A DNA stretch of 64,000 nt, from positions 868,001 to 932,000 of the forward strand of contig NZ_CP129964.1 of assembly GCF_030503675.1 (NCBI RefSeq). The letters are read 5' to 3'. The translations under genes and the position numbers were made by a program. Shown one piece after another: positions 1-64,000 of this stretch. This stretch comes from Lutimonas zeaxanthinifaciens (GTDB taxonomy: Bacteria; Bacteroidota; Bacteroidia; Flavobacteriales; Flavobacteriaceae). The first letter of the stretch is position 1. Every line of letters starts with the position of its first letter. The notes below the pieces were generated by a model. It was not told the origin of the DNA. It made no database searches and worked only from the letters and a program-made list of their open reading frames with translations.

Positions 1-1
1 G

Positions 2-112
2 AAGGGTATTGGTGTTGTCATACCTTTAATTGTAATTGTTTTGCTGGCTTTGGCCAATAAAGCTATTATTAAGGATGATAAACTTGTAAAATCTGTAGAT
101 CGGTTGCGATAG
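2..112 (+). CDS. C-terminal end of a DUF4293-like membrane protein (partial)
   Basis: The frame beginning at base 2 is open from the window edge and stops with TAG at 110-112, giving the last 36 residues of a protein. It shows a hydrophobic stretch (residues about 3-18), then a charged tail ending SVDRLR. Bacteroidota DUF4293 proteins are small multi-pass membrane proteins of unknown function that end with a similar basic tail, so I assign it to that family from the C-terminus alone. A clear terminator follows at 141-174, so this gene ends its transcription unit. The start lies outside the window. Confidence 0.55.
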   Translation, partial: KGIGVVIPLIVIVLLALANKAIIKDDKLVKSVDRLR

Positions 113-140
113 TACTAATAACTTAGTTATAGTGTGTGTA

Positions 141-174
141 AGCTGTCTGAACATTTATTCAGACAGCTTTTTTT
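141..174 (+). terminator. Rho-independent terminator after the DUF4293-like gene
   Basis: A perfect 10-bp stem (AGCTGTCTGA at 141-150 with TCAGACAGCT at 159-168) closes an 8-nt loop and runs into a T tract ending at 174. It separates the upstream gene from the promoter at 194-261, so the hairpin array downstream should be its own transcription unit. Confidence 0.9.
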
Positions 175-193
175 GGCTCAAATTTTCTCTAAC

Positions 194-261
194 GGTTTTC
201 GGGTAATTTTGAAAATCCCAAGTTCCTCTATTGTATGAAACGATGGTTGCCTATATATTTG
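194..261 (+). promoter_or_regulatory. Predicted promoter and operator driving the hairpin array
   Basis: A -7 element TATATTTG (254-261) lies 20 nt after a -33 TTG (231-233), matching the Bacteroidota housekeeping consensus. The 40 bases ending at that TTG (194-233) align without gaps to 1545-1584 in front of the exported-protein gene, with 29 of 40 identical by hand count. The -33 to -7 spacing is the same in both. An imperfect inverted repeat (GGGTAATTTT, then AAAATCCC) sits at about 201-219, where the second promoter has CAGGTA/TACCTG. I infer that one regulator reads both sites. Transcription would begin near 268. Confidence 0.6.
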
Positions 262-330
262 TAGTGTAATTATTCAAGTAATAGTTACTGTTATGAAAAA
301 AACAACCTTTGAAAAAAGGTATAAGGGGGG

Positions 331-382
331 AAAGGAGAGAAGATCACTTTTCACTTTGAAGAAAAAAGAACTTCTCTCCTTA
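331..382 (+). repeat. Hairpin unit 1 of the array
   Basis: AAGGAGAGAAG (332-342) pairs perfectly with CTTCTCTCCTT (371-381) across a 28-base loop. This is the most diverged copy: its loop lacks the shared GTGAAGCAAATTG sequence and the 3' arm is followed by AATTT rather than ACTATTTT. A possible 31-codon frame (ATG at 293, TAA at 386-388) runs through the whole hairpin, but nothing supports it as a gene. Confidence 0.75.
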
Positions 383-510
383 ATTTAACTCCGGGAATAA
401 ATTGCTATGAATTCCAAAATTGACATTTTGAAAATTAAATTTCTCGAACTGAGAAGATATTAAGAATTCATTCTTATATCATATAGTTTGCATTAGATGT
501 AAATAAAAAA

Positions 511-588
511 AAAGGGGAGGAAGGAGAGAAGTGAAGCGCCATGATTCTTTCATTAAAAAAACAAATTGCTTCTCTCCTTACTATTTTT
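511..588 (+). repeat. Hairpin unit 2 of the array
   Basis: AAGGAGAGAAG (521-531) pairs with CTTCTCTCCTT (569-579). GTG at 531-533 is spaced from AAGGAG like a start codon and opens a 68-codon frame whose TGA (735-737) overlaps the GTG of unit 3 (734-736). That frame has low-complexity composition and simply reads through repeat sequence, so I do not call it a gene. Confidence 0.75.
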
Positions 589-687
589 CAAAAAGTGGGA
601 AAATTGCTAGACATTCCAAAATTGACATACTGACATCAAATTTCTCAAAGAAATGGGATATAGGGTTTATGCCTTGTATAAAAAATA

Positions 688-797
688 CTCCTTGTTCAAA
701 TAAGGAGAAGAAGAGAGGGGAGAAAGGAGAGAAGTGAAGCAAATTGTTTTCTAATACTAAGACTAAAAATAAAATAGCTTCTCTCCTTACTATTTTT
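688..797 (+). repeat. Hairpin unit 3 of the array, with a leading mini-hairpin
   Basis: A small stem CTCCTT/AAGGAG (688-693 with 702-707) precedes the main stem AAGGAGAGAAG (724-734) with CTTCTCTCCTT (778-788). Bases 702-734 are an unbroken 33-base purine run. It contains AGAAAGGAG, a 9-base complement to the 16S rRNA tail usual in Bacteroidota. GTG at 734 would encode only VKQIVF before a stop. Confidence 0.8.
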
Positions 798-868
798 TCT
801 CCACTTCAGGAAACAGACCATTTCTGTAAAGACAGATTCAGATTTTGAATCTGATCTGATAAAAAATA

Positions 869-976
869 CTCCTTATTCAATTAAGGAGAAGAAGAGAGGG
901 GAGAGAGGAGAGAAGTGAAGCAAATTGTTTTCTAACACTAATGACAAATACAAATAGCTTCTCTCCTTACTATTTT
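869..976 (+). repeat. Hairpin unit 4 of the array, with a leading mini-hairpin
   Basis: The leading stem CTCCTTA/TAAGGAG (869-875 with 882-888) is followed by AGGAGAGAAG (906-915) paired with CTTCTCTCCT (958-967). Bases 883-915 are again 33 purines. The mini-frame VKQIVF (915-935) is identical at the peptide level to units 3 and 5, although the rest of the loop has drifted. Confidence 0.8.
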
Positions 977-1038
977 AACATAGATATGATCTCATCAATT
1001 CGAAAAAAAATACTTCAAATTATTGAAGTTGAATAAAA

Positions 1039-1153
1039 ACTCCGGAAAATTCGAATACCAGGAGTGAAAGAGAGGGGAGAAAGGAGAGAAGTGAAGCAAA
1101 TTGTTTTCTAAATACTAAGACTAAATAAAATAGCTTCTCTCCTTACTATTTTA
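1039..1153 (+). repeat. Hairpin unit 5 of the array
   Basis: AAGGAGAGAAG (1081-1091) pairs with CTTCTCTCCTT (1134-1144). A weak ACTCC/GGAGT pair (1039-1043 with 1061-1065) stands where units 3 and 4 have a mini-hairpin. The main element nearly duplicates unit 3, including AGAAAGGAG and the VKQIVF mini-frame (1091-1111). Confidence 0.8.
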
Positions 1154-1160
1154 CACAAAA

Positions 1161-1196
1161 AAAAATACTCAAATCTTGGGAACTTGAGTATTTTTT
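1161..1196. terminator. Symmetric terminator-like hairpin inside the array
   Basis: AAAAATACTCAA (1161-1172) pairs with TTGAGTATTTTT (1184-1195) across an 11-base loop, with a T run on the right and an A run on the left. It could end transcription from either side. It sits between units 5 and 6, so unit 6 may be outside the main transcript. Confidence 0.55.
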
Positions 1197-1221
1197 AAGA
1201 AGATAAACGAAATCTTCTTTT

Positions 1222-1300
1222 AAAAGGGGAAAAAGGAAAGGGAGTTAGGAGAGAAGCGAAACAAGTTTTCTAATAAACAAATAACCTCTCTCCTTACTAT
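1222..1300 (+). repeat. Hairpin unit 6 of the array (degenerate)
   Basis: AGGAGAGAAG (1247-1256) faces CCTCTCTCCTT (1285-1295), a stem with one mismatch. The GTG is lost (AAGCGAAAC instead of AAGTGAAGC), and the purine run is interrupted by TT at 1245-1246. It looks like a decaying copy. From about 1322 to 1540 the sequence is AT-rich and I see nothing recognisable. Confidence 0.65.
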
Positions 1301-1544
1301 AAATATTTCAACTATTGAAATTAAATTCAAAACTAACGAAGATGCAAGATAGAAAAAGAAAATGGAATTATCAAATAAAGTCTACAGATTAAGTAGGTGT
1401 TAAAATCATAAAAATCTTAATATCAAGTGATTATCTGTCTAATAAAAAGCATTTATATGGCTTAAACTATAGAAAAAAACATAATAGTAAAATTTTTATA
1501 TCTTTCGAGACGCCAAATTAGTGGTTTCTGGGTATAAACCTCAT

Positions 1545-1612
1545 GGTTTTCAGGTAGCTTAAAAAATACCTGATTTCGCTATTGGTTTGTAACTCATTTG
1601 CCGATACATTTG
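1545..1612 (+). promoter_or_regulatory. Predicted promoter and operator of the exported-protein gene
   Basis: The -7 element TACATTTG (1605-1612) lies 20 nt after the -33 TTG (1582-1584). Immediately upstream is a perfect inverted repeat CAGGTA/TACCTG (1551-1556 with 1567-1572), and further up GGTTT/AAACC (1523-1527 with 1536-1540). The block 1545-1584 matches 194-233 at the array promoter. The centre-to-centre arrangement suits a dimeric activator such as a LuxR-type regulator, but the regulator's identity is inferred only from proximity. Confidence 0.65.
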
Positions 1613-1675
1613 GTGTATTGGCTTGTTATAGCTGATAAAAACATACATACAGAACAAATCTAAAAGTTTATTATT

Positions 1676-2083
1676 ATGAAAAATTTTACTATTGCAATTG
1701 CCGTATTGTTGGTTATGGCTTCTTTTACTACCAACTTAACTAACTCATCTTCAACGGTTTTGTCAGATTACGAAGGAACTTTATTAGAATCTGCTCCAAT
1801 CATGGAAAATAATGATGGAGAAGTTTCGGTAACATTTACAGTAGATCAGAATGTTATAGTTTCTTCTGCATTAATCGGTGCTTCCAATGAAATATTTTTA
1901 GTGGAAAATGGTGATTCGAACTCATCGAAAACCGTGACCCTTGATCTTCAACCAGTCGATGGTAAGGTTAAAACTGCCTTTAACAACATTTATGAAGACA
2001 ATTATGATGTTGCAGACATGAATGCTTTGTTAAATGTTAAAAACCCGGATAAAAGACCAAAAGGTGTTATCATCTGGGAGTAA
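1676..2083 (+). CDS. Small exported protein of unknown function
   Basis: This 135-residue protein begins with a short positively charged start and a hydrophobic core (residues about 4-20), a typical signal peptide, so it is probably exported to the periplasm or surface. The mature part is acidic, rich in Asn, Ser and Asp, and ends in a conserved-looking tail, NPDKRPKGVIIWE. I recognise no domain and no lipobox. It has its own promoter (1545-1612) and its own terminator (2139-2173), so it is transcribed alone between the hairpin array and a two-component system. The shared promoter motif suggests coregulation with the array. Confidence 0.75.
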   Translation: MKNFTIAIAVLLVMASFTTNLTNSSSTVLSDYEGTLLESAPIMENNDGEVSVTFTVDQNVIVSSALIGASNEIFLVENGDSNSSKTVTLDLQPVDGKVKTAFNNIYEDNYDVADMNALLNVKNPDKRPKGVIIWE

Positions 2084-2138
2084 TAACGAGAAATACAATA
2101 TTTATCGAATTTAAACGTTTGTTAAATAAACTAGGAGA

Positions 2139-2173
2139 AGATCCGGAAAATTAGTTTTTTTCGGATTTTTTTT
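2139..2173 (+). terminator. Rho-independent terminator after the exported-protein gene
   Basis: ATCCG with following A residues (2141-2150) pairs with T residues and CGGAT (2155-2166), running into a T tract. It stands only about 30 bases before the response-regulator start, so read-through from the upstream promoter may supply some transcription of the two-component genes. Confidence 0.7.
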
Positions 2174-2200
2174 ACCCTTAGTTTGAAACAAATGTATCAT

Positions 2201-2860
2201 ATGGATAAGATTATTACTGTACATATTGCTGACGATCATCAAATTTTGATTGATGGGGTTAAAGCCGTTCTTGGGCTCGAACCGAATATCGAGGTTACAG
2301 GTTATTCGCTGAATGGTAACGAGGTAGTTTCCTGGTATAAAGAGAATAGTTCTGATGTTCTTGTTTTGGATATTAATATGCCGGAACTTGATGGGATTCA
2401 GGTTCTTAAACGTCTAAGGGAATATAAAAACAAGCCTGAGATCATTGTTCTTTCGAGTTATGATGACGTGAAGCTGGTTAAAGAGGTTTTGCAGATGGGT
2501 GCAAAAGGGTTTGTACCAAAAAAGTCAGCCGGGGAACATATTGTCAATGCGGTTAGAAAGGTTTCAGAAGGAAACCAATATTTTACTGATGATATTAAAG
2601 AAAAAATGATGCAGACCTTGCTAAATGGCCAGGTTAAAAATGAGGGAAGCCAGGATGGTGTCCTGATCAGTTCTTTAACAAAACGAGAGGTTCAGGTTTT
2701 GAAACTGGTGGCTCAACAATACAGTACCCGTGAGATTGGAGATGAACTACACATCAGTGAGAGTACGGTAGAGACACATAGAAAGAATCTAATGAAAAAG
2801 GTCAAGGTCAAAAATAGTGTAGGTCTTGCTATATTTGCCTTAAAGAATGAGGTCATATAA
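2201..2860 (+). CDS. Response regulator, NarL/LuxR family
   Basis: An N-terminal receiver domain shows the acidic pair D11/D12 in IADDHQ, the probable phosphoacceptor D57 in VLVLDINMPELDG, and the conserved Lys in GAKGFVPKKS. A C-terminal LuxR-type helix-turn-helix follows (LTKREVQVLKLV, then ISESTVETHRKNL). It should be a cytoplasmic DNA-binding regulator activated by the kinase encoded next, whose gene overlaps its 3' end by 14 bases. I chose ATG at 2201 because the receiver fold starts right after it. An in-frame ATG at 2192 and TTG at 2183 are possible but add nothing recognisable. The paralogous promoters at 194 and 1545 are candidate targets. Confidence 0.9.
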   Translation: MDKIITVHIADDHQILIDGVKAVLGLEPNIEVTGYSLNGNEVVSWYKENSSDVLVLDINMPELDGIQVLKRLREYKNKPEIIVLSSYDDVKLVKEVLQMGAKGFVPKKSAGEHIVNAVRKVSEGNQYFTDDIKEKMMQTLLNGQVKNEGSQDGVLISSLTKREVQVLKLVAQQYSTREIGDELHISESTVETHRKNLMKKVKVKNSVGLAIFALKNEVI

Positions 2861-4679
2861 CTTTATTGTGAATCGTTTATCATGTTTTGTAAAAAACTGG
2901 TTGCCAATTGCGCTTCTTTTAATTGGCGGTAAACTCTATTCTCAAAATTCTTCGAATGAGAATATTTATATTCAGGAAAAGCTGAATCAAATAGATTCTC
3001 TTATACAAGTTGGGGAATATGAAAAGGCGGATTACACCATTGAGAATACGTTAAATACCTTTTCTTTTAAAAAAAATTCAGAAGAGCAACTCGCTTTTGA
3101 ATTCAGGAAAGCCAAAAACTACTACCAGCAGGGTATAAGTGAAAAGGCCATGGATATCTTACTCAATGGTTTGGACCGTTTAAAAGGAAACACTTTTTCC
3201 GGTTTAAACATTGATTATTCCAATTTGCTGGCAAGAATTTTTGCGGATTCTCAAAATTTTGAAAAAGCCATTTTTTACAATAAAATTTCTCTTCAAAAGG
3301 CGAAATTAATCAAAGATACCGTAAGTATTACCAAAGCCCTGATCAGACTGGGAAGTTTTTATTATGCGAAAAATGAACAGGACAGTGCTAAATACTTCTT
3401 TCGTCAAGTGATCTATTTTCCTGTTACTCCAAAAACTGAAATAAGAATTTCAAATGCTTATAATAATCTTGGTGTTATAGCTCAGAACAATGATAATTTG
3501 CCTTTAGCGAAATACTGGGCTCGAAAAGCACTTGAGTTAAAAAAGAAACAAAAGAGTGTGGTTGATATTGCTTCGGCCAATGTTAATTTAGGAAATCTTC
3601 ATCATTTTGAAAAAGAATATGATAAAGCGATCAATCAATACTTTGAAGCGTACAACAACATTGAACTCGATACGACAAATAGGGTATTACATTTAAAAAG
3701 AATAATTTACGAAAATCTATCGGTTTCCTATGATTCTATAGGCGATTACAGGAACGCCTACAATTATTTACGAAAGTCATATAAACTAAAGTTCAGGCTT
3801 ACCAATGAACAACTCGCTGAGAATATTGCAGGGGTGGAGGCCAAGTACAATCTGGCTTTAGAAGAAAAGAAGACAGAAGAGGAAAAGGGGCGAGCACTCA
3901 GGGCCCAGGTATTGTTTTTTGGAATGGCTTTTTTGACTTTAATTCTCGTCGTGATTGCATTTATTTTTTACAAGAATTATAAATTGAAACAGCAGACAAA
4001 GCTTGATCAGATTCACAGTAACCTGCAAACAAGAATAATTAATGCAACCATTGATGCGAAGGAAAAGGAGCGTAAATCCATTGCAGAAATCCTTCACGAT
4101 AGCGTCAGTGCCTTATTATCTTCTGCCAATCTACATTTACAGGCCTCTAAATCTCAATTGAATTCTCACGTTCCTGTGGAGATTTCAAAAGCTCAGGAAA
4201 TTGTTAACGAGGCTTCGGTAAAGATCAGAGACCTTTCTCATGAACTGATTTCATCAGTTCTTTTAAAGTTTGGTTTAGCTTTTGCCGTTCATGATCTTTG
4301 CGAAAAGTACTCGAATTCTGAGATTCAGTTTATTAGTGATGATAATGGCATCAAAAGATACAATCAGGATTTTGAGATCAAAATATACAACATCATTGAG
4401 GAGTTAATCAATAACATCCTGAAGCATAGTAATGCAAAAAATGCTACCATTAATTTGATTGAGAGAAATGGAAATAAATTAATAATTCAGATAATAGATG
4501 ACGGAAAAGGATTTGACGTTAAAAAGGCGGTCAAAAAGGACGGCCTGGGCTTAAATCATATCGAAGCAAGAATCAAGATTATGAAAGGGGTTTTCAATAT
4601 TAATTCAAAAGAAGGTGAAGGAACCAGTATTTTTATTTCCGTTCCTGTTAATCAAACTGAACCCGTAGAAGCCATTTAA
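2847..4679 (+). CDS. TPR-containing sensor histidine kinase (HisKA_3 type)
   Basis: The 610-residue protein has an N-terminal signal or anchor segment (about 14-32), a long helical region with TPR-like repeats (about 60-330), and one membrane helix (about 354-374). A HisKA_3 dimerisation box follows with the likely phosphoacceptor H417 in EILHDSVSALL. The ATPase domain has an N box (EELINNILKHSNA, near 518), a G box (DDGKGFD, near 551) and GLGL. This TPR-TM-kinase layout is common in Bacteroidota, where the periplasmic TPRs are thought to sense protein or peptide signals. It overlaps the response regulator and almost certainly phosphorylates it. The signal sensed is unknown. Confidence 0.9.
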   Translation: MRSYNFIVNRLSCFVKNWLPIALLLIGGKLYSQNSSNENIYIQEKLNQIDSLIQVGEYEKADYTIENTLNTFSFKKNSEEQLAFEFRKAKNYYQQGISEKAMDILLNGLDRLKGNTFSGLNIDYSNLLARIFADSQNFEKAIFYNKISLQKAKLIKDTVSITKALIRLGSFYYAKNEQDSAKYFFRQVIYFPVTPKTEIRISNAYNNLGVIAQNNDNLPLAKYWARKALELKKKQKSVVDIASANVNLGNLHHFEKEYDKAINQYFEAYNNIELDTTNRVLHLKRIIYENLSVSYDSIGDYRNAYNYLRKSYKLKFRLTNEQLAENIAGVEAKYNLALEEKKTEEEKGRALRAQVLFFGMAFLTLILVVIAFIFYKNYKLKQQTKLDQIHSNLQTRIINATIDAKEKERKSIAEILHDSVSALLSSANLHLQASKSQLNSHVPVEISKAQEIVNEASVKIRDLSHELISSVLLKFGLAFAVHDLCEKYSNSEIQFISDDNGIKRYNQDFEIKIYNIIEELINNILKHSNAKNATINLIERNGNKLIIQIIDDGKGFDVKKAVKKDGLGLNHIEARIKIMKGVFNINSKEGEGTSIFISVPVNQTEPVEAI

Positions 4680-5174
4680 TTATCGCTTCATTTCAATTAT
4701 TTCCAGATTTTTTATTTCACTTTTTTCAATTTCGAATCGTAAAAGCGTTCTCACTTTATGGAATCCGTGTTTACCCGCAGCTCCGGGGTTCAAATGCAGA
4801 AGCCTTAGCTTTTTATCGTATTGCACCTTGAGAATATGTGAATGTCCGCTAATGAAAATTTTCGGAGGTTTCTGAAAAATAGATTCTTTTAATCTCGGGC
4901 TGTACCTATTGGGATATCCTCCAATGTGCGTCATCCAAACACTAACGTCTTCTATTTTAAATTTGTTATCAAGCGGAAAGGTAGCCCTGATTTCTTTGTC
5001 GTCAATATTGCCGTAAACCGCCCGTAACGGGCAAATCTCCTGAATCTTATCGGTAACTGCCAACGTCCCTATATCCCCTGCATGCCATACTTCATCAACT
5101 CCTTTACAATAACTCAATATTTTCTCATCTATATAACCGTGCGTATCGGAAAGAAGTAAGATTTTCTGGCCCAA
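4680..5174 (-). CDS. YfcE/MJ0936-family metallophosphoesterase
   Basis: The 164-residue protein carries the metal-binding motifs of calcineurin-like phosphoesterases: D10-x-H12 in LSDTHG, D34 in HAGDIG, GNID at 55-58, H83 and GHSH at 110-113. Relatives hydrolyse phosphodiesters with two metal ions; the natural substrate is usually unknown. The only in-frame initiator near the conserved N-terminus is TTG at 5172-5174, with an in-frame stop a few codons upstream. Its end abuts the kinase gene with no spacer. A minus-strand -7 element TAATTTTG (5211-5218) overlaps the region carrying the truA promoter. Confidence 0.85.
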   Translation of the reverse strand: MGQKILLLSDTHGYIDEKILSYCKGVDEVWHAGDIGTLAVTDKIQEICPLRAVYGNIDDKEIRATFPLDNKFKIEDVSVWMTHIGGYPNRYSPRLKESIFQKPPKIFISGHSHILKVQYDKKLRLLHLNPGAAGKHGFHKVRTLLRFEIEKSEIKNLEIIEMKR

Positions 5175-5195
5175 AAGCGTATTGATTTAATTAAT

Positions 5196-5218
5196 TATCT
5201 TTGTCAGGCGCAAAATTA
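5196..5218. promoter_or_regulatory. Overlapping divergent promoters of truA and the phosphoesterase gene
   Basis: TATCTTTG (5196-5203, plus strand) fits the -7 consensus for truA. CAAAATTA (5211-5218) reads TAATTTTG on the minus strand and fits the phosphoesterase gene. The two elements are seven bases apart, so two polymerases could hardly bind together. Neither has a convincing -33 TTG. Confidence 0.45.
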
Positions 5219-5225
5219 ACAGTTT

Positions 5226-5975
5226 TTGAGATACTTTATCGAACTTTCTTATCACGGCAAAAACTATCATGGATGGCAGGTTCAGCCCAATGAAATATCG
5301 GTTCAGGAAGTTGTTGAAAAAGCTTTATCGACTTTATTGGGATTAGAAATCCCCGTAATGGGATGTGGTCGGACAGATACGGGAGTGCATGCGGAACAAT
5401 TCTATTTGCATTTTGATTTTGAGGGTATTTTAGATAAAGAAAAGTTAAAGTATAAGTTGAATTCTTTTTTGCCAAAGGATATTGCTATTTTTCAAATCTT
5501 AAAGGTGAACCCGGAGGCTCATGCCAGATTTGATGCAATTTCAAGGAGTTATACCTACAGGATCAGTCTTAAAAAAAATGTTTTTAAATCAGAATTAAGT
5601 ATGAACCTGAATTTTCCTGATCTGAATGTGGCAAAAATGAATCAGGCATCAATGATCTTATTGGATCATACTGATTTTAAATGTTTTTCGAGAAGTAAAA
5701 CTGATGTTAAAACGTATGAATGTAAGATTACTGAGGCATTTTGGGAGATAAATGGAGATGATTTGAATTTTCATATTAGTGCAAATCGGTTTTTAAGAAA
5801 TATGGTAAGGGCTATTGTGGGGACCTTACTGGAAATAGGAAAAGGTAAAATGTCCCTGGAAGAATTTATCGAGGTAATTGAGTCCAGAGACAGGTCCAGG
5901 GCAGGTGCCTCAGCTAAGGCGAAAGGCTTGTTTCTGACCAGGGTAAAATACCCGGAACGTATTTTTTTACAGTAA
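5226..5975 (+). CDS. truA: tRNA pseudouridine(38-40) synthase TruA
   Basis: The 249-residue protein matches TruA from end to end: RYFIELSYHGKNYHGWQ at the start, the catalytic motif GCGRTDTGVHAEQ with nucleophile D51, and the C-terminal core with RFLRNMVRAIVG. It isomerises uridines 38-40 in the tRNA anticodon arm. The start is TTG at 5226: an in-frame stop lies at 5217-5219, and the conserved N-terminus begins directly at this codon, so no ATG is available. It is followed after two bases by the ABC exporter gene, implying co-transcription. Confidence 0.95.
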   Translation: MRYFIELSYHGKNYHGWQVQPNEISVQEVVEKALSTLLGLEIPVMGCGRTDTGVHAEQFYLHFDFEGILDKEKLKYKLNSFLPKDIAIFQILKVNPEAHARFDAISRSYTYRISLKKNVFKSELSMNLNFPDLNVAKMNQASMILLDHTDFKCFSRSKTDVKTYECKITEAFWEINGDDLNFHISANRFLRNMVRAIVGTLLEIGKGKMSLEEFIEVIESRDRSRAGASAKAKGLFLTRVKYPERIFLQ

Positions 5976-5977
5976 TT

Positions 5978-7759
5978 ATGACTGAAAAGAAAGAAAATAA
6001 AAAAGTGATCGGTAAGGTTTATGACGTCAAGCTATTTGCGAGGCTGATGCGTTATGCGAGAAATTACAGACTACAGTTTGCAATCTCGGTGATAGCCGTG
6101 CTTTCGGTGGCTTTGCTGGCCGCTGTACGACCGGTTCTTTTGAAAACTATAATTGATGATTTCATTTTCTCAAAAAATAAAGAGCAACTTGTTATTTACA
6201 TCGGCTTAATGCTGCTTGTTCTTTGTTTTGAAGTTATATTTCAGTTTTTATTCATTTATTTTGCCAACTGGCTGGGTCAAAGTATTATAAAGGATATGAG
6301 GGTGCAGCTTTTTGAGCATCTTCTTCGCTTTAAAATGAAGTATTTCAACACTTCGGCTGTCGGAAAATTAGTAACACGTGTTGTGTCTGATATTGAAACT
6401 ATTGCAAGTGTATTCGGACAGGGCCTTTTTATGATCATATCTGACCTTTTGAAGATGCTCGTTGTGGCATTGGTCATGCTTTATATGAACTGGCAGCTGG
6501 CCTTGATCGTATTTGCGATTTTGCCAATACTGATTTTCGCGACGAAGATCTTTCAAAAAGCAATGAAGTCTGCTTTTCAGGAAGTCAGAACTGAAGTTGC
6601 CAATTTGAATAGTTTTGTTCAGGAGAGGATAACAGGTATGCGTATCATACAACTGTTTTCACGGGAGAAGATAGAATATGAAAAATTTAGAAGTATTAAT
6701 GAGAAGCACAAGAAGGCCTGGATCAGGACGGTTTGGTACAATTCAATTTTTTTCCCGATCGCAGAGATCCTTCCTTCAATAGCCATCGGCCTGGTAGTTT
6801 GGTACGGAGGATTGAACGCAGCTATGAACAATTCTGTTACAGCGGGTGAGATTATCAGTTTTATAATGATGAATAACATGTTGTTCAGGCCTTTGAGACA
6901 GATTGCCGATAAGTTCAATACCCTCCAAATGGGGATGGTGGCAGCAGAACGTGTTTTTAAAATAGTTGACGCAGAAGAGACTGAGGTGGATCAGGGTGAG
7001 ATCACAGTTGAAAATTTCAAAGGAAAAGTAAGTTTTGATGATGTCCATTTTAGCTATATCCCGGGAGAAGAGGTAATTAAAGGCATTTCATTTGATGTAA
7101 ATCCCGGGGAAACCGTGGCGATCGTTGGAGCAACAGGAGCCGGTAAATCGACAATTATTAACTTATTGAACCGTTTCTACAACATCGATAGCGGTACTAT
7201 CAAGATTGATGACGTTGTACTTTCTGATTATAACTTGCATTCTTTAAGAGCTCAAATCGCGGTGGTATTACAGGACGTATTTTTGTTTTCTGACAGTATC
7301 TTTAACAATATAACCTTAAGGGATGATTCCGTGACTCGGGAGGAGGTAGAATCTTCAGCCAAAATTATCGGGATTCACGATTTTATTATGTCTCTTCCGG
7401 GAGGATATGATTATAATGTCAAGGAAAGGGGGGTAATGCTCTCAGTTGGTCAGCGGCAATTAATTGCATTTCTGAGAGCCTCGGTCAGTAAACCCGGTAT
7501 TTTGATCCTTGATGAGGCAACATCTTCAATTGACGCTCATTCTGAGAAGCTTATTCAAGATGCCACAGAAAAAATAACAAAGAACAGAACTTCGATTATT
7601 ATCGCGCACAGACTGGCAACGATCCAGAAGGCTGATAAGATCATCGTCATGGATCAGGGAAAAATTGTAGAGCAGGGTACGCATACTGAACTACTCGAAA
7701 AGAAAGGCTATTACAGTAATTTGTATAATATCCAATTTGCGCAGAAAAAAGCCAGTTGA
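5978..7759 (+). CDS. MsbA-like ABC exporter (fused membrane and ATPase domains)
   Basis: The 593-residue protein has six predicted membrane helices in the first about 320 residues and a C-terminal nucleotide-binding domain. The latter shows a Walker A (GATGAGKS, from about 384), a Q-loop (VLQDVFLFS), the signature LSVGQ (488-492), Walker B with ILILDEATSSID and the H-loop IIAHRLAT. As a half-transporter it would act as a homodimer or heterodimer in the inner membrane, exporting lipids, peptides or drugs. The signature has Val for the usual first Gly (LSVGQ for LSGGQ), a variant seen in active exporters. It follows truA by two bases and converges on cdaA with five bases between stops. Confidence 0.9.
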   Translation: MTEKKENKKVIGKVYDVKLFARLMRYARNYRLQFAISVIAVLSVALLAAVRPVLLKTIIDDFIFSKNKEQLVIYIGLMLLVLCFEVIFQFLFIYFANWLGQSIIKDMRVQLFEHLLRFKMKYFNTSAVGKLVTRVVSDIETIASVFGQGLFMIISDLLKMLVVALVMLYMNWQLALIVFAILPILIFATKIFQKAMKSAFQEVRTEVANLNSFVQERITGMRIIQLFSREKIEYEKFRSINEKHKKAWIRTVWYNSIFFPIAEILPSIAIGLVVWYGGLNAAMNNSVTAGEIISFIMMNNMLFRPLRQIADKFNTLQMGMVAAERVFKIVDAEETEVDQGEITVENFKGKVSFDDVHFSYIPGEEVIKGISFDVNPGETVAIVGATGAGKSTIINLLNRFYNIDSGTIKIDDVVLSDYNLHSLRAQIAVVLQDVFLFSDSIFNNITLRDDSVTREEVESSAKIIGIHDFIMSLPGGYDYNVKERGVMLSVGQRQLIAFLRASVSKPGILILDEATSSIDAHSEKLIQDATEKITKNRTSIIIAHRLATIQKADKIIVMDQGKIVEQGTHTELLEKKGYYSNLYNIQFAQKKAS

Positions 7760-7764
7760 TAGGC

Positions 7765-8550
7765 CTAATAATTGAGGTCGTCTTTGATCAGTTCGGTCAA
7801 TTCAGAAAAATCTTCATAGAGTATAAAAGCGCCATTATTGATATAGGAAACCTGCCCTGATTCTTCAGAAACAATAAGAGCAAGTGCATCGGTTCTTGTG
7901 GTGATCCCAAGCCCGGCTCTGTGTCTCAATCCAAAATGAGCAGGAATTTCAATGGTATTCTCAATAGGAAGGATGACCCGGCTTGCCGTGATAATATTGT
8001 TTTCCACAACGATGGCTCCATCATGCAGTGGGCTGTTTTTATAAAATATACTTTTTAGAATGGGCTTATTCACTTTAATCTCCATTTCATCCCCGGTCAT
8101 TTTAACAAATTCCAGGCTATTGTTCCTTTTTAAAACAATCTGTGCACCCGTTTTGATTTTACCCATTTCCTCACAGAATTGGACAATGTCATCAATGTGA
8201 TTATTAGCGGCTATTTCTGTTCGAAAAAATTTGAAATTCTTTAAAATCCCTTTTTTAGAGGCTATATTGGTTGATCCAACCATTAAAAGGAATTTCCTTA
8301 TCTCCTGTTGAAATACAATGATTAGCGCAATAAAACCACCTCCAAGAAACTTGCCCAGAATATCACTAAGAAGTTCCATTTCAAGTGCCTGTGTAAGTTT
8401 CCAGATCAAATAGATGATAGCGATTCCGATGAATATGTTGATGGCAGCGGTACCTCGAATTAATCGGAATATATAAAAAAGCAAAACAGCAACTAAAACG
8501 ATGTCAAGAATATCTAAGAAGCTGATGTTTAAAAAAGTAATTTGATCCAA
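7765..8550 (-). CDS. cdaA: Diadenylate cyclase CdaA
   Basis: The 261-residue protein has three N-terminal membrane helices (about 12-30, 35-52 and 66-84) followed by a DAC domain with both diagnostic motifs, DGA (177-179) and RHR (209-211). It condenses two ATP into cyclic di-AMP, the messenger controlling potassium and osmotic balance. It is the last gene of a minus-strand run LOG-folP-lipoprotein-cdaA. Two c-di-AMP-linked potassium genes, trkA and trkH, lie about 13 kb away, but no functional link between the loci is visible in the sequence. Confidence 0.93.
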   Translation of the reverse strand: MDQITFLNISFLDILDIVLVAVLLFYIFRLIRGTAAINIFIGIAIIYLIWKLTQALEMELLSDILGKFLGGGFIALIIVFQQEIRKFLLMVGSTNIASKKGILKNFKFFRTEIAANNHIDDIVQFCEEMGKIKTGAQIVLKRNNSLEFVKMTGDEMEIKVNKPILKSIFYKNSPLHDGAIVVENNIITASRVILPIENTIEIPAHFGLRHRAGLGITTRTDALALIVSEESGQVSYINNGAFILYEDFSELTELIKDDLNY

Positions 8551-8578
8551 TCTGAGCTAGTTTTTGTAAATGTATGAA

Positions 8579-9265
8579 TTATTTTACAGTAAGTAAATAC
8601 TCTGTTGAAGACGTGTTTATTTCATTTTCATTTAAGAGAGCCTTTAGACTTAAATAATCCTGATAACAGGTTTCTCCGCTGTATTGAAGAATGAAAACAG
8701 GCTCCTTGTACTCTGTCTTTCCGGCCTTGGAAGATCGTTGTATCCGATTAAGAATTTCTCCAATTGAATCCCTGGCAAGGATCTGATTGTTGATTTCCAA
8801 TGATTTTCCTCTAAGCTTTAATATTACGATGTCCTTCTCTGCTGATGAAAGTTCATCAGAAAGATTCTCCATATCGACTATGCTAAAGTTGGTCTGTGAG
8901 AAGGGGAGCAGTGATATTTTCTTTCCCGATAAGTCGGCATAACTGAAATAACTTTCCATATCTCCTTTTTTATGCATGGAAGGTTTGTTTTTATTTTCCT
9001 GCATTTTGATTAGCAGGGGCAGGACATCTTTCATGGGGAGCCTTTTGTCAATATTATAGATCCAATGCGTATTGATGATTTTGTTATTCTTATTCAGCCT
9101 TGGAACGATGCCGGCGTTGGTACTGTCTCTGAAGATCCAGATACTGGAGTGATTTTGAATTTCTGAAAGCCCGGGACTATTGATCAGTGGTAACTGAATT
9201 TCTTGCTTTTTACAAGCCGTAAACCCAGCTAGCAATAAAAGAAATATGACTATTTTTTTATTCAT
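8579..9265 (-). CDS. Lipoprotein of unknown function between folP and cdaA
   Basis: The 228-residue protein begins with a lipoprotein signal (hydrophobic core, then LLAGFTACKK with Cys18 as lipidation site). The mature part has no motif I can name. Its last about 70 residues alternate beta and helix segments in a way reminiscent of the periplasmic domain of ExbD/TolR, a weak resemblance only. It overlaps the end of folP by four bases and lies 28 bases before cdaA, so the three genes are almost certainly cotranscribed. Confidence 0.75.
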   Translation of the reverse strand: MNKKIVIFLLLLAGFTACKKQEIQLPLINSPGLSEIQNHSSIWIFRDSTNAGIVPRLNKNNKIINTHWIYNIDKRLPMKDVLPLLIKMQENKNKPSMHKKGDMESYFSYADLSGKKISLLPFSQTNFSIVDMENLSDELSSAEKDIVILKLRGKSLEINNQILARDSIGEILNRIQRSSKAGKTEYKEPVFILQYSGETCYQDYLSLKALLNENEINTSSTEYLLTVK

Positions 9266-10101
9266 GGAGATACTTGGGAATCTTTCATTTTTTGAGTTAT
9301 CTCAATGGCTTCTACCGCTTCTTTGATGTCATGAACCCTCAGGATCCTGGCTCCCTTTAAAAGTGCGATGGTATTTGCCACCGTGGTTGCATTTAAAGCG
9401 TTTTCAGGTTTTATGTCAAGTAATCGATAAAGCATTGATTTTCGAGATATACCGGTAAGGATTGGCAGGTTGAGAGTCTCCAGCAGGTCGAGTTTACCTA
9501 AAAGTTCATAATTCTGCAGTAGATTCTTACTAAATCCAAAACCCGGATCTAGGATCAAGTCGTTAACTCCCATTTGACGTAATTCAAAAATTTTTTCAGA
9601 AAAATAGAAAATCATTTCCTTGACCAGATTTGTATAGGAGGTATGTTGCTGCATGGTTTGCGGAGAACCCTTCATATGCATCAACACATAGGGTACCTGT
9701 AATTCAGCAATTGTCCGAAACATTTCCGGGTCTAATTCGCCTCCAGAGATATCATTGACCATGCATGCGCCGTATTTAACTGCCTCTCGGGCAATTCGGC
9801 TACGAAACGTGTCAACAGAAATTCTGGTTTCTGGAAATTCTTTTAGGATTGCCCTTAATGGTGCAATAAGCCTCTTCTGTTCTTCTTCTTCGGATATGTT
9901 TTTGGCATTTGGCCGCGAAGAGTAGGCTCCTAGATCGATAAAATCAGCCCCTTCGCCAACCATTTTCTGAACCTGGTTCAGGATTGAGGCTTCATTATTG
10001 TATTTGCCCCCGTCATAAAATGAATCAGGAGTAAGGTTCAGGATTCCCATGACCTTTGGCCGGCTTAGATCGATTAATTCACCTTTACAATTGATATACA
10101 T
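9262..10101 (-). CDS. folP: Dihydropteroate synthase
   Basis: The 279-residue protein carries the whole family signature set: MGILNLTPDSF (from about 18), VNDISGGE, MHMKGSPQTMQ, ILDPGFGFSKN, ILTGISRKS and RVHDIKEAVEA. It joins 6-hydroxymethyl-dihydropterin pyrophosphate to p-aminobenzoate in folate synthesis and is the sulfonamide target. Length is normal. It lies 11 bases after the LOG-family gene and overlaps the lipoprotein gene by four bases. Confidence 0.95.
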   Translation of the reverse strand: MYINCKGELIDLSRPKVMGILNLTPDSFYDGGKYNNEASILNQVQKMVGEGADFIDLGAYSSRPNAKNISEEEEQKRLIAPLRAILKEFPETRISVDTFRSRIAREAVKYGACMVNDISGGELDPEMFRTIAELQVPYVLMHMKGSPQTMQQHTSYTNLVKEMIFYFSEKIFELRQMGVNDLILDPGFGFSKNLLQNYELLGKLDLLETLNLPILTGISRKSMLYRLLDIKPENALNATTVANTIALLKGARILRVHDIKEAVEAIEITQKMKDSQVSP

Positions 10102-10112
10102 AGTGAATAGGT

Positions 10113-10697
10113 TTACCTGCTTGCTACCTTATTGATTACTTCTACCACTATTGGTGCCTGGTATGCCTGCATTTTATTTATTAATTCTTCAACATTGTCG
10201 CTAATGATGATCATATCTCGATTCTCTCTTTTTAAAAAGCCTTCTTCGACCATGTGATCCAATTGAAGCAGCGTGTGTTTGAAAAAATTGTTGGTATTTA
10301 AAATACCTATTGCCTTTCTTTCAATTCCAAGCTGGCCCAGGGTAAGGGCCTCAAAAATCTCATCCAGTGTACCAAAACCACCGGGTAGGGCAATATACCC
10401 ATCTACTAATTTACTGATCCTAACCTTTCTTTTCGACATTTTTCGAGTAACGATCATCTGTGAAATTTTAGCGTGTGCTACTTCCTCATGTTTTAACATA
10501 CCCGGAATCACACCAATGACCTCGGCTTTATTCCTGATCATTGTATCTGCAATGGCTCCCATAATACCAATTTTCCCCCCTCCATAAACCAGGCCAATCC
10601 CTTTTTTTGAAAAATGCTCGCCCAATTCTACCGCAGCCTCCGCATAATCTTTTTTAAAGCCTTTACTCGAGCCACAAAAAACAGCAATTCTTTTCAT
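10113..10697 (-). CDS. LOG-family (TIGR00730) nucleotide phosphoribohydrolase
   Basis: The 194-residue protein has a Rossmann fold with the family motifs VFCGSSKG near the start, GGGKIGIMG (about 40-48) and PGGFGTLDEIFEALT (about 105-119), the last holding the catalytic Glu. Members cleave AMP or cytokinin riboside monophosphate at the N-glycosidic bond. It heads the LOG-folP-lipoprotein-cdaA operon. The natural role in Bacteroidota is unsettled. Confidence 0.88.
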   Translation of the reverse strand: MKRIAVFCGSSKGFKKDYAEAAVELGEHFSKKGIGLVYGGGKIGIMGAIADTMIRNKAEVIGVIPGMLKHEEVAHAKISQMIVTRKMSKRKVRISKLVDGYIALPGGFGTLDEIFEALTLGQLGIERKAIGILNTNNFFKHTLLQLDHMVEEGFLKRENRDMIIISDNVEELINKMQAYQAPIVVEVINKVASR

Positions 10698-10815
10698 TTT
10701 ACAGGGATTTTAAGGATATATATTTTTGTAAAAATAAGGAAACCGAAGATATTATATCATGAGATTTTTATAAATTCGTTTCCACATTAATTTAATACTT
10801 CTGATTTCAAAATAC

Positions 10816-11352
10816 ATGCAGAATACGTCCAAGCAATATGATGAAGTGACGGCAAAGTGTCGATCACTCTTCATAAACAAAATGAGTGATTATGGGAGCG
10901 CCTGGAGAATACTGAGACTTCCTTCCTTAACAGATCAGATTTTTATTAAAGCACAGCGCATACGTCAGTTACAAGAAAATAAAACCAGGAAAGTAGATGA
11001 AGGAGAAGCTCCTGAATTTATTGGGATTATTAATTATTCAATTATGGCTCTTATTCAGTTAGAGGAAGGAGTCGCTGAGCAACCGGATATTGATGTGGAA
11101 AAAGCAACGGAACTTTATGACAAACATATTGCTCAGACCAAGGCACTGATGGAAAATAAGAATCATGATTACGGAGAAGCCTGGAGAGATATGCGAATCA
11201 GTTCGCTTACTGATCTGATACTTCAGAAATTGCTGAGAGTGAAGCAAATTGAAGATAATGAAGGTAAAACGATTGTATCTGAAGGAATAGATGCGAACTA
11301 CCAGGATATGATCAATTATGCAATTTTTGCTCTGATACTAATGGACGAATAA
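10816..11352 (+). CDS. DUF1599 (nucleotide modification-associated) protein with two repeats
   Basis: The 178-residue protein consists of two copies of one module. Residues about 17-75 and 108-176 share DYGxAWR, then (L/S)SLTDxI, LRVKQI or QRIRQL, and IINYSIxAL or MINYAIFAL. This internally duplicated form is usual for DUF1599 in Bacteroidota. The family is thought to relate to nucleotide metabolism; no activity is established. It starts divergently from the LOG gene and lies 12 bases before the DoxX-like gene. Confidence 0.85.
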   Translation: MQNTSKQYDEVTAKCRSLFINKMSDYGSAWRILRLPSLTDQIFIKAQRIRQLQENKTRKVDEGEAPEFIGIINYSIMALIQLEEGVAEQPDIDVEKATELYDKHIAQTKALMENKNHDYGEAWRDMRISSLTDLILQKLLRVKQIEDNEGKTIVSEGIDANYQDMINYAIFALILMDE

Positions 11353-11364
11353 TTAGATACCTTT

Positions 11365-12465
11365 ATGAATATACTTAGCCAAATTATAAGATTTATAGTC
11401 TCAGTTACCTTTATTTTCTCTGGTTTCGTAAAGTTGGTTGACCCTTTGGGTTCAGCTTATAAGTTTGAAGAATATTTTGGGGCGGATGTGCTTAATCTTG
11501 AGTTTTTAAGCCCATTTGCACTGGAGTTTTCCATAGTATTGATTTTAGCTGAAATTATGCTCGGGGTCATGCTTTTGGTTGGGTTCAAACCGAAATTTAC
11601 AGTTTGGAGTTTGTTTGGGATATCTCTGGTATTTTTATTTTTAACATGGTATTCAGCTTATTACAATAAGGTTACAGACTGTGGTTGTTTTGGAGATGCC
11701 ATAACACTTACACCCTGGGAAACTTTTTACAAGAATATCATTCTTATTGTGTTTGTGATCTATTTACTGATAAGGGTATACGATATTCAATCCCTATTCT
11801 CGGATATTTTTGCGAAGCGAGTCAGTTTGATTTCAATGCTGGTTTTTGTAGGAATCATTATTTATGTATTAAGATATCTCCCTATTGTTGATTTCAGGGC
11901 CTATGCTATAGGAAAAAGTATTCCAGAAGGAATGATGATTCCTGAGGATGCAGAAAAACCTGTTTTTGAGGATACCTGGATCTACAATGTTGATGGGGAG
12001 GACAGGGTCTTTACTACCGAAGAAAAACCATGGAATATAGAAGGAGCAACATTTGTTGACCGGAAGACCAGAACCTTAAAAGAAGGATATGTTCCCCCTA
12101 TACATGATTTTACCATGGAAAGGGAAGGAGAGGATCTTACGGAGCAGCTCATGCAAAAGGAAAAGCTAATGCTTATTGTGGCTTACAACCTCAGAAAATC
12201 GAATGAAGAGGGTTTTAAGAATATCAAATCCTTGTCGGAAAGAGCTTTAGAAAAGGGATTTACCGTATATTGTTTTTCAGCATCAACTTTAGAAGATTAT
12301 GAGGTTGTAAAAAACAAATTTCAGTTGGAATTTGATCTCTTATTTTGTGATGAAACAACACTGAAGACCATAGTAAGGTCGAATCCCGGAATTGTTACTT
12401 TGAATAAGGGAACCATTACCGGAAAATGGTCCTGGAGGCAAGCTGAGCGTGTAACTTTAGATTAG
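11365..12465 (+). CDS. BT_3928-type protein: DoxX-like membrane domain with thioredoxin-like tail
   Basis: The 366-residue protein has four N-terminal membrane helices (within about 5-130), a cysteine-containing loop (DCGCFGD, near 110-117), a further hydrophobic helix (about 150-170) and a soluble C-terminal region resembling a thioredoxin fold without a CxxC. The DoxX/MauE-like domain and loop cysteines suggest a membrane redox role. DUF1599 followed by this gene is a recurrent Bacteroidota pair. crcB follows directly. Confidence 0.8.
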   Translation: MNILSQIIRFIVSVTFIFSGFVKLVDPLGSAYKFEEYFGADVLNLEFLSPFALEFSIVLILAEIMLGVMLLVGFKPKFTVWSLFGISLVFLFLTWYSAYYNKVTDCGCFGDAITLTPWETFYKNIILIVFVIYLLIRVYDIQSLFSDIFAKRVSLISMLVFVGIIIYVLRYLPIVDFRAYAIGKSIPEGMMIPEDAEKPVFEDTWIYNVDGEDRVFTTEEKPWNIEGATFVDRKTRTLKEGYVPPIHDFTMEREGEDLTEQLMQKEKLMLIVAYNLRKSNEEGFKNIKSLSERALEKGFTVYCFSASTLEDYEVVKNKFQLEFDLLFCDETTLKTIVRSNPGIVTLNKGTITGKWSWRQAERVTLD

Positions 12466-12471
12466 GTGGTC

Positions 12472-12843
12472 ATGAAACAGGTGTTATTGGTATTTATAGG
12501 AGGAGGACTTGGTAGCGTTGCACGTTATCTCATTAGTTTGAAACTCAATAATTTTGAAAATGCCATACCTTACGGTACTCTTTTGGCCAATATTCTGGGT
12601 AGCCTTTTAATAGGAATAATTTTTGGATATTCTGCAAAAAGCGGATACTTGAATGAAAACCATTCCCTTTTGCTGGCAACCGGATTCTGCGGAGGGTTTA
12701 CCACATTCTCTACTTTTGCTTATGAAAATCATGTTTATATCAAGGGAGGTGACTATTTTGGCTTGCTACCCTATCTTATAGCCACTTTTATTCTGGCGAT
12801 TTCTGCCGTATTTCTCGGGATGTACGTTTCGAAATTTCTTTAA
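12472..12843 (+). CDS. crcB: Fluoride channel CrcB/Fluc
   Basis: The 123-residue protein has four membrane helices and the family motifs GGxLGSVARY-like (GGGLGSVARYLIS), NILGSLLIG and GFCGGFTTFSTF, the last lining the fluoride pore. Fluc channels are dual-topology dimers that expel fluoride passively. I chose ATG at 12472; GTG at 12466 adds two residues and abuts the previous stop. No fluoride riboswitch precedes it, since the gap is only six bases. It converges on and overlaps the next gene by four bases. Confidence 0.93.
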   Translation: MKQVLLVFIGGGLGSVARYLISLKLNNFENAIPYGTLLANILGSLLIGIIFGYSAKSGYLNENHSLLLATGFCGGFTTFSTFAYENHVYIKGGDYFGLLPYLIATFILAISAVFLGMYVSKFL

Positions 12844-13445
12844 TGACCCTTAAACGATTTTACCCCGGCCTGGATTCTAACATTGAGATGATTATTTTTT
12901 GGAGGAACAGGACAAGAGTATTTACTGTTGTAGGCACAGTAGGGGTTATAAGCCTGATTAAAATCAATTTCGATAGTCTTTCCTTTCGGAATATTAAGGT
13001 CTAAATATCTGCCACCACCATAGGACCCTTCTCCGTTGGTAAGGTCTGTAAATGGCAGAAAAAGATAATCTTCATACTCTGGAGTGAGCATTAATTTTTC
13101 ATTTTGATAGATTTCCAGGGTATGCTGTTTTCCGTTAAGTTCAAATTTAGCGGTAGCATACAAGCGATAAACAGGAAGCCTGTCTGTTGTGGTCTTCATT
13201 TTAAAAGGTTTACTGTCTTCATGAAAAGTCAGGGAAGCTGTAACTATGTATGCACTGTCTATCGGATAGAATTCCAGAGATTTAAAATTGGCAAAGTCCT
13301 CTTCGGTCAATGGAGATTCTTGTTTGCTTGAAAATTCTTTGTTCAGATTCTGCTGGAATTTCTTCGCATTTTTAAACTTATTCGTTTCTTGAGCAAAGGT
13401 GAGAGAGAAAAAGAAAAAGGAAACGAGAAATAAAATATTCTTCAT
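12840..13445 (-). CDS. DUF1684 exported protein
   Basis: The 201-residue protein has an N-terminal signal peptide ending near residue 18 (FSLTFAQ). The DUF1684 core follows: YRLYATAKFELNGK, then FLPFTDLTNGEGSYGGGRY, then FNQAYNPYCAYNSKYSCP near the C-terminus. The last stretch, with its paired cysteines, is strongly diagnostic. The biochemical role is unknown. A clear promoter lies just upstream (13461-13492). Confidence 0.85.
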   Translation of the reverse strand: MKNILFLVSFFFFSLTFAQETNKFKNAKKFQQNLNKEFSSKQESPLTEEDFANFKSLEFYPIDSAYIVTASLTFHEDSKPFKMKTTTDRLPVYRLYATAKFELNGKQHTLEIYQNEKLMLTPEYEDYLFLPFTDLTNGEGSYGGGRYLDLNIPKGKTIEIDFNQAYNPYCAYNSKYSCPVPPKNNHLNVRIQAGVKSFKGH

Positions 13446-13460
13446 GGATGTATTTTAAAT

Positions 13461-13492
13461 CAAATATACCTATAAAATTCTGAAGATGTCAA
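13461..13492 (-). promoter_or_regulatory. Predicted promoter of the DUF1684 gene
   Basis: On the minus strand the -7 element TATATTTG (13461-13468) is 21 bases from a -33 TTG (13490-13492). The predicted transcription start would be within about ten bases of the ATG, giving a very short leader. Confidence 0.5.
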
Positions 13493-13564
13493 GACCTTAT
13501 TCCCTTATAGAAACAATTGATTAAATTAAATTTTAAAAGTAATCAGAAAGCATATCTTTACTGA

Positions 13565-14755
13565 ATGTTTAAGAAACTCATAAAACCCTATCAGGGATTA
13601 TCAAGAGAAGTTTGGTACCTTGCACTTACCACCCTGATTAACAGGACGGGCGCCATGGTACTTCCGTTTCTCTCATTATACCTGGCCAATTTTCTCGAAT
13701 TTACCGTACCTCAGGTGGGATGGGTGATGTCTTTTTATGGTTTTGGTTCAGTAGCCGGTGTATTTCTGGGAGGGAAGTTGTCAGACAAAGTAGGATACTA
13801 TAAAGTGATGTATATAAGTCTTTTAAGTACGGGAATTGTATTTTTTGCACTTCAGTATGTCACTGATTTCTCTCTTTTTTGTTTGGGAATATTTTCATTG
13901 ACACTGGTTGCGGATGCATTCAGGCCTGCAGTTTGGGTGGCCTTGGATGACTATAGCAAACAAGAGAACAGAACGCGATCCGTTACCTTGATTCGACTGG
14001 CCATTAATCTGGGTTTTTCGATGGGGCCGGCGCTGGGCGGACTTCTTATTACTTATGTAAGTTATCAAAGTCTTTTTTGGGTCGATGCTTTGACCTGCTT
14101 TATCGCAGGATTGATTATCATAAAATATTTAAGACAAAAAACACAGGTTAAAAAAGAAGAAGAGGAAGAGATCAAGCTTAAAAAGTCGCCTTACAAAGAC
14201 GGAAGATACCTGATTTTTTGGTTCGCCATGTTTTTGATCGGCTTTACTTTTATGCAGTATTTTTCTACGATTCCGCTCTATTACAGTCAACAGCTTGGAC
14301 TCAATGAGGATAAAATCGGGCTGATGCTCGCTATGAACGGATTTCTGATCTTTCTGCTCGAAATGCCCGTGGTAAATTCTCTGGAAAAGGGAAAACTCGA
14401 TAATCTGAAAATAGTTATTGCAGGAACCTTTTTGCTCATGTTAAGTTTTTTTGTGATTTCGGTCAGCCCGTTCCTCGGACTGGCGATTGTTGGAATTATT
14501 TTTATGACTTTTGGAGAGATGCTGGGATTCCCGTTTTCAAATTCCTATGCCCTTGACAGATCAAAACGCGGCAATCAGGGAGCTTATATGGCCATGTACA
14601 GTATGTCGTTTTCATTTGCACATATTCTTGGGCCAAATCTTGGTATGCAATTTTCTTCTGCTTTTGGGTTTGAATCTACCTGGGTACTGATGGGTGCAAT
14701 TTGTTTTGTTGCCTGTATCATTCTTCTCGTTTTGCAGCGAAAAGAGGCTGTTTAA
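13565..14755 (+). CDS. Major facilitator superfamily transporter
   Basis: The 396-residue protein has about twelve membrane helices, the MFS loop 2-3 motif (GGKLSDKVGYYKV, near 76-88) and a charged central cytoplasmic loop (a run of Lys and Glu near 195-210). It resembles the MdtH/YttB-like drug and metabolite exporters, but the substrate cannot be read from sequence. A candidate -7 element TATCTTTA (13553-13560) lies immediately before the ATG, which would give an almost leaderless mRNA. Confidence 0.85.
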   Translation: MFKKLIKPYQGLSREVWYLALTTLINRTGAMVLPFLSLYLANFLEFTVPQVGWVMSFYGFGSVAGVFLGGKLSDKVGYYKVMYISLLSTGIVFFALQYVTDFSLFCLGIFSLTLVADAFRPAVWVALDDYSKQENRTRSVTLIRLAINLGFSMGPALGGLLITYVSYQSLFWVDALTCFIAGLIIIKYLRQKTQVKKEEEEEIKLKKSPYKDGRYLIFWFAMFLIGFTFMQYFSTIPLYYSQQLGLNEDKIGLMLAMNGFLIFLLEMPVVNSLEKGKLDNLKIVIAGTFLLMLSFFVISVSPFLGLAIVGIIFMTFGEMLGFPFSNSYALDRSKRGNQGAYMAMYSMSFSFAHILGPNLGMQFSSAFGFESTWVLMGAICFVACIILLVLQRKEAV

Positions 14756-14785
14756 CACAATGAAATTAGGGGGCTTTTCAGGACT

Positions 14786-15499
14786 TTAGCCAGAGGTGAT
14801 CCTTGCCAGAAAATCGTAATGAGGCCCCTGTACTACCAGTTCGCATTTCAGATTCTGAAGGGAGGCCTGATGTTGAAGATTATAGAAGTCAATATATAAC
14901 CAGGGATAGGTGCCACTTCTTACACCTTTGTATTCAGATTCAAAAAGAACTTCACCGTAATAATTGTCAAGTTCCGGGATATCGATAATCCCTTGGTCAT
15001 CTTCAAACATATAAATGATATCTGATGAGTCTATAAGTATCTGACCGTTGGTTTGCAACAAACTTTTTAAATGTTCTAAAAAGCCTGGGACATTATTCAT
15101 TGAACCACAAATACCCGCCCCATTCATCAAAGATAAAATCGTATCAAATTTTTCATTTTTTATATTCCAAAGATCTTTTACTTCGGCCTGAGCTAATCCC
15201 CTTTGCCTGCAGGTCCAGATTGCACCTTCCGAGATATCAATCGGTCTTACCTTGAGGCCTTTATCCTGAAGATAGAGTGAATGGCTGCCTGCACCACAGC
15301 CGAGATCCAAAACTTTTCCAAAGGACATTTGCAACGCGGTCTGTTCTATTTCAGGCATATCCTGAAATTTTCTGAACAGATAAGACGTGGGTAATTCATC
15401 CCAGCCCCCCACCGAGGAGTAGGTTTTTATAATCGCATTTTCACCGTTGAAGTAATCTTTAATGGCCTGACCAAAAACGTCTTTTAGTTCCGTTGTCAT
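14786..15499 (-). CDS. Class I SAM-dependent methyltransferase
   Basis: The 237-residue protein shows the SAM-binding motif I VLDLGCGAGSHSLYL (about 63-77), an acidic residue at the end of strand 2 (RPIDIS) and a motif IV-like segment (FDTILSLMNGAGICG). These define a Rossmann-fold methyltransferase. Substrate and pathway are not evident. It lies after the CocE-type hydrolase gene on the same strand, 48 bases away, and could share its transcript. Confidence 0.85.
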   Translation of the reverse strand: MTTELKDVFGQAIKDYFNGENAIIKTYSSVGGWDELPTSYLFRKFQDMPEIEQTALQMSFGKVLDLGCGAGSHSLYLQDKGLKVRPIDISEGAIWTCRQRGLAQAEVKDLWNIKNEKFDTILSLMNGAGICGSMNNVPGFLEHLKSLLQTNGQILIDSSDIIYMFEDDQGIIDIPELDNYYGEVLFESEYKGVRSGTYPWLYIDFYNLQHQASLQNLKCELVVQGPHYDFLARITSG

Positions 15500-15547
15500 C
15501 TGCGTTGAAAATCAAAGTTCAATATTCAATGAATCACTGTTATTTTT

Positions 15548-17485
15548 TTACTCGTTCTTGACCGTAAACTGAACATAAGAAGACGTGAAAACACGATGTG
15601 TCTGAGTTTTAAAATCACTTTCTTCGGCTTTAAATATATTGGGAACAAAGGTTTGCGGATTGAGGTCTATAAGAGGGAACCACGTACTCTGCACCTGTAT
15701 TTGTAATTTATGTCCTTTCTTGATCGTGTGATAAACATCCTGAAGCTTTATATTCACTTCAGTCTTCTTGTTGGGAGTAAATGGTTCGGGTTTTTCGAAA
15801 CTATTTCTGAATTTCCCACGCATTACCTCGCTTCTTACCATTAAATGATAATTACTCATTTTGAGGTGATCCTGAAGTTCATCATTAGATTCTTCAGTAT
15901 CCGACGGGTGTACATCTATGATTTTTACGATCCAGTCGGCATCGGTACCCGTTGTAGCCACCTGAAGTTTGGCATGTATATCTCCGGCAAGGGTGAGGTC
16001 ATTTTCCAAAATATCTGTTTCAAACACCAATACATCAGGCCTTCTTGCCGCAAAACGCTGGTCATCCGTCATATACTTTCTCGGTGTAAAAACAGTCTTT
16101 ATATCCTCTGTATAAGGGACCGGCCTTTTGATATCACTGATAAACGAGATTTCATCTTCTTTTTCCTTATTTTCTGAAAGTTTCTGATTTCCATTGAGAT
16201 ACCATTTTCGTTTGGACACATTTTCAGGGGGCCAGGAATCGTAGGTGCTCCATCTTCTTTTACCAGAATCAAAAACATAAGCCTCGGGAAGGCCGGATTC
16301 GTGATCACCATTGTTTTTCAAAAAATGTTCAAAAAATCTGGATTCGATCTCTTGTTGGAAAAAATAGGAGATTGAATCACCAAAATAATAGTTTCCTACG
16401 GCATTTCTTTCTCTGTCCCTCGACCATCCTCCATGATCCCAGGGACCGAAAACCAGGGTATTGTAATTATCAGGGTTGTGCTTTTCGATGGTTTTATAAG
16501 TCTCCAGCGGACCGTAAAGATCCTCAGCATCAAACCATCCGCCCACAACCATGGTAGCCACACCGGGATTGATGTTTTTCAAATGCTGAATAATACCTTT
16601 TTTCTGCCAGACACTGTCGTAATTGGGATGATCGATAAGTTCCTGCCAGAAAAAATCGTCAACAAGATCTTCCTTTCTTAAGCTTGGATTATCAATGCTT
16701 TCATATTGAAAATATTTATTTAGGTTACTTAAGGGACCTGCATCCAGAAAGAACTGGTATTGATCTTGGGTCTTTAGATCCGGGGTCTTATACCAGGCGG
16801 TATCTACCGGTTTGTCTTTAGGAGTACCAAAGACCGAAGTGGCCCTGAAATAGCTGAGCAAATAAGCGCCATTATGGTGAAAATCATCAAAAAAGAAATC
16901 ACCGATACAGGCTTGAGGAGAAGCTGCCTTTAGAGCCGGGTGGGCGTCTATAGCTGAATAAGTGGAATAAAATCCTGGATAGGAAATTCCATAGGTACCA
17001 ACATTTCCATTGTTGTTCTGGACGTTTTTAACCAGCCAGTCTATCGTATCGTACGTATCTGAACTTTCATCAATTTCCTGATCTGATTTTTTATTCGGGA
17101 TATAGGCTCTCATGTTGTCATAAGTCCCCTCACTCATCCACCTTCCGCGTACATCCTGATAAACAAAAATATATCCTTCTTTCATGATAAATTTATTTGG
17201 ACCGAGCCGTGAAGGATATTCGTTTTCTCCATAAGGCCTGCAACTGTATGGAGTCCTTTTGAGCAAGATAGGGTAGGTTATGGAAGTATCTTTAGGAGCA
17301 TAGATGGTAGTGTGCAGTTTGATCCCGTCGCGCATGGTTATGCTAACTTCTTTTTTCGTGAAATTATCCTTGATATAAGAGCTAGTTGCTGTTTTTTCTC
17401 CTGTATTTTCAGTTTGTTCTTTAGAACATGCTAATAATAGAAAGAAAATAAGAACGGTAAGAAGTTTTGAAATATGTTTTGTCAT
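15548..17485 (-). CDS. CocE/NonD-family hydrolase (X-Pro dipeptidyl-peptidase-like lipoprotein)
   Basis: This roughly 645-residue protein starts with a lipoprotein signal (FFLLLACS). An alpha/beta hydrolase domain has the nucleophile motif GISYPG, an Asp in GGWFDAEDLYG and a His in GPWDHGGW. A C-terminal jelly-roll domain typical of X-Pro dipeptidyl-peptidases and cocaine esterase follows. It probably hydrolyses acyl or peptide bonds at the cell envelope. I chose ATG at 17485 because the signal peptide starts there; the open frame extends to a TTG at 17548 without signal-like sequence. Confidence 0.88.
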   Translation of the reverse strand: MTKHISKLLTVLIFFLLLACSKEQTENTGEKTATSSYIKDNFTKKEVSITMRDGIKLHTTIYAPKDTSITYPILLKRTPYSCRPYGENEYPSRLGPNKFIMKEGYIFVYQDVRGRWMSEGTYDNMRAYIPNKKSDQEIDESSDTYDTIDWLVKNVQNNNGNVGTYGISYPGFYSTYSAIDAHPALKAASPQACIGDFFFDDFHHNGAYLLSYFRATSVFGTPKDKPVDTAWYKTPDLKTQDQYQFFLDAGPLSNLNKYFQYESIDNPSLRKEDLVDDFFWQELIDHPNYDSVWQKKGIIQHLKNINPGVATMVVGGWFDAEDLYGPLETYKTIEKHNPDNYNTLVFGPWDHGGWSRDRERNAVGNYYFGDSISYFFQQEIESRFFEHFLKNNGDHESGLPEAYVFDSGKRRWSTYDSWPPENVSKRKWYLNGNQKLSENKEKEDEISFISDIKRPVPYTEDIKTVFTPRKYMTDDQRFAARRPDVLVFETDILENDLTLAGDIHAKLQVATTGTDADWIVKIIDVHPSDTEESNDELQDHLKMSNYHLMVRSEVMRGKFRNSFEKPEPFTPNKKTEVNIKLQDVYHTIKKGHKLQIQVQSTWFPLIDLNPQTFVPNIFKAEESDFKTQTHRVFTSSYVQFTVKNE

Positions 17486-17579
17486 AGAAATAGTAATAAT
17501 TTCGGCAAATCTACAAAAGATATCCAAGTATCCTAACAAGGCGGTCAATTAGAGCCATTTGGAGAATGGCATGGTCTTT

Positions 17580-20500
17580 CTACATATTGCGGCGGTACTG
17601 GCCTCCGACTTCAAAAAGCGTCGAAGTAATCTGTCCCAAACTGCAAACTTTGGTTGCTTCCATGAGCTGCTCAAAAATGTTCTTGTTTTCTATGGCCGCT
17701 TCACGAAGGTTCAACAATTCAGAATTCGATTTCTTCTCATTTGCCTTGTGCAAATTCTTAATGACGTCAATTTGATGTTGCTTCTCGGCTTCAGTTGCTC
17801 TGATCACCTCCTGAGGTAAAATCGTTGGCGAACCCTTACTGTTTAAAAATGTATTTACGCCAATGATATCAATTTGTCCATTGTGTTTGAGTTCTTCATA
17901 ATAAAGGCTCTCTTCCTGTATCTTGGATCGCTGGTACATGGTTTCCATGGCACCTAATACACCTCCTCGTTCCGTAATTTTATCGAATTCCAGGTAGACT
18001 GCCTCTTCAACCAGATCGGTTAATTCTTCAATGATAAAAGAACCTTGTAATGGATTTTCATTTTTTGCGAGGCCCAGTTCTTTGTTAATAATAAGCTGTA
18101 TCGCCATGGCCCTTCTAACAGACTCCTCGGTGGGTGTTGTTATGGCTTCATCGTAGGCATTCGTGTGCAGTGAATTGCAATTATCATAGATTGCGTAAAG
18201 GGCTTGCAAAGTTGTTCGGATATCATTGAAATCAATTTCCTGTGCATGTAAGGACCTCCCTGAAGTTTGAATATGGTATTTCAGCATTTGAGCCCGTTTA
18301 TTTGCCTTGTATTTCAATTTCATGGCCTTGGCCCAGATTCTTCGGGCCACACGGCCTATAACGGCATATTCAGGATCAATACCGTTAGAAAAGAAAAAGG
18401 AGAGGTTGGGGCCAAACTTGTTGATGTCCATACCTCTGCTTAAATAATATTCCACATAGGTAAAGCCATTGGAGAGAGTAAAAGCCAGTTGCGAGATTGG
18501 ATTTGCCCCTGCTTCGGCGATGTGATATCCTGAAATAGAAACTGAGTAAAAATTCCGGATCTGATTCAGGGTAAAATATTCCTGGACATCCCCCATCATT
18601 TTTAGGGCAAATTCTGTTGAGAAGATACAGGTGTTTTGTGCCTGATCCTCTTTTAGAATATCCGCCTGTACTGTTCCTCTGACCTTTGATAAGGTGTCAC
18701 TTTTAATCTGTTCATAGATATCAGCAGGCAAAATCTGGTCTCCTGTAACTCCGAGCAACATTAATCCAAGCCCATTATTTCCTTCGGGAAGTTCTCCTTG
18801 ATAAGAGGGTCGTTTTACACCTTTATTTTTATAGATGTCGTTTATTTTTTTTTCAATTTCCTTTTCGAGATTGTTCGACTTGATATATTTCTCACATTCC
18901 TGATCAATCGCGGCATTCATGAAGAACCCAAGAAGCATTGGTGCAGGGCCGTTAATCGTCATGGAAACTGAGGTAAGTGGATTCGTTAGTTCAAAGCCGG
19001 AGTACAGTTTTTTGGCATCATCAAGACAGCAAATGGAAACCCCGGCATTACCTATTTTTCCATATATATCGGGACGAAGATCCGGGTCATTTCCATAAAG
19101 TGTAACCGAATCAAAAGCTGTTGATAGTCTTTTGGCAGGCGAATTCAGGCTGACATAATGAAATCTGCGATTGGTTCTTTCCGGCCCGCCTTCTCCGGCG
19201 AACATTCTAGTTGGGTCCTCTCCGGTTCTTTTGAAGGGATATATTCCGGCGGTATAAGGAAATTCACCTGGAACATTTTCCTGTAATATCCACAGCAGCA
19301 GATCACCCCAGGCACGGTATTTTGGCAAGGCAATTTTTGGAATCTGAAGATTTGAAAGGGTTGTGTCTTTCGTTTTGATCTCTATGACCTTATCCCGAAC
19401 CTGAAATTTATAAATATCAGCATTGTAGGCTTGTTTTTTACTTTCAAAGTTTATGAGCTGCTCCCAATTTTCGTGAGACAGTTTCTTTCTTAGTTTTTCA
19501 AACCTTTGGATTAAATCTTTAATCAGGGGTTCTTTATCCAGAAGAATATTTTTGTCTTTCGCATCGAATTCTAAACCAGAATCTGTAAGATTTAAATTCT
19601 TTCCTGACAGATGCTGAAGGGTTAAGAAAATACCGTACAGTTGCTGAGCCACCTCGGATTGTTCTTTACACCATTGGTCATACTGAGAATTTGTATCGGA
19701 AATCTCAGATAGGTAGCGAACCCTTTTTGGTGGAATGATGAAAATCTTCTCACTGATTTCTCCGGAAAACTCCAGGTTAGAAGAAAATCTTTTAGCCGTA
19801 AAATCATTTAGTTTTTCAATAATGTGCCGGTATAAGTTATTCGTTCCCGGGTCATTGAACTGCGATGCAATGGTCCCAAAAACAGGCATGGAATCAACGG
19901 GTTCTTCCCATAACTGCTGATTTCTTTGGAATTGTTTCTTTACGTCCCGCAAGGCATCAAGCCCTCCTTTTTTATCGAATTTATTCAAAGAGATTACATC
20001 GGCGAAATCAAGCATATCGATTTTCTCGAGTTGAGTAGCCGCTCCGTATTCCGGGGTCATTACGTATAATGAAAGATCAGAATGATCGAGGATCTCCGTA
20101 TCAGACTGTCCAATTCCGGAGGTTTCCAGGAGAATCAGATCAAAGGAGGAGGCTTTTAATATTTTTATAGCCTCGTTGACATGTTTTGATAAGGCCAGGT
20201 TTGATTGACGTGTGGCGAGCGACCTCATATAAACCCGATCGTTGTTCACAGAGTTCATACGTATTCGATCGCCCAAAAGGGCTCCGCCTGTTTTTCTTTT
20301 TGAGGGATCTACAGAAATAATTCCAATGTTTTTGTCTGGAAAATCGTTTAGAAATCGCCTTACCAATTCATCAACAAGTGAAGATTTTCCGGCACCTCCC
20401 GTTCCGGTGATACCGAGAACCGGGGCATCCGTATTGGTTGCATCGATCTGACTGAAAACCTCGTGAAACTTTTCCGGATGATTCTCAGTAAGGCTTATTA

Positions 20501-21014
20501 GACGGGCAATCACGGGCTTATCGTTATCTTTCAGCTGCTGACTTAGTTTGGCCGTATCGATCTTATTTTCGGACGGATCAAAGTCACTGGATTGTACCAT
20601 ATCATTGATCATCCCCTGAAGGCCCATTTCCCTCCCGTCATCAGGAGAATAGATCCTTGTGATTCCGTATGCCATCAATTCTTCGATCTCTTTTGGAAGA
20701 ATTACTCCTCCGCCACCGCCGAAGATCTTGATATGATAACCGCCTTTTTCCTGAAGAAGATCGAACATGTATTTAAAATATTCATTATGGCCTCCCTGAT
20801 AGGAGGTCATTGCTATGGCATTGGCATCTTCCTGAATGGCTGTATCAACTACTTCTTCCACACTTCGGTCATGACCCAGATGAATCACCTCCACACCCGT
20901 TGACTGGATGATCCGTCTCATGATATTGATAGCGGCATCATGCCCGTCAAAGAGGGATGCTGCGGTAACAATTCGAATTTTGTTTTTTGGATGATAAGGA
21001 GTGACGATTTTCAT
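17580..21014 (-). CDS. icmF: Fused acyl-CoA mutase IcmF (B12 domain, G-protein chaperone, mutase)
   Basis: One 1144-residue chain combines three parts. The N-terminal B12-binding domain (about 1-145) has DGHDAA at 23-28. The MeaI-type GTPase has Walker [10 protein letters not shown] (about 204-212), [15 protein letters not shown] and NKFDKKG. The C-terminal mutase barrel contains [31 protein letters not shown] (shown here only by its ends: GIYPFKRTG and ERTNRRFHY). The Phe in GIYPF and the GEGGPERTN motif are typical of isobutyryl-CoA mutases rather than methylmalonyl-CoA mutase. The enzyme rearranges branched to linear acyl-CoA, with the GTPase guarding cofactor loading. Length is normal for IcmF. 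Confidence 0.9.
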
Positions 21015-21096
21015 ATCAGGGTTAAGTTTCTCGGTGCAAGGTACTCATTTCTCGAAAATATTTGTTTCTTATGAGTTTCACAATTTATGGTATTGT

Positions 21097-21104
21097 CAAA
21101 AATA
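21097..21104 (-). promoter_or_regulatory. Candidate -7 element for icmF
   Basis: CAAAAATA at 21097-21104 reads TATTTTTG on the minus strand, matching TAnnTTTG, about 85 bases before the icmF start. No good -33 TTG is visible, and a start within the trkH-icmF gap is only likely, not shown. Confidence 0.3.
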
Positions 21105-21123
21105 AACGATATTCGAAGAATAT

Positions 21124-22635
21124 TTAATTACTTCTCCAAAAATAAGGTGTAAAAATTATCAAAACTGTAAACAATTCAAGCCTTCCGAACAACATTAACA
21201 TTGAAGACCACCATTTTCCAAAAGGAGGCAAACTTGAATAGTTATTTACAGGACTCAGGTCACCAAAAGCAGGTCCTACGTTCCCTAGTGAAGATGCTGC
21301 GGCTCCAATAGAGGTCATAAAATCGATACCCATAAAACTAAAAACCAGAGAGCCAATGGCAAATACAATCAAGTAAAGGATAAAAAAGGCCATGATATTG
21401 AAAACAATTCCTCTGGTTACCGGTTTTTGATTGTAACGCACCGGAACTATGGCATTAGGGTGAAGGCTCCTTTTAAATTCAAGGAAACCATTTTTTACCA
21501 TGATGATATGCCTTACAAATTTAACTCCTCCGGAAGTAGAACCGGCTGAGGCTCCCAAAAACATCATAACAAAGAACATCACGGTTAAAAAAGGGCTCCA
21601 GATGGAAAAATCTGCCGTAACAAATCCTGTTGTGGTAATTACCGCCAGTACCTGAAAAAGTCCGTGTCGGAAAGAACTCTCCAGTTCCCCGTATAATTTG
21701 GGATGAGCAATTTTCTGAATTTCGTTTGGTTCTATGGAAACATCTGCATAAAAGAAGATTACCAGGCTAGCTATAACAGATATGCTGATAATGGCCCCAA
21801 AATAAAATTTGAATTCTTCATCTTCAAGATACTTGCCAAACTTTCCTTTTACGGCCAAATAGGTTAGTATAAAATTGGTACCTGCAACGAACATGAAAAA
21901 CATGATAATATATTGTATGAGAGGCTGGTCATTCCAATAAGCGATGCTGGCGTTTTTCGTCGAAAATCCACCTGTAGAAAGGGTACTCATCGCATGATTA
22001 ATAGCATCAAAATAACCCATTCCGGCCAATTTGAGCAACAGGGCCTCTGTAAGCGTCAGTCCGAAGTAAAGAAACCACAGACGTTTGGCAGTATCCGCAA
22101 TTCTCGGGTGTAACTTATCTGCGGAAGGTCCGGGAGATTCAGCTGCGAACATTTGCATTCCTCCGATTCCTAACAGCGGCAAAATAGCAATCGCAAGTAC
22201 AATAATCCCCATACCACCGATCCAATGCGTCGTACTGCGCCAGAATAAAATACTTTCCGGCATTATTTCGATATCATTCAAAATGGAAGCTCCCGTGGTT
22301 GTATAACCGGACATTGTTTCAAAAAAAGCATCCGTAAAAGAGGGTATCGCCCCCGAAAAAATATAAGGTAATGCCCCGGAAAGAGACATAGTAAGCCAAC
22401 CCAGGGTAACGACCAGATAACCCTCCCGTTTTTTTATGTTTTTCTCAAAACCCTTTGTAATAAATCGCAATACAAGACCGGTGAGGATCGTTATTCCACC
22501 GGCTAAAAGGATTCCTTCCAGTGCGCCATCATTAAAGTACCAACTTACCAGGCCGGATATCAGCATGAAGCCTCCGTTAAACAAGAGGAGGATTCCCATT
22601 AGTTGTAATATGATCTTAAAATTGTATTTCTGCAT
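21124..22635 (-). CDS. trkH: Potassium uptake channel subunit TrkH
   Basis: The roughly 503-residue membrane protein contains the four selectivity-filter loops of TrkH/KtrB proteins: TTTGAS, LSTGGF, TTTGFV and GNVGPA, in order along the chain. It forms the potassium-conducting dimer in the inner membrane, gated by TrkA. I start it at ATG 22635, seven bases after the trkA stop. The frame extends upstream to 22698 but would overlap trkA and lacks conserved sequence. It is cotranscribed with trkA. Confidence 0.93.
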   Translation of the reverse strand: MQKYNFKIILQLMGILLLFNGGFMLISGLVSWYFNDGALEGILLAGGITILTGLVLRFITKGFEKNIKKREGYLVVTLGWLTMSLSGALPYIFSGAIPSFTDAFFETMSGYTTTGASILNDIEIMPESILFWRSTTHWIGGMGIIVLAIAILPLLGIGGMQMFAAESPGPSADKLHPRIADTAKRLWFLYFGLTLTEALLLKLAGMGYFDAINHAMSTLSTGGFSTKNASIAYWNDQPLIQYIIMFFMFVAGTNFILTYLAVKGKFGKYLEDEEFKFYFGAIISISVIASLVIFFYADVSIEPNEIQKIAHPKLYGELESSFRHGLFQVLAVITTTGFVTADFSIWSPFLTVMFFVMMFLGASAGSTSGGVKFVRHIIMVKNGFLEFKRSLHPNAIVPVRYNQKPVTRGIVFNIMAFFILYLIVFAIGSLVFSFMGIDFMTSIGAAASSLGNVGPAFGDLSPVNNYSSLPPFGKWWSSMLMLFGRLELFTVLIIFTPYFWRSN

Positions 22636-22642
22636 GCAATGA

Positions 22643-23992
22643 TCAGTTAAAAAACCGCTCCACTTTGGAAATTGTATTTGGGAAACAGCATACAACAACT
22701 TTATCGCCTTCCTGAATTTTGAAATCTCCCAGGGCGATAAGTCCGGTATTATCTCTTATCACACCTCCGATAATAGCATTTCTAGGAAACTTAAGGTCTT
22801 TGATGGGCTTTTTGGTTATTTTGGATTTATTATGAGCCTGAAATTCTAAAATTTCCGCATTTACATCATTTAAAATGGTCATCTCAACTACGTCACCTTT
22901 TCTGATATATCTGAAGATACTGTTGGCGGCAAGAAGTTTTTTATTGATCAGAGTGTCTATCCCAATATTTTTGCTAAGACTGAAGTAATCAACGTTTTGA
23001 ACCAAGGCAATGGTCCGGTCAACACCTTTTGACTGGGCTACCAGACAAGACATAATATTTGTTTCCGATCTTCCCGTCACAGCCACAACTGCATCCATGT
23101 CAGAGACATTTTCTTCTTCGAGAAGGTCAACATCTCTTCCGTCTCCATAGATTACCAGGGCATTGGGAAGCTCCTCAGCCAGTTCAATGGCCCTCTTTTT
23201 TTTGTATTCTATGAGTTTGATGTTCAAATTATTGCCACAAAGGTCGCGGGCTGTCTTTTGCCCAATTTTGCTTCCACCAAGTATCAATACATTTTTAATG
23301 GGTTTATTTTTTAACGCTGAAAGGCCATTCAATTCTTCAACACCTTCGGGCAGGGTTATAAAATACACCTGATCACCCACTTTGAAAATGGTATCACCTC
23401 TTGGAATGATCGTATCTGACGAATTTTTCCTTTTAATGATCACGGGCATAAAATTTATACCTGCAAAGATTCCCGCTGATTCCATCACTGTTTTTCCAAC
23501 AAAAGGAGCAGAATTGGACAAAATCATGGCTACCATTGTTAATTTCCCACCTTCAAATTCGTGGGTCTCGTTAAAGGTGGCATTTTCAAGCAGTAATTTT
23601 ATTTCATTAGTGGCGAGTTCTTCTGTGGATATAAGCTCATCAATGCCTAATTCCGAAAAATTAATTTTTTCCTTGTTATCTGTAAACTCTGAATTACTAA
23701 TTCTTGCGATTGTCTTTTTGGCCCCTAGTTTTTTGGAGATAACGCAGGCCGTAATGTTGGTCGTTTCCGAAGAGGTTACTGCAATGAACAGGTCCGTTTG
23801 ATCAATATTTGCATTTTTTAATGCCTTAATTGAGGTCGCATCCTTTTGAAGTGTTTTGATATCTAATTTAGAACCCGCGTATAGCAACCTGTCTTTATCA
23901 CTATCGATCAGAATAATTTCGTGTGATTCGTAAGAAAGAAGTTTTGACAGGTGAAACCCGACTTCACCAGCTCCGGCAATAATTATTTTCAT
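22643..23992 (-). CDS. trkA: Trk potassium uptake regulatory subunit TrkA
   Basis: The 449-residue protein is two tandem RCK modules. Each begins with a nucleotide-binding Rossmann motif, IIIAGAGEVGFHL (from about 3) and VLILGGSKIGQKTA (from about 234), and each is followed by a TrkA-C domain. It binds NAD(H) or ATP on the cytoplasmic side and gates TrkH. The gene starts just below a region dense in inverted repeats (24011-24062). Confidence 0.93.
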   Translation of the reverse strand: MKIIIAGAGEVGFHLSKLLSYESHEIILIDSDKDRLLYAGSKLDIKTLQKDATSIKALKNANIDQTDLFIAVTSSETTNITACVISKKLGAKKTIARISNSEFTDNKEKINFSELGIDELISTEELATNEIKLLLENATFNETHEFEGGKLTMVAMILSNSAPFVGKTVMESAGIFAGINFMPVIIKRKNSSDTIIPRGDTIFKVGDQVYFITLPEGVEELNGLSALKNKPIKNVLILGGSKIGQKTARDLCGNNLNIKLIEYKKKRAIELAEELPNALVIYGDGRDVDLLEEENVSDMDAVVAVTGRSETNIMSCLVAQSKGVDRTIALVQNVDYFSLSKNIGIDTLINKKLLAANSIFRYIRKGDVVEMTILNDVNAEILEFQAHNKSKITKKPIKDLKFPRNAIIGGVIRDNTGLIALGDFKIQEGDKVVVCCFPNTISKVERFFN

Positions 23993-24010
23993 CTATACCA
24001 AATTGATTGC

Positions 24011-24062
24011 ATATTCAATAAACATCTTGGAATACATTGTATTGAATATACAAATGTATTCA
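24011..24062. promoter_or_regulatory. Nested inverted repeats between trkA and radC
   Basis: ATATTCAATA (24011-24020) is repeated inverted as TATTGAATAT (24040-24049). That right arm is also the left arm of a second pair, ATTGAATA/TATTCAAT (24041-24048 with 24057-24064). AATACA/TGTATT (24031-24043) lies between them. CAAATGTA (24051-24058) reads TACATTTG on the minus strand, an ideal -7 element for trkA. The overlap of a probable promoter with palindromes suggests an operator, perhaps for potassium or c-di-AMP signals, but the regulator is unknown. Confidence 0.45.
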
Positions 24063-24120
24063 ATTCTTTTACAATTTTGGGTTGATCAAAGGACAAAAAC
24101 GGCATAAAGAAATAAAAACT

Positions 24121-24798
24121 ATGATCATTAAAGATTGGAAAAAAGAGGACCGGCCAAGAGAGAAATTATTTTCAAAAGGGAGATTAGCTTTGTCTGATTC
24201 TGAACTTCTGGCTATTTTAATTGGTTCGGGTAATGAAAAAGAATCTGCCGTGGAAATTGGAAAAATGATACTGTCCGGCTCAAATAACAACCTTGGTGTT
24301 TTAGCGAAAACCAGCTTTCAAAATTTGTTAAAGTATAATGGCATTGGAAAAGTTAAAGCGGCTGTCATCGTTGCCGCATTTGAACTTGGTAAACGAAGTA
24401 TGCAATCAAAGCCTGGATCAGAACAAAAATTAAACAGTTCAAATTTAGTATTCGAAATTATGCAACCTTTGATCGGGGATCTTGAACATGAAGAATTCTG
24501 GATTCTGTTATTGAATAATTCCAATACGCTGATTCATAAATGGCGATTGAGTAAAGGCGGAATAACAGCAACCCTTGTAGATGTGAGGCTCATTTATAAA
24601 AAAGCGCTGGAGTTTGGTGCGACAAGCATGATATTATGCCATAATCATCCATCTGGAAATTTGCGCCCCAGCAAGGCGGACATCAACCTGACCAGAAAGG
24701 TCAGGAGCGGGGGCGGAATTCTTGACATTCAGATACTGGATCATATTATAATAACAAACCAAGGTTATTTTAGTTTTGCGGATGAGGGTGAATTCTGA
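24121..24798 (+). CDS. radC: RadC family JAB-domain protein
   Basis: The 225-residue protein has an N-terminal helix-hairpin-helix-like region (YNGIGKVKAAVIVAAFELG) and a C-terminal JAB/MPN domain with the metal-binding motif CHNHPSGNLRPSKAD. Despite the name, a DNA-repair role is doubtful; the activity is unknown. I use ATG at 24121, where the conserved IKDWxxEDRPREKL sequence begins. The frame extends to TTG 24082, which lies in the intergenic palindrome region. Confidence 0.9.
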   Translation: MIIKDWKKEDRPREKLFSKGRLALSDSELLAILIGSGNEKESAVEIGKMILSGSNNNLGVLAKTSFQNLLKYNGIGKVKAAVIVAAFELGKRSMQSKPGSEQKLNSSNLVFEIMQPLIGDLEHEEFWILLLNNSNTLIHKWRLSKGGITATLVDVRLIYKKALEFGATSMILCHNHPSGNLRPSKADINLTRKVRSGGGILDIQILDHIIITNQGYFSFADEGEF

Positions 24799-24847
24799 TT
24801 ATGGATGAAGGCCTCGGTATAAACCCGATTCTTTTATGGAAAGAGAT

Positions 24848-24878
24848 TTTATATTAAGCATTATAAAGTTTACATTTG
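24848..24878 (+). promoter_or_regulatory. Predicted promoter of the polysaccharide operon
   Basis: The -7 element TACATTTG (24871-24878) is an exact consensus match, and a T-rich -33 (TTT at 24848-24850) lies 20 bases upstream. The transcript would begin near 24885, a few bases before the ATG at 24899. Confidence 0.5.
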
Positions 24879-24898
24879 GTAGGTAAAACACTCTGAAT

Positions 24899-26221
24899 AT
24901 GCTTTTAATCTATACACACAAGGTGACCCCAAGATTAACTTATATTTTTAGGCATATTTTTGTCAGGATTCTGAATGTTGAAGTGGGTTTTACAACAAAA
25001 ATAGAGGAATTCATCGGACATGACGGCCCTAAGTTTTCTTACACTAAACAACCTTTAGGGAGCGAATTGTTTATCAAATCAAATGAATTGTTATTCACGC
25101 AGGGAATTGATTATGTTGAGGTTAATATGGTAGAGTGGGGTGATGACCCTTGTTTTTTTCAAACCAATTATGGAGGTGTCGTTCCCTGTGATATTTTTGC
25201 TGCAAGTTTTTATTTGATCAGCCGATATGAGGAATATCTTCCCCATGTGAAGGATCAGTATGAACGCTTTCCTGCAGCAGAAAGCCTGGCTTATCAGAAC
25301 AAGTTTCTGGATCGCCCGATTATTGATGTATGGGCGTTTAAATTTCGAAGCATACTGATCTCAATTTTCCCGAATCACAGGGATGATTTAACGAGTAATA
25401 AGCGTAAATTCAACTATATTTCGACACTTGATATAGACAATGCTTATCAGTTCAAACACAAGGGCTTTACCAGGAATGTAGGAGGAATTTTGAAGGATCT
25501 CTTTCAATTTAACCTTGCAAATGTGTGGATGCGTTTTCTCGTCGTATTCGGAATTCGTCGTGACCCGTTTGATATGTACAAAAGACTGCTGGCCATGAAG
25601 AAAAAGTATAAAATCCGAACCATATTTTTCTTTCTTTTAGGAGAATACAGTACGTATGACAAAAACATATCCGCTGGAAATTCGAATTATAAACTTCTGA
25701 TTAAAAATATTGCGGACTATGCGGAAGTAGGGATTCATCCTTCTTACTTTAGTATGAAAAATGAATCAAAGATCAAGAAGGAGAAGGAAATACTGGAGCA
25801 AATCGTTAATTTCCCTGTTAAACGTTCAAGACAACATTATTTGAGAATTGAAATACCTGAAACGTATCAGCATCTTGTAGATTTGGAAATAACAGAAGAG
25901 TACTCGATGGGTTATGCCTCCCATTATGGCTTCAGGGCAAGCACCTGTACTCCTTTTTATTTTTACGACCTGGATTTTGAAATTCAAACACCTTTAAAAG
26001 TATTCCCTTTTGCAGCAATGGATGCCACGTTGAAGGATTATTTGAATTTTACTCCAAAAAGATCCTTTAATACGATGATGAAACTGGCCAAAGAAGTGAG
26101 GAAAGTAGAAGGGACATTCATTACAATATTCCATAATGAATCGGTGAGTGGCTCCGGACGCTGGAGAGGTTGGGGCCGACTTTATGAAGGCCTTATTGCA
26201 GAATTGAATAAAGTGCTTTGA
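24899..26221 (+). CDS. DUF7033 / polysaccharide deacetylase-like protein
   Basis: The 440-residue protein has the N-terminal region seen in Bacteroidota DUF7033 proteins (DIFAASFYLISRYEEYL; FLDRPIIDVWAFKF) and a C-terminal NodB-like barrel. The barrel is suggested by STLDIDNAY, VGIHPSY and FHNESVSG, placed like the metal and catalytic motifs of polysaccharide deacetylases. It probably modifies a cell-surface glycan, though no signal peptide is evident. It opens a five-gene run ending in yjjG. Confidence 0.75.
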   Translation: MLLIYTHKVTPRLTYIFRHIFVRILNVEVGFTTKIEEFIGHDGPKFSYTKQPLGSELFIKSNELLFTQGIDYVEVNMVEWGDDPCFFQTNYGGVVPCDIFAASFYLISRYEEYLPHVKDQYERFPAAESLAYQNKFLDRPIIDVWAFKFRSILISIFPNHRDDLTSNKRKFNYISTLDIDNAYQFKHKGFTRNVGGILKDLFQFNLANVWMRFLVVFGIRRDPFDMYKRLLAMKKKYKIRTIFFFLLGEYSTYDKNISAGNSNYKLLIKNIADYAEVGIHPSYFSMKNESKIKKEKEILEQIVNFPVKRSRQHYLRIEIPETYQHLVDLEITEEYSMGYASHYGFRASTCTPFYFYDLDFEIQTPLKVFPFAAMDATLKDYLNFTPKRSFNTMMKLAKEVRKVEGTFITIFHNESVSGSGRWRGWGRLYEGLIAELNKVL

Positions 26222-26276
26222 TAGTACGGGACCAGGAAACCTTAACAACGGGTTCTCAATATCGGATTCTTTAAAC

Positions 26277-27137
26277 ATGATCAACTACATTTCGCATAAT
26301 CAGATTGACAGAACCAAATACGATGCTTGTATTGAAAATGCCAGGTCTAGCAGAGTATATGCTTTTAGCTGGTACCTGGATACGGTTTGTGAGACCTGGG
26401 ATGTTTTAATGAAAGGAGATTATGAGGTTGTCATGCCGGTTCCCAAACGAAAGAAATACGGTTTGTCTTATGTTTATACTCCTGCCTGGGTACAGCAGCT
26501 GGGAGTTTTTTCACTAAAGGACATCACTGCTGAGGAAACCGAAATCTTTAAAAAAACCTTAGCTTCTAAATTTCACTGGATTGATTATCATTTTAATACC
26601 GGCAATTTCGTTTCTGACAGAAAGATTCTGACCAAAAGAAATTATATTTTACCTATTATAGGTGAGGTTGATGAGATTTTTAAGAATTATAACCAGAACA
26701 GAAAAAGAGCTTTATCCCGGAATTTTGATCATTTGTTTCTCGACAAAGACGGAAGTCTTGACCTGTTTTTTAAGCATTACCAAAAGATAGATAAACCCTA
26801 TGAACTTGAAGAAGAAACGCTGAGGAAATTGAACATACTGGCCGAGAAAAATCCGGACTATGTTCGTATCTGGAATGTGTTTGATGATATGGATTTTAGC
26901 GGAGGGTTAATCTGGGTAAAGGATAAACAAAGAATTACCTATTTGATGCCTGTGGCGAACGAAAAAGCAAAAAATGAAAATGTGCCTACATTTATTATCA
27001 ATGAGCTTATAAAAGATCATTTGAATCAAGGACTGGTTTTGGATTTTGAAGGCTCTATGATCAGTGGTGTAGCAAATTTCTATAAAAGTTTTGGTGCCGT
27101 TGAAGAAAACTACTATTATTTTAAAAAAAGATTTTAG
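26277..27137 (+). CDS. FemAB/GNAT-like acyltransferase
   Basis: The 286-residue protein has the layout of FemAB-like acetyltransferases: an aromatic-rich N-terminal part (SRVYAFSWYLDTVCETWDVL), a central basic segment (NQNRKRALSRNF) and a C-terminal GNAT-like half (LVLDFEGSMISGVANFYKSFGA). Such proteins attach acyl or aminoacyl groups to glycans or peptidoglycan precursors. Specific function is unknown. It sits 55 bases after the DUF7033 gene and three bases before a glycosyltransferase gene. Confidence 0.65.
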   Translation: MINYISHNQIDRTKYDACIENARSSRVYAFSWYLDTVCETWDVLMKGDYEVVMPVPKRKKYGLSYVYTPAWVQQLGVFSLKDITAEETEIFKKTLASKFHWIDYHFNTGNFVSDRKILTKRNYILPIIGEVDEIFKNYNQNRKRALSRNFDHLFLDKDGSLDLFFKHYQKIDKPYELEEETLRKLNILAEKNPDYVRIWNVFDDMDFSGGLIWVKDKQRITYLMPVANEKAKNENVPTFIINELIKDHLNQGLVLDFEGSMISGVANFYKSFGAVEENYYYFKKRF

Positions 27138-27140
27138 ACC

Positions 27141-28334
27141 ATGCCTGATTCCATTAAGATTTGTTTTTTGGCAGACCGGCATCACCTGTTTGACGACCGG
27201 ATCTACTGGAAGATGGCAGTGCCTTTGGTTTTAAAAGGGTATGAAGTACATTATTTACTCTTGGGTGATAAAAATGAATCCGGGGTCACGAGGGAGGGGA
27301 TAAACTATAAAATCTGGAAGATTAAAACCTTTTCGAAGAATCAAGGAATCAATTTTGTTGTCAAAAGGCTCAATCCATTTCATAATTATAAAAAATTGTT
27401 CAAGGAGGCTGCAGGTCTTAGGGCAGATATTTATCATTTTCATGATCTCTGGATCAACAGGATCGGGGTGAAATTGAAGAAGCTGAGCCATCGCCCTGTG
27501 GTTTTTTATGATGCCCGGGAACCCTATGCAGAGGATTATGTTTCTTATGGTAAGAAGGCTTTTAGATGGGCAACTCGAATTTTTGCTGCCTGGGTGGATC
27601 AATGGGAGAAGAAAAAAGCAAGGAACTATGACCTGGTCATTGCGAATGAGTCAGGAGTTCAGCAAAACTTTTCTCGTATTATAGGGCCGGAAAAGTCTGT
27701 AGTCCTGTATAACTACGGGGATCGAATTTTAAGGGAGAAAAAGAGCAGTGAACCGGTTAAAGACTATGACTTGATCTATACAGGAACCATAACCCGTTTG
27801 AGAGGAGCCATGCGTCTTTTGAGGTCCGTAAAAATTATAAGCAAGGAATTACCAGCGCTTAAATGTCTTTTTATAGGTAATTTTTATCCGAATTCCCTAA
27901 AGGATGAAATGAATTCCTTTTTGAAACTACAAGGCCTGGAAAAGAATGTGGTACTTCATAACGCAGTTCCTTACCAGGAAATAGGTAGCTACTACAACAA
28001 AAGCAAAATTGGATTGCTGGTTCTGGAACGTGTAAAAACATATGAGATAAGCATGCCCATAAAGCTGTTTGAATATATGACTTTCGGTTTACCTGTCATT
28101 GGAAGTAATTTTGGCCATGTGGGTGCCATTATTGAGCAGGACAAGTGTGGAATTGCAGTAGATCCCTCTGATCCTGTGGAAATTGCCAATTCAGTAATTA
28201 AACTGTTAAACGATCATAAGCTCTATGCAGAATTAAGTAACAATGGAAGGCAAGCGGCTGATACCAAGTACAATTGGGAAAATGAGTTTCAGAAATTATT
28301 AGGTTTTTATCATAAGGCTCTAAATGAACGATAA
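27141..28334 (+). CDS. Glycosyltransferase family 4 protein
   Basis: The 397-residue protein has a GT-B fold with an N-terminal acceptor domain (FLADRHHLFDDRIYWKM, DIYHFHDLW) and a C-terminal nucleotide-sugar domain. The latter has YTGTITRLRGAMRLL and the E(x7)E-type motif in ISMPIKLFEYMTFGLPVIGS. It would add a sugar to a surface polysaccharide intermediate at the inner membrane. Donor and acceptor are unknown. It overlaps the flippase gene by 11 bases, implying coupled translation. Confidence 0.88.
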   Translation: MPDSIKICFLADRHHLFDDRIYWKMAVPLVLKGYEVHYLLLGDKNESGVTREGINYKIWKIKTFSKNQGINFVVKRLNPFHNYKKLFKEAAGLRADIYHFHDLWINRIGVKLKKLSHRPVVFYDAREPYAEDYVSYGKKAFRWATRIFAAWVDQWEKKKARNYDLVIANESGVQQNFSRIIGPEKSVVLYNYGDRILREKKSSEPVKDYDLIYTGTITRLRGAMRLLRSVKIISKELPALKCLFIGNFYPNSLKDEMNSFLKLQGLEKNVVLHNAVPYQEIGSYYNKSKIGLLVLERVKTYEISMPIKLFEYMTFGLPVIGSNFGHVGAIIEQDKCGIAVDPSDPVEIANSVIKLLNDHKLYAELSNNGRQAADTKYNWENEFQKLLGFYHKALNER

Positions 28335-29778
28335 CTTAAAATACAACAATTCCGGATTTCGTAAGGATTTCCTGTGGTATACCATTGGGTCATTATTTCC
28401 ACTAATGGCGGGTTTTTTAAAGACACCTGTATTCACGCGTCATTTTAGCAGCGAGTCATTTGGACAGCTGGGCCTTGTGGGAATAACCTTTAGTTTTATA
28501 GGGATGTTGTTGTTTTCATGGATAAGTTCATGTCTTTGGCGGTATTATGGAACATACAAATCTTCGGGTAAGTTGAAGCTGTTGTATAGTAATTTGTCCT
28601 TTCTTTTTGCCACTTCGTTTATTTTGTTGGTTTTGGTGAGCAGTACATGGTACTACTCAGCCAATTCTGAACTCATCCGGGAATTGGTTTTCTATTCGTT
28701 TTTCTTTTTGGTATTCAACCAGCTTTTTATGGGCTATATGGTTATTGTAAGACTTATGGGTAGAGCCTCTTTTTATAATTTGGTGCTTGGTTTAAGGACT
28801 ACGGCGGGCTTCCTGGTTTCCTTGATTTTTGTTTTTTTACTGGATTTTTCGATTACCGCACTGGTCAGCAGCCTGGTATTGGTGGATTTTATTTTCGTCC
28901 TCTATCTTTTTATAAGGAATCCGGCCAAAGTTAAGCCGAGTATTCGCTCTGTGAATAAATCTGGTTTAAGAGAATTGTTGAGTTATGGCTTTATGGGGCT
29001 TATTCTGAATTTGGCCTTATTGAGTATTTCTTATACAGATCGATATGTAATTGCTCTGTTTTACGACCTGGATGAGGTTGGGATCTACGACCAGGTTGCA
29101 AAGATTTCCCAATTGTCAATAATGTCACTGATCACAATTTACTTTAATACCATCAACCCTACTTTGCTGAGCAAACTGGATAAAGACTTCAAATCATCTT
29201 TAAAAATGATGGAATCGTATATACTGGGATTTGTACTCATCGGCTTACCTCTGGTTTTTTATCTTTCCTTATTCGCTAAAGAAGTTTCAACTCTATTACT
29301 GGGAGAAGCTTTTAGAAAGGCATATATACTGATGCCATTTCTGTTTTTTGCAACGTTTTTATATGGTATAGCCAATTTCTTCGAATTGAGATTGAAGTTT
29401 TCCCATAAAATTAAAAAACTCATGCTAATCGGTTTGATCACGGCTTTGCTGAATCTCATTTTGAACCTGTATTTCATCAAAGCATATGGTTATCACTGGG
29501 CCGCTTATACAACTTTGATCACTTATGTTTTCATGCTACTTTTCATGTTGGTCAATGATCCTAAAGTTTTGATGATTTTATGGTTTAGAAAGAGGCTGCT
29601 GTTGCAAATAAGCGGTTTGTTTTTAATTCAATTTTTTATCTACAGGATAATTATTAATAAATTATCCTTATCGGTTGGACTTTCAATTGTTTTAGGAATT
29701 ATATTTGCAACAATGTATCTGATCATTTTCAGAAGGGCTATTTTGGCTTTAAACATCCCATTTTCTAAGCAATTATGA
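28324..29778 (+). CDS. Polysaccharide flippase (Wzx/MATE-like membrane protein)
   Basis: The 484-residue protein is almost wholly membrane-embedded, with about 12-14 helices and the N-terminal signature of the polysaccharide-export family (FLWYTIGSLFPLMAGFLKTP). It probably flips a lipid-linked oligosaccharide across the inner membrane. Its gene overlaps both the glycosyltransferase before it (11 bases) and yjjG after it (four bases), so the operon is tightly packed. Confidence 0.85.
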   Translation: MNDNLKYNNSGFRKDFLWYTIGSLFPLMAGFLKTPVFTRHFSSESFGQLGLVGITFSFIGMLLFSWISSCLWRYYGTYKSSGKLKLLYSNLSFLFATSFILLVLVSSTWYYSANSELIRELVFYSFFFLVFNQLFMGYMVIVRLMGRASFYNLVLGLRTTAGFLVSLIFVFLLDFSITALVSSLVLVDFIFVLYLFIRNPAKVKPSIRSVNKSGLRELLSYGFMGLILNLALLSISYTDRYVIALFYDLDEVGIYDQVAKISQLSIMSLITIYFNTINPTLLSKLDKDFKSSLKMMESYILGFVLIGLPLVFYLSLFAKEVSTLLLGEAFRKAYILMPFLFFATFLYGIANFFELRLKFSHKIKKLMLIGLITALLNLILNLYFIKAYGYHWAAYTTLITYVFMLLFMLVNDPKVLMILWFRKRLLLQISGLFLIQFFIYRIIINKLSLSVGLSIVLGIIFATMYLIIFRRAILALNIPFSKQL

Positions 29779-30455
29779 ATGTAAAACATATTTTTTTTGA
29801 TCTGGATCACACACTATGGGATTTTGAAACCAACTCAAACAGAACTTTTGAATATATTTTCCAAAGAAATCGAATAGAGGTTGATTTAGCTGATTTTCAC
29901 AATGTATATCGCCCGATCAACTTAAGGTACTGGAAACTTTTCAGAGAGGATAAAGTCACAAAAGCAGACTTACGGTACAGCAGATTAAGAGAAGCGTTTG
30001 ACGAAGTAGGTGTTAAGATCCAGGATGATATGATCCATTTATTATCGGAAGAATATATTACCTATCTCGCGGATCATAATGATTTGTTTGAAAATGCGAT
30101 CCACGTATTGGACTACCTAAAGGAAAAATATGAGATGCACATTATCACAAATGGTTTCGAAGAGGTACAGCGGAGAAAACTAAAGAATTCGAATCTTATG
30201 CCTTTTTTTGATCAAATTGTAACTTCTGAAAAAGTTGGTGTTAAAAAACCACATCCCGAAATATTCAAATATGCGTTAGAGGCTGCTGGTGCTGACCCGG
30301 ATAGAAGTGTTATGATCGGCGATAATTTTGAGGCTGATATCCTCGGAGCAAAAAATGTTGGCATGCAAACGATCTTTTGCAAGTTTAACGGTGAAATCGC
30401 CAATGAAAAGGTTCCTACTGTTGAAAAGCTGATCGAGCTAAAGAGCTTACTGTGA
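29775..30455 (+). CDS. YjjG-family HAD phosphatase
   Basis: The 226-residue HAD protein has motif I FFDLDHTLWD (about 8-17) with the nucleophile Asp, motif II ITNGF, motif III Lys in VGVKKPHPEIF and motif IV MIGDNFEADI. YjjG-type enzymes dephosphorylate non-canonical pyrimidine nucleotides. The four-base overlap (ATGA) with the flippase gene places it in the polysaccharide operon by transcription, though its function looks unrelated. Confidence 0.87.
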   Translation: MNVKHIFFDLDHTLWDFETNSNRTFEYIFQRNRIEVDLADFHNVYRPINLRYWKLFREDKVTKADLRYSRLREAFDEVGVKIQDDMIHLLSEEYITYLADHNDLFENAIHVLDYLKEKYEMHIITNGFEEVQRRKLKNSNLMPFFDQIVTSEKVGVKKPHPEIFKYALEAAGADPDRSVMIGDNFEADILGAKNVGMQTIFCKFNGEIANEKVPTVEKLIELKSLL

Positions 30456-30531
30456 GAGGCATTATTACTTGATTTGTCAAAATAAATGTATATTTAGCAA
30501 TTGTTATAAAGAAATTGCTTCATATCCCCTC

Positions 30532-31965
30532 ATGGTCAAATACCCTTTGTTATACCTGTTTATTGTATTTCTGTGCGCCAAAGTGAATTGCCGGAATATG
30601 CAGGTTTTGTATGATTTTGATCAATTACCGCAGACCTTGATGCTTAACCCGGGAACGATTGTGGATTACGATAAACATTTTGGGGTTCCTTTACTGTCAA
30701 ATGTCTATGGCATGGCGGGTTCATCGAGCAGAGATGTAAATTATAATAATCTTGTAGCTGATGCAGAAGATGATGGAGATGTAATCCGAAACTTGTACAA
30801 TTTAGGATTGGAGAGTAATGAAATATTTGTTTTTAATCAGCAAATTGAATTAATCAATATCGGATTAAGATTAAAAAATCCGGATTATTATCTGAGTTTT
30901 GGTATGTATCAGCAAACGGATGGATTTTCAGGTTATCCTGAGGATCTGGCGGATCTCTTTTTCAAGGGAAATGATCAGGACGAAAACGGCGTGCCGGAAT
31001 TTTATGATCCTTTTATGGCAGATGATGTTAATTCGGTTTTCGAACTGGTGGGGGTGTTTCATGTTGGTATCAATAAAAGGGTTAATGAGCAACTAACGAT
31101 TGGAGGTAGGTTCAAGCTATTATCCGGATCTCTCGGGCTTCAGACCGGCAATAATAACGGAACATATTTTCTGGATCTGGACCCTCTCTCCAGCAGGCCA
31201 TATCAACATACGTACGAGGATTTAAATGTTCGATTGAACACGGCAGGATTCCTCGACCCCTTTGATTTAAGCAATGATTTAGGGCAACCTTCTGAATTAT
31301 TTGCTGGCCTATTTTTTATCAATGGAAGTATGGGAGCCGCAATTGATATGGGTTTTACATATAAAGTAGATGATGAACTTAGCTTTTCAGGTAGTATTTT
31401 GGATATTGGTATGATTTCATTCCAGCATAAACTGACAACCATTGAATTTGAAGATGATATCATTGCCTCGGAAGATTATTATGACCCTTCAGGCGGAGAA
31501 CTGGATTATTGGAGAACATTATACCTTACAGATCAGCTGCCCTTATTGACTGAGGAAAAAGGATTTTCTTATTTCAGGTCCCCAAAGATCAACGGATCCA
31601 TGAAGTTTAAAAGGTACAGAAAAACCAAAGCAAAGAATTATGCGTTTAGAAATGTCTCCTGTGATGAAGACTATACGGGTGATATCCTGGAAAGCGCCTA
31701 CGGGATGCAAGTTTATACGGCATTTAGGCCCAAAACCCCGGTTTGGGCGGTTACCGGATTTTATTCAAGAGAATTTACACCAAACCTGTCGGCAAAGGCC
31801 ACCTATACCGTTGATAAATTTTCATTTTACAATATTGGTATGGGACTTTCCGCACACATTAAAAACTTTAATATTTACGCTACTGCGGATAATTTAGTAG
31901 CTTTGACCTCGATCAGAAACAGCAATTACCAATCCGTCCAGTTTGGAATGAATTTTATTTTCTAA
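30532..31965 (+). CDS. DUF5723 outer-membrane beta-barrel-like protein
   Basis: The roughly 477-residue protein has a signal peptide (MVKYPLLYLFIVFLCAKVNC), then alternating aromatic beta-strand sequence through to a terminal Phe (FGMNFIF), as in outer-membrane barrels. NPG and GSS-rich turns near the N-terminus resemble DUF5723 proteins (PorV/FadL-like). I chose ATG at 30532, since the longer frame to 30469 disrupts the signal peptide. A weak -7 element TATATTTA lies at 30489-30496. Function is unknown. Confidence 0.75.
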   Translation: MVKYPLLYLFIVFLCAKVNCRNMQVLYDFDQLPQTLMLNPGTIVDYDKHFGVPLLSNVYGMAGSSSRDVNYNNLVADAEDDGDVIRNLYNLGLESNEIFVFNQQIELINIGLRLKNPDYYLSFGMYQQTDGFSGYPEDLADLFFKGNDQDENGVPEFYDPFMADDVNSVFELVGVFHVGINKRVNEQLTIGGRFKLLSGSLGLQTGNNNGTYFLDLDPLSSRPYQHTYEDLNVRLNTAGFLDPFDLSNDLGQPSELFAGLFFINGSMGAAIDMGFTYKVDDELSFSGSILDIGMISFQHKLTTIEFEDDIIASEDYYDPSGGELDYWRTLYLTDQLPLLTEEKGFSYFRSPKINGSMKFKRYRKTKAKNYAFRNVSCDEDYTGDILESAYGMQVYTAFRPKTPVWAVTGFYSREFTPNLSAKATYTVDKFSFYNIGMGLSAHIKNFNIYATADNLVALTSIRNSNYQSVQFGMNFIF

Positions 31966-31973
31966 AGACTACC

Positions 31974-32975
31974 ATGAACCCTATTCGAAAAATAGTTAGC
32001 CTAAGTATCATTATTCTTTTTACTTACGTCAGTTTTGCTCAGAATGAGCTTGATCCGTATAAGTATATCATTATTCCTAAAAAATATGAATTTTTAAAAA
32101 AGGAGAATCAGTATCGTGTTAATTCTTACATGAAACATTTGTTCGAAAAAGAAGGTTACAGTACCCTTTATCAGGGAGAAAACTATCCGGAGGACCTCCT
32201 GGAAAATCCATGTCTGGGTGTAAAAGCGATGGTAAGTGATGATTCAAGCGCTTTTACAACCAAAGTTTATATTTTTCTTGAAAATTGTCAGGACAAGGTG
32301 GTTTTTAGAACGGAAATGGGGAAGAGCAAGGTAAAGGATATGAACAAAACCTACGTTGATGCGCTGAATAAGTGTTTTGTAGAAATAAGGTCTATCAATT
32401 ACAACTATAACCCGGCGCTGGCCTTGAATATGGGATATAAGCCCGAATCAGAGATCGTTCAAAAGGAAGAACCGATGGTAGCAGCTAAAAAGGAAACAGA
32501 AAGTACCAAAGAAAACCCTCAGGTATCCGAAACTGAAGAAGTTAAAGGTCCAGTAGTAAGTGCCAGTGAGGCTCCTTCGGCCGAACCTGTTCCAGTTGCT
32601 GTTGTTGCTGTTGCTGCTTCGGATTCGCAGGCCAAAGAACCTGTTGAAGCAGAAGAAGTTTATGAAGAAGAGAAAGAAGTATCCTCACCCATGGCGCGTG
32701 CCTTCAAAAATGAGACTATTTCATTTCTCTTAGTGAACCAAGGAGCTCAATTACAGGCTTTTGTGAGTCAAAGTGAAAATATCAATTACAAACCGGGAGA
32801 GCTTATAGGTACGTTTAGGAAAACATCTTTGCCCAATGTTTTCAGGGTATCCTGGAAGAAACCGCAGGAAGGAAGAGAGGAAACTACCGCCTATTTTGAT
32901 GAGGAAGGAAATTTAAATATTGACATTTTAAAGGATGGCCAAATACAAGTGATCAAATTTGAAGAAATAAAGTAG
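31974..32975 (+). CDS. Exported protein of unknown function with Ala/Pro/Glu-rich linker
   Basis: The 333-residue protein has a signal peptide (to about residue 22, YVSFAQ) and an N-terminal globular part (about 25-140; YIIIPKKYEFLK, ENPCLGVKAMV). A low-complexity linker rich in Glu, Ala, Pro and Val (about 160-240) is followed by a small C-terminal domain (about 245-333). I do not recognise either domain. It follows the DUF5723 gene by eight bases, so the two are probably cotranscribed and may act together at the envelope. Confidence 0.75.
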   Translation: MNPIRKIVSLSIIILFTYVSFAQNELDPYKYIIIPKKYEFLKKENQYRVNSYMKHLFEKEGYSTLYQGENYPEDLLENPCLGVKAMVSDDSSAFTTKVYIFLENCQDKVVFRTEMGKSKVKDMNKTYVDALNKCFVEIRSINYNYNPALALNMGYKPESEIVQKEEPMVAAKKETESTKENPQVSETEEVKGPVVSASEAPSAEPVPVAVVAVAASDSQAKEPVEAEEVYEEEKEVSSPMARAFKNETISFLLVNQGAQLQAFVSQSENINYKPGELIGTFRKTSLPNVFRVSWKKPQEGREETTAYFDEEGNLNIDILKDGQIQVIKFEEIK

Positions 32976-32985
32976 CAATTTCAAA

Positions 32986-34263
32986 TCAGTAATCATATTT
33001 TGATTTCCATCGTTTTTTAAGAACCTCTTTGAACTGGTTTTCCCTTGGATTATTTCCGGGATCATAGAATTTAGAATTTTTAATTTCTTCTGGAAGAAAC
33101 TCCTGTTCTACGAAATTCTCAGAATAGTCATGAGAATACTTATAGTCCTTTCCATAATCAAGGTCCTTCATTAGTTTTGTAGGTGCGTTGCGTAAATGAA
33201 GGGGAACTGACAGATCTCCGGTAGACTTAACCATTTGCTGAGCCTTGTTAATGGCCATATAAGAGGAATTGCTTTTAGCCGAATTCGCCAGATACACGGC
33301 ACATTGACTCAATATGATCCGGCTTTCAGGATGGCCAATTACGGATACAGCCTGAAACGTGTTATTCGCGAGAATAAGTGCTGTTGGGTTGGCATTACCT
33401 ATGTCTTCAGATGCCAGTATTAACATCCTTCTGGCGATGAACTTGACATCTTCACCGCCCTCAATCATTCTTGCCAGCCAGTACACTGCTCCATTTGGGT
33501 CACTGCCTCTTATCGATTTGATGAATGCTGAAATTATATCATAATGTTGTTCTCCGGTTTTATCATAGCGCACCATATTGCTTTGAACCTTGCTCAGAAC
33601 AAGGTCATTTGTGATAATACACGAGTCTTCTGAAATAGTATTTACAACGAGTTCGAATATGTTCAATAGTTTTCTTGCATCGCCTCCGGAAAGTTGCAGG
33701 AGTGCCTCTGTTTCCTGTAGTTCAATTTTCTTTTTTGAAAGGAGAATATCTTTTTGAAGGGCTCTGTTCAATAATGTGATCAGGTCTTTCTTATCAAATG
33801 AATTGAGGATATAAATCTGACAACGTGATAAAAGAGCCGGGATAACCTCAAAACTTGGGTTCTCTGTTGTGGCTCCAATTAAAGTTACCCATCCTTTTTC
33901 TACTGCACCAAGAAGTGAATCTTGCTGGGATTTACTGAACCTGTGAATTTCATCGATAAATAAAATGGGATTTTTCTGGGTAAACAACCCGCCACTTTTT
34001 TTGGCTTTTTCAATGATATCCCTGACATCTTTTACACCGGAGTTTATCGCACTAAGCGCATAAAAAGGCCTTCCTGATTCTTTGGCAATGATATTGGCCA
34101 AAGTGGTTTTGCCTGTACCCGGTGGCCCCCACAGAATCAAGGAGGGGATAAGCCCGTTTTTAATATGCAGGGTGAGCGCCCCATCCTTGCCAACAAGATG
34201 TCGCTGGCTGATATAATCATCGAGTGACTTGGGCCTTATTCGTTCTGCCAGAGGTTCGTTCAT
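32986..34263 (-). CDS. rarA: Replication-associated recombination protein RarA (MgsA)
   Basis: The 425-residue AAA+ ATPase has [15 protein letters not shown] at the N-terminus, Walker [10 protein letters not shown] (about 45-53), Walker [15 protein letters not shown] and sensor motif [10 protein letters not shown]. The C-terminal region has [17 protein letters not shown] and [13 protein letters not shown]. It acts at stalled replication forks as a tetramer. Length and motif order are normal. Confidence 0.95.
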
Positions 34264-34382
34264 AGCGTAAAAGTACGTTAAAATGAAATAGTCTGAAAAT
34301 GGATTTTAGGCTTCAATTCATAAATTTTTCTGAAAGAAGGTTTTCTTGAAAATTGTATTTTAGCTCAAAATTGAGTGTAGAA

Positions 34383-35069
34383 ATGAGTCAGACGAGTCAA
34401 TTTAAATTTTCACCATGGATACTGGCCGTGCCGTTGTATTTGGTGGTTTTTTTATGGCTTGTTTACTGGTTTGAAGTCAAATTTGGTTATAATTTCAATA
34501 AATTCGGAATTTTCCCTCGGACCTTCTCAGGATTGAAGGGTATACTATTTTCTCCATTTATTCATGGGGATATTAAGCATTTATACCACAATTCTGCCCC
34601 GCTGTTCGTTCTGCTGTTTAGCTTGCTGTATTTCTATAAAGATATAGCCTGGAAAGTTTTTATTTATGGAACGTTATTAACAGGCCTGCTTACCTGGATC
34701 ATTGCCCGTAAGTCATATCATATAGGTGCGAGTGGTATTATTTATCTTTTGTTCAGTTTTATTTTTTTTAGCGGGGTCATTCGAAAAAATTACAGACTGA
34801 TAGCGGTTTCGCTCATGGTCATCTTTTTATACGGCAGTATGGTCTGGTATTTACTACCGGTTAAGGAAAGTGTTTCCTGGGAAGGGCATCTTTCCGGATT
34901 CCTGATTGGATTGTCTTTTGCTGTTTTTTACAGAAATTATGGTCCCCAAAGATTTCAATATGAATGGGAGAAAGAAAACTATGAACCCGATGAATTCGAT
35001 AATTTATTCGAGGAAAGAGAAGAAATGCTTCGAAATTCAAACGAGAATACGAACAAGGAGGGTTTTTAG
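34383..35069 (+). CDS. Rhomboid-family intramembrane serine protease
   Basis: The roughly 228-residue protein has six membrane helices with the catalytic Ser in HIGASGIIYLL and the His in WEGHLSGFLIG, plus the conserved HLYHNSAPL segment in an early helix. It cleaves membrane-protein substrates within the bilayer. I chose ATG at 34383; the open frame runs up to a TTG at 34353 without homology. Its stop overlaps rlmB on the other strand by four bases. Confidence 0.9.
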   Translation: MSQTSQFKFSPWILAVPLYLVVFLWLVYWFEVKFGYNFNKFGIFPRTFSGLKGILFSPFIHGDIKHLYHNSAPLFVLLFSLLYFYKDIAWKVFIYGTLLTGLLTWIIARKSYHIGASGIIYLLFSFIFFSGVIRKNYRLIAVSLMVIFLYGSMVWYLLPVKESVSWEGHLSGFLIGLSFAVFYRNYGPQRFQYEWEKENYEPDEFDNLFEEREEMLRNSNENTNKEGF

Positions 35070-35806
35070 CCTCTTTGCCGGACGATTTCATATAAAGCTG
35101 CACCACAAGCCACGGATACATTTAGAGAGTCTATAGTGCCTAATAATGGAAGTTTTGCTTTATGGTCAGAATTTTTTAACACAGAATTACTAATCCCCTT
35201 GTGTTCCGAACCTAAAACGAGTGCGGTTGCTTGTTTAAAATCTACATTGTAAATCTTTTTCTCAGTTTTTTCCGTAACTGATACCACTTGAATTCCATGT
35301 GCCTTTAAGAGATAAACTGCATCAAGCACGTGATTCACTTTACAAATATTCAAGTTGTATGCCGCACCTGCTGAAGTCTTAATGGCATCCGCGTTAATAG
35401 GGGCTGAACCATGTGTGGGAATGATAACGGCATTGACGCCCGTACATTCAGCTGTGCGTAAAATGGCTCCTACATTACGTACATCACTGATTTGATCCAG
35501 CAATAGAAAAAGAGGATTTGTGTCCTCTGTCGATAAGGAGTCCAGTATTTCTTCCAAATCTTTAAAGCTGATTGATGAGACCTTGGCTACTGCACCCTGA
35601 TGGTTTTGAAACTTTGACAGTCTATTTAGTTTCTCAATTGGTACATAACTATATGAGATGTTATTGTCATTGATTTTATGCTGTAAGGCTTTGGCAAGAG
35701 ATCCCTGAATTTCTTTTTGAAGGTAAACTTTTTCTATTTCCTGACCTGATTCAATGGCCTCAAGTATTGCTCTTAATCCAAATATTTTTGTAAGTTCATT
35801 ATCCAT
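35066..35806 (-). CDS. rlmB: 23S rRNA 2'-O-methyltransferase RlmB (TrmH family)
   Basis: The 246-residue SpoU-class protein has an N-terminal substrate-binding domain (about 1-85) and a knotted methyltransferase domain. The latter shows motif 1 DQISDVRNVGAILRTA, motif 2 LVLGSEHKGIS and motif 3 LPLLGTIDSLNVSVA. It is assigned to G2251 methylation of 23S rRNA. A related TrmH paralogue cannot be wholly excluded, but the N-terminal domain FGLRAILEAIESG favours RlmB. Confidence 0.9.
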   Translation of the reverse strand: MDNELTKIFGLRAILEAIESGQEIEKVYLQKEIQGSLAKALQHKINDNNISYSYVPIEKLNRLSKFQNHQGAVAKVSSISFKDLEEILDSLSTEDTNPLFLLLDQISDVRNVGAILRTAECTGVNAVIIPTHGSAPINADAIKTSAGAAYNLNICKVNHVLDAVYLLKAHGIQVVSVTEKTEKKIYNVDFKQATALVLGSEHKGISNSVLKNSDHKAKLPLLGTIDSLNVSVACGAALYEIVRQRG

Positions 35807-35845
35807 GCCGCGAAGTTATAACATATTGATTGCTTATGATATCTT

Positions 35846-37021
35846 TTATTGTAAAATATCTGATTCAGGATAATAATGGGCCCATACAGCCCATAGAACA
35901 CTATTGTAAAGAAAGATTTTATCCAGCTGGCCGAATTCTTCTGTTTTACCGTCTACTTCAATTTCGGTAATTGTTTTCACTTCATTATCAACCACTCGAT
36001 CAAAACCAACAATGGTTTCATATTCAGGGAAATAAGAAAGAGCTACGTGACGATCTCCAATTTGTATATTAAGCACCCCATTTTTAATAATGTAATCTTT
36101 GGTCAAGGCCAGTTGTTTATTACTCTTATCATCGCGAATACCAATAATATGTTCTTTAGAAGGAAGTCTTTTGTCATCGAAATTTGCTGTCTTAAACATC
36201 CATTTGTCACCATACCAAGTTTCTTCAGTTGAAAAAAGCAGGCTTACGATTTTTTCGATTGGCGTATTCCATGTGTTATACAATACGGTTCCATTGGGAT
36301 ATAGTTTTTTAAAACCTCTCCAGGTCATTTCCATTACAGGAACCGGGTTCATTCTTTTTTTCGAAAACTCGCACTGTTGCGTGATCTGTTGGATGATTTC
36401 ATCGCTTTTAGTGTCCCAGATCAAAAGGTTATTATTAGTTTGGGCCAATACCTTCATTTGCATATTGTTTTCATTCACATATGGACTGCCTAGGTTGGTC
36501 ATCACACAATATGTGAAAATAACATCCTCACCGCCAAAATTTCCACCAAATATATGAGCCTGCCAAATTTTCTCAGGTGGATAGGCGCGTTGAGTTCCGT
36601 TATAATCAACCACGAGAACCCTTTCTTCGTCATCCATGTAGCCTGAGGCATCTTGAATTGAAATGTATTCCGCTGAATCCTGCTGATCTTTAAACAACAG
36701 GTATGGTGTAAGATATTTTGAAGTAATGATGCAAAGACCCCAAATGACCACAATAGATATGGTCCAGTTTCGATTCAGTTTTTTATGCCGGCTATACAAT
36801 AATAATGCTATCAATAAAGAAAAAGCAGAAGTCAATAATATGGCAGAGCTATTTTTAAAATAACTTACAACCACATGCTTGTTGATTCCCAGGATTTGAC
36901 CAATATCGGTCATAATAAACACACCTGATATAGCCGTAACCGCGGCAAGTACAAAAAGAAGATATGAAATGATCAGGGTTGTTATCTTTTTGGTTGATGG
37001 TGGGGGTGGGGTAGTTGACAT
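35846..37021 (-). CDS. DUF3179 membrane protein
   Basis: The 391-residue protein has three N-terminal membrane helices (about 12-40, 55-75 and 84-108). A DUF3179 domain follows: VLVVDYNGTQRAYPPEKIWQ, then HIFGGNFGG, then VIFTYCVMTNLGSPY. Family members may have a beta-propeller-like or thioredoxin-linked fold, with no known activity. It follows rlmB's start on the same strand and precedes the SusD terminator region by about 100 bases. Confidence 0.8.
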   Translation of the reverse strand: MSTTPPPPSTKKITTLIISYLLFVLAAVTAISGVFIMTDIGQILGINKHVVVSYFKNSSAILLTSAFSLLIALLLYSRHKKLNRNWTISIVVIWGLCIITSKYLTPYLLFKDQQDSAEYISIQDASGYMDDEERVLVVDYNGTQRAYPPEKIWQAHIFGGNFGGEDVIFTYCVMTNLGSPYVNENNMQMKVLAQTNNNLLIWDTKSDEIIQQITQQCEFSKKRMNPVPVMEMTWRGFKKLYPNGTVLYNTWNTPIEKIVSLLFSTEETWYGDKWMFKTANFDDKRLPSKEHIIGIRDDKSNKQLALTKDYIIKNGVLNIQIGDRHVALSYFPEYETIVGFDRVVDNEVKTITEIEVDGKTEEFGQLDKIFLYNSVLWAVWAHYYPESDILQ

Positions 37022-37118
37022 CGATCTTGATTTGTTTCTTATAAATGAGGACTCAATTTACAAAATTTTAAAAGAAATAAATTTTGGAAGGTTCTTTCTA
37101 AACAGTAAGGTTATAAAA

Positions 37119-37148
37119 GAAAAAACCATCGCGCCTTTGGCGCGATGG
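37119..37148 (-). terminator. Strong terminator of the susCD-like operon
   Basis: CCATCGCGCC (37126-37135) pairs perfectly with GGCGCGATGG (37139-37148) around a TTT loop. On the minus strand it is followed by a run of T (complement of 37119-37125). The ten-pair GC-rich stem is unusually strong for this AT-rich genome and lies about 45 bases after the SusD stop. Confidence 0.93.
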
Positions 37149-37191
37149 TATAACATATAAAAAGTGTCTAATCTAAATTATATATTAATTT

Positions 37192-38643
37192 TTAGTTTCC
37201 TTGACCATTAATATCCCAGAATACCCTGTTCGATTTCAAGTCACCACCCATAGCAGTTTTTGCTGCTTCATAGTTGGTACCATTCACCTGAGGCTCATCA
37301 TTTGGATATATGTATCTTCTTGGAACTGATTCCTGAGAAACGGCAGCAATGTTCATTTCAGGATAGTCAAGCAATCTCCATGAAGACCAAGCTTCAAATC
37401 CTCTACCGAAAAGAGCAATCCATTTTTGCTGACCAATACTCTTGTTCCATTCTGCAGAATTGTAAGCAACTGTAGGCTGCGCAATGTAACCAGCGATACC
37501 AGCATCATCAACTTCTGGTACCCAGTAGTTCATAGAAGCTTTGATACCTTCTTCATAGTACATTTTCGCAGCAGCAGTACCACCACCTATAAGTCCTTTC
37601 TCTGCAGCTTCAGCCATCAAGAAATTTACTTCATCATAACTAAGAATGATTCCTTCAAGGTCAGGCGTGTGCCAAGGTGCTCCAATGTGCGTGTATTCAG
37701 AGAACGTATTACTTGCTCCATAGATTCCACCCTTATAAGGAATTCCTACATTGTCATCCATAAATACAGCAGATCTTGGATCGCTTAATGTGTTCATGAT
37801 GTCAGCAAAAGTATTGGCAATTACATAATCATTTCTTCCTGATTGAACCAAAGCTTCCCAGTTTGGATTCGTGTTAGGAGGTGAAGTTTCAAATGGAAAT
37901 GCTGCGTTATCAGCGTTAGATTCTAAAACTCCCGCATCAACAGCAGCTGTTGCAGCAGCAGTTGCAGTTGTTGGATCTGCATCAGCAATGCGAACGGCCA
38001 TTTTCAATTTCAACGAGTTTCCGAATTTTCTCCAAGAAGCAACGTCTCCACCGTAAATAAGGTCCTCTCCACCAAATGATGGGTTGGTTTCATTCAAAGT
38101 ATTTAATGCTTGATCAATAGTATTCATGACACTTGCGTAGATTTCGGCATCATCATCGTACTTAGGGATCAAATTTTCATTTCCTAAAAGAGCTTCAGAG
38201 TAAGGAACATTTCCATAAGTATCCACAACAATGTGCCATACATATGATTGGAATAAATCCAAAATGGCAATTTTGTTTGCAGCAGTACCTGGGTTAGGTT
38301 CATTTTCAGCAATAATTTTCTTCGCTTCAACAACGTCAATCATTACACCGGCATACATTGAGAACCACCAGTTACCACCGATATCTCTTTGAACCATGTC
38401 ATAATTAGTTTCGTCATTATACGTAGTTGTCGTCCAGTGCTGAGCCATTTGTTTAAAAATGTTCGAGTTTACACTGGGAATAACCATTTGTCTGTAGAAT
38501 GCCCTTTGAGCATTCGTAAACAAGAAGGCCGCAGGCACTTCGCTAGGATTCTTTTCGTCAATATTCCAACCTTCGAAATCCGTACACGAAATTGTTGTGC
38601 CTAACATTAAGGCGATTAATAATATTTTTTTCATTTGTTTCAT
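37192..38643 (-). CDS. SusD/RagB-family nutrient-binding outer-membrane lipoprotein
   Basis: The 483-residue protein has a lipoprotein signal with Cys20 (GTTISCTDF), then a SusD-like fold of TPR-type helices. Features include QMAQHWTTTTYNDET, WHIVVDTYGNVPYSEALLG, LKLKMAVRIAD and the C-terminal WIALFGRGFEAWSSWR. It forms the surface lid of a SusC/SusD uptake complex. The sequence resembles the SusD_2 subgroup. ATG at 38634 is an alternative start. It lies three bases after the susC-like gene and shares its terminator. Confidence 0.93.
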   Translation of the reverse strand: MKQMKKILLIALMLGTTISCTDFEGWNIDEKNPSEVPAAFLFTNAQRAFYRQMVIPSVNSNIFKQMAQHWTTTTYNDETNYDMVQRDIGGNWWFSMYAGVMIDVVEAKKIIAENEPNPGTAANKIAILDLFQSYVWHIVVDTYGNVPYSEALLGNENLIPKYDDDAEIYASVMNTIDQALNTLNETNPSFGGEDLIYGGDVASWRKFGNSLKLKMAVRIADADPTTATAAATAAVDAGVLESNADNAAFPFETSPPNTNPNWEALVQSGRNDYVIANTFADIMNTLSDPRSAVFMDDNVGIPYKGGIYGASNTFSEYTHIGAPWHTPDLEGIILSYDEVNFLMAEAAEKGLIGGGTAAAKMYYEEGIKASMNYWVPEVDDAGIAGYIAQPTVAYNSAEWNKSIGQQKWIALFGRGFEAWSSWRLLDYPEMNIAAVSQESVPRRYIYPNDEPQVNGTNYEAAKTAMGGDLKSNRVFWDINGQGN

Positions 38644-38646
38644 GTT

Positions 38647-41600
38647 TTAAAATTGTAACTTAACGCTAAATCCGTAATCTTTCGTAGTTGGATAAGCACC
38701 TGATTGATAACCTTGAATGTTACCAGCACTTAAACCAGCTTCAGGATCACTATATGGGTCTTCTTTGTCAATAATCCAAAGGTTTCTACCGATTAATGTG
38801 AAAGTCAATCCTTTAACAAATCCTTTTGAGAAATATTTTGTTGGAAGACTGTATCCTAATGATAATTCACGAAGCTTGATAAAACCGGCATCGTAAACAT
38901 GCAATGCATTTGGAGCTCTTGCATATCCAAGTGCGTTAGCATAGTAATCCATTCTTGTAAAGGTAGTATTTGGATTTCCATCAGGGTCAACACCTTCAAG
39001 AAGAATACCACCTCCTGCAGATACAGGATCACGTTTTGGGTTACCTAAGCTGTTCAAACCAGCTGTGTAATCGTAGGTACCAGTTGCAGAACCGTACCAT
39101 CTGTCAAGAGAGAAATAGCTTCCTCCTTTTTGCATGTCAATTAAGAAACTTAAGCTAAGGTCTTTCCATGTAAATCTGTTATTGATACCACCTCTCCACT
39201 CTGGTTGGAAAGTACCTAATGCTTGATTTCTGTCAGGAGTTCTTAAGTATCTACCTGTAGTAGGATCAATTGTTCTTTGTCCGTCTGTATAGATGAAGTC
39301 AGATCCTTTGATCGTACCGTAAGGCTCTCCAATAGCAGCGTTGATCGTAACACCACCTTGTAGCGATGCCAATTGCAGGTTCTCAAGACCTTGAGGTAAT
39401 GAAAGAACTTCACTTTCGTTTTTACCCCAGTTTACATCAATTCTCCACTCGAAATTCTCTGTTCTCACAGGAGAACCGTAAAGTGAAAGTTCGATACCTT
39501 TATTCTGAACCTCACCGGCATTCAACCATTGTCTTGCATAACCAGTTGCAGTACTAATAGAAACAGGAGTAATCAAGTCTTCAGAAGTCTTGTCATAAAC
39601 AGAAATATCAAAACCTAATCTGTTTTTGAACATAGACATTTCAAGTCCAATTTCAGTTTCATTCGTAATCTCATTTTTCAAATCCTGGTTCTGGTTTGAA
39701 GCAGGCAATGAAGCCGTACCCTGGCCACCAATTGGAGTTCCAAGACCGTAAGTATTGTAAACTGTTAATGGAGCGGCAAAGTTACCTGTTTTTGCGTAAC
39801 CAGCTCTAATTTTACCTAAGTCAATAACGTTTGAGTCGAAAAGACTTGAGAACAAGAAACTACCAGAAAAACCGTAGTAATCGTATTCATCATTATCTCT
39901 TGGTAGAGTAGAAGCTTTATCTCTTCTGTAAGAAGCATCAACAAATAAAATATTGTTAAAACCTACAGAGGCATTCGCATAGTAACCATCAACACCTAAA
40001 CTATATTCATTTTCAGTCGGTGCATTAATTGGGTTCTTAGAGTTTGAAAGTGCATATAATCCTGGAACGTTCAATCCTCCATTCGTAGAAGCGAAGATAG
40101 AAGAGAAGTCTCTACGTAAAATGTTCGTACCGACGACACCTCGTAAACTCCATTTATCCCAGTTCTTATTGAAGTTCAACATCAAGTCATAGTTGTTCTC
40201 CATGTAACTGTTGTTATATCTGTTGTAGTTTGGAATGTTAACCGATCCTACAGCAGTTCTTTCTTGCTGGAAGTTTGTATAGTGGTCCATAGTAACCCTA
40301 CCCATAACACTTAACCAGTCATTGATCTCATAGTTCAATGAAATATTTCCAAAAATACGGTTTCTTTCATCATTCTGGTAGTTTTCATAACGTACCCAGT
40401 AAGGGTTGTCAAAATATTGTGGAGCTAAAGATGTTGGATAAGCTGGGTTCCAAGTGATGTTGTCACCAGTTAGGAAATAAGCTTCTTTTTGCTCTTGAAT
40501 GTCCACGTTTGTTTGCCACCACTGTCTGAAAGACTGGTTAACGTTATTTGCATCATAACCTGTTCCAAATCTACCTTTACCAGTTGTTCTGTTATAAGCA
40601 ATCTGCGTACTTGCAGTGAACTTTTCAGTAAATTTCCAAGAACCAGAAAAGTCAAAGTTATGTCTTTGGATTTCTGAGTTAGGTAAGATACCCTGAACAT
40701 TTGTATTGGTATATCCTAATTTGAATTGACCTTGATCATTGGCACCGTCTAAAGTAACTGTGTTGAACAAAGTAGTACCTGTTTCATAAAAAGTATCTGG
40801 CTGATTCTCTCCTGCCAACCAAGGAGTAGCTTCACCATAGTTAGCATAACCTATTTCATCCAATTGAGGGTACCAAGATTGCCACTGAACAACATCTAAG
40901 TTTTCATCATATGCAGCACCAAAAGAAGCATCCTCACTCGATACCGTTGCCAGTTCAGTTTGTCCGTCTCCGTTGAAATCAACGTCGAAGAAATACCCTG
41001 TTGAACCGTAATAAGGACCATAACCCGCACCATATTCTCTCTGATACTTCACAAATGTATCTTTGTTCATTTTGTTGAAAGTGATCGTAGAGTTGATGGT
41101 TACACCTATCGCCTGGTCTTCTCTTTGTCTACCTTTTTTCGTAGTAATTACGATTACACCATTCGCAGCACGTGAACCATAAAGAGCGGTCGCAGCACCA
41201 CCTTTAAGAACGTTCACAGTTTCGATATCATCCGGGTTGATATCCTGAGCAGCATTACCATAGTCATAACCACCTCGACCGGTTCTTTGATTTGATGAGT
41301 TGTAAGTTGAGTTACTTACTGGAACACCATCTACAACGAACAATGCCTGGTTATTACCAAATAAAGAAGCATAACCACGAATAACAACGTTGGTAGAACC
41401 ACCCATTGTACCACTTGCTTTAACGTCGATACCGGCAACCTTACCAGATAAAGAGTTAACGAAGTTAGTCTCTTTAACAGTGTTCACCTGTTCGCCATCT
41501 ACTTCCTGAGTAGCATAACCTAGTGATTTCTTTTCTCTTGTAATACCTAAAGCTGTTACAACAACCTCATCCAAGGTATTATCTTCAGAGACCATAGTCA

Positions 41601-41874
41601 CGTTGATCGTGCTCTCAGCACCAACTGTTTTGGTAACAGTTGTCATCCCAACGAAACTAAACTGAAGGACATCACCGCTATTCGCATCAAGAGAATAGTT
41701 TCCGTCAAAATCAGTTTCAGTACCGGTATTGGTACCTTGAATCAAAACACTAACACCTGGCAACGGTCCGGATTCATCCGACACAGTACCTGTGATAGTT
41801 CTTTCTTGTGCAAATGAAATCTGCACTACAAACGCTAGTAAAAGCGTCAAAATTCCACTTAACTTTGTTTTCAT
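38647..41874 (-). CDS. SusC/RagA-family TonB-dependent outer-membrane transporter
   Basis: The 1075-residue protein has a signal peptide (to about 22). It then has a carboxypeptidase-regulatory-like beta-sandwich (RTITGTVSDESGPLPGVSV; FDGNYSL; about 24-105) and a TonB-box-like DEVVVTALG. The plug domain contains YGSRAANGVIVITTKKG, and a long beta-barrel ends in Phe. It imports glycans or peptides with energy from TonB, together with the SusD lipoprotein encoded three bases downstream. No sigma/anti-sigma pair or degradative enzyme lies nearby, so the substrate is unknown. Confidence 0.95.
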   Translation of the reverse strand: MKTKLSGILTLLLAFVVQISFAQERTITGTVSDESGPLPGVSVLIQGTNTGTETDFDGNYSLDANSGDVLQFSFVGMTTVTKTVGAESTINVTMVSEDNTLDEVVVTALGITREKKSLGYATQEVDGEQVNTVKETNFVNSLSGKVAGIDVKASGTMGGSTNVVIRGYASLFGNNQALFVVDGVPVSNSTYNSSNQRTGRGGYDYGNAAQDINPDDIETVNVLKGGAATALYGSRAANGVIVITTKKGRQREDQAIGVTINSTITFNKMNKDTFVKYQREYGAGYGPYYGSTGYFFDVDFNGDGQTELATVSSEDASFGAAYDENLDVVQWQSWYPQLDEIGYANYGEATPWLAGENQPDTFYETGTTLFNTVTLDGANDQGQFKLGYTNTNVQGILPNSEIQRHNFDFSGSWKFTEKFTASTQIAYNRTTGKGRFGTGYDANNVNQSFRQWWQTNVDIQEQKEAYFLTGDNITWNPAYPTSLAPQYFDNPYWVRYENYQNDERNRIFGNISLNYEINDWLSVMGRVTMDHYTNFQQERTAVGSVNIPNYNRYNNSYMENNYDLMLNFNKNWDKWSLRGVVGTNILRRDFSSIFASTNGGLNVPGLYALSNSKNPINAPTENEYSLGVDGYYANASVGFNNILFVDASYRRDKASTLPRDNDEYDYYGFSGSFLFSSLFDSNVIDLGKIRAGYAKTGNFAAPLTVYNTYGLGTPIGGQGTASLPASNQNQDLKNEITNETEIGLEMSMFKNRLGFDISVYDKTSEDLITPVSISTATGYARQWLNAGEVQNKGIELSLYGSPVRTENFEWRIDVNWGKNESEVLSLPQGLENLQLASLQGGVTINAAIGEPYGTIKGSDFIYTDGQRTIDPTTGRYLRTPDRNQALGTFQPEWRGGINNRFTWKDLSLSFLIDMQKGGSYFSLDRWYGSATGTYDYTAGLNSLGNPKRDPVSAGGGILLEGVDPDGNPNTTFTRMDYYANALGYARAPNALHVYDAGFIKLRELSLGYSLPTKYFSKGFVKGLTFTLIGRNLWIIDKEDPYSDPEAGLSAGNIQGYQSGAYPTTKDYGFSVKLQF

Positions 41875-41920
41875 TATATAAATTATTTGAATTAATTTGA
41901 GCCAAAAATCTTAATAAAAA

Positions 41921-41978
41921 GTTAATATACCAAGTTTTTAACATAAAAATTTAAAAAAAAGGTTAATGCTTTGTTAAT
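41921..41978 (-). promoter_or_regulatory. GTTAAT repeats upstream of the susCD-like operon
   Basis: GTTAAT occurs at 41921-41926, 41962-41967 and 41973-41978. The last two are 11 bases apart (one helical turn). TTAAC (41938-41942) makes an inverted partner to the first. The block lies 47-104 bases before the susC-like ATG and could be a regulator site. No TAnnTTTG element is evident on the minus strand here. Confidence 0.3.
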
Positions 41979-42031
41979 AAGAAAGGCATTTCTATCTATA
42001 TGATGTAAAAATAAATATTGGTTGCGTAAGG

Positions 42032-43726
42032 TCAGAATTTAGTGACAATTTTTACATGAATCTTGGAGTTGTCAAGACGGATTGGTTCGTTGTCAAATTT
42101 TCCCAGGGCATAACTCAAATTTAATAGTCCGGATTTGGTTTGAAAGGCATATCCAAATCCCAGGCTAATTACATTGGTGTTCAGGTCTGCCAATTTATTT
42201 TCTGAATAGGAGAAATCGGTAATTGAATAGAAGTAACTGCCGGCGTTTGGTTTAAACCTGTACTCAAGATTGAAAATGGTAAAAGACGAGGCAAAAATAC
42301 TCTCTTCATTAACACCTCTTAAATTGTATATTCCTCCAATTCGAAAAAGTTCATTTTCAAAATAATCTTCCGAAATCAAGAGTCCACTGACGTTTCTAAG
42401 GAAAATATGATTCTTAGGGTCTATTGAATACAGATAATAGGCCTCAAGGCCAAATTTGGTTTGGCTTGTGCTGCTACCTTCATTTTTTCGTGATCCGGCG
42501 AGGGCAGTCAGATCCAAATGAAAATTGACAGGGAAGAGTTCATCCGATGCTAAAAGATTATACTCATATGAAAGGCCAAAGAATAAATTTGAAAAGGAAT
42601 CGATACCTGAAGAGAGGCCATTTGACAGATCACTCGAATTTTCAGTTTCGAAGATTCCTTCAATGCTACCTATATTTCTCGTTGCATAGGCAAGGTTAAC
42701 TTTTGTCTTTACGTTACTAAAGGTTGAGTCCTGTCTGTAAATCTCAAAATTGACTTTTGGGGTGATCGGAAGGTTAAACAGAAAAGGTAGATTAGCTTCC
42801 AGAAAAAATCGTTGCCGTTCGTTTCCGTTACTTTTCCAAAACAAAGCAATCGTTTCTCCGGCATTGAAAATATTATTTACGGAAAGATCAAGGTATCCGT
42901 TAAAAAATATTCCATCACCTTCTTCTTTAGAGGCGAAGCCAATGATTCCATCGAACTGATTTGATTTCTTTTTTTTTAAATAAAGGTAAACGATTGTTGA
43001 GTCATTGGTGAACAATACTTCAGGTGGCTTCATTTCCTGGGCAAATGAAAGGTTGTTAACTGCCTTGGAAGCATTGTTTATCTTGTCCCTATTGAACACC
43101 TCTCCTTCTTTTAACCCGAGTTCATAGTTGAGGTAGTTTCGAGGGAAGTTTTCATAGCCCTTAACAATGACTTTATCGATCCGTCTTAGCTGGTTAAGGT
43201 CTAATTTTAGTTTTGCATAGGCTTCTCCGCCCAGTAATTCGATATGATCCAAACGAATATGAACAAAAGAATTTCCCTTAGACTCAAACAGATCAACCAA
43301 AGAATTCATGAGATCGGGAAGTTCTTTTACCGGGATTCTGATCAAGCTGTCATAGGGATTCTTGATCAAGGCCCTTAATTCTTTTTCCAATAGTTCAGAC
43401 CTGGATAATTCAGTAAAGTCAATATTTATCACCTCCACTTTTTTTCCGGGTGAAATGTAAGCAGAAATTAAGGAGTCCCTGGGAATTATACTGTCGATTG
43501 CTGGGCGAAGATATCCTTGAAGTGCCATTTTGTATTTGTAGGCCTGCAGGATCTGTTGGACTGAATCCTGATCAATTGCATTGAATGATTCTTCCTTCAA
43601 TATATTAAGGTCTGTTATTTCGGTCTCATTAATTACGATTTGAAGCCTTTTATCCTGAGAAAAAACGAGGTTTACTGAAGCACAAAAAAACAGTATATAT
43701 ATATATGGTGTAAGTTTTCTTAACAA
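42032..43726 (-). CDS. BamA/TamA-like (Omp85) outer-membrane protein
   Basis: The 564-residue protein has a signal peptide (to about 23, VNLVFSQ), POTRA-like modules (about 25-240; NLVDLFESKGNSF, VIVKGYENFPRNYLNYELGL) and a C-terminal barrel. The barrel's RGVNEESIFAS matches the position of the RGF/RGY loop of Omp85 proteins, and the chain ends in Phe (KIVTKF). It is shorter than BamA, so a TamA-like or other Omp85 role is likelier. It precedes rpsL divergently. Confidence 0.75.
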   Translation of the reverse strand: MLRKLTPYIYILFFCASVNLVFSQDKRLQIVINETEITDLNILKEESFNAIDQDSVQQILQAYKYKMALQGYLRPAIDSIIPRDSLISAYISPGKKVEVINIDFTELSRSELLEKELRALIKNPYDSLIRIPVKELPDLMNSLVDLFESKGNSFVHIRLDHIELLGGEAYAKLKLDLNQLRRIDKVIVKGYENFPRNYLNYELGLKEGEVFNRDKINNASKAVNNLSFAQEMKPPEVLFTNDSTIVYLYLKKKKSNQFDGIIGFASKEEGDGIFFNGYLDLSVNNIFNAGETIALFWKSNGNERQRFFLEANLPFLFNLPITPKVNFEIYRQDSTFSNVKTKVNLAYATRNIGSIEGIFETENSSDLSNGLSSGIDSFSNLFFGLSYEYNLLASDELFPVNFHLDLTALAGSRKNEGSSTSQTKFGLEAYYLYSIDPKNHIFLRNVSGLLISEDYFENELFRIGGIYNLRGVNEESIFASSFTIFNLEYRFKPNAGSYFYSITDFSYSENKLADLNTNVISLGFGYAFQTKSGLLNLSYALGKFDNEPIRLDNSKIHVKIVTKF

Positions 43727-43939
43727 AAGGGTTTGAATTGAAGGGTAAATATCAATTATTTTTTACGATTTTCAAAGATGAAAGCATCTATTCAGAGGGA
43801 AATTATGAGCCGGATTAGCGGGTTCCCTTACAAACTTAGAGCAAATTCTGATCAAGGGGATATTTTCGTTTTTTGTTCCCTTTATTCCTCGTGGATTTAG
43901 ACCTGATTTTATAAACCTAAAAAAATCAATAATTTATAG

Positions 43940-43970
43940 TTTGAATAACCATAAAAAAGTCCTACATTTG
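43940..43970 (+). promoter_or_regulatory. Promoter of the ribosomal supercluster (rpsL)
   Basis: TACATTTG (43963-43970) lies 19 bases after a -33 TTTG (43940-43943), a near-consensus Bacteroidota promoter. Transcription from about 43977 would give a leader of roughly 45 bases. The rest of the 43727-44021 gap shows no gene or strong structure. Confidence 0.75.
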
Positions 43971-44021
43971 CAAACTCTTAAAAAACAGAGAGAACTAAAA
44001 TTAAAATTTTATAAAAATAGA

Positions 44022-44396
44022 ATGCCAACTATTCAACAATTAGTACGAAAAGGAAGGACCAAAACAACCAAGAAGAATAAATCGGCTGCTTTGAATTCTT
44101 GTCCTCAACGTCGTGGAGTATGTACGCGTGTTTACACTACAACACCAAAGAAACCTAATTCAGCAATGAGAAAAGTTGCCAGGGTAAGGTTGACCAATGG
44201 TAATGAAGTGAATGCTTACATCCCAGGAGAAGGACATAATTTACAAGAACACTCGATAGTATTGGTTAGAGGTGGAAGAGTAAAGGATTTACCTGGTGTA
44301 AAATATCACATTGTTCGTGGTGCTTTGGACACAGCAGGAGTAGAGGGACGAACTCAGCGTCGTTCTAAATACGGAACTAAACGTCCAAAGAAATAA
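44022..44396 (+). CDS. rpsL: 30S ribosomal protein S12
   Basis: The 124-residue protein starts [12 protein letters not shown] and carries the decoding-centre motifs KKPNSAMRK and [11 protein letters not shown], where streptomycin-resistance changes arise. The Asp in KDLPGV is the methylthiolation site. I use ATG 44022; the longer open frame begins at a TTG overlapping the promoter and adds non-homologous residues. First gene of the str block. Confidence 0.98.
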
Positions 44397-44420
44397 TTAA
44401 ATCTTTTAATGTAAGGAACA

Positions 44421-44897
44421 ATGAGAAAAAGAATTTCAAAGAAAAGAATCCTATTACCGGATCCAAAGTTTAACGATCAGTTGGTTACAAGATTTGTAAA
44501 CAATTTGATGTTGGATGGTAAGAAGTCTGTTGCATTTAAGGTTTTTTATGATGCACTGGATATTGTTGAGAGTAAAAAGCAGGATGAAGAGAAGACTGCT
44601 TTAGAGTTGTGGAAAGAGGCGTTGTCAAATGTAATGCCACATGTTGAAGTGAGAAGTAGAAGAGTTGGGGGAGCCACTTTTCAGATTCCAATGCCAATTA
44701 GAGCTGACAGAAAGATATCTATGGCAATCAAATGGATGATTCTGTTTGCAAGAAAGAGAAATGAAAAGAGTATGTCTCAGAGACTTGCTGGTGAGATACT
44801 AGCTGCCGTAAAAGAAGAAGGTGCTGCGGTTAAGAAGAGGGTAGATGTTCACAAAATGGCAGATGCGAATAAAGCATTCTCACATTTCAGATTTTAA
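44421..44897 (+). CDS. rpsG: 30S ribosomal protein S7
   Basis: The 158-residue protein starts MRKRISKKR and has the S7 motifs [27 protein letters not shown] and the C-terminal [15 protein letters not shown]. It nucleates assembly of the 30S head. An AAGGA lies seven bases before the ATG, one of the few SD-like sites in this cluster. Confidence 0.98.
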
Positions 44898-44909
44898 TAA
44901 GTTTTTAGC

Positions 44910-47033
44910 ATGGCAAGAGATTTAAAATTAACTAGAAATATTGGTATTGCGGCGCATATTGATGCTGGAAAGACCACAACTACCGAGAGAATTCTATATT
45001 ACACGGGTGTGTCTCACAAGATTGGTGAGGTTCATGACGGTGCCGCAACGATGGACTGGATGGAGCAGGAGCAGGAAAGAGGTATTACAATTACTTCAGC
45101 TGCAACTACCTGTACCTGGCAGTTTCCAACTGAAAACGGAATACCTACAGCTGATGCCAAGGGCTATCACTTTAATATTATTGACACTCCGGGTCACGTT
45201 GACTTTACGGTTGAGGTGAACCGTTCATTGAGGGTTCTTGATGGACTGGTGTTTTTGTTTAGTGCTGTTGATGGTGTGGAGCCGCAGTCTGAAACAAACT
45301 GGAGGCTTGCAGATAATTACAAAGTGCCTAGAATTGGTTTTGTTAACAAAATGGACCGTCAGGGTTCAGATTTCCTTAGAGTATGTACTCAGGTAAAGGA
45401 AATGTTAGGTTCTAATGCGGTACCTATCGTTCTTCCTATTGGGGAAGAAGCAGATTTTAAAGGAATCGTTGATTTAGTAAAGAACAGAGCTATCATTTGG
45501 AAAGAAGAGTCTTTCGGATCGACTTTTGATATTATCGATATTCCTGAAGAATTAAAAGAAGAGGCTGCTCAGTATAGAGCTTTGTTGATCGAAGAAGTAG
45601 CATCATATGATGAAAACCTTCTTGAGAAATTCATGGAAGATGAAGATTCGATCACTGAAGAAGAAGTGCATAATGCGCTTAGAGCTGCTGTTATGGATAT
45701 GGCGATCATCCCAATGATATGCGGGTCTGCTTTTAAGAATAAAGGTGTACAGTTTTTATTAGATGGTGTTTGCAGGTATTTACCTTCACCGGTTGATAAA
45801 GATGCTATCGTAGGAACCTATCCATCTACTGGAGAGGAGATTTCAAGAAAGCCTTCTGTAAAGGAGCCTTTTTCTGCCTTGGCATTTAAAATTGCAACGG
45901 ATCCTTTTGTAGGGCGTTTGGCGTTTTTTAGAACGTATTCGGGAAGATTGGATGCCGGATCTTATATCCTTAACAACCGTTCCGGTAAAAAAGAAAGAAT
46001 TTCAAGAATCTATCAAATGCACTCGAACAAGCAGAATTCTGTTGATTTTATTGAAGCAGGAGACATTGGTGCAGCTGTTGGATTTAAAGATATTAAAACA
46101 GGGGATACCATGTCGGATCTTAATGCTCCGATCATTCTGGAAAGTATGGAGTTCCCTGATCCTGTAATCGGGGTGGCTGTTGAACCTAAGACCAAGGCTG
46201 ACGTTGATAAACTTGGAATGGGTCTGGCTAAACTGGCTGAAGAGGATCCAACGTTCCAGGTAAGAACTGATGAAGCTTCTGGTCAAACCATTATTTCTGG
46301 TATGGGTGAACTTCACCTTGAGATTTTGATCGATCGTTTAAAGCGTGAATTCAAGGTTGAGGTAAATGAAGGTGAGCCACAGGTAGAGTACAAAGAAGCG
46401 ATTACTCAAAGTGCTCAGCACAGAGAGGTATACAAGAAGCAATCAGGTGGTAGAGGTAAGTTTGCCGATATCATTTTTGATATGGGTCCTGCAGATGAAG
46501 ATTTTGAAGGTGTTGGCTTGCAATTTGTCAATGAGATCAAGGGAGGAAATATTCCTAAGGAATATATCCCTTCTGTAGAGAAAGGATTCGAGATGGCCAT
46601 GAAGAATGGTCCTTTGGCGGGGTATGAAATGGATACCATGAAGATTGTTTTAAAAGACGGATCTTTCCACCCTGTTGATTCTGATGCACTTTCATTTGAA
46701 TTGGCTGCAAAATTAGGATACAAATCAGCGGCAAAAGCTGCGGGAGCAGTTATTCTTGAGCCGATCATGAAACTTGAGGTTGTAACGCCTGAAGAAAACA
46801 TGGGTGATATTGTTGGTGACTTGAACAGAAGAAGAGGTCAGGTTAATGCAATGGACGACAGAGCTGGAGCAAAAGTTGTTAAGGCACATGTTCCTTTGTC
46901 TGAGATGTTTGGATATGTAACTACTTTAAGAACCTTGTCATCAGGTAGAGCAACATCTACCATGGAATTCTCTCATTATGAGAAAACTCCGTCAAGCGTT
47001 TCTGAAGAAGTGATCAAAAAAGCACAAGGTTAA
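44910..47033 (+). CDS. fusA: Elongation factor G
   Basis: The 707-residue GTPase has G1 [13 protein letters not shown], switch [14 protein letters not shown] and NKMD. Domains II-V follow, including [18 protein letters not shown] and the C-terminal [15 protein letters not shown]. It drives tRNA-mRNA translocation on the ribosome. Length is standard for EF-G; no second fusA copy is seen in the window. No tuf follows it, as is usual in this group. Confidence 0.98.
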
Positions 47034-47051
47034 TCTACTAATAAAAGAAAA

Positions 47052-47357
47052 ATGAGTCAGAAAATTAGAATTAAATTAAAGTCTTACGATCATAATTTAG
47101 TAGATAAATCTGCTGAGAAGATTGTAAAAACAGTAAAGAACACAGGTGCTGTTGTAAATGGACCAATTCCGTTACCAACACATAAAAAAATCTTTACAGT
47201 GTTGCGTTCACCACACGTTAACAAAAAGTCAAGAGAGCAGTTTCAATTGAGTGCGTTCAAAAGAATTTTAGATATCTACAGTTCTTCTTCGAAAACAATT
47301 GATGCTCTAATGAAGCTTGAGTTACCAAGTGGGGTTGAAGTAGAGATCAAAGTTTAA
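47052..47357 (+). CDS. rpsJ: 30S ribosomal protein S10
   Basis: The 101-residue protein has the S10 signature [15 protein letters not shown] and the loop segment [25 protein letters not shown]. It belongs to the 30S head and, as NusE, also takes part in antitermination. It is separated from rplC by 151 bases holding a terminator-like hairpin, so the canonical S10 operon is split here. Confidence 0.97.
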
Positions 47358-47382
47358 TCCGAAAGATTGAACTGATCAAAGG

Positions 47383-47478
47383 CTGAAAAGGAAATTTCAG
47401 TCACTTGTCCTGAGCGATTGACGAGGGAAAAACGGAAAAATATATTCAGGGTTGAAGATATTTTGACCCTGTTTTTTT
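47383..47478 (+). terminator. Leader-like hairpins and intrinsic terminator between rpsJ and rplC
   Basis: CTGAAA/TTTCAG (47383-47388 with 47395-47400) forms a first stem. CAGGGT/ACCCTG (47447-47452 with 47466-47471) forms a second, followed by seven T (47472-47478). The second has the shape of an intrinsic terminator 30 bases before the rplC start. In the S10 operons of other bacteria L4 represses through a leader hairpin before rpsJ; here a comparable attenuator may sit before rplC-rplD. Internal termination or a regulated attenuator are both possible. Confidence 0.6.
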
Positions 47479-47508
47479 AAATAGAGAATAATAATTAAAT
47501 AATAGAAA

Positions 47509-48123
47509 ATGTCTGGGTTAATAGGAAAAAAAATAGGAATGACCAGTATTTATGATGAGAATGGAAAAAATATTCCATGTACCGTTATTCAAGCTGGTCC
47601 TTGTGTGGTTACCCAAGTCAGAACCAAAGAGGTTGACGGGTACGAAGCCTTGCAACTTGGTTTCGATGACAAAGCAGAAAAGCAGTCTAATAAGGCGCTT
47701 AACGGGCACTTTAAAAAGGCCGGTTCATCTGCTAAAAGACGTGTCGTTGAATTCCAAGGATTTGAGCAAGATTTTAAATTAGGTGATGAAATTTCAGTAG
47801 ATCACTTTGAAGAAGGGGAATTCGTAGATGTATCAGGTACGTCTAAAGGAAAAGGTTTTCAGGGAGTTGTAAAGCGTCATGGCTTTGCAGGGTCTGAAAG
47901 AACCCACGGACAGCAAAGTATGAACAGAGCTCCTGGTTCTGTTGGTGCGGCGTCTTATCCGGCCCGAATTTTTAAAGGCATGAGAATGGCCGGAAGAATG
48001 GGTGGAGAAAAGGTGAAAGTTCAAAACCTAAGAGTTTTAAAAGTGGTAAAGGATAAAAATCTTTTAGTAGTAAAAGGTGCTGTTCCTGGTCATAAAAATT
48101 CATATGTAATTATTCAGAAATAA
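47509..48123 (+). CDS. rplC: 50S ribosomal protein L3
   Basis: The 204-residue protein starts [17 protein letters not shown] and contains the loop reaching the peptidyl-transferase centre ([20 protein letters not shown]). Its stop overlaps the rplD ATG by one base (TAATG). It heads the part of the S10 block downstream of the candidate attenuator. Confidence 0.98.
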
Positions 48124-48752
48124 TGAAAGTAGCTGTTATAGATATCAACGGGAAAAAAACCGGAAGAAGTGTTGAGCTTTCGAAAGCTGTTTTTGGTATT
48201 GAACCAAATGACCATGCTATTTATCTGGATGTTAAACAACATTTGGCTAACAAGCGTCAGGGTACTCACAAAGCAAAAGAAAGAGCTGAAATAGTGGGTA
48301 GTACGCGTAAGATTAAAAAACAAAAAGGTACGGGTACTGCGAGAGCGGGAAGTATCAAGTCTCCTATTTTCAGAGGTGGAGGTAGAGCTTTTGGTCCAAG
48401 ACCAAGAAATTACTCTTTCAAATTGAACAAAGGTCTTAAAAAACTGGCTCGTCAGTCAGCACTTTCGATCAAGGCAAAAGAGGAGAATATTGTGGTAATT
48501 GAGAAATTCGATTTCGATACTCCGAAGACGAAAAACTTTACTAGTATTTTGAAAGCCTTGGAGTTGGAAAACAAAAAATCTTTGTTTGTGTTGGATGGGT
48601 CAAATAATAATGTATATTTGTCATCACGAAATTTGGAGAGAGCTAATGTTATAAGCGGCTCAGAATTAAACACTTACAAGGTTCTTAATGCGAATAAAGT
48701 TGTTATTTCTGAATCGTGTTTGGAGGAAATTGAATCTAATTTTAGCAAATAA
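48123..48752 (+). CDS. rplD: 50S ribosomal protein L4
   Basis: The 209-residue protein has the extended tunnel-lining loop ([22 protein letters not shown]) with the L4 hallmark TGTARAG. In several bacteria L4 also represses its own operon, which makes the hairpins at 47383-47478 of interest. Spacing to rplW is five bases. Confidence 0.97.
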
Positions 48753-48757
48753 GGGTC

Positions 48758-49048
48758 ATGAGTATATTGATAAAACCTATTATTACGGAAAAAGCAACAG
48801 ACCAAAGTGAGTTGAGTAACTGCTTTAGTTTTGTTGTGAAAAAAGGAGCTAATAAGATAGAAGTTAAAGAAGCTGTAGAAAGTGCTTATGGCGTGACTGT
48901 TAAGGGCGTTAGAACGATGAACTATCCTGTAAAGCGTACAACCAAGTACACCAAAAAAGGATTGGTTGCAAGTGTTAAAGGAGCTTATAAGAAAGCCATC
49001 GTTCAGTTGGCAGAAGGTGAGAACATTGATTTTTATAGCAATATCTAA
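48758..49048 (+). CDS. rplW: 50S ribosomal protein L23
   Basis: The 96-residue protein starts MSILIKPIITEKATD, with VVKKGANKIEVKEAVESAYGV typical of L23 (the VKxGANKxEIKxAVE core). It lies at the tunnel exit and docks trigger factor and SRP. Nine bases precede rplB. Confidence 0.97.
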   Translation: MSILIKPIITEKATDQSELSNCFSFVVKKGANKIEVKEAVESAYGVTVKGVRTMNYPVKRTTKYTKKGLVASVKGAYKKAIVQLAEGENIDFYSNI

Positions 49049-49057
49049 GAAAATAAG

Positions 49058-49882
49058 ATGGCATTAAGAAAATTAAAACCGATTACTCCAGGACAACGAT
49101 TTAAAGTTGTTACGGATTTTGATGTTGTAACAACGGATAAACCCGAAAAAAGTCTTTTGGCTCCGATCAAAAGATCAGGAGGAAGAAACAGTGAAGGAAA
49201 AATGACTATGCGCTTTTTAGGTGGTGGTCATAAGAGAAGATACCGTGTTATCGATTTCAAAAGAAATAAAGATGGTGTTCCTGCTACTGTAAAAACGATT
49301 GAATACGATCCAAACAGGTCAGCTTACATTGCGTTGTTGAGCTATGCAGACGGAGAAAAGAGATATATCATTGCACAGAATGGATTGAAAGTTGGACAGG
49401 AAGTAATTTCTGGTGAAAAAGTGGCTCCTGAGATTGGAAACACAATGCTTTTGAGCAACATTCCATTAGGTACTGTGATTTCTTGTATTGAATTACGTCC
49501 CGGACAGGGTGCTGTAATCGCAAGGAGCGCTGGTACTTTTGCCCAGTTAATGGCGAGAGAAGGAAAATATGCAACGATCAAGTTACCTTCAGGCGAGATT
49601 AGAATGATCTTGCTTACATGTAAGGCGACGATCGGAGTGGTGTCGAATTCGGATCATCAGTTAACTGTATCAGGTAAAGCCGGTAGAAGTAGATGGTTAG
49701 GAAGACGTCCAAGAACGCGTCCTGTTGCCATGAACCCTGTTGATCATCCAATGGGAGGTGGTGAAGGTAGAGCTTCAGGTGGACACCCAAGATCTAAGAA
49801 TGGAATTCCTGCTAAAGGATACAAGACCCGTTCGAAGACTAAAGCGAGCAATAAGCAAATCGTTGAACGTAGAAAAAAATAA
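49058..49882 (+). CDS. rplB: 50S ribosomal protein L2
   Basis: The 274-residue protein has [12 protein letters not shown] at the start, [15 protein letters not shown] and [21 protein letters not shown]-type sequence (here [18 protein letters not shown]). The conserved His equivalent to H229 lies in [10 protein letters not shown]. It supports subunit joining and peptidyl transfer. Confidence 0.98.
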
Positions 49883-49895
49883 TTAGTTAGAAAGT

Positions 49896-50174
49896 ATGGC
49901 ACGTTCGTTAAAAAAAGGACCTTATGTTTTTCACGCTTTAGAGAGAAAAGTGCAGAAGAATGTAGACTCAGGAAAGAAATCAGTAATCAAAACCTGGTCA
50001 AGAGCATCAATGATAACTCCTGATTTTGTTGGGCAGACAATCGGTGTTCACAATGGCCGTCAGTTTGTACCGGTATATATTACTGAAAATATGGTAGGTC
50101 ATAAGTTAGGTGAATTTTCTCCAACACGTTCATTCCGTGGACATGCAGGAGCAAAAAATAAAGGTAAAAAATAG
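49896..50174 (+). CDS. rpsS: 30S ribosomal protein S19
   Basis: The 92-residue protein starts [15 protein letters not shown] and ends with the S19 sequence [19 protein letters not shown]. It binds 16S rRNA in the 30S head near the A site. Gap to rplV is six bases. Confidence 0.97.
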
Positions 50175-50180
50175 TAGGTT

Positions 50181-50585
50181 ATGGGAGTTCGAAAAAAGTT
50201 AAGAGCAAATCAACTGAAAGAGGCACGTAAGAACACTTACGTAGCTAAGCTTAATGGTTGTCCTACATCTCCAAGAAAGATGCGTTTAGTAGCTGATTTG
50301 ATCAGAGGAGTAGAAGTGGAAAAAGCACTTCAGATCTTGAAATTCAATCCAAAAGAGGCATCGATAAATCTTGAAAAGTTAATGTTATCAGCAATTGCCA
50401 ACTGGCAAGCGAAGAACGAAGACGAAAGCATTGAAGATGCCGGACTTTTTGTGAAAGAAATTTATGTTGATAGCGCAACGATGTTGAAAAGGCTGCGTAC
50501 TGCACCTCAGGGTAGAGCGCACAGGATCAGAAAACGTTCAAACCACGTAACGATGGTTTTGGGAACTAATAATTTAAGCAATTAA
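50181..50585 (+). CDS. rplV: 50S ribosomal protein L22
   Basis: The 134-residue protein has [18 protein letters not shown] and the tip of the tunnel loop in [17 protein letters not shown]. It lines the exit tunnel with L4; this loop is a common site of macrolide resistance. Confidence 0.97.
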
Positions 50586-50592
50586 TTTAAGC

Positions 50593-51306
50593 ATGGGACA
50601 AAAGACAAATCCAATAGGAAATCGATTAGGAATCATCAGAGGATGGGAATCTAACTGGTACGGTGGAAATGACTACGGGGACAAAATTGCTGAGGACAGC
50701 AAGATCCGTAAATATATCCATGCTAGATTATATAAAGCAAGTGTTTCACGTGTGATCATTGAGCGTACACTTAAACTTGTAACCGTTACTATCACTACTG
50801 CCAGACCTGGTATTATTATCGGAAAAGGTGGTCAAGAGGTAGACAAGTTGAAAGAAGAGCTTAAAAAGATCACAGGTAAAGAAGTACAGATTAATATCTT
50901 CGAGATCAAGCGTCCGGAACTTGACGCTAAATTGGTAGCTGCCAGTATTGCTCGTCAGATTGAGAACAGAATCTCATACAGAAGAGCGATCAAAATGGCA
51001 ATCGCTGCCACAATGCGTATGAATGCTGAAGGTATTAAGGTACAGATTTCAGGTCGTTTGAACGGTGCTGAAATGGCTAGATCTGAGTCTTATAAAGAAG
51101 GAAGAATTCCTCTTTCTACTTTTAGAGCAGATATAGATTATGCCTTGGAAGAAGCGAGTACTACTTATGGTAAAATAGGTGTGAAAGTTTGGATTATGAA
51201 AGGTGAGGTTTATGGTAAGAGAGAATTATCTCCTTTAGTTGGTCTTTCTAAGAAAGGTAAACAAAGTGGAGGTAAAGGGCCAGGAAGGAATAAATCTCGT
51301 AGATAA
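50593..51306 (+). CDS. rpsC: 30S ribosomal protein S3
   Basis: The 237-residue protein starts [18 protein letters not shown], has a KH domain ([16 protein letters not shown]) and the C-terminal S3 domain ([13 protein letters not shown]). It sits at the mRNA entry tunnel and has helicase-like activity. The Gly/Lys-rich tail is normal for the group. Confidence 0.97.
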
Positions 51307-51325
51307 ATTTTTTAAGACGTAGAAA

Positions 51326-51754
51326 ATGTTACAACCAAAAAGAGTAAAATATCGTAAGGTACAGAAAGCCAAGGGGAACATGAAGGGTAATTCCCAGAGA
51401 GGTCACCAGCTTTCAAACGGTATGTTCGGTATTAAGTCATTAGACCAGGATTTAATTACCTCTCGTCAGATCGAAGCGGCAAGGGTTGCTGCAACAAGAT
51501 ACATGAAAAGACAAGGTAGTTTATGGATTAAAATTTTCCCGGATAAACCTATCACCAAAAAACCTTTAGAGGTTCGTATGGGTAAAGGTAAAGGTGCCCC
51601 AGAATATTTTGTGGCAGTTGTAAAACCTGGAAGAATTATGTTTGAAGTTGGCGGAGTACCAATTGAAGTGGCCAGAGAGGCATTGCGTCTTGCTGCTCAG
51701 AAGTTACCCGTAAGAACTAAATTTGTGGTTGCAAGAGATTTTGACAACGCTTAA
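51326..51754 (+). CDS. rplP: 50S ribosomal protein L16
   Basis: The 142-residue protein starts [14 protein letters not shown] and has the motifs [20 protein letters not shown] and [16 protein letters not shown]. It organises the aminoacyl-tRNA site of the 50S. The 60 bases to rpmC hold nothing I recognise. Confidence 0.98.
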
Positions 51755-51814
51755 TTTTTAGTTATGCGATTTTGATTTAAAGGAAGCGTATAGCACTAAA
51801 TTTAACAAGAAAAC

Positions 51815-52006
51815 ATGAAACAATCAGAAATTAAAGAATTATCAGTAGAGGAACTACAGGAAAAGCTAACTATTTTCAAGAAGAACTATACTGATTTGAA
51901 ACTTGCGCATGCTATTTCACCTTTGGAAACTCCAATGCAATTAAGAAATTTGCGTAGAACCGTTGCAAGAATCGCCACAGAATTAACTAATAGAGAATTA
52001 CAATAA
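51815..52006 (+). CDS. rpmC: 50S ribosomal protein L29
   Basis: The 63-residue helical-hairpin protein (MKQSEIKELSVEELQEKL, then NLRRTVARIATELTNRE) matches L29 in length and motif order. It lies at the tunnel exit beside L23. Confidence 0.96.
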   Translation: MKQSEIKELSVEELQEKLTIFKKNYTDLKLAHAISPLETPMQLRNLRRTVARIATELTNRELQ

Positions 52007-52025
52007 TTGTAATTGATTTGAAGAG

Positions 52026-52283
52026 ATGGAAAAAAGAAATCTTAGAAAAGAAAGAATAGGAGTAGTTTCAAGTAGCAAAATGGAGAAATCCATTGTTGTA
52101 TCTGAAGTGAAACGAGTAAAGCATCCAATGTATGGTAAGTTCGTATTGAACACCAAGAAGTATGTGGCACATGATGAGAACAACGATTGTAATGAAGGCG
52201 ATACTGTGAGAATCATGGAGACTCGTCCTTTGAGTAAGTCAAAACGTTGGAGATTAGTAGAAATCTTAGAAAGAGCTAAATAA
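52026..52283 (+). CDS. rpsQ: 30S ribosomal protein S17
   Basis: The 85-residue OB-fold protein has [41 protein letters not shown] (the S17 signature GDxVxIxExRPxS) and [10 protein letters not shown]. It binds 16S rRNA near the body-platform junction. Two bases precede rplN. Confidence 0.96.
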
Positions 52284-52285
52284 TT

Positions 52286-52657
52286 ATGTTACAGCAAGAA
52301 TCAAGATTAACAGTAGCGGACAATACCGGAGCAAAAGAGGCTTTGGTGATTCGTGTGCTTGGCGGAACGAAGAAACGTTACGCTTCAGTAGGAGATAAAA
52401 TTGTGGTTTCAGTGAAGCAAGCTACTCCAAATGGAACAGCCAAAAAAGGGCAGGTTTCTAAGGCAGTTGTGATCAGAACCAAAAAAGAAGTACGTCGTAA
52501 AGACGGATCATATATTCGTTTTGATGATAATGCATGTGTATTATTGGATTCTACTTCTGGTGAAATGAGAGGAACTCGTGTATTTGGTCCTGTAGCAAGA
52601 GAGCTTCGTGAAAAACAATTCATGAAAATTGTATCATTGGCACCTGAAGTGCTTTAA
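52286..52657 (+). CDS. rplN: 50S ribosomal protein L14
   Basis: The 123-residue protein starts [20 protein letters not shown], contains DNACVLLD and ends with [28 protein letters not shown]-type sequence. It forms intersubunit bridges. First gene of the spc block. Confidence 0.98.
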
Positions 52658-52668
52658 TTTATAGAAAG

Positions 52669-52977
52669 ATGACAAAGCTAAAAATTAAAACAGGAGATAC
52701 CGTAAGGGTAATGGCCGGTGACCATAAAGGTGAAGAAGGTAAAGTGATCAAAGTTCTTAGAGATAAGAACAGAGCGATCGTTGAGGGTGTGAATATGATT
52801 TCAAAACACACCAAACCAAGTGCTGAGAATCCACAGGGAGGTATTGTAAAAAAGGAAGCTTCTTTACACATTTCAAACCTAATGTTGGTTGAAAACGGTG
52901 ATGCAACAAGAGTTGGGTTCCGTATGGAAGGTGATAAAAAAGTTAGGTTTTCTAAAAAATCTAAAGAAGTATTATAG
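52669..52977 (+). CDS. rplX: 50S ribosomal protein L24
   Basis: The 102-residue protein has a KOW motif ([19 protein letters not shown]) and the L24 segment [13 protein letters not shown]. It is an assembly initiator for the 50S. Its stop is two bases before rplE. Confidence 0.97.
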
Positions 52978-52979
52978 TT

Positions 52980-53531
52980 ATGGAAAATATGCCAAGACTT
53001 AAAAAAGACTACAACGAAAGAATTATTTCTGCTTTAACTGAAGAATTTGGTTACAAAAATGTAATGCAGGTTCCAAAATTGGAGAAGATCGTAATCAGTA
53101 AGGGCGTTGGTGCTGCAATCGCAGATAAGAAGTTAATCGAATATGCTGTTGATGAATTGACACAGATTACAGGTCAAAAAGCAGTTTCGACTATTTCAAA
53201 GAAGGATATCGCTACATTCAAATTGCGTAAAGGAATGCCAATTGGGGCAAAAGTAACTTTGCGTAAGAATAGAATGTACGAATTTTTAGACAGACTAGTT
53301 ACTGCCTCTTTACCTCGAGTAAGAGATTTTAAAGGCGTAAAGGCTAATGGTTTTGACGGAAGAGGAAATTATAATTTGGGTATTACTGAACAGATTATCT
53401 TTCCTGAGATCAATATTGACAAAGTAAACAAGATCGGTGGTATGGATATCACTTTTGTTACTTCGGCCAATACGGATAAAGAAGCAAAATCACTTTTACA
53501 CGAATTAGGGGTACCATTTAAAAAGAATTAA
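52980..53531 (+). CDS. rplE: 50S ribosomal protein L5
   Basis: The 183-residue protein has [12 protein letters not shown] at the start and [16 protein letters not shown] and [18 protein letters not shown] further on, all typical of L5. It binds 5S rRNA in the central protuberance. I keep ATG 52980, which aligns with other flavobacterial L5 proteins; ATG 52989 is an internal alternative. Confidence 0.97.
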
Positions 53532-53535
53532 TAAG

Positions 53536-53805
53536 ATGGCAAAAGAATCAATGAAAGCTCGTGAAGTGAAAAGAGCTAAAACAGTTGCAAAATACGCTGA
53601 AAAAAGAAAGGCCCTTAAGGAGGCTGGTGATTATGATGCGTTGCAAAAATTACCAAAGAACGCTTCGCCAATACGTATGCACAACAGGTGTAAACTGACA
53701 GGTCGTCCAAAAGGTTATATGCGTCAGTTTGGTATTTCTCGTGTTACTTTTCGCGAAATGGCTAATCAAGGTTTGATCCCTGGTGTGAAAAAAGCTAGCT
53801 GGTAG
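53536..53805 (+). CDS. rpsN: 30S ribosomal protein S14, zinc-free form
   Basis: The 89-residue protein has [22 protein letters not shown] and ends [11 protein letters not shown]. It is the longer C-minus form lacking the two CxxC zinc pairs, and keeps one Cys. A 74-base gap with a long inverted repeat separates it from rpsH. Confidence 0.97.
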
Positions 53806-53816
53806 AAAATCATTAA

Positions 53817-53861
53817 TTGGTTTCAGGTTTGATCTGATTTTGTGAAAAGATCGAAAACCAA
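53817..53861 (+). promoter_or_regulatory. Inverted-repeat element between rpsN and rpsH
   Basis: TTGGTTT (53817-53823) faces AAACCAA (53855-53861), and within it GATC (53831-53834) faces GATC (53849-53852). These give a long interrupted stem in an otherwise tight operon. S8 is the autogenous repressor of the spc operon in other bacteria, usually acting near rplE; this element just before rpsH could be the equivalent site. That is an inference from position only. Confidence 0.4.
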
Positions 53862-53879
53862 AACCGTAAATATTTATAT

Positions 53880-54278
53880 ATGTATACAGATCCAATCGCA
53901 GATTATCTAACAAGAATTAGAAATGCTGCAAGCGCTGGCCACAGGGTTGTGGAAATTCCAGCGTCGAACTTAAAAAAAGAAATGACCAAGATTCTTTTCG
54001 ATCAGGGTTATATCTTGAGTTATAAGTTCATTGAGAACAAAGTTCAAGACATTATCAAGATTGCTTTAAAATACGATAAGGATTCTAAGCAACCTGTGAT
54101 CAAAAATCTTCAAAGAGTGAGTACACCTGGTTTGAGAAAATATGCCGGAGCTCACGAAATGCCAAGAGTGTTAAACGGTTTGGGAATCGCCATCGTTTCT
54201 ACTTCAAAAGGTGTTATGACGAATAAAAAAGCACGTCAGGAGAATGTTGGGGGAGAGGTTTTATGTTTCGTTTATTAA
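53880..54278 (+). CDS. rpsH: 30S ribosomal protein S8
   Basis: The 132-residue protein starts MYTDPIADYLTRIRNA and ends with the S8 signature STSKGVMTNKKARQENVGGEVLCFVY (ends shown: STSKGVMT and GGEVLCFVY). It binds helix 21 of 16S rRNA and represses its operon in other bacteria. Confidence 0.97.
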   Translation: MYTDPIADYLTRIRNAASAGHRVVEIPASNLKKEMTKILFDQGYILSYKFIENKVQDIIKIALKYDKDSKQPVIKNLQRVSTPGLRKYAGAHEMPRVLNGLGIAIVSTSKGVMTNKKARQENVGGEVLCFVY

Positions 54279-54290
54279 AAAGTAGATAAG

Positions 54291-54833
54291 ATGTCAAGAA
54301 TAGGAAAAAACCCAATAACAATTCCGGAAGGAGTTACTGTTGAAGTGAAGGACAACGAAGTTACAGTGAAAGGTAAACTTGGTGAATTGTCTCAGGAAAT
54401 AAAAGAAATTGATGTAAAGATCGAGGATGGAGTAATAACCTTGGAAAGACCTTCTGAGGCAAATACACACAAATCAAAACACGGTCTTTACAGAGCGTTG
54501 ATCAACAACATGATTGTTGGAGTATCTCAAGGCTGGTCGAAAGAACTTGAATTAGTGGGAGTTGGTTACAGAGCTTCCAATCAGGGACAAAAATTAGACC
54601 TTGCCCTTGGATTTTCTCACAATATCGTTTTGGAAATTGCTCCGGAAGTGAAAGTGGAAACAGTATCTGAAAAAGGTAAGAATCCATTGGTTAAATTAAC
54701 TTCTCATGACAAACAGTTGGTTGGACAGGTTGCAGCGAAGATTCGTTCTTTCCGTAAGCCTGAACCATACAAAGGAAAAGGAGTTAAATATGTAGGTGAA
54801 CAATTAAGAAGAAAAGCGGGTAAAACTGCATAA
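54291..54833 (+). CDS. rplF: 50S ribosomal protein L6
   Basis: The 180-residue protein starts MSRIGKNPITIPEGV and ends with the L6 tail PEPYKGKGVKYVGEQLRRKAGK. It sits near the sarcin-ricin loop. Spacing to rpsH and rplR is 12 bases each. Confidence 0.98.
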   Translation: MSRIGKNPITIPEGVTVEVKDNEVTVKGKLGELSQEIKEIDVKIEDGVITLERPSEANTHKSKHGLYRALINNMIVGVSQGWSKELELVGVGYRASNQGQKLDLALGFSHNIVLEIAPEVKVETVSEKGKNPLVKLTSHDKQLVGQVAAKIRSFRKPEPYKGKGVKYVGEQLRRKAGKTA

Positions 54834-54845
54834 TAAGATAAGGTT

Positions 54846-55196
54846 ATGGCATTAACAAAACTTCAAAGAAGGAACCGTATTAAGAATAGAATCAGAAAAG
54901 TTGTTTCTGGAACTGCGGTAAAACCTAGATTATCAGTTTTCAGAAGCAATAAAGCAATATCTGCTCAATTAATTGATGACGTTGCAGGAAAAACTTTGGT
55001 ATCTACCACTTCTCTTTCTATGAAAGATGCAAAAGGTACTAAAATAGAGATCGCTACCGCTGTAGGTAAGGATTTGGCTGAAAAAGCGAGCAAGGCAGGA
55101 ATTGAATCTGTTGCCTTTGATAGAAATGGTTATTTATACCACGGTAGAGTAAAAGCCCTAGCAGATGGTGCTAGAGAAGGAGGTTTAAAATTTTAA
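54846..55196 (+). CDS. rplR: 50S ribosomal protein L18
   Basis: The 116-residue protein has [37 protein letters not shown] and the C-terminal [21 protein letters not shown] motif of L18. It binds 5S rRNA with L5. Confidence 0.97.
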
Positions 55197-55205
55197 GATT
55201 ATTCC

Positions 55206-55730
55206 ATGTACAAAAAATATAACAACGTAGAAAGAGTAAAACCCAGTGGTCTTGAACTTAAAGATCATTTGGTAGGAGTACAAAGAGTTACCAAGGTGAC
55301 CAAAGGGGGAAGAACATTTAGTTTTTCAGCCATTGTGGTTGTCGGAAACGGAGACGGTGTAGTGGGTCATGGATTAGGTAAATCTCAGGATGTTGCTTCA
55401 GCAATCGCTAAGGCGATAGAAGACGCTAAGAAGAATTTGGTAAGAATTCCGATCATCAATCAAACTTTACCACATGAACAGAAAGGTAAGTATGGTGGAG
55501 CAAGGGTATTTTTAAAGCCAGCTTCTCATGGTACCGGGGTAATTGCCGGTGGTGCTGTAAGGGCGGTATTGGAATCAGTAGGTGTACATGATGTACTTTC
55601 AAAATCTCAGGGCTCTTCTAACCCACACAACGTGGTAAAAGCAACTTTTGATGCTTTATTGAACCTAAGAGATGCGCATACTGTTGCGAGACAGAGAGGT
55701 ATATCTGTAGAAAAAGTGTTTAACGGTTAA
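55206..55730 (+). CDS. rpsE: 30S ribosomal protein S5
   Basis: The 174-residue protein has the S5 motifs [20 protein letters not shown] and [17 protein letters not shown], with a C-terminal half including [16 protein letters not shown]. It controls decoding accuracy and lines the mRNA entry site. Confidence 0.98.
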
Positions 55731-55739
55731 TTTTTAGCG

Positions 55740-55922
55740 ATGAAAAGAATTAGAGTAAAACAAGTACGCAGTCAGATCAGACGTCCTAAAAATCAAAAAT
55801 TGACACTTGAGGCACTAGGTTTGAGAAAAATGAATCAAACGGTTGAGCATGATGCTACACCAACGATTCTCGGAATGGTAAAAACAGTTAATCATTTAGT
55901 TTCTGTTGAAGAAATCAAATAA
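55740..55922 (+). CDS. rpmD: 50S ribosomal protein L30
   Basis: The 60-residue protein (VKQVRSQIRRPKNQKLTLEA, then GLRKMNQTVEHDATPTILGM) matches L30 in length and sequence. Not all bacteria keep this gene; here it is intact and in its usual place. Confidence 0.96.
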   Translation: MKRIRVKQVRSQIRRPKNQKLTLEALGLRKMNQTVEHDATPTILGMVKTVNHLVSVEEIK

Positions 55923-55933
55923 GATAAAAGGTT

Positions 55934-56383
55934 ATGGAATTAAATAACTTAAAACCTGCAAAGGGATCCGTAAAATCGGGTAAACGAATTGGTAGAGGTG
56001 AAGGATCTGGAAAAGGTGGTACCGCTACAAGAGGTCATAAAGGACAAAAATCTCGTTCTGGTTATTCGAGAAAGATCGGATTTGAAGGTGGTCAGATGCC
56101 TCTTCAAAGACGTGTTCCTAAATTTGGTTTCAAAAACATCAACCGCAAAGAATATCAGGGTGTAAATCTTGATACCTTGCAGAAACTGGTTGATGATGGA
56201 AAAATCAAAGATACTGTATCATTGGAAGTTTTAATGGAAAATGGTTTAGTTGGGAAGAATGACTTGGTAAAGATTTTAGGAAGAGGAGAGTTAAAAGCGA
56301 AATTGAATATCTCAGTACATAAATTTACTGCTTCTGCTAAGGCGGCTATTGAAAAAGCGGGAGGTGAAGCTGTAACTATTTAA
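55934..56383 (+). CDS. rplO: 50S ribosomal protein L15
   Basis: The 149-residue protein has a basic Gly-rich N-terminal extension (GRGEGSGKGGTATRGHKGQK), the motif FEGGQMPLQRRVPKFGF and the C-terminal L15 domain ending AAIEKAGGEAVTI. It lies 14 bases before secY. Confidence 0.97.
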   Translation: MELNNLKPAKGSVKSGKRIGRGEGSGKGGTATRGHKGQKSRSGYSRKIGFEGGQMPLQRRVPKFGFKNINRKEYQGVNLDTLQKLVDDGKIKDTVSLEVLMENGLVGKNDLVKILGRGELKAKLNISVHKFTASAKAAIEKAGGEAVTI

Positions 56384-56397
56384 TGAAAAAAAATTAA

Positions 56398-57732
56398 ATG
56401 AAAAAGTTTATAAGTACTGTCCAGGATATTTGGAAAATCGAAGAGCTAAGAAACAAAATCATTTTAACCTTAGGTTTAATGGTCGTTTACCGTTTGGCTG
56501 CCCAGGTACCTTTACCAGGTATTGACCCTACGCAGTTAAGTGGTTTGGCCAATAAGACGGCTGACGGGTTATTAGGATTGTTAAATGCCTTTACAGGTGG
56601 AGCTTTTGCAAAGGCTTCGGTAATGGCATTGGGTATCATGCCTTATATCTCTGCTTCGATTGTGGTTCAGCTAATGGGAATTGCGGTTCCTTATTTACAG
56701 AAACTACAGAAAGAAGGAGAAAGTGGAAGAAAGAAGATCAACCAGATCACGCGTTGGCTGACGATTGCGATCTTGATCATTCAGGCTCCTACTTATTTAA
56801 TTAGTTTGCCAAGTTTAGGTATTCCTGAAAGTGCATTCTTATTAGGTACAGGCCCATTGTTCTATTTCTCTTCAATTCTTTTGTTAACCACCGGAACAAT
56901 CTTTGCGATGTGGTTAGGTGAAAGAATCACGGATAAAGGAATTGGAAATGGTATTTCCTTATTGATTATGATTGGTATTATTGCGGTATTCCCTTCTTCA
57001 TTCATGCAGGAGGCTACTTCAAGAATCAATCAGTCAAATGGTGGATTGATCATGATTCTGATCGAAGTTGTTATCTGGTTCGTTGTAATTTTTGCAAGTG
57101 TACTTTTGGTAACGGCAGTTCGTAAGATTCAGGTTCAATATGCAAGAAGAACAGTTGCGGGCAACATTCAGGATGTGGCAGGAGCAAGACAGTATATTCC
57201 ATTGAAGTTAAATTCATCCGGAGTTATGCCTATTATCTTTGCTCAGGCGCTCATGTTCGTACCCGGATTGATGGCAAATGCTGAGAATTCAGTGATTAAA
57301 TCAATAGGAGTTGCTTTTACTGATATTTTTGGTCTTTGGTATAATGTTTTATTTGCCGTTTTGATCATCATTTTTAGTTACTTTTACACAGCGATCACGA
57401 TCCCAACAAATAAAATGGCCGATGATCTAAAGAGAGGCGGAGGTTTCGTACCCGGTATCAGACCAGGTAAGGATACTGCCGAATACCTCGATACGATTTT
57501 ATCTCGTGTTACCCTTCCGGGTTCTTTATTCTTGGCGTTTTTGGCGATACTTCCTGCCATTATTACAAAAGCAGGAGTTCAACCAGGTTGGGCCATTTTC
57601 TATGGAGGGACCTCATTATTGATTATGGTAGGGGTTGCCATAGATACATTACAGCAAATTAACGCCCACTTGTTGAATCGTCATTACGATGGATTAATGA
57701 AATCGGGCTCTAAACGAAAAGTAGCTTATTAA
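56398..57732 (+). CDS. secY: Preprotein translocase subunit SecY
   Basis: The 444-residue protein has ten membrane helices, the plug-region sequence near [44 protein letters not shown]-like cytoplasmic loop and [13 protein letters not shown]. It forms the protein-conducting channel with SecE and SecG. It lies in its usual place between rplO and infA. Confidence 0.98.
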
Positions 57733-57734
57733 CT

Positions 57735-57950
57735 ATGGCAAAGCAAGCAGCAATAGAACAAGACGGAAGAATCATTGAAGCATTATCAAACGCAATGTTT
57801 CGAGTAGAATTGGAAAACGGTCACATTGTAACCGCACATATTTCCGGAAAAATGCGTATGCATTACATCAAATTGCTACCAGGAGATAAGGTAAAATTAG
57901 AAATGAGCCCTTATGATTTAACTAAGGCGAGAATTACTTATAGATATTAA
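57735..57950 (+). CDS. infA: Translation initiation factor IF-1
   Basis: The 71-residue OB-fold protein ([57 protein letters not shown]) is IF-1. It occupies the A site during initiation. Two bases separate it from secY; adk and map, found here in some phyla, are absent. Confidence 0.97.
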
Positions 57951-57962
57951 AGACAACACGAG

Positions 57963-58079
57963 ATGAAAGTAAGAGCATCAGTAAAGAAAAGAAGTGCCGA
58001 CTGCATAATAGTACGCAGAAAGGGCAGATTATATGTAATCAACAAAAAGAATCCTAGATTTAAACAAAGACAAGGATAA
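57963..58079 (+). CDS. rpmJ: 50S ribosomal protein L36, zinc-free form
   Basis: A 38-codon frame with ATG at 57963 and TAA at 58077-58079 encodes [14 protein letters not shown], then [16 protein letters not shown] and ends PRFKQRQG, matching L36. Only one Cys remains (residue 14); the CxxC and C/H ligands of zinc-binding L36 are replaced. The size and the 12- and 2-base gaps to infA and rpsM fit the operon. Confidence 0.95.
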
Positions 58080-58081
58080 TT

Positions 58082-58456
58082 ATGGCAAGAATAGCAGGAA
58101 TTGACGTCCCAAAGAATAAAAGAGGTGTAATCGCATTGACCTATATCTTTGGAATCGGAAGAAGTAAAGCTAAAGAGATTTTAGCAAACGCAAAAGTTGA
58201 CGAGAGCATCAAGGTTCAGGACTGGAATGATGAGCAGATCGCCAACATTCGTGGTGAGGTGGGCAAATTGACCATCGAAGGTGAATTGAGATCTGAAGTT
58301 CAGTTAAACATCAAACGTTTAATGGACATCGGATGTTACAGAGGAATCAGACACAGAGCTGGACTTCCGTTAAGAGGGCAAAGAACAAAGAATAATTCTA
58401 GAACTCGTAAAGGAAAGAGAAAAACTGTAGCAGGTAAAAAGAAAGCAACTAAATAA
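58082..58456 (+). CDS. rpsM: 30S ribosomal protein S13
   Basis: The 124-residue protein starts [19 protein letters not shown], has the helix-turn segment [12 protein letters not shown] and the basic tail [20 protein letters not shown] that contacts tRNA. It opens the alpha block. Confidence 0.98.
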
Positions 58457-58467
58457 TAGTTAACAAG

Positions 58468-58860
58468 ATGGCAAAGTCAAGTTCAAAAAACGTAAAGAAA
58501 CGTAAAGTTATCGTAGATGCTGTTGGTGAGGCGCATATCACTGCTTCTTTCAACAACATCATCATCTCTTTGACCAATAAAAAAGGAGATGTTATTTCTT
58601 GGTCAAGTGCAGGGAAGCAAGGATTTAGAGGTTCTAAAAAGAATACTCCATATGCTGCCCAAACTGCCGCTGAAGATTGTGCAAGAGTTGCTCATGAAGC
58701 TGGATTGAGAAAAGTAAAGGTCTATGTAAAAGGACCAGGTAACGGTAGAGAGTCTGCAATTAGAACCCTGCACAACAACGGGATCGAAGTTACTGAGATT
58801 ATCGATGTAACACCAATTGCTCACAACGGGTGCAGACCTCCAAAAAGAAGAAGAGTTTAA
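58468..58860 (+). CDS. rpsK: 30S ribosomal protein S11
   Basis: The 130-residue protein has [40 protein letters not shown] and the C-terminal [17 protein letters not shown] of S11, on the 30S platform. A 76-base gap with no clear structure precedes rpsD. Confidence 0.98.
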
Positions 58861-58936
58861 TACATATTTTATAAACTAAGGATAAAGATTATCGAAGGAC
58901 TGCCTTAATTCATAATCCCTTAAATAAATTAATAAG

Positions 58937-59542
58937 ATGGCAAGATATACAGGACCAAAATCAAAAATTGCCCGTAAGTTTGGAGAACCAATCTTCGGGG
59001 ATGACAAAGCGTTAGAAAAAAGAAATTATCCTCCGGGACAACACGGAGCTAACAAAAGAAGAGGTAAGCAATCTGAATATGCACTTCAGTTAAAAGAGAA
59101 GCAAAAAGCGAAATATACTTATGGTATTTTAGAACGTCAATTCCGCAAGCTTTTTGAAAAATCTCAAAGAAGTAAAGGTATTACAGGTGAGGTTTTACTT
59201 CAATTATGTGAGTCTCGTTTAGACAATGTAGTATACAGACTGGGTATTTCTCCTTCAAGGAGTGGTGCGCGTCAATTGGTATCACACAGACATATTACTG
59301 TTAATGGTGAGATCGTGAATATTCCTTCTTATCTTTTAAAAGAAGGTGATGTTGTTGGAGTAAGAGAGAAATCAAAGTCTTTAACAGCCATTGAAAGTTC
59401 TTTAGCAGCTAAATCGAATGTTTATGAGTGGTTATCTTGGAATCAGGAAACCTTGGAAGGAAGATTTGTTACTGTTCCTGAAAGAATTCAAATTCCAGAA
59501 AACATTAACGAGCAGTTTATCGTTGAATTATACTCTAAATAA
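58937..59542 (+). CDS. rpsD: 30S ribosomal protein S4
   Basis: The 201-residue protein has [17 protein letters not shown], an S4 RNA-binding domain ([38 protein letters not shown]) and the C-terminal YSK. S4 represses the alpha operon in other bacteria; the 76 bases before it (58861-58936) hold only a weak AAGGA/CCTT pairing. Confidence 0.98.
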
Positions 59543-59565
59543 CCCTAAAAGATAGTAACAAACTT

Positions 59566-60558
59566 ATGGCAATATTAAATTTTCAGAAACCGGATAAAGT
59601 ATTGATGATTGAATCTACTGATTTTAACGGTAGGTTTGAGTTTAAACCTTTAGAGCCCGGTTACGGACTAACAGTTGGTAACGCCTTGAGAAGAGTGTTG
59701 TTATCTTCTTTAGACGGATATGCAATTACTTCATTGAGAATTGAAGGAGTTGAACATGAATTTTCTACGATCGAAGGGGTTGTTGAGGATGTAACTGAAA
59801 TCATTCTTAACCTGAAGCAAATGCGCTTTAAACAACAGATTGAAGATACTGACAGTGAAACTGTGGTTTTGTCAGTCTCAGGTAAAGAAGAATTGACTGC
59901 AGGAGATTTTCAAAATTTCATTTCTGGTTTTCAGGTGTTGAATCCGGAATTGGTGATTTGTAGAATGGAACCTAAAGTGAAGATCGACCTTGAGATCACA
60001 ATAGAAAAAGGAAGAGGATTTGTTTTGGCAGAGGAGAACAAAAAAGTTTCTGCTCCACTGGGAACGATTTTTATTGATTCGATCTACACGCCGATCAAAA
60101 ATGTAAAATACGCGGTTGAAAACTTCCGTGTTGAGCAAAAAACTGATTATGAAAAATTGGTTTTCGATATCATCACTGACGGTTCAATTACGCCTAAAGA
60201 TGCATTGACCGAAGCTGCAAAAATTCTGATCCATCACTTCATGTTGTTCTCTGATGAGAGAATTACGCTGGAGGCTGATGAAATTGCGAAAACTGAAACC
60301 TATGACGAGGAGTCTCTGCACATGAGACAGTTGTTAAAAACGCGTTTGATCGATATGGATCTTTCAGTGAGAGCTTTGAATTGTCTGAAAGCTGCTGAGG
60401 TGGATACTTTGGGAGACCTTGTTTCTTTCAACAAGAGTGATTTGATGAAGTTCAGAAACTTCGGAAAAAAATCACTTACAGAGTTGGATGAACTTGTAAA
60501 CAACAAAGGATTGACCTTTGGAATGGATTTAACGAAATACAAATTAGATAAGGAGTAG
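59566..60558 (+). CDS. rpoA: RNA polymerase subunit alpha
   Basis: The 330-residue protein has the dimerisation domain ([20 protein letters not shown], then [12 protein letters not shown]) and a C-terminal domain from about 265 with helix-hairpin motifs ([33 protein letters not shown]). It scaffolds RNA polymerase and contacts promoters and activators. Length is normal. Confidence 0.98.
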
Positions 60559-60600
60559 ATTTGTTATTGCTATAGCAAATTGTAAATAGTCAAGTGAAAG

Positions 60601-61134
60601 ATGAGACACGGAAAGAAATTTAATCATTTAAGTAGAAAAAAAGCGCATAGAAAAGCTATGTTAGCTAATATGGCTTGCTCTTTGATCGAGCACAAGCGTA
60701 TAAATACGACTGTTGCCAAAGCAAAAGCTTTGCGTCAATATGTTGAGCCACTAATCACAAAATCTAAAAACGATACCACTCATAACAGAAGGATTGTTTT
60801 TAGCAGTTTGAAAGATAAATATGCTGTTTCTGAATTGTTCAGAGATGTAGCGGTTAAAGTTGGTGACCGACCAGGTGGATATGTAAGGATCATTAAATTA
60901 GGAAATCGTCAGGGAGATAATGCTTCAATGGCAATGATCGAACTGGTAGATTATAATGAAATTTACAATCCTAAGGCGAAGAAGAAAAAAGCAACAAGAA
61001 GAAGAGGAAAAAAATCTTCATCAGCTCCGGCCGCTGAAGCACCTGCCGCTGAGGCACCTGCTGCTGAAACAGCTGTTGCTGAAAAAGTTGAAGAACCTAA
61101 ATCAAAAGATGCTGAGAACAAGGATGAAGCATAA
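60601..61134 (+). CDS. rplQ: 50S ribosomal protein L17 with Ala/Pro/Glu-rich tail
   Basis: The 177-residue protein has the L17 core ([57 protein letters not shown]) to about residue 120. A basic [12 protein letters not shown] stretch follows, then a low-complexity tail of APAAE-type repeats and a charged end. The tail makes it longer than the roughly 120-residue E. coli protein and is common in Bacteroidota. Confidence 0.97.
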
Positions 61135-61160
61135 ATTGGATTTTTGTTTTTAAAATGATA

Positions 61161-61198
61161 AAAGGATGAGCTATTTTTGGCTTATCCTTTTTTTTTTG
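61161..61198 (+). terminator. Terminator of the ribosomal supercluster
   Basis: AAAGGATGAGC (61161-61171) pairs with GCTTATCCTTT (61180-61190) with one G-T wobble, followed by a T run. It closes the alpha block after rplQ. Confidence 0.88.
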
Positions 61199-61250
61199 AA
61201 TAAAAAAAAGAATTAGCGTAAGATAACCTCTAAGAATACAAGAATAAGAT

Positions 61251-62354
61251 ATGAAATACGAAACAAGAAAAAAGGCCATTCTGATCTTGAAAGACGGAAC
61301 CATGTTTGAAGGTAAATCGGTTGGAATAGATGGCACAGCAGTGGGTGAGATTTGTTTTAACACCGGAACTACCGGATATCAGGAAATCTTTACAGATCCT
61401 TCCTATTTTGGACAGTTGATGGTAACAACCAATGCTCATATTGGGAATTATGGAATTAACGAGCAGGAAGAAGAATCAGAAGGAATCAAGATTGCCGGAC
61501 TGGTCTGCAGAAACTTTAGTTTTGATTATTCCCGTGTAAATGCTCAGGAGTCACTTCTTGATTATTTTAAGAGACAGAATTTTGTTGCCATTTCAGATAT
61601 TGATACCAGGGCCCTTGTCCGTTACATTAGGGATAAAGGAGCTATGAATGCCATTATTTCGACAGAAACTGATCTGGATGCCCTTCAAAAGCAACTGGAT
61701 GCAATTCCTTCAATGGAGGGCCTGGAACTGGCTTCTAAAGTATCCACCAAAGAACCGTATACGGTAGGTGATGAAAATGCCAAGTACAGAATTGCCGCTC
61801 TTGATATAGGTATTAAAAAGAATATTTTAAGGAACCTGACACAAAGAGATTGTTTTGTTAAGGTGTTTCCATTTGACGCTTCGTTTGAAGATCTTAGCTC
61901 TTTTAATCCGGATGGATATTTTCTTTCTAACGGACCTGGAGACCCGACACCTTTAAAGAACGCTCAAAAAGTGGCAAAAGACATTATAGACCGTGATCTT
62001 CCATTATTTGGAATCTGTTTGGGACATCAGGTCATTGCACTGGCCCATGGAGTTCCTACCTATAAAATGTTCAACGGACACCGAGGGATCAATCACCCTG
62101 TGAAAAACCTTTTGACCGGTAAAGGAGAGATCACTTCTCAAAACCATGGATTTGTTGTAGATAAAAAAGCTGTTGAAGATCATGACATTTTAGAAATCAC
62201 TCATGAGCATTTAAATGATCAGACCCTGGCTGGAATGCGTGTTAAAGACAAGAATTGTTTCTCTGTTCAATATCATCCTGAAGCCAGCCCAGGACCTCAT
62301 GATTCAGCCTATTTATTTGATCAGTTTATTGAAATGATCAAGGCGTCAAAGTGA
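61251..62354 (+). CDS. carA: Carbamoyl-phosphate synthase small subunit
   Basis: The 367-residue protein has the N-terminal CPSase domain (LKDGTMFEGKSVG; NTGTTGYQEIFTDPSYFGQ). A class I glutamine amidotransferase domain follows with the nucleophile Cys in FGICLGHQV and the His/Glu pair in QYHPEASPGPHDS. It supplies ammonia for carbamoyl phosphate in arginine and pyrimidine synthesis. The large subunit gene is not in the window. Confidence 0.97.
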   Translation: MKYETRKKAILILKDGTMFEGKSVGIDGTAVGEICFNTGTTGYQEIFTDPSYFGQLMVTTNAHIGNYGINEQEEESEGIKIAGLVCRNFSFDYSRVNAQESLLDYFKRQNFVAISDIDTRALVRYIRDKGAMNAIISTETDLDALQKQLDAIPSMEGLELASKVSTKEPYTVGDENAKYRIAALDIGIKKNILRNLTQRDCFVKVFPFDASFEDLSSFNPDGYFLSNGPGDPTPLKNAQKVAKDIIDRDLPLFGICLGHQVIALAHGVPTYKMFNGHRGINHPVKNLLTGKGEITSQNHGFVVDKKAVEDHDILEITHEHLNDQTLAGMRVKDKNCFSVQYHPEASPGPHDSAYLFDQFIEMIKASK

Positions 62355-62460
62355 GTTTAAACTCCGCTCAGATTATCGAAAACGATATCGTAGTTTAATC
62401 AAGTTTAAAGGCCCAAAACCCTTTATATTTAGTAAATTTACATCAGTAAAAAACAATTAA

Positions 62461-63762
<1,302 letters not shown>

Positions 63763-63782
63763 AATCTTCTTGTTTATAACAG

Positions 63783-63812
63783 AAAAAGCTGAATGAATGT
63801 TCAGCTTTTTTT
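63783..63812 (+). terminator. Terminator after eno
   Basis: AAAAAGCTGAA (63783-63793) pairs with TTCAGCTTTTT (63800-63810) around a six-base loop, with T residues continuing on. The A-rich 5' arm means it may also work from the other direction. Confidence 0.88.
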
Positions 63813-63906
63813 GTTACTTAAATAGCTCAATTTACGAGGAAAATTGTGAGTTATTTTGTAATTTCGCGAGTATAACAAATTATTAAAAATTAAATATAAA
63901 TTACCT

Positions 63907-64000
63907 ATGTCAGAAGTAGCAAAATTGATTGTTAATGGGCAAGAATACGAATTCCCAGTTATTGTTGGAACCGAAAATGAGGTAGCCATTAATGTGAAAA
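63907..64000 (+). CDS. gltA: Citrate synthase, N-terminal part (partial)
   Basis: ATG at 63907 opens MSEVAKLIVNGQEYEFPVIV, then GTENEVAINVK, and is cut by the window end. Bacteroidota citrate synthases start similarly, and eno-gltA is a common neighbour pair. Only 31 residues are visible, so the call rests on the start and on gene order. Confidence 0.75.
   Translation, partial: MSEVAKLIVNGQEYEFPVIVGTENEVAINVK

Follow-up and report, generated by a model that had tools for sequence, protein, structure and literature searches.

Tandem hairpin units under an operator-bearing promoter beside a LuxR/histidine-kinase pair in Lutimonas zeaxanthinifaciens: a candidate regulatory RNA

RNA-based regulation in this bacterial family has, to our knowledge, been little explored. 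In the GacS/GacA-RsmY/RsmZ system, a LuxR-type regulator and promoters with an upstream operator go together with CsrB-type RNAs made of repeated GGA-containing hairpins, the GGA motifs lying in the hairpin loops. RbpB, the protein associated with FopS/GibS RNAs, is of the RRM type. According to an excerpt of PMC4866733, GacA exclusively controls rsmY and rsmZ. In Listeria, the two-component system LisRK controls LhrC1-5, a set of similar RNA units with five lhrC promoters and CU-rich UCCC motifs (excerpt of PMC4132741). Multicopy paralogous RNAs in Bacteroidota are exemplified by FopS/GibS of Bacteroides, which are separate genes, each with promoters and terminator hairpins (excerpt of PMC11697453). 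In addition, Flavobacteriales rpsU is autoregulated through an extended Shine-Dalgarno (SD), a purine tract complementary to the 16S tail placed once before the start codon, and bS21-depleted F. johnsoniae ribosomes favour strong SDs (both from excerpts of PMC9976891).

The locus compared here lies in the window, i.e., the whole analysed stretch of 64,000 nucleotides, from a genome of 3.53 Mb in a single contig. Its features are as follows.

141 to 176, plus strand: intrinsic terminator of the upstream gene (DUF4293-type), read from the sequence
196 to 261, plus strand: P1, operator TTTTCGGGTA..AAAATCCC..CTATTG and -33/-7 promoter TTG-N20-TATATTTG (alignment with relatives, pattern match)
266 to 288, plus strand: predicted 5'-terminal hairpin of the transcript (folding in this genome and several relatives; alignment using 10 of 13 leaders)
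305 to 320, plus strand: upstream hairpin of unit 1 (folding)
323 to 389, plus strand: unit 1, 'first' type, arms 332-342/371-381
486 to 504, plus strand: upstream hairpin of unit 2 (folding)
513 to 587, plus strand: unit 2, 'middle' type, arms 521-531/569-579
688 to 707, plus strand: upstream hairpin of unit 3 (folding)
716 to 796, plus strand: unit 3, 'middle' type, arms 724-734/778-788
869 to 888, plus strand: upstream hairpin of unit 4 (folding)
897 to 976, plus strand: unit 4, 'middle' type, arms 905-915/958-968
1039 to 1065, plus strand: upstream hairpin of unit 5 (folding)
1073 to 1152, plus strand: unit 5, 'middle' type, arms 1081-1091/1134-1144
1161 to 1196, plus strand: terminator-like hairpin with a U6 tail before the last unit (U-run interrupted in several relatives)
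1197 to 1219, plus strand: upstream hairpin of unit 6 (folding; outside the 58 kept hairpins)
1225 to 1303, plus strand: unit 6, 'last' type, with a distinct purine tract, arms 1247-1256/1285-1295
1547 to 1612, plus strand: P2, second operator-promoter copy, before the gene at 1676 (alignment with relatives, pattern match)
1676 to 2083, plus strand: 135-aa protein, N-terminus signal-peptide-like by eye, following the array in relatives
2183 to 2860, plus strand: LuxR/NarL-type response regulator, ATG likely at 2201 (PF00072, PF00196), candidate activator of P1 and P2
2847 to 4679, plus strand: TPR-containing sensor histidine kinase (PF13424, PF07730, PF02518)

The six head-to-tail units of the initial annotation were confirmed at 323-1303, with arms AAGGAGAGAAG/CTTCTCTCCTT, while the hairpin before each unit and the twin operator at 1547-1612 had been left out of that description. 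Exact 11-nt arms 20-50 nt apart were found four times in the window and not once in 100 shuffles. GGAGAGAAG, a sequence in the 5' arm, recurs at spacings of 189, 203, 181, 176 and 165; its 11 occurrences over both strands, against 0.47 expected, are all within the array, and the arms of units 4 and 6 are slightly changed. Reading of the sequence bore out the terminator (141-176) and promoter placed ahead of the array, and the homologue of the upstream gene in L047 belongs to DUF4293 (PF14126, E 4.7e-25). Given the U6 hairpin ahead of unit 6, the RNA might be shortened there in this genome. No 3' end could be assigned to the array RNA.

Compared with 4227 Rfam families, the array had no match at gathering score; 100-1700 gave 23 matches up to E 5, every one of them below that score. 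A CRISPR, a tRNA-like cluster, a known riboswitch and any other Rfam family were discarded on the lack of a gathering-level match, in line with the original reading as a plus-strand multi-hairpin RNA with its own promoter. The sole gathering-level Rfam match in the window is an S4-Flavobacteria ribosomal protein leader at 58887-58917 (45.7 bits, gathering score 35.2). A transposon or dispersed repeat was also rejected: second copies in the same genome are only short matches (E at least 0.04), and the covariance model described below matches nothing outside the array at E 0.001. As a separate repeat in the window, a 15-base tandem sequence, GCCGCTGAAGCACCT, is present in 3.6 copies at 61030-61083.

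Five plus-strand ORFs of at least 30 aa lie in this array, and a coding array was rejected, three of ten arrays examined having no such ORF. The ATG at 293 is missing from part of the relatives and, where present, begins frames that differ greatly in length, and ORF similarity in close relatives tracks DNA similarity. Tandem short ORFs, each an SD followed by GTG, 5 to 6 codons and a stop, would fit the GTG that 37 of 42 middle units have after the tag, in many cases with 5-6 codons. The remaining five have GCG or GAG instead, the lengths range from 2 to 68 codons, and the GGAG-GTG gap is only 4 nt compared with 10 to the ATG in rpsU, which makes this reading improbable in the extreme.

At the outset, absence of the array from close relatives had been named as evidence against it; such an absence was not observed. 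At E 0.001, array DNA gave a match in 13 of the 21 further genus genomes, in G017 to the promoter only, next to an N-masked stretch (L014, about 1401-1500); several of the genus genomes are incomplete. The response regulator was found in 11 of the 21 at E 1e-40, and ten of these eleven also match the array, the exception being G014, where the contig begins 270 bases before the regulator. G016, G017 and G019 gave an array-DNA match and no regulator match. The unit number is 5-7 in the eight genus arrays seen with first and last unit, and four in G189 (another genus) and in L058. Regulator homologues of 53-55% identity (G023, G024, G059) lack, on inspection by eye, both the array and the 1676 gene on their upstream side.

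For the wider family, a covariance model (R1) was built from 34 sequences, comprising 30 of 42 middle units and four stand-alone units. In the genome under study, whose own units are in the model, R1 recovers the six units, all in the array. It matches 7 of 397 family-sample genomes, and the exact tag GGGGAGAAAGGAGAG is likewise present in 7 of 397, with none for the reversed control. The tag match in G120, a single copy within a coding region by eye, and the model match in G268 (E 7.3e-4), intergenic with no like context, were taken as chance. Six genomes in three genera then remain, the same set by tag and by model. Since their units are in the model, the R1 matches in G000, G004, G013, G189, G162 and G356 arise by construction, and R1 found no further true members among the 397 genomes.

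Unit anatomy was studied on 13 first, 42 middle and 11 last units, 66 in all, drawn from 14 genomes; the last units of G019 and G021 and a fragment in G003, which the regular expressions missed, were left out. In middle units, AGGGGAGAAAGGAGAGAAG...CTTCTCTCCTTACTAT is nearly invariant, and RNAalifold carries the stem pairing beyond an A.A mismatch into a conserved ACT, while the last-unit tract differs, being AGGGGAAAAAGGAAAGGGAG in most. Local folding of ten arrays leaves GGGG roughly half unpaired in middle units; for the AAGGAGAGAAG after it, the unpaired share is mostly 15-26%.

The pairing of the arms within the window had been taken as an argument for selection on structure. One correction applies: the arms are nearly invariant there, so they provide no covariation by themselves and relatives are required. 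Among the relatives, the outcome for the proposed covariation was mixed. The main stem of middle units has no two-sided (covarying) changes. First units have two two-sided pairs and three cells, which shuffles reach in 104/500 and 66/500 cases. Last units have four two-sided pairs (3/500 shuffles) and five two-sided cells (0/500), with the caveat that 9 of 11 sequences leave one of the four pairs unpaired and that a one-column slide raises the covariation score slightly, from 0.119 to 0.129. The upstream hairpin keeps its position while its sequence changes: in 36 of 66 units it ends 8-9 nt ahead of GGGG, compared with 104 of 1320 shuffled stretches, and the 58 hairpins kept from 65 comprise 54 distinct ones. 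The upstream stretch also folds better than shuffles, with a mean z of -1.72 on the plus strand and, likewise, -1.27 on the reverse strand. Since main-stem covariation is none, weak or partial depending on the unit type, RNA structure is supported more by the upstream hairpin and by wobble bias than by classical covariation.

The wobble bias refers to the non-Watson-Crick main-stem pairs of the 55 first and middle units, which comprise 45 G.U (G.T in DNA), no A.C and 7 others; 24 of the 45 G.U cells sit in one stem-end column, and cells of related units are non-independent. This distribution indicates that pairing is kept in the plus-strand RNA and would break on the minus strand. Last units are opposite, with one G.T and eight A.C (five of the eight in one column), the pattern that would be expected were the minus strand the RNA. 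If so, the array would encode six pyrimidine-rich anti-SD sRNAs. A.C on plus is G.U on minus, and some upstream hairpins here also resemble minus-strand terminators by eye. Nevertheless, the first and middle units, the conservation of the plus-strand promoter together with the operator, and the missing minus-strand T-runs in L053 and L047 (by eye) make a minus-strand RNA very improbable. A DNA-level element, be it a series of inverted repeats bound by protein or a DNA structure of purine-pyrimidine type, would account for an arm sequence conserved beyond the need of structure alone, but the strand-asymmetric G.U changes and position-fixed upstream hairpins fit RNA, and such an element is hardly credible.

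With the plus-strand RNA as the preferred reading, the tags admit different partners. The units were initially called SD-bearing, which is literally true, and their tags might act as ribosome decoys, with the SD-like AGAAAGGAG binding the 16S tail of 30S subunits lacking bS21. The duplex energies assume a 16S tail sequence, the pattern for which gave no match in the own genome. On that assumption, AGAAAGGAG forms 9 pairs with the tail at -13.5 kcal/mol, compared with -16.9 for the own rpsU, which has the extended SD GAAAGGAGGTG (L074, reverse strand) as in other Flavobacteriales. Since 29% of 2000 shuffled purine tracts pair equally well, this complementarity is no specific signal. In addition, the SD-like part sits in the stem and AAAAAGGAG in 2 of 13 first units breaks the match, so a ribosome decoy is considered quite unlikely. 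Alternatively, the array could be a tandem base-pairing regulator whose tags or loops pair with pyrimidine-rich mRNA sites, LhrC- or FopS-like on one transcript. The strong conservation of tag and stem sequence would suit it, and there are known multicopy sRNAs controlled by two-component systems or by stress (excerpts of PMC4132741 and PMC11697453); as the tag is partly paired and the operator-promoter stands only ahead of the whole array, this reading is regarded as possible, though not a likely one.

The P1 promoter consists of TTG at 231-233, N20 and TATATTTG at 254-261, with a predicted transcription start near 268, and it is of the Bacteroidota type by its consensus. P1 and P2 follow the common pattern TTTTC.GG.A..TT..AAAA..CC...TT...CTATTG, exactly 20 bases and then TANNTTTG; the N20 spacing holds in 28 of 28 sites among the matches listed from the relatives, though the script may have overlooked others. 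The own genome has the operator-promoter pattern at 196-261 and 1547-1612 only. Allowing up to three mismatches, 15 matches were obtained, spread over 9 of 10 genomes and all located ahead of the RNA or of the 1676 operon, with none for the reversed control. All sites of Lutimonas and G189 precede either the array or the 1676 operon (in G009, the array promoter alone passed), and those of G162 and G356 precede a stand-alone RNA only. With a looser pattern, 10 of 23 genomes gave 17 matches, of which two lie elsewhere, in G003 and in G037, a genome of another family. The extra operator-promoter of G003 (L101, reverse strand near 1490-1560) stands a short distance upstream of a gene for an exported lipocalin-like protein, which may be a further target in this one genome. 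By eye, P2 has two direct operator halves, GTGGTTTCTGGGTA and ATGGTTTTCAGGTA, in window 1521-1556 (the extra one at 1521-1534), and P1 has one.

As anticipated in the initial annotation, the array adjoins a LuxR/histidine-kinase pair. From the sites shared by the array and the regulator's own operon, we infer that the neighbouring LuxR-type regulator binds the operator. The first gene of that operon, at 1676, encodes a protein that matched no Pfam or NCBIfam family and is present in four genomes, counting the own one, out of 249 sampled in the family; its predicted structure (mean pLDDT 58, low confidence) had no PDB match at E ≤0.001.

The suggestion that the array serves the 1676 operon as a long 5' leader or as an attenuator draws on the gene following the array in the relatives read and on the terminator-like hairpin ahead of unit 6. 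By sequence, P2 with its own operator separates the array from the gene. Furthermore, in G162 and G356, of one related genus, two units with starts 124 and 122 bases apart, respectively, lie between a DUF4870 gene and a convergent miaE, with the same operator ahead and no co-directional gene directly after them (from listed ORFs in G162 and by eye in G356). Both genomes retain a single divergent unit at the original locus, as does L059. R1 scores 26.9 bits for L088 and 24.5 bits for L059, and the G162 single unit gave no R1 match at E 1. The tag GGGGAGAAAGGA persists in these divergent single-unit versions and the 3' hairpins differ. The stand-alone copies, and a tag kept while the 3' hairpin changes, argue against a leader, which is rated an unlikely explanation on a par with the ribosome decoy, and for the tag as the working part.

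The best reading of these sequences is a free-standing RNA under two-component control rather than a leader, and the locus probably specifies a regulated, trans-acting noncoding RNA. In the proposed mechanism, a plus-strand noncoding RNA would begin near 268 and comprise six modular units, each made up of a purine:pyrimidine hairpin preceded by a small hairpin, a linker rich in A and G, and a GGGG(AG) tag. P1 would be turned on by the LuxR-type regulator whose gene lies downstream, while P2, through the same operator, would drive the small exported protein and the two-component genes, which would amount to autoregulation. The RNA would act in trans, its repeated purine tags binding and titrating one RNA-binding factor, and the unit number would set the dosage. 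A multivalent decoy is favoured by the wiring, which is like that of GacA. The explanation as a whole, decoy step included, is put forward tentatively, with a chance somewhat below even. Its most far-reaching form is distinctly doubtful: here a single modular decoy RNA would be the dedicated transcriptional output of the two-component system apart from that system's own operon, aimed at an undescribed purine-binding regulator or at bS21-lacking ribosomes as a natural SD decoy.

Among the described systems, the Gac/Rsm type is shared in the LuxR-type regulator, the upstream-operator promoter and the repeated GGA-containing hairpins. As with GacA, the candidate targets found for the regulator are an RNA, here together with the own operon. 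Unlike CsrB-type sponges, the GGA here is in linker and stem rather than loops, and no CsrA (PF02599) was found in the own genome at E 0.001, a threshold at which 3 of 14 control genomes match. The array also differs from Gac/Rsm in being one tandem array, with no sequence relation shown. It resembles LhrC1-5 in placing several similar units under a two-component system, but with one operator-promoter (only operator-bearing promoters were searched) and purine-rich tags. Multicopy paralogous units are shared with FopS/GibS, which are separate genes, and RRM_1 (PF00076) had no match in the own genome at E 0.001 (2 of 14 control genomes match). A decoy RNA, if true, would work in a genome in which the searches found no CsrA and no RRM protein. 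With rpsU the array shares a purine tract able to pair with the 16S tail, but it has many tags in place of a single SD, and these lack a start codon at a comparable distance. The papers listed by the literature searches contained no account of this RNA. An RNA resembling the chief output of a signalling pair offers a bait for the missing RNA-binding partner and a few testable steps, and the variation in unit number over close relatives offers a natural dosage series. The kind of RNA, a multi-unit regulatory RNA controlled by a two-component system, is known, while the family, the tag and the host group are, within the reach of these searches, new.
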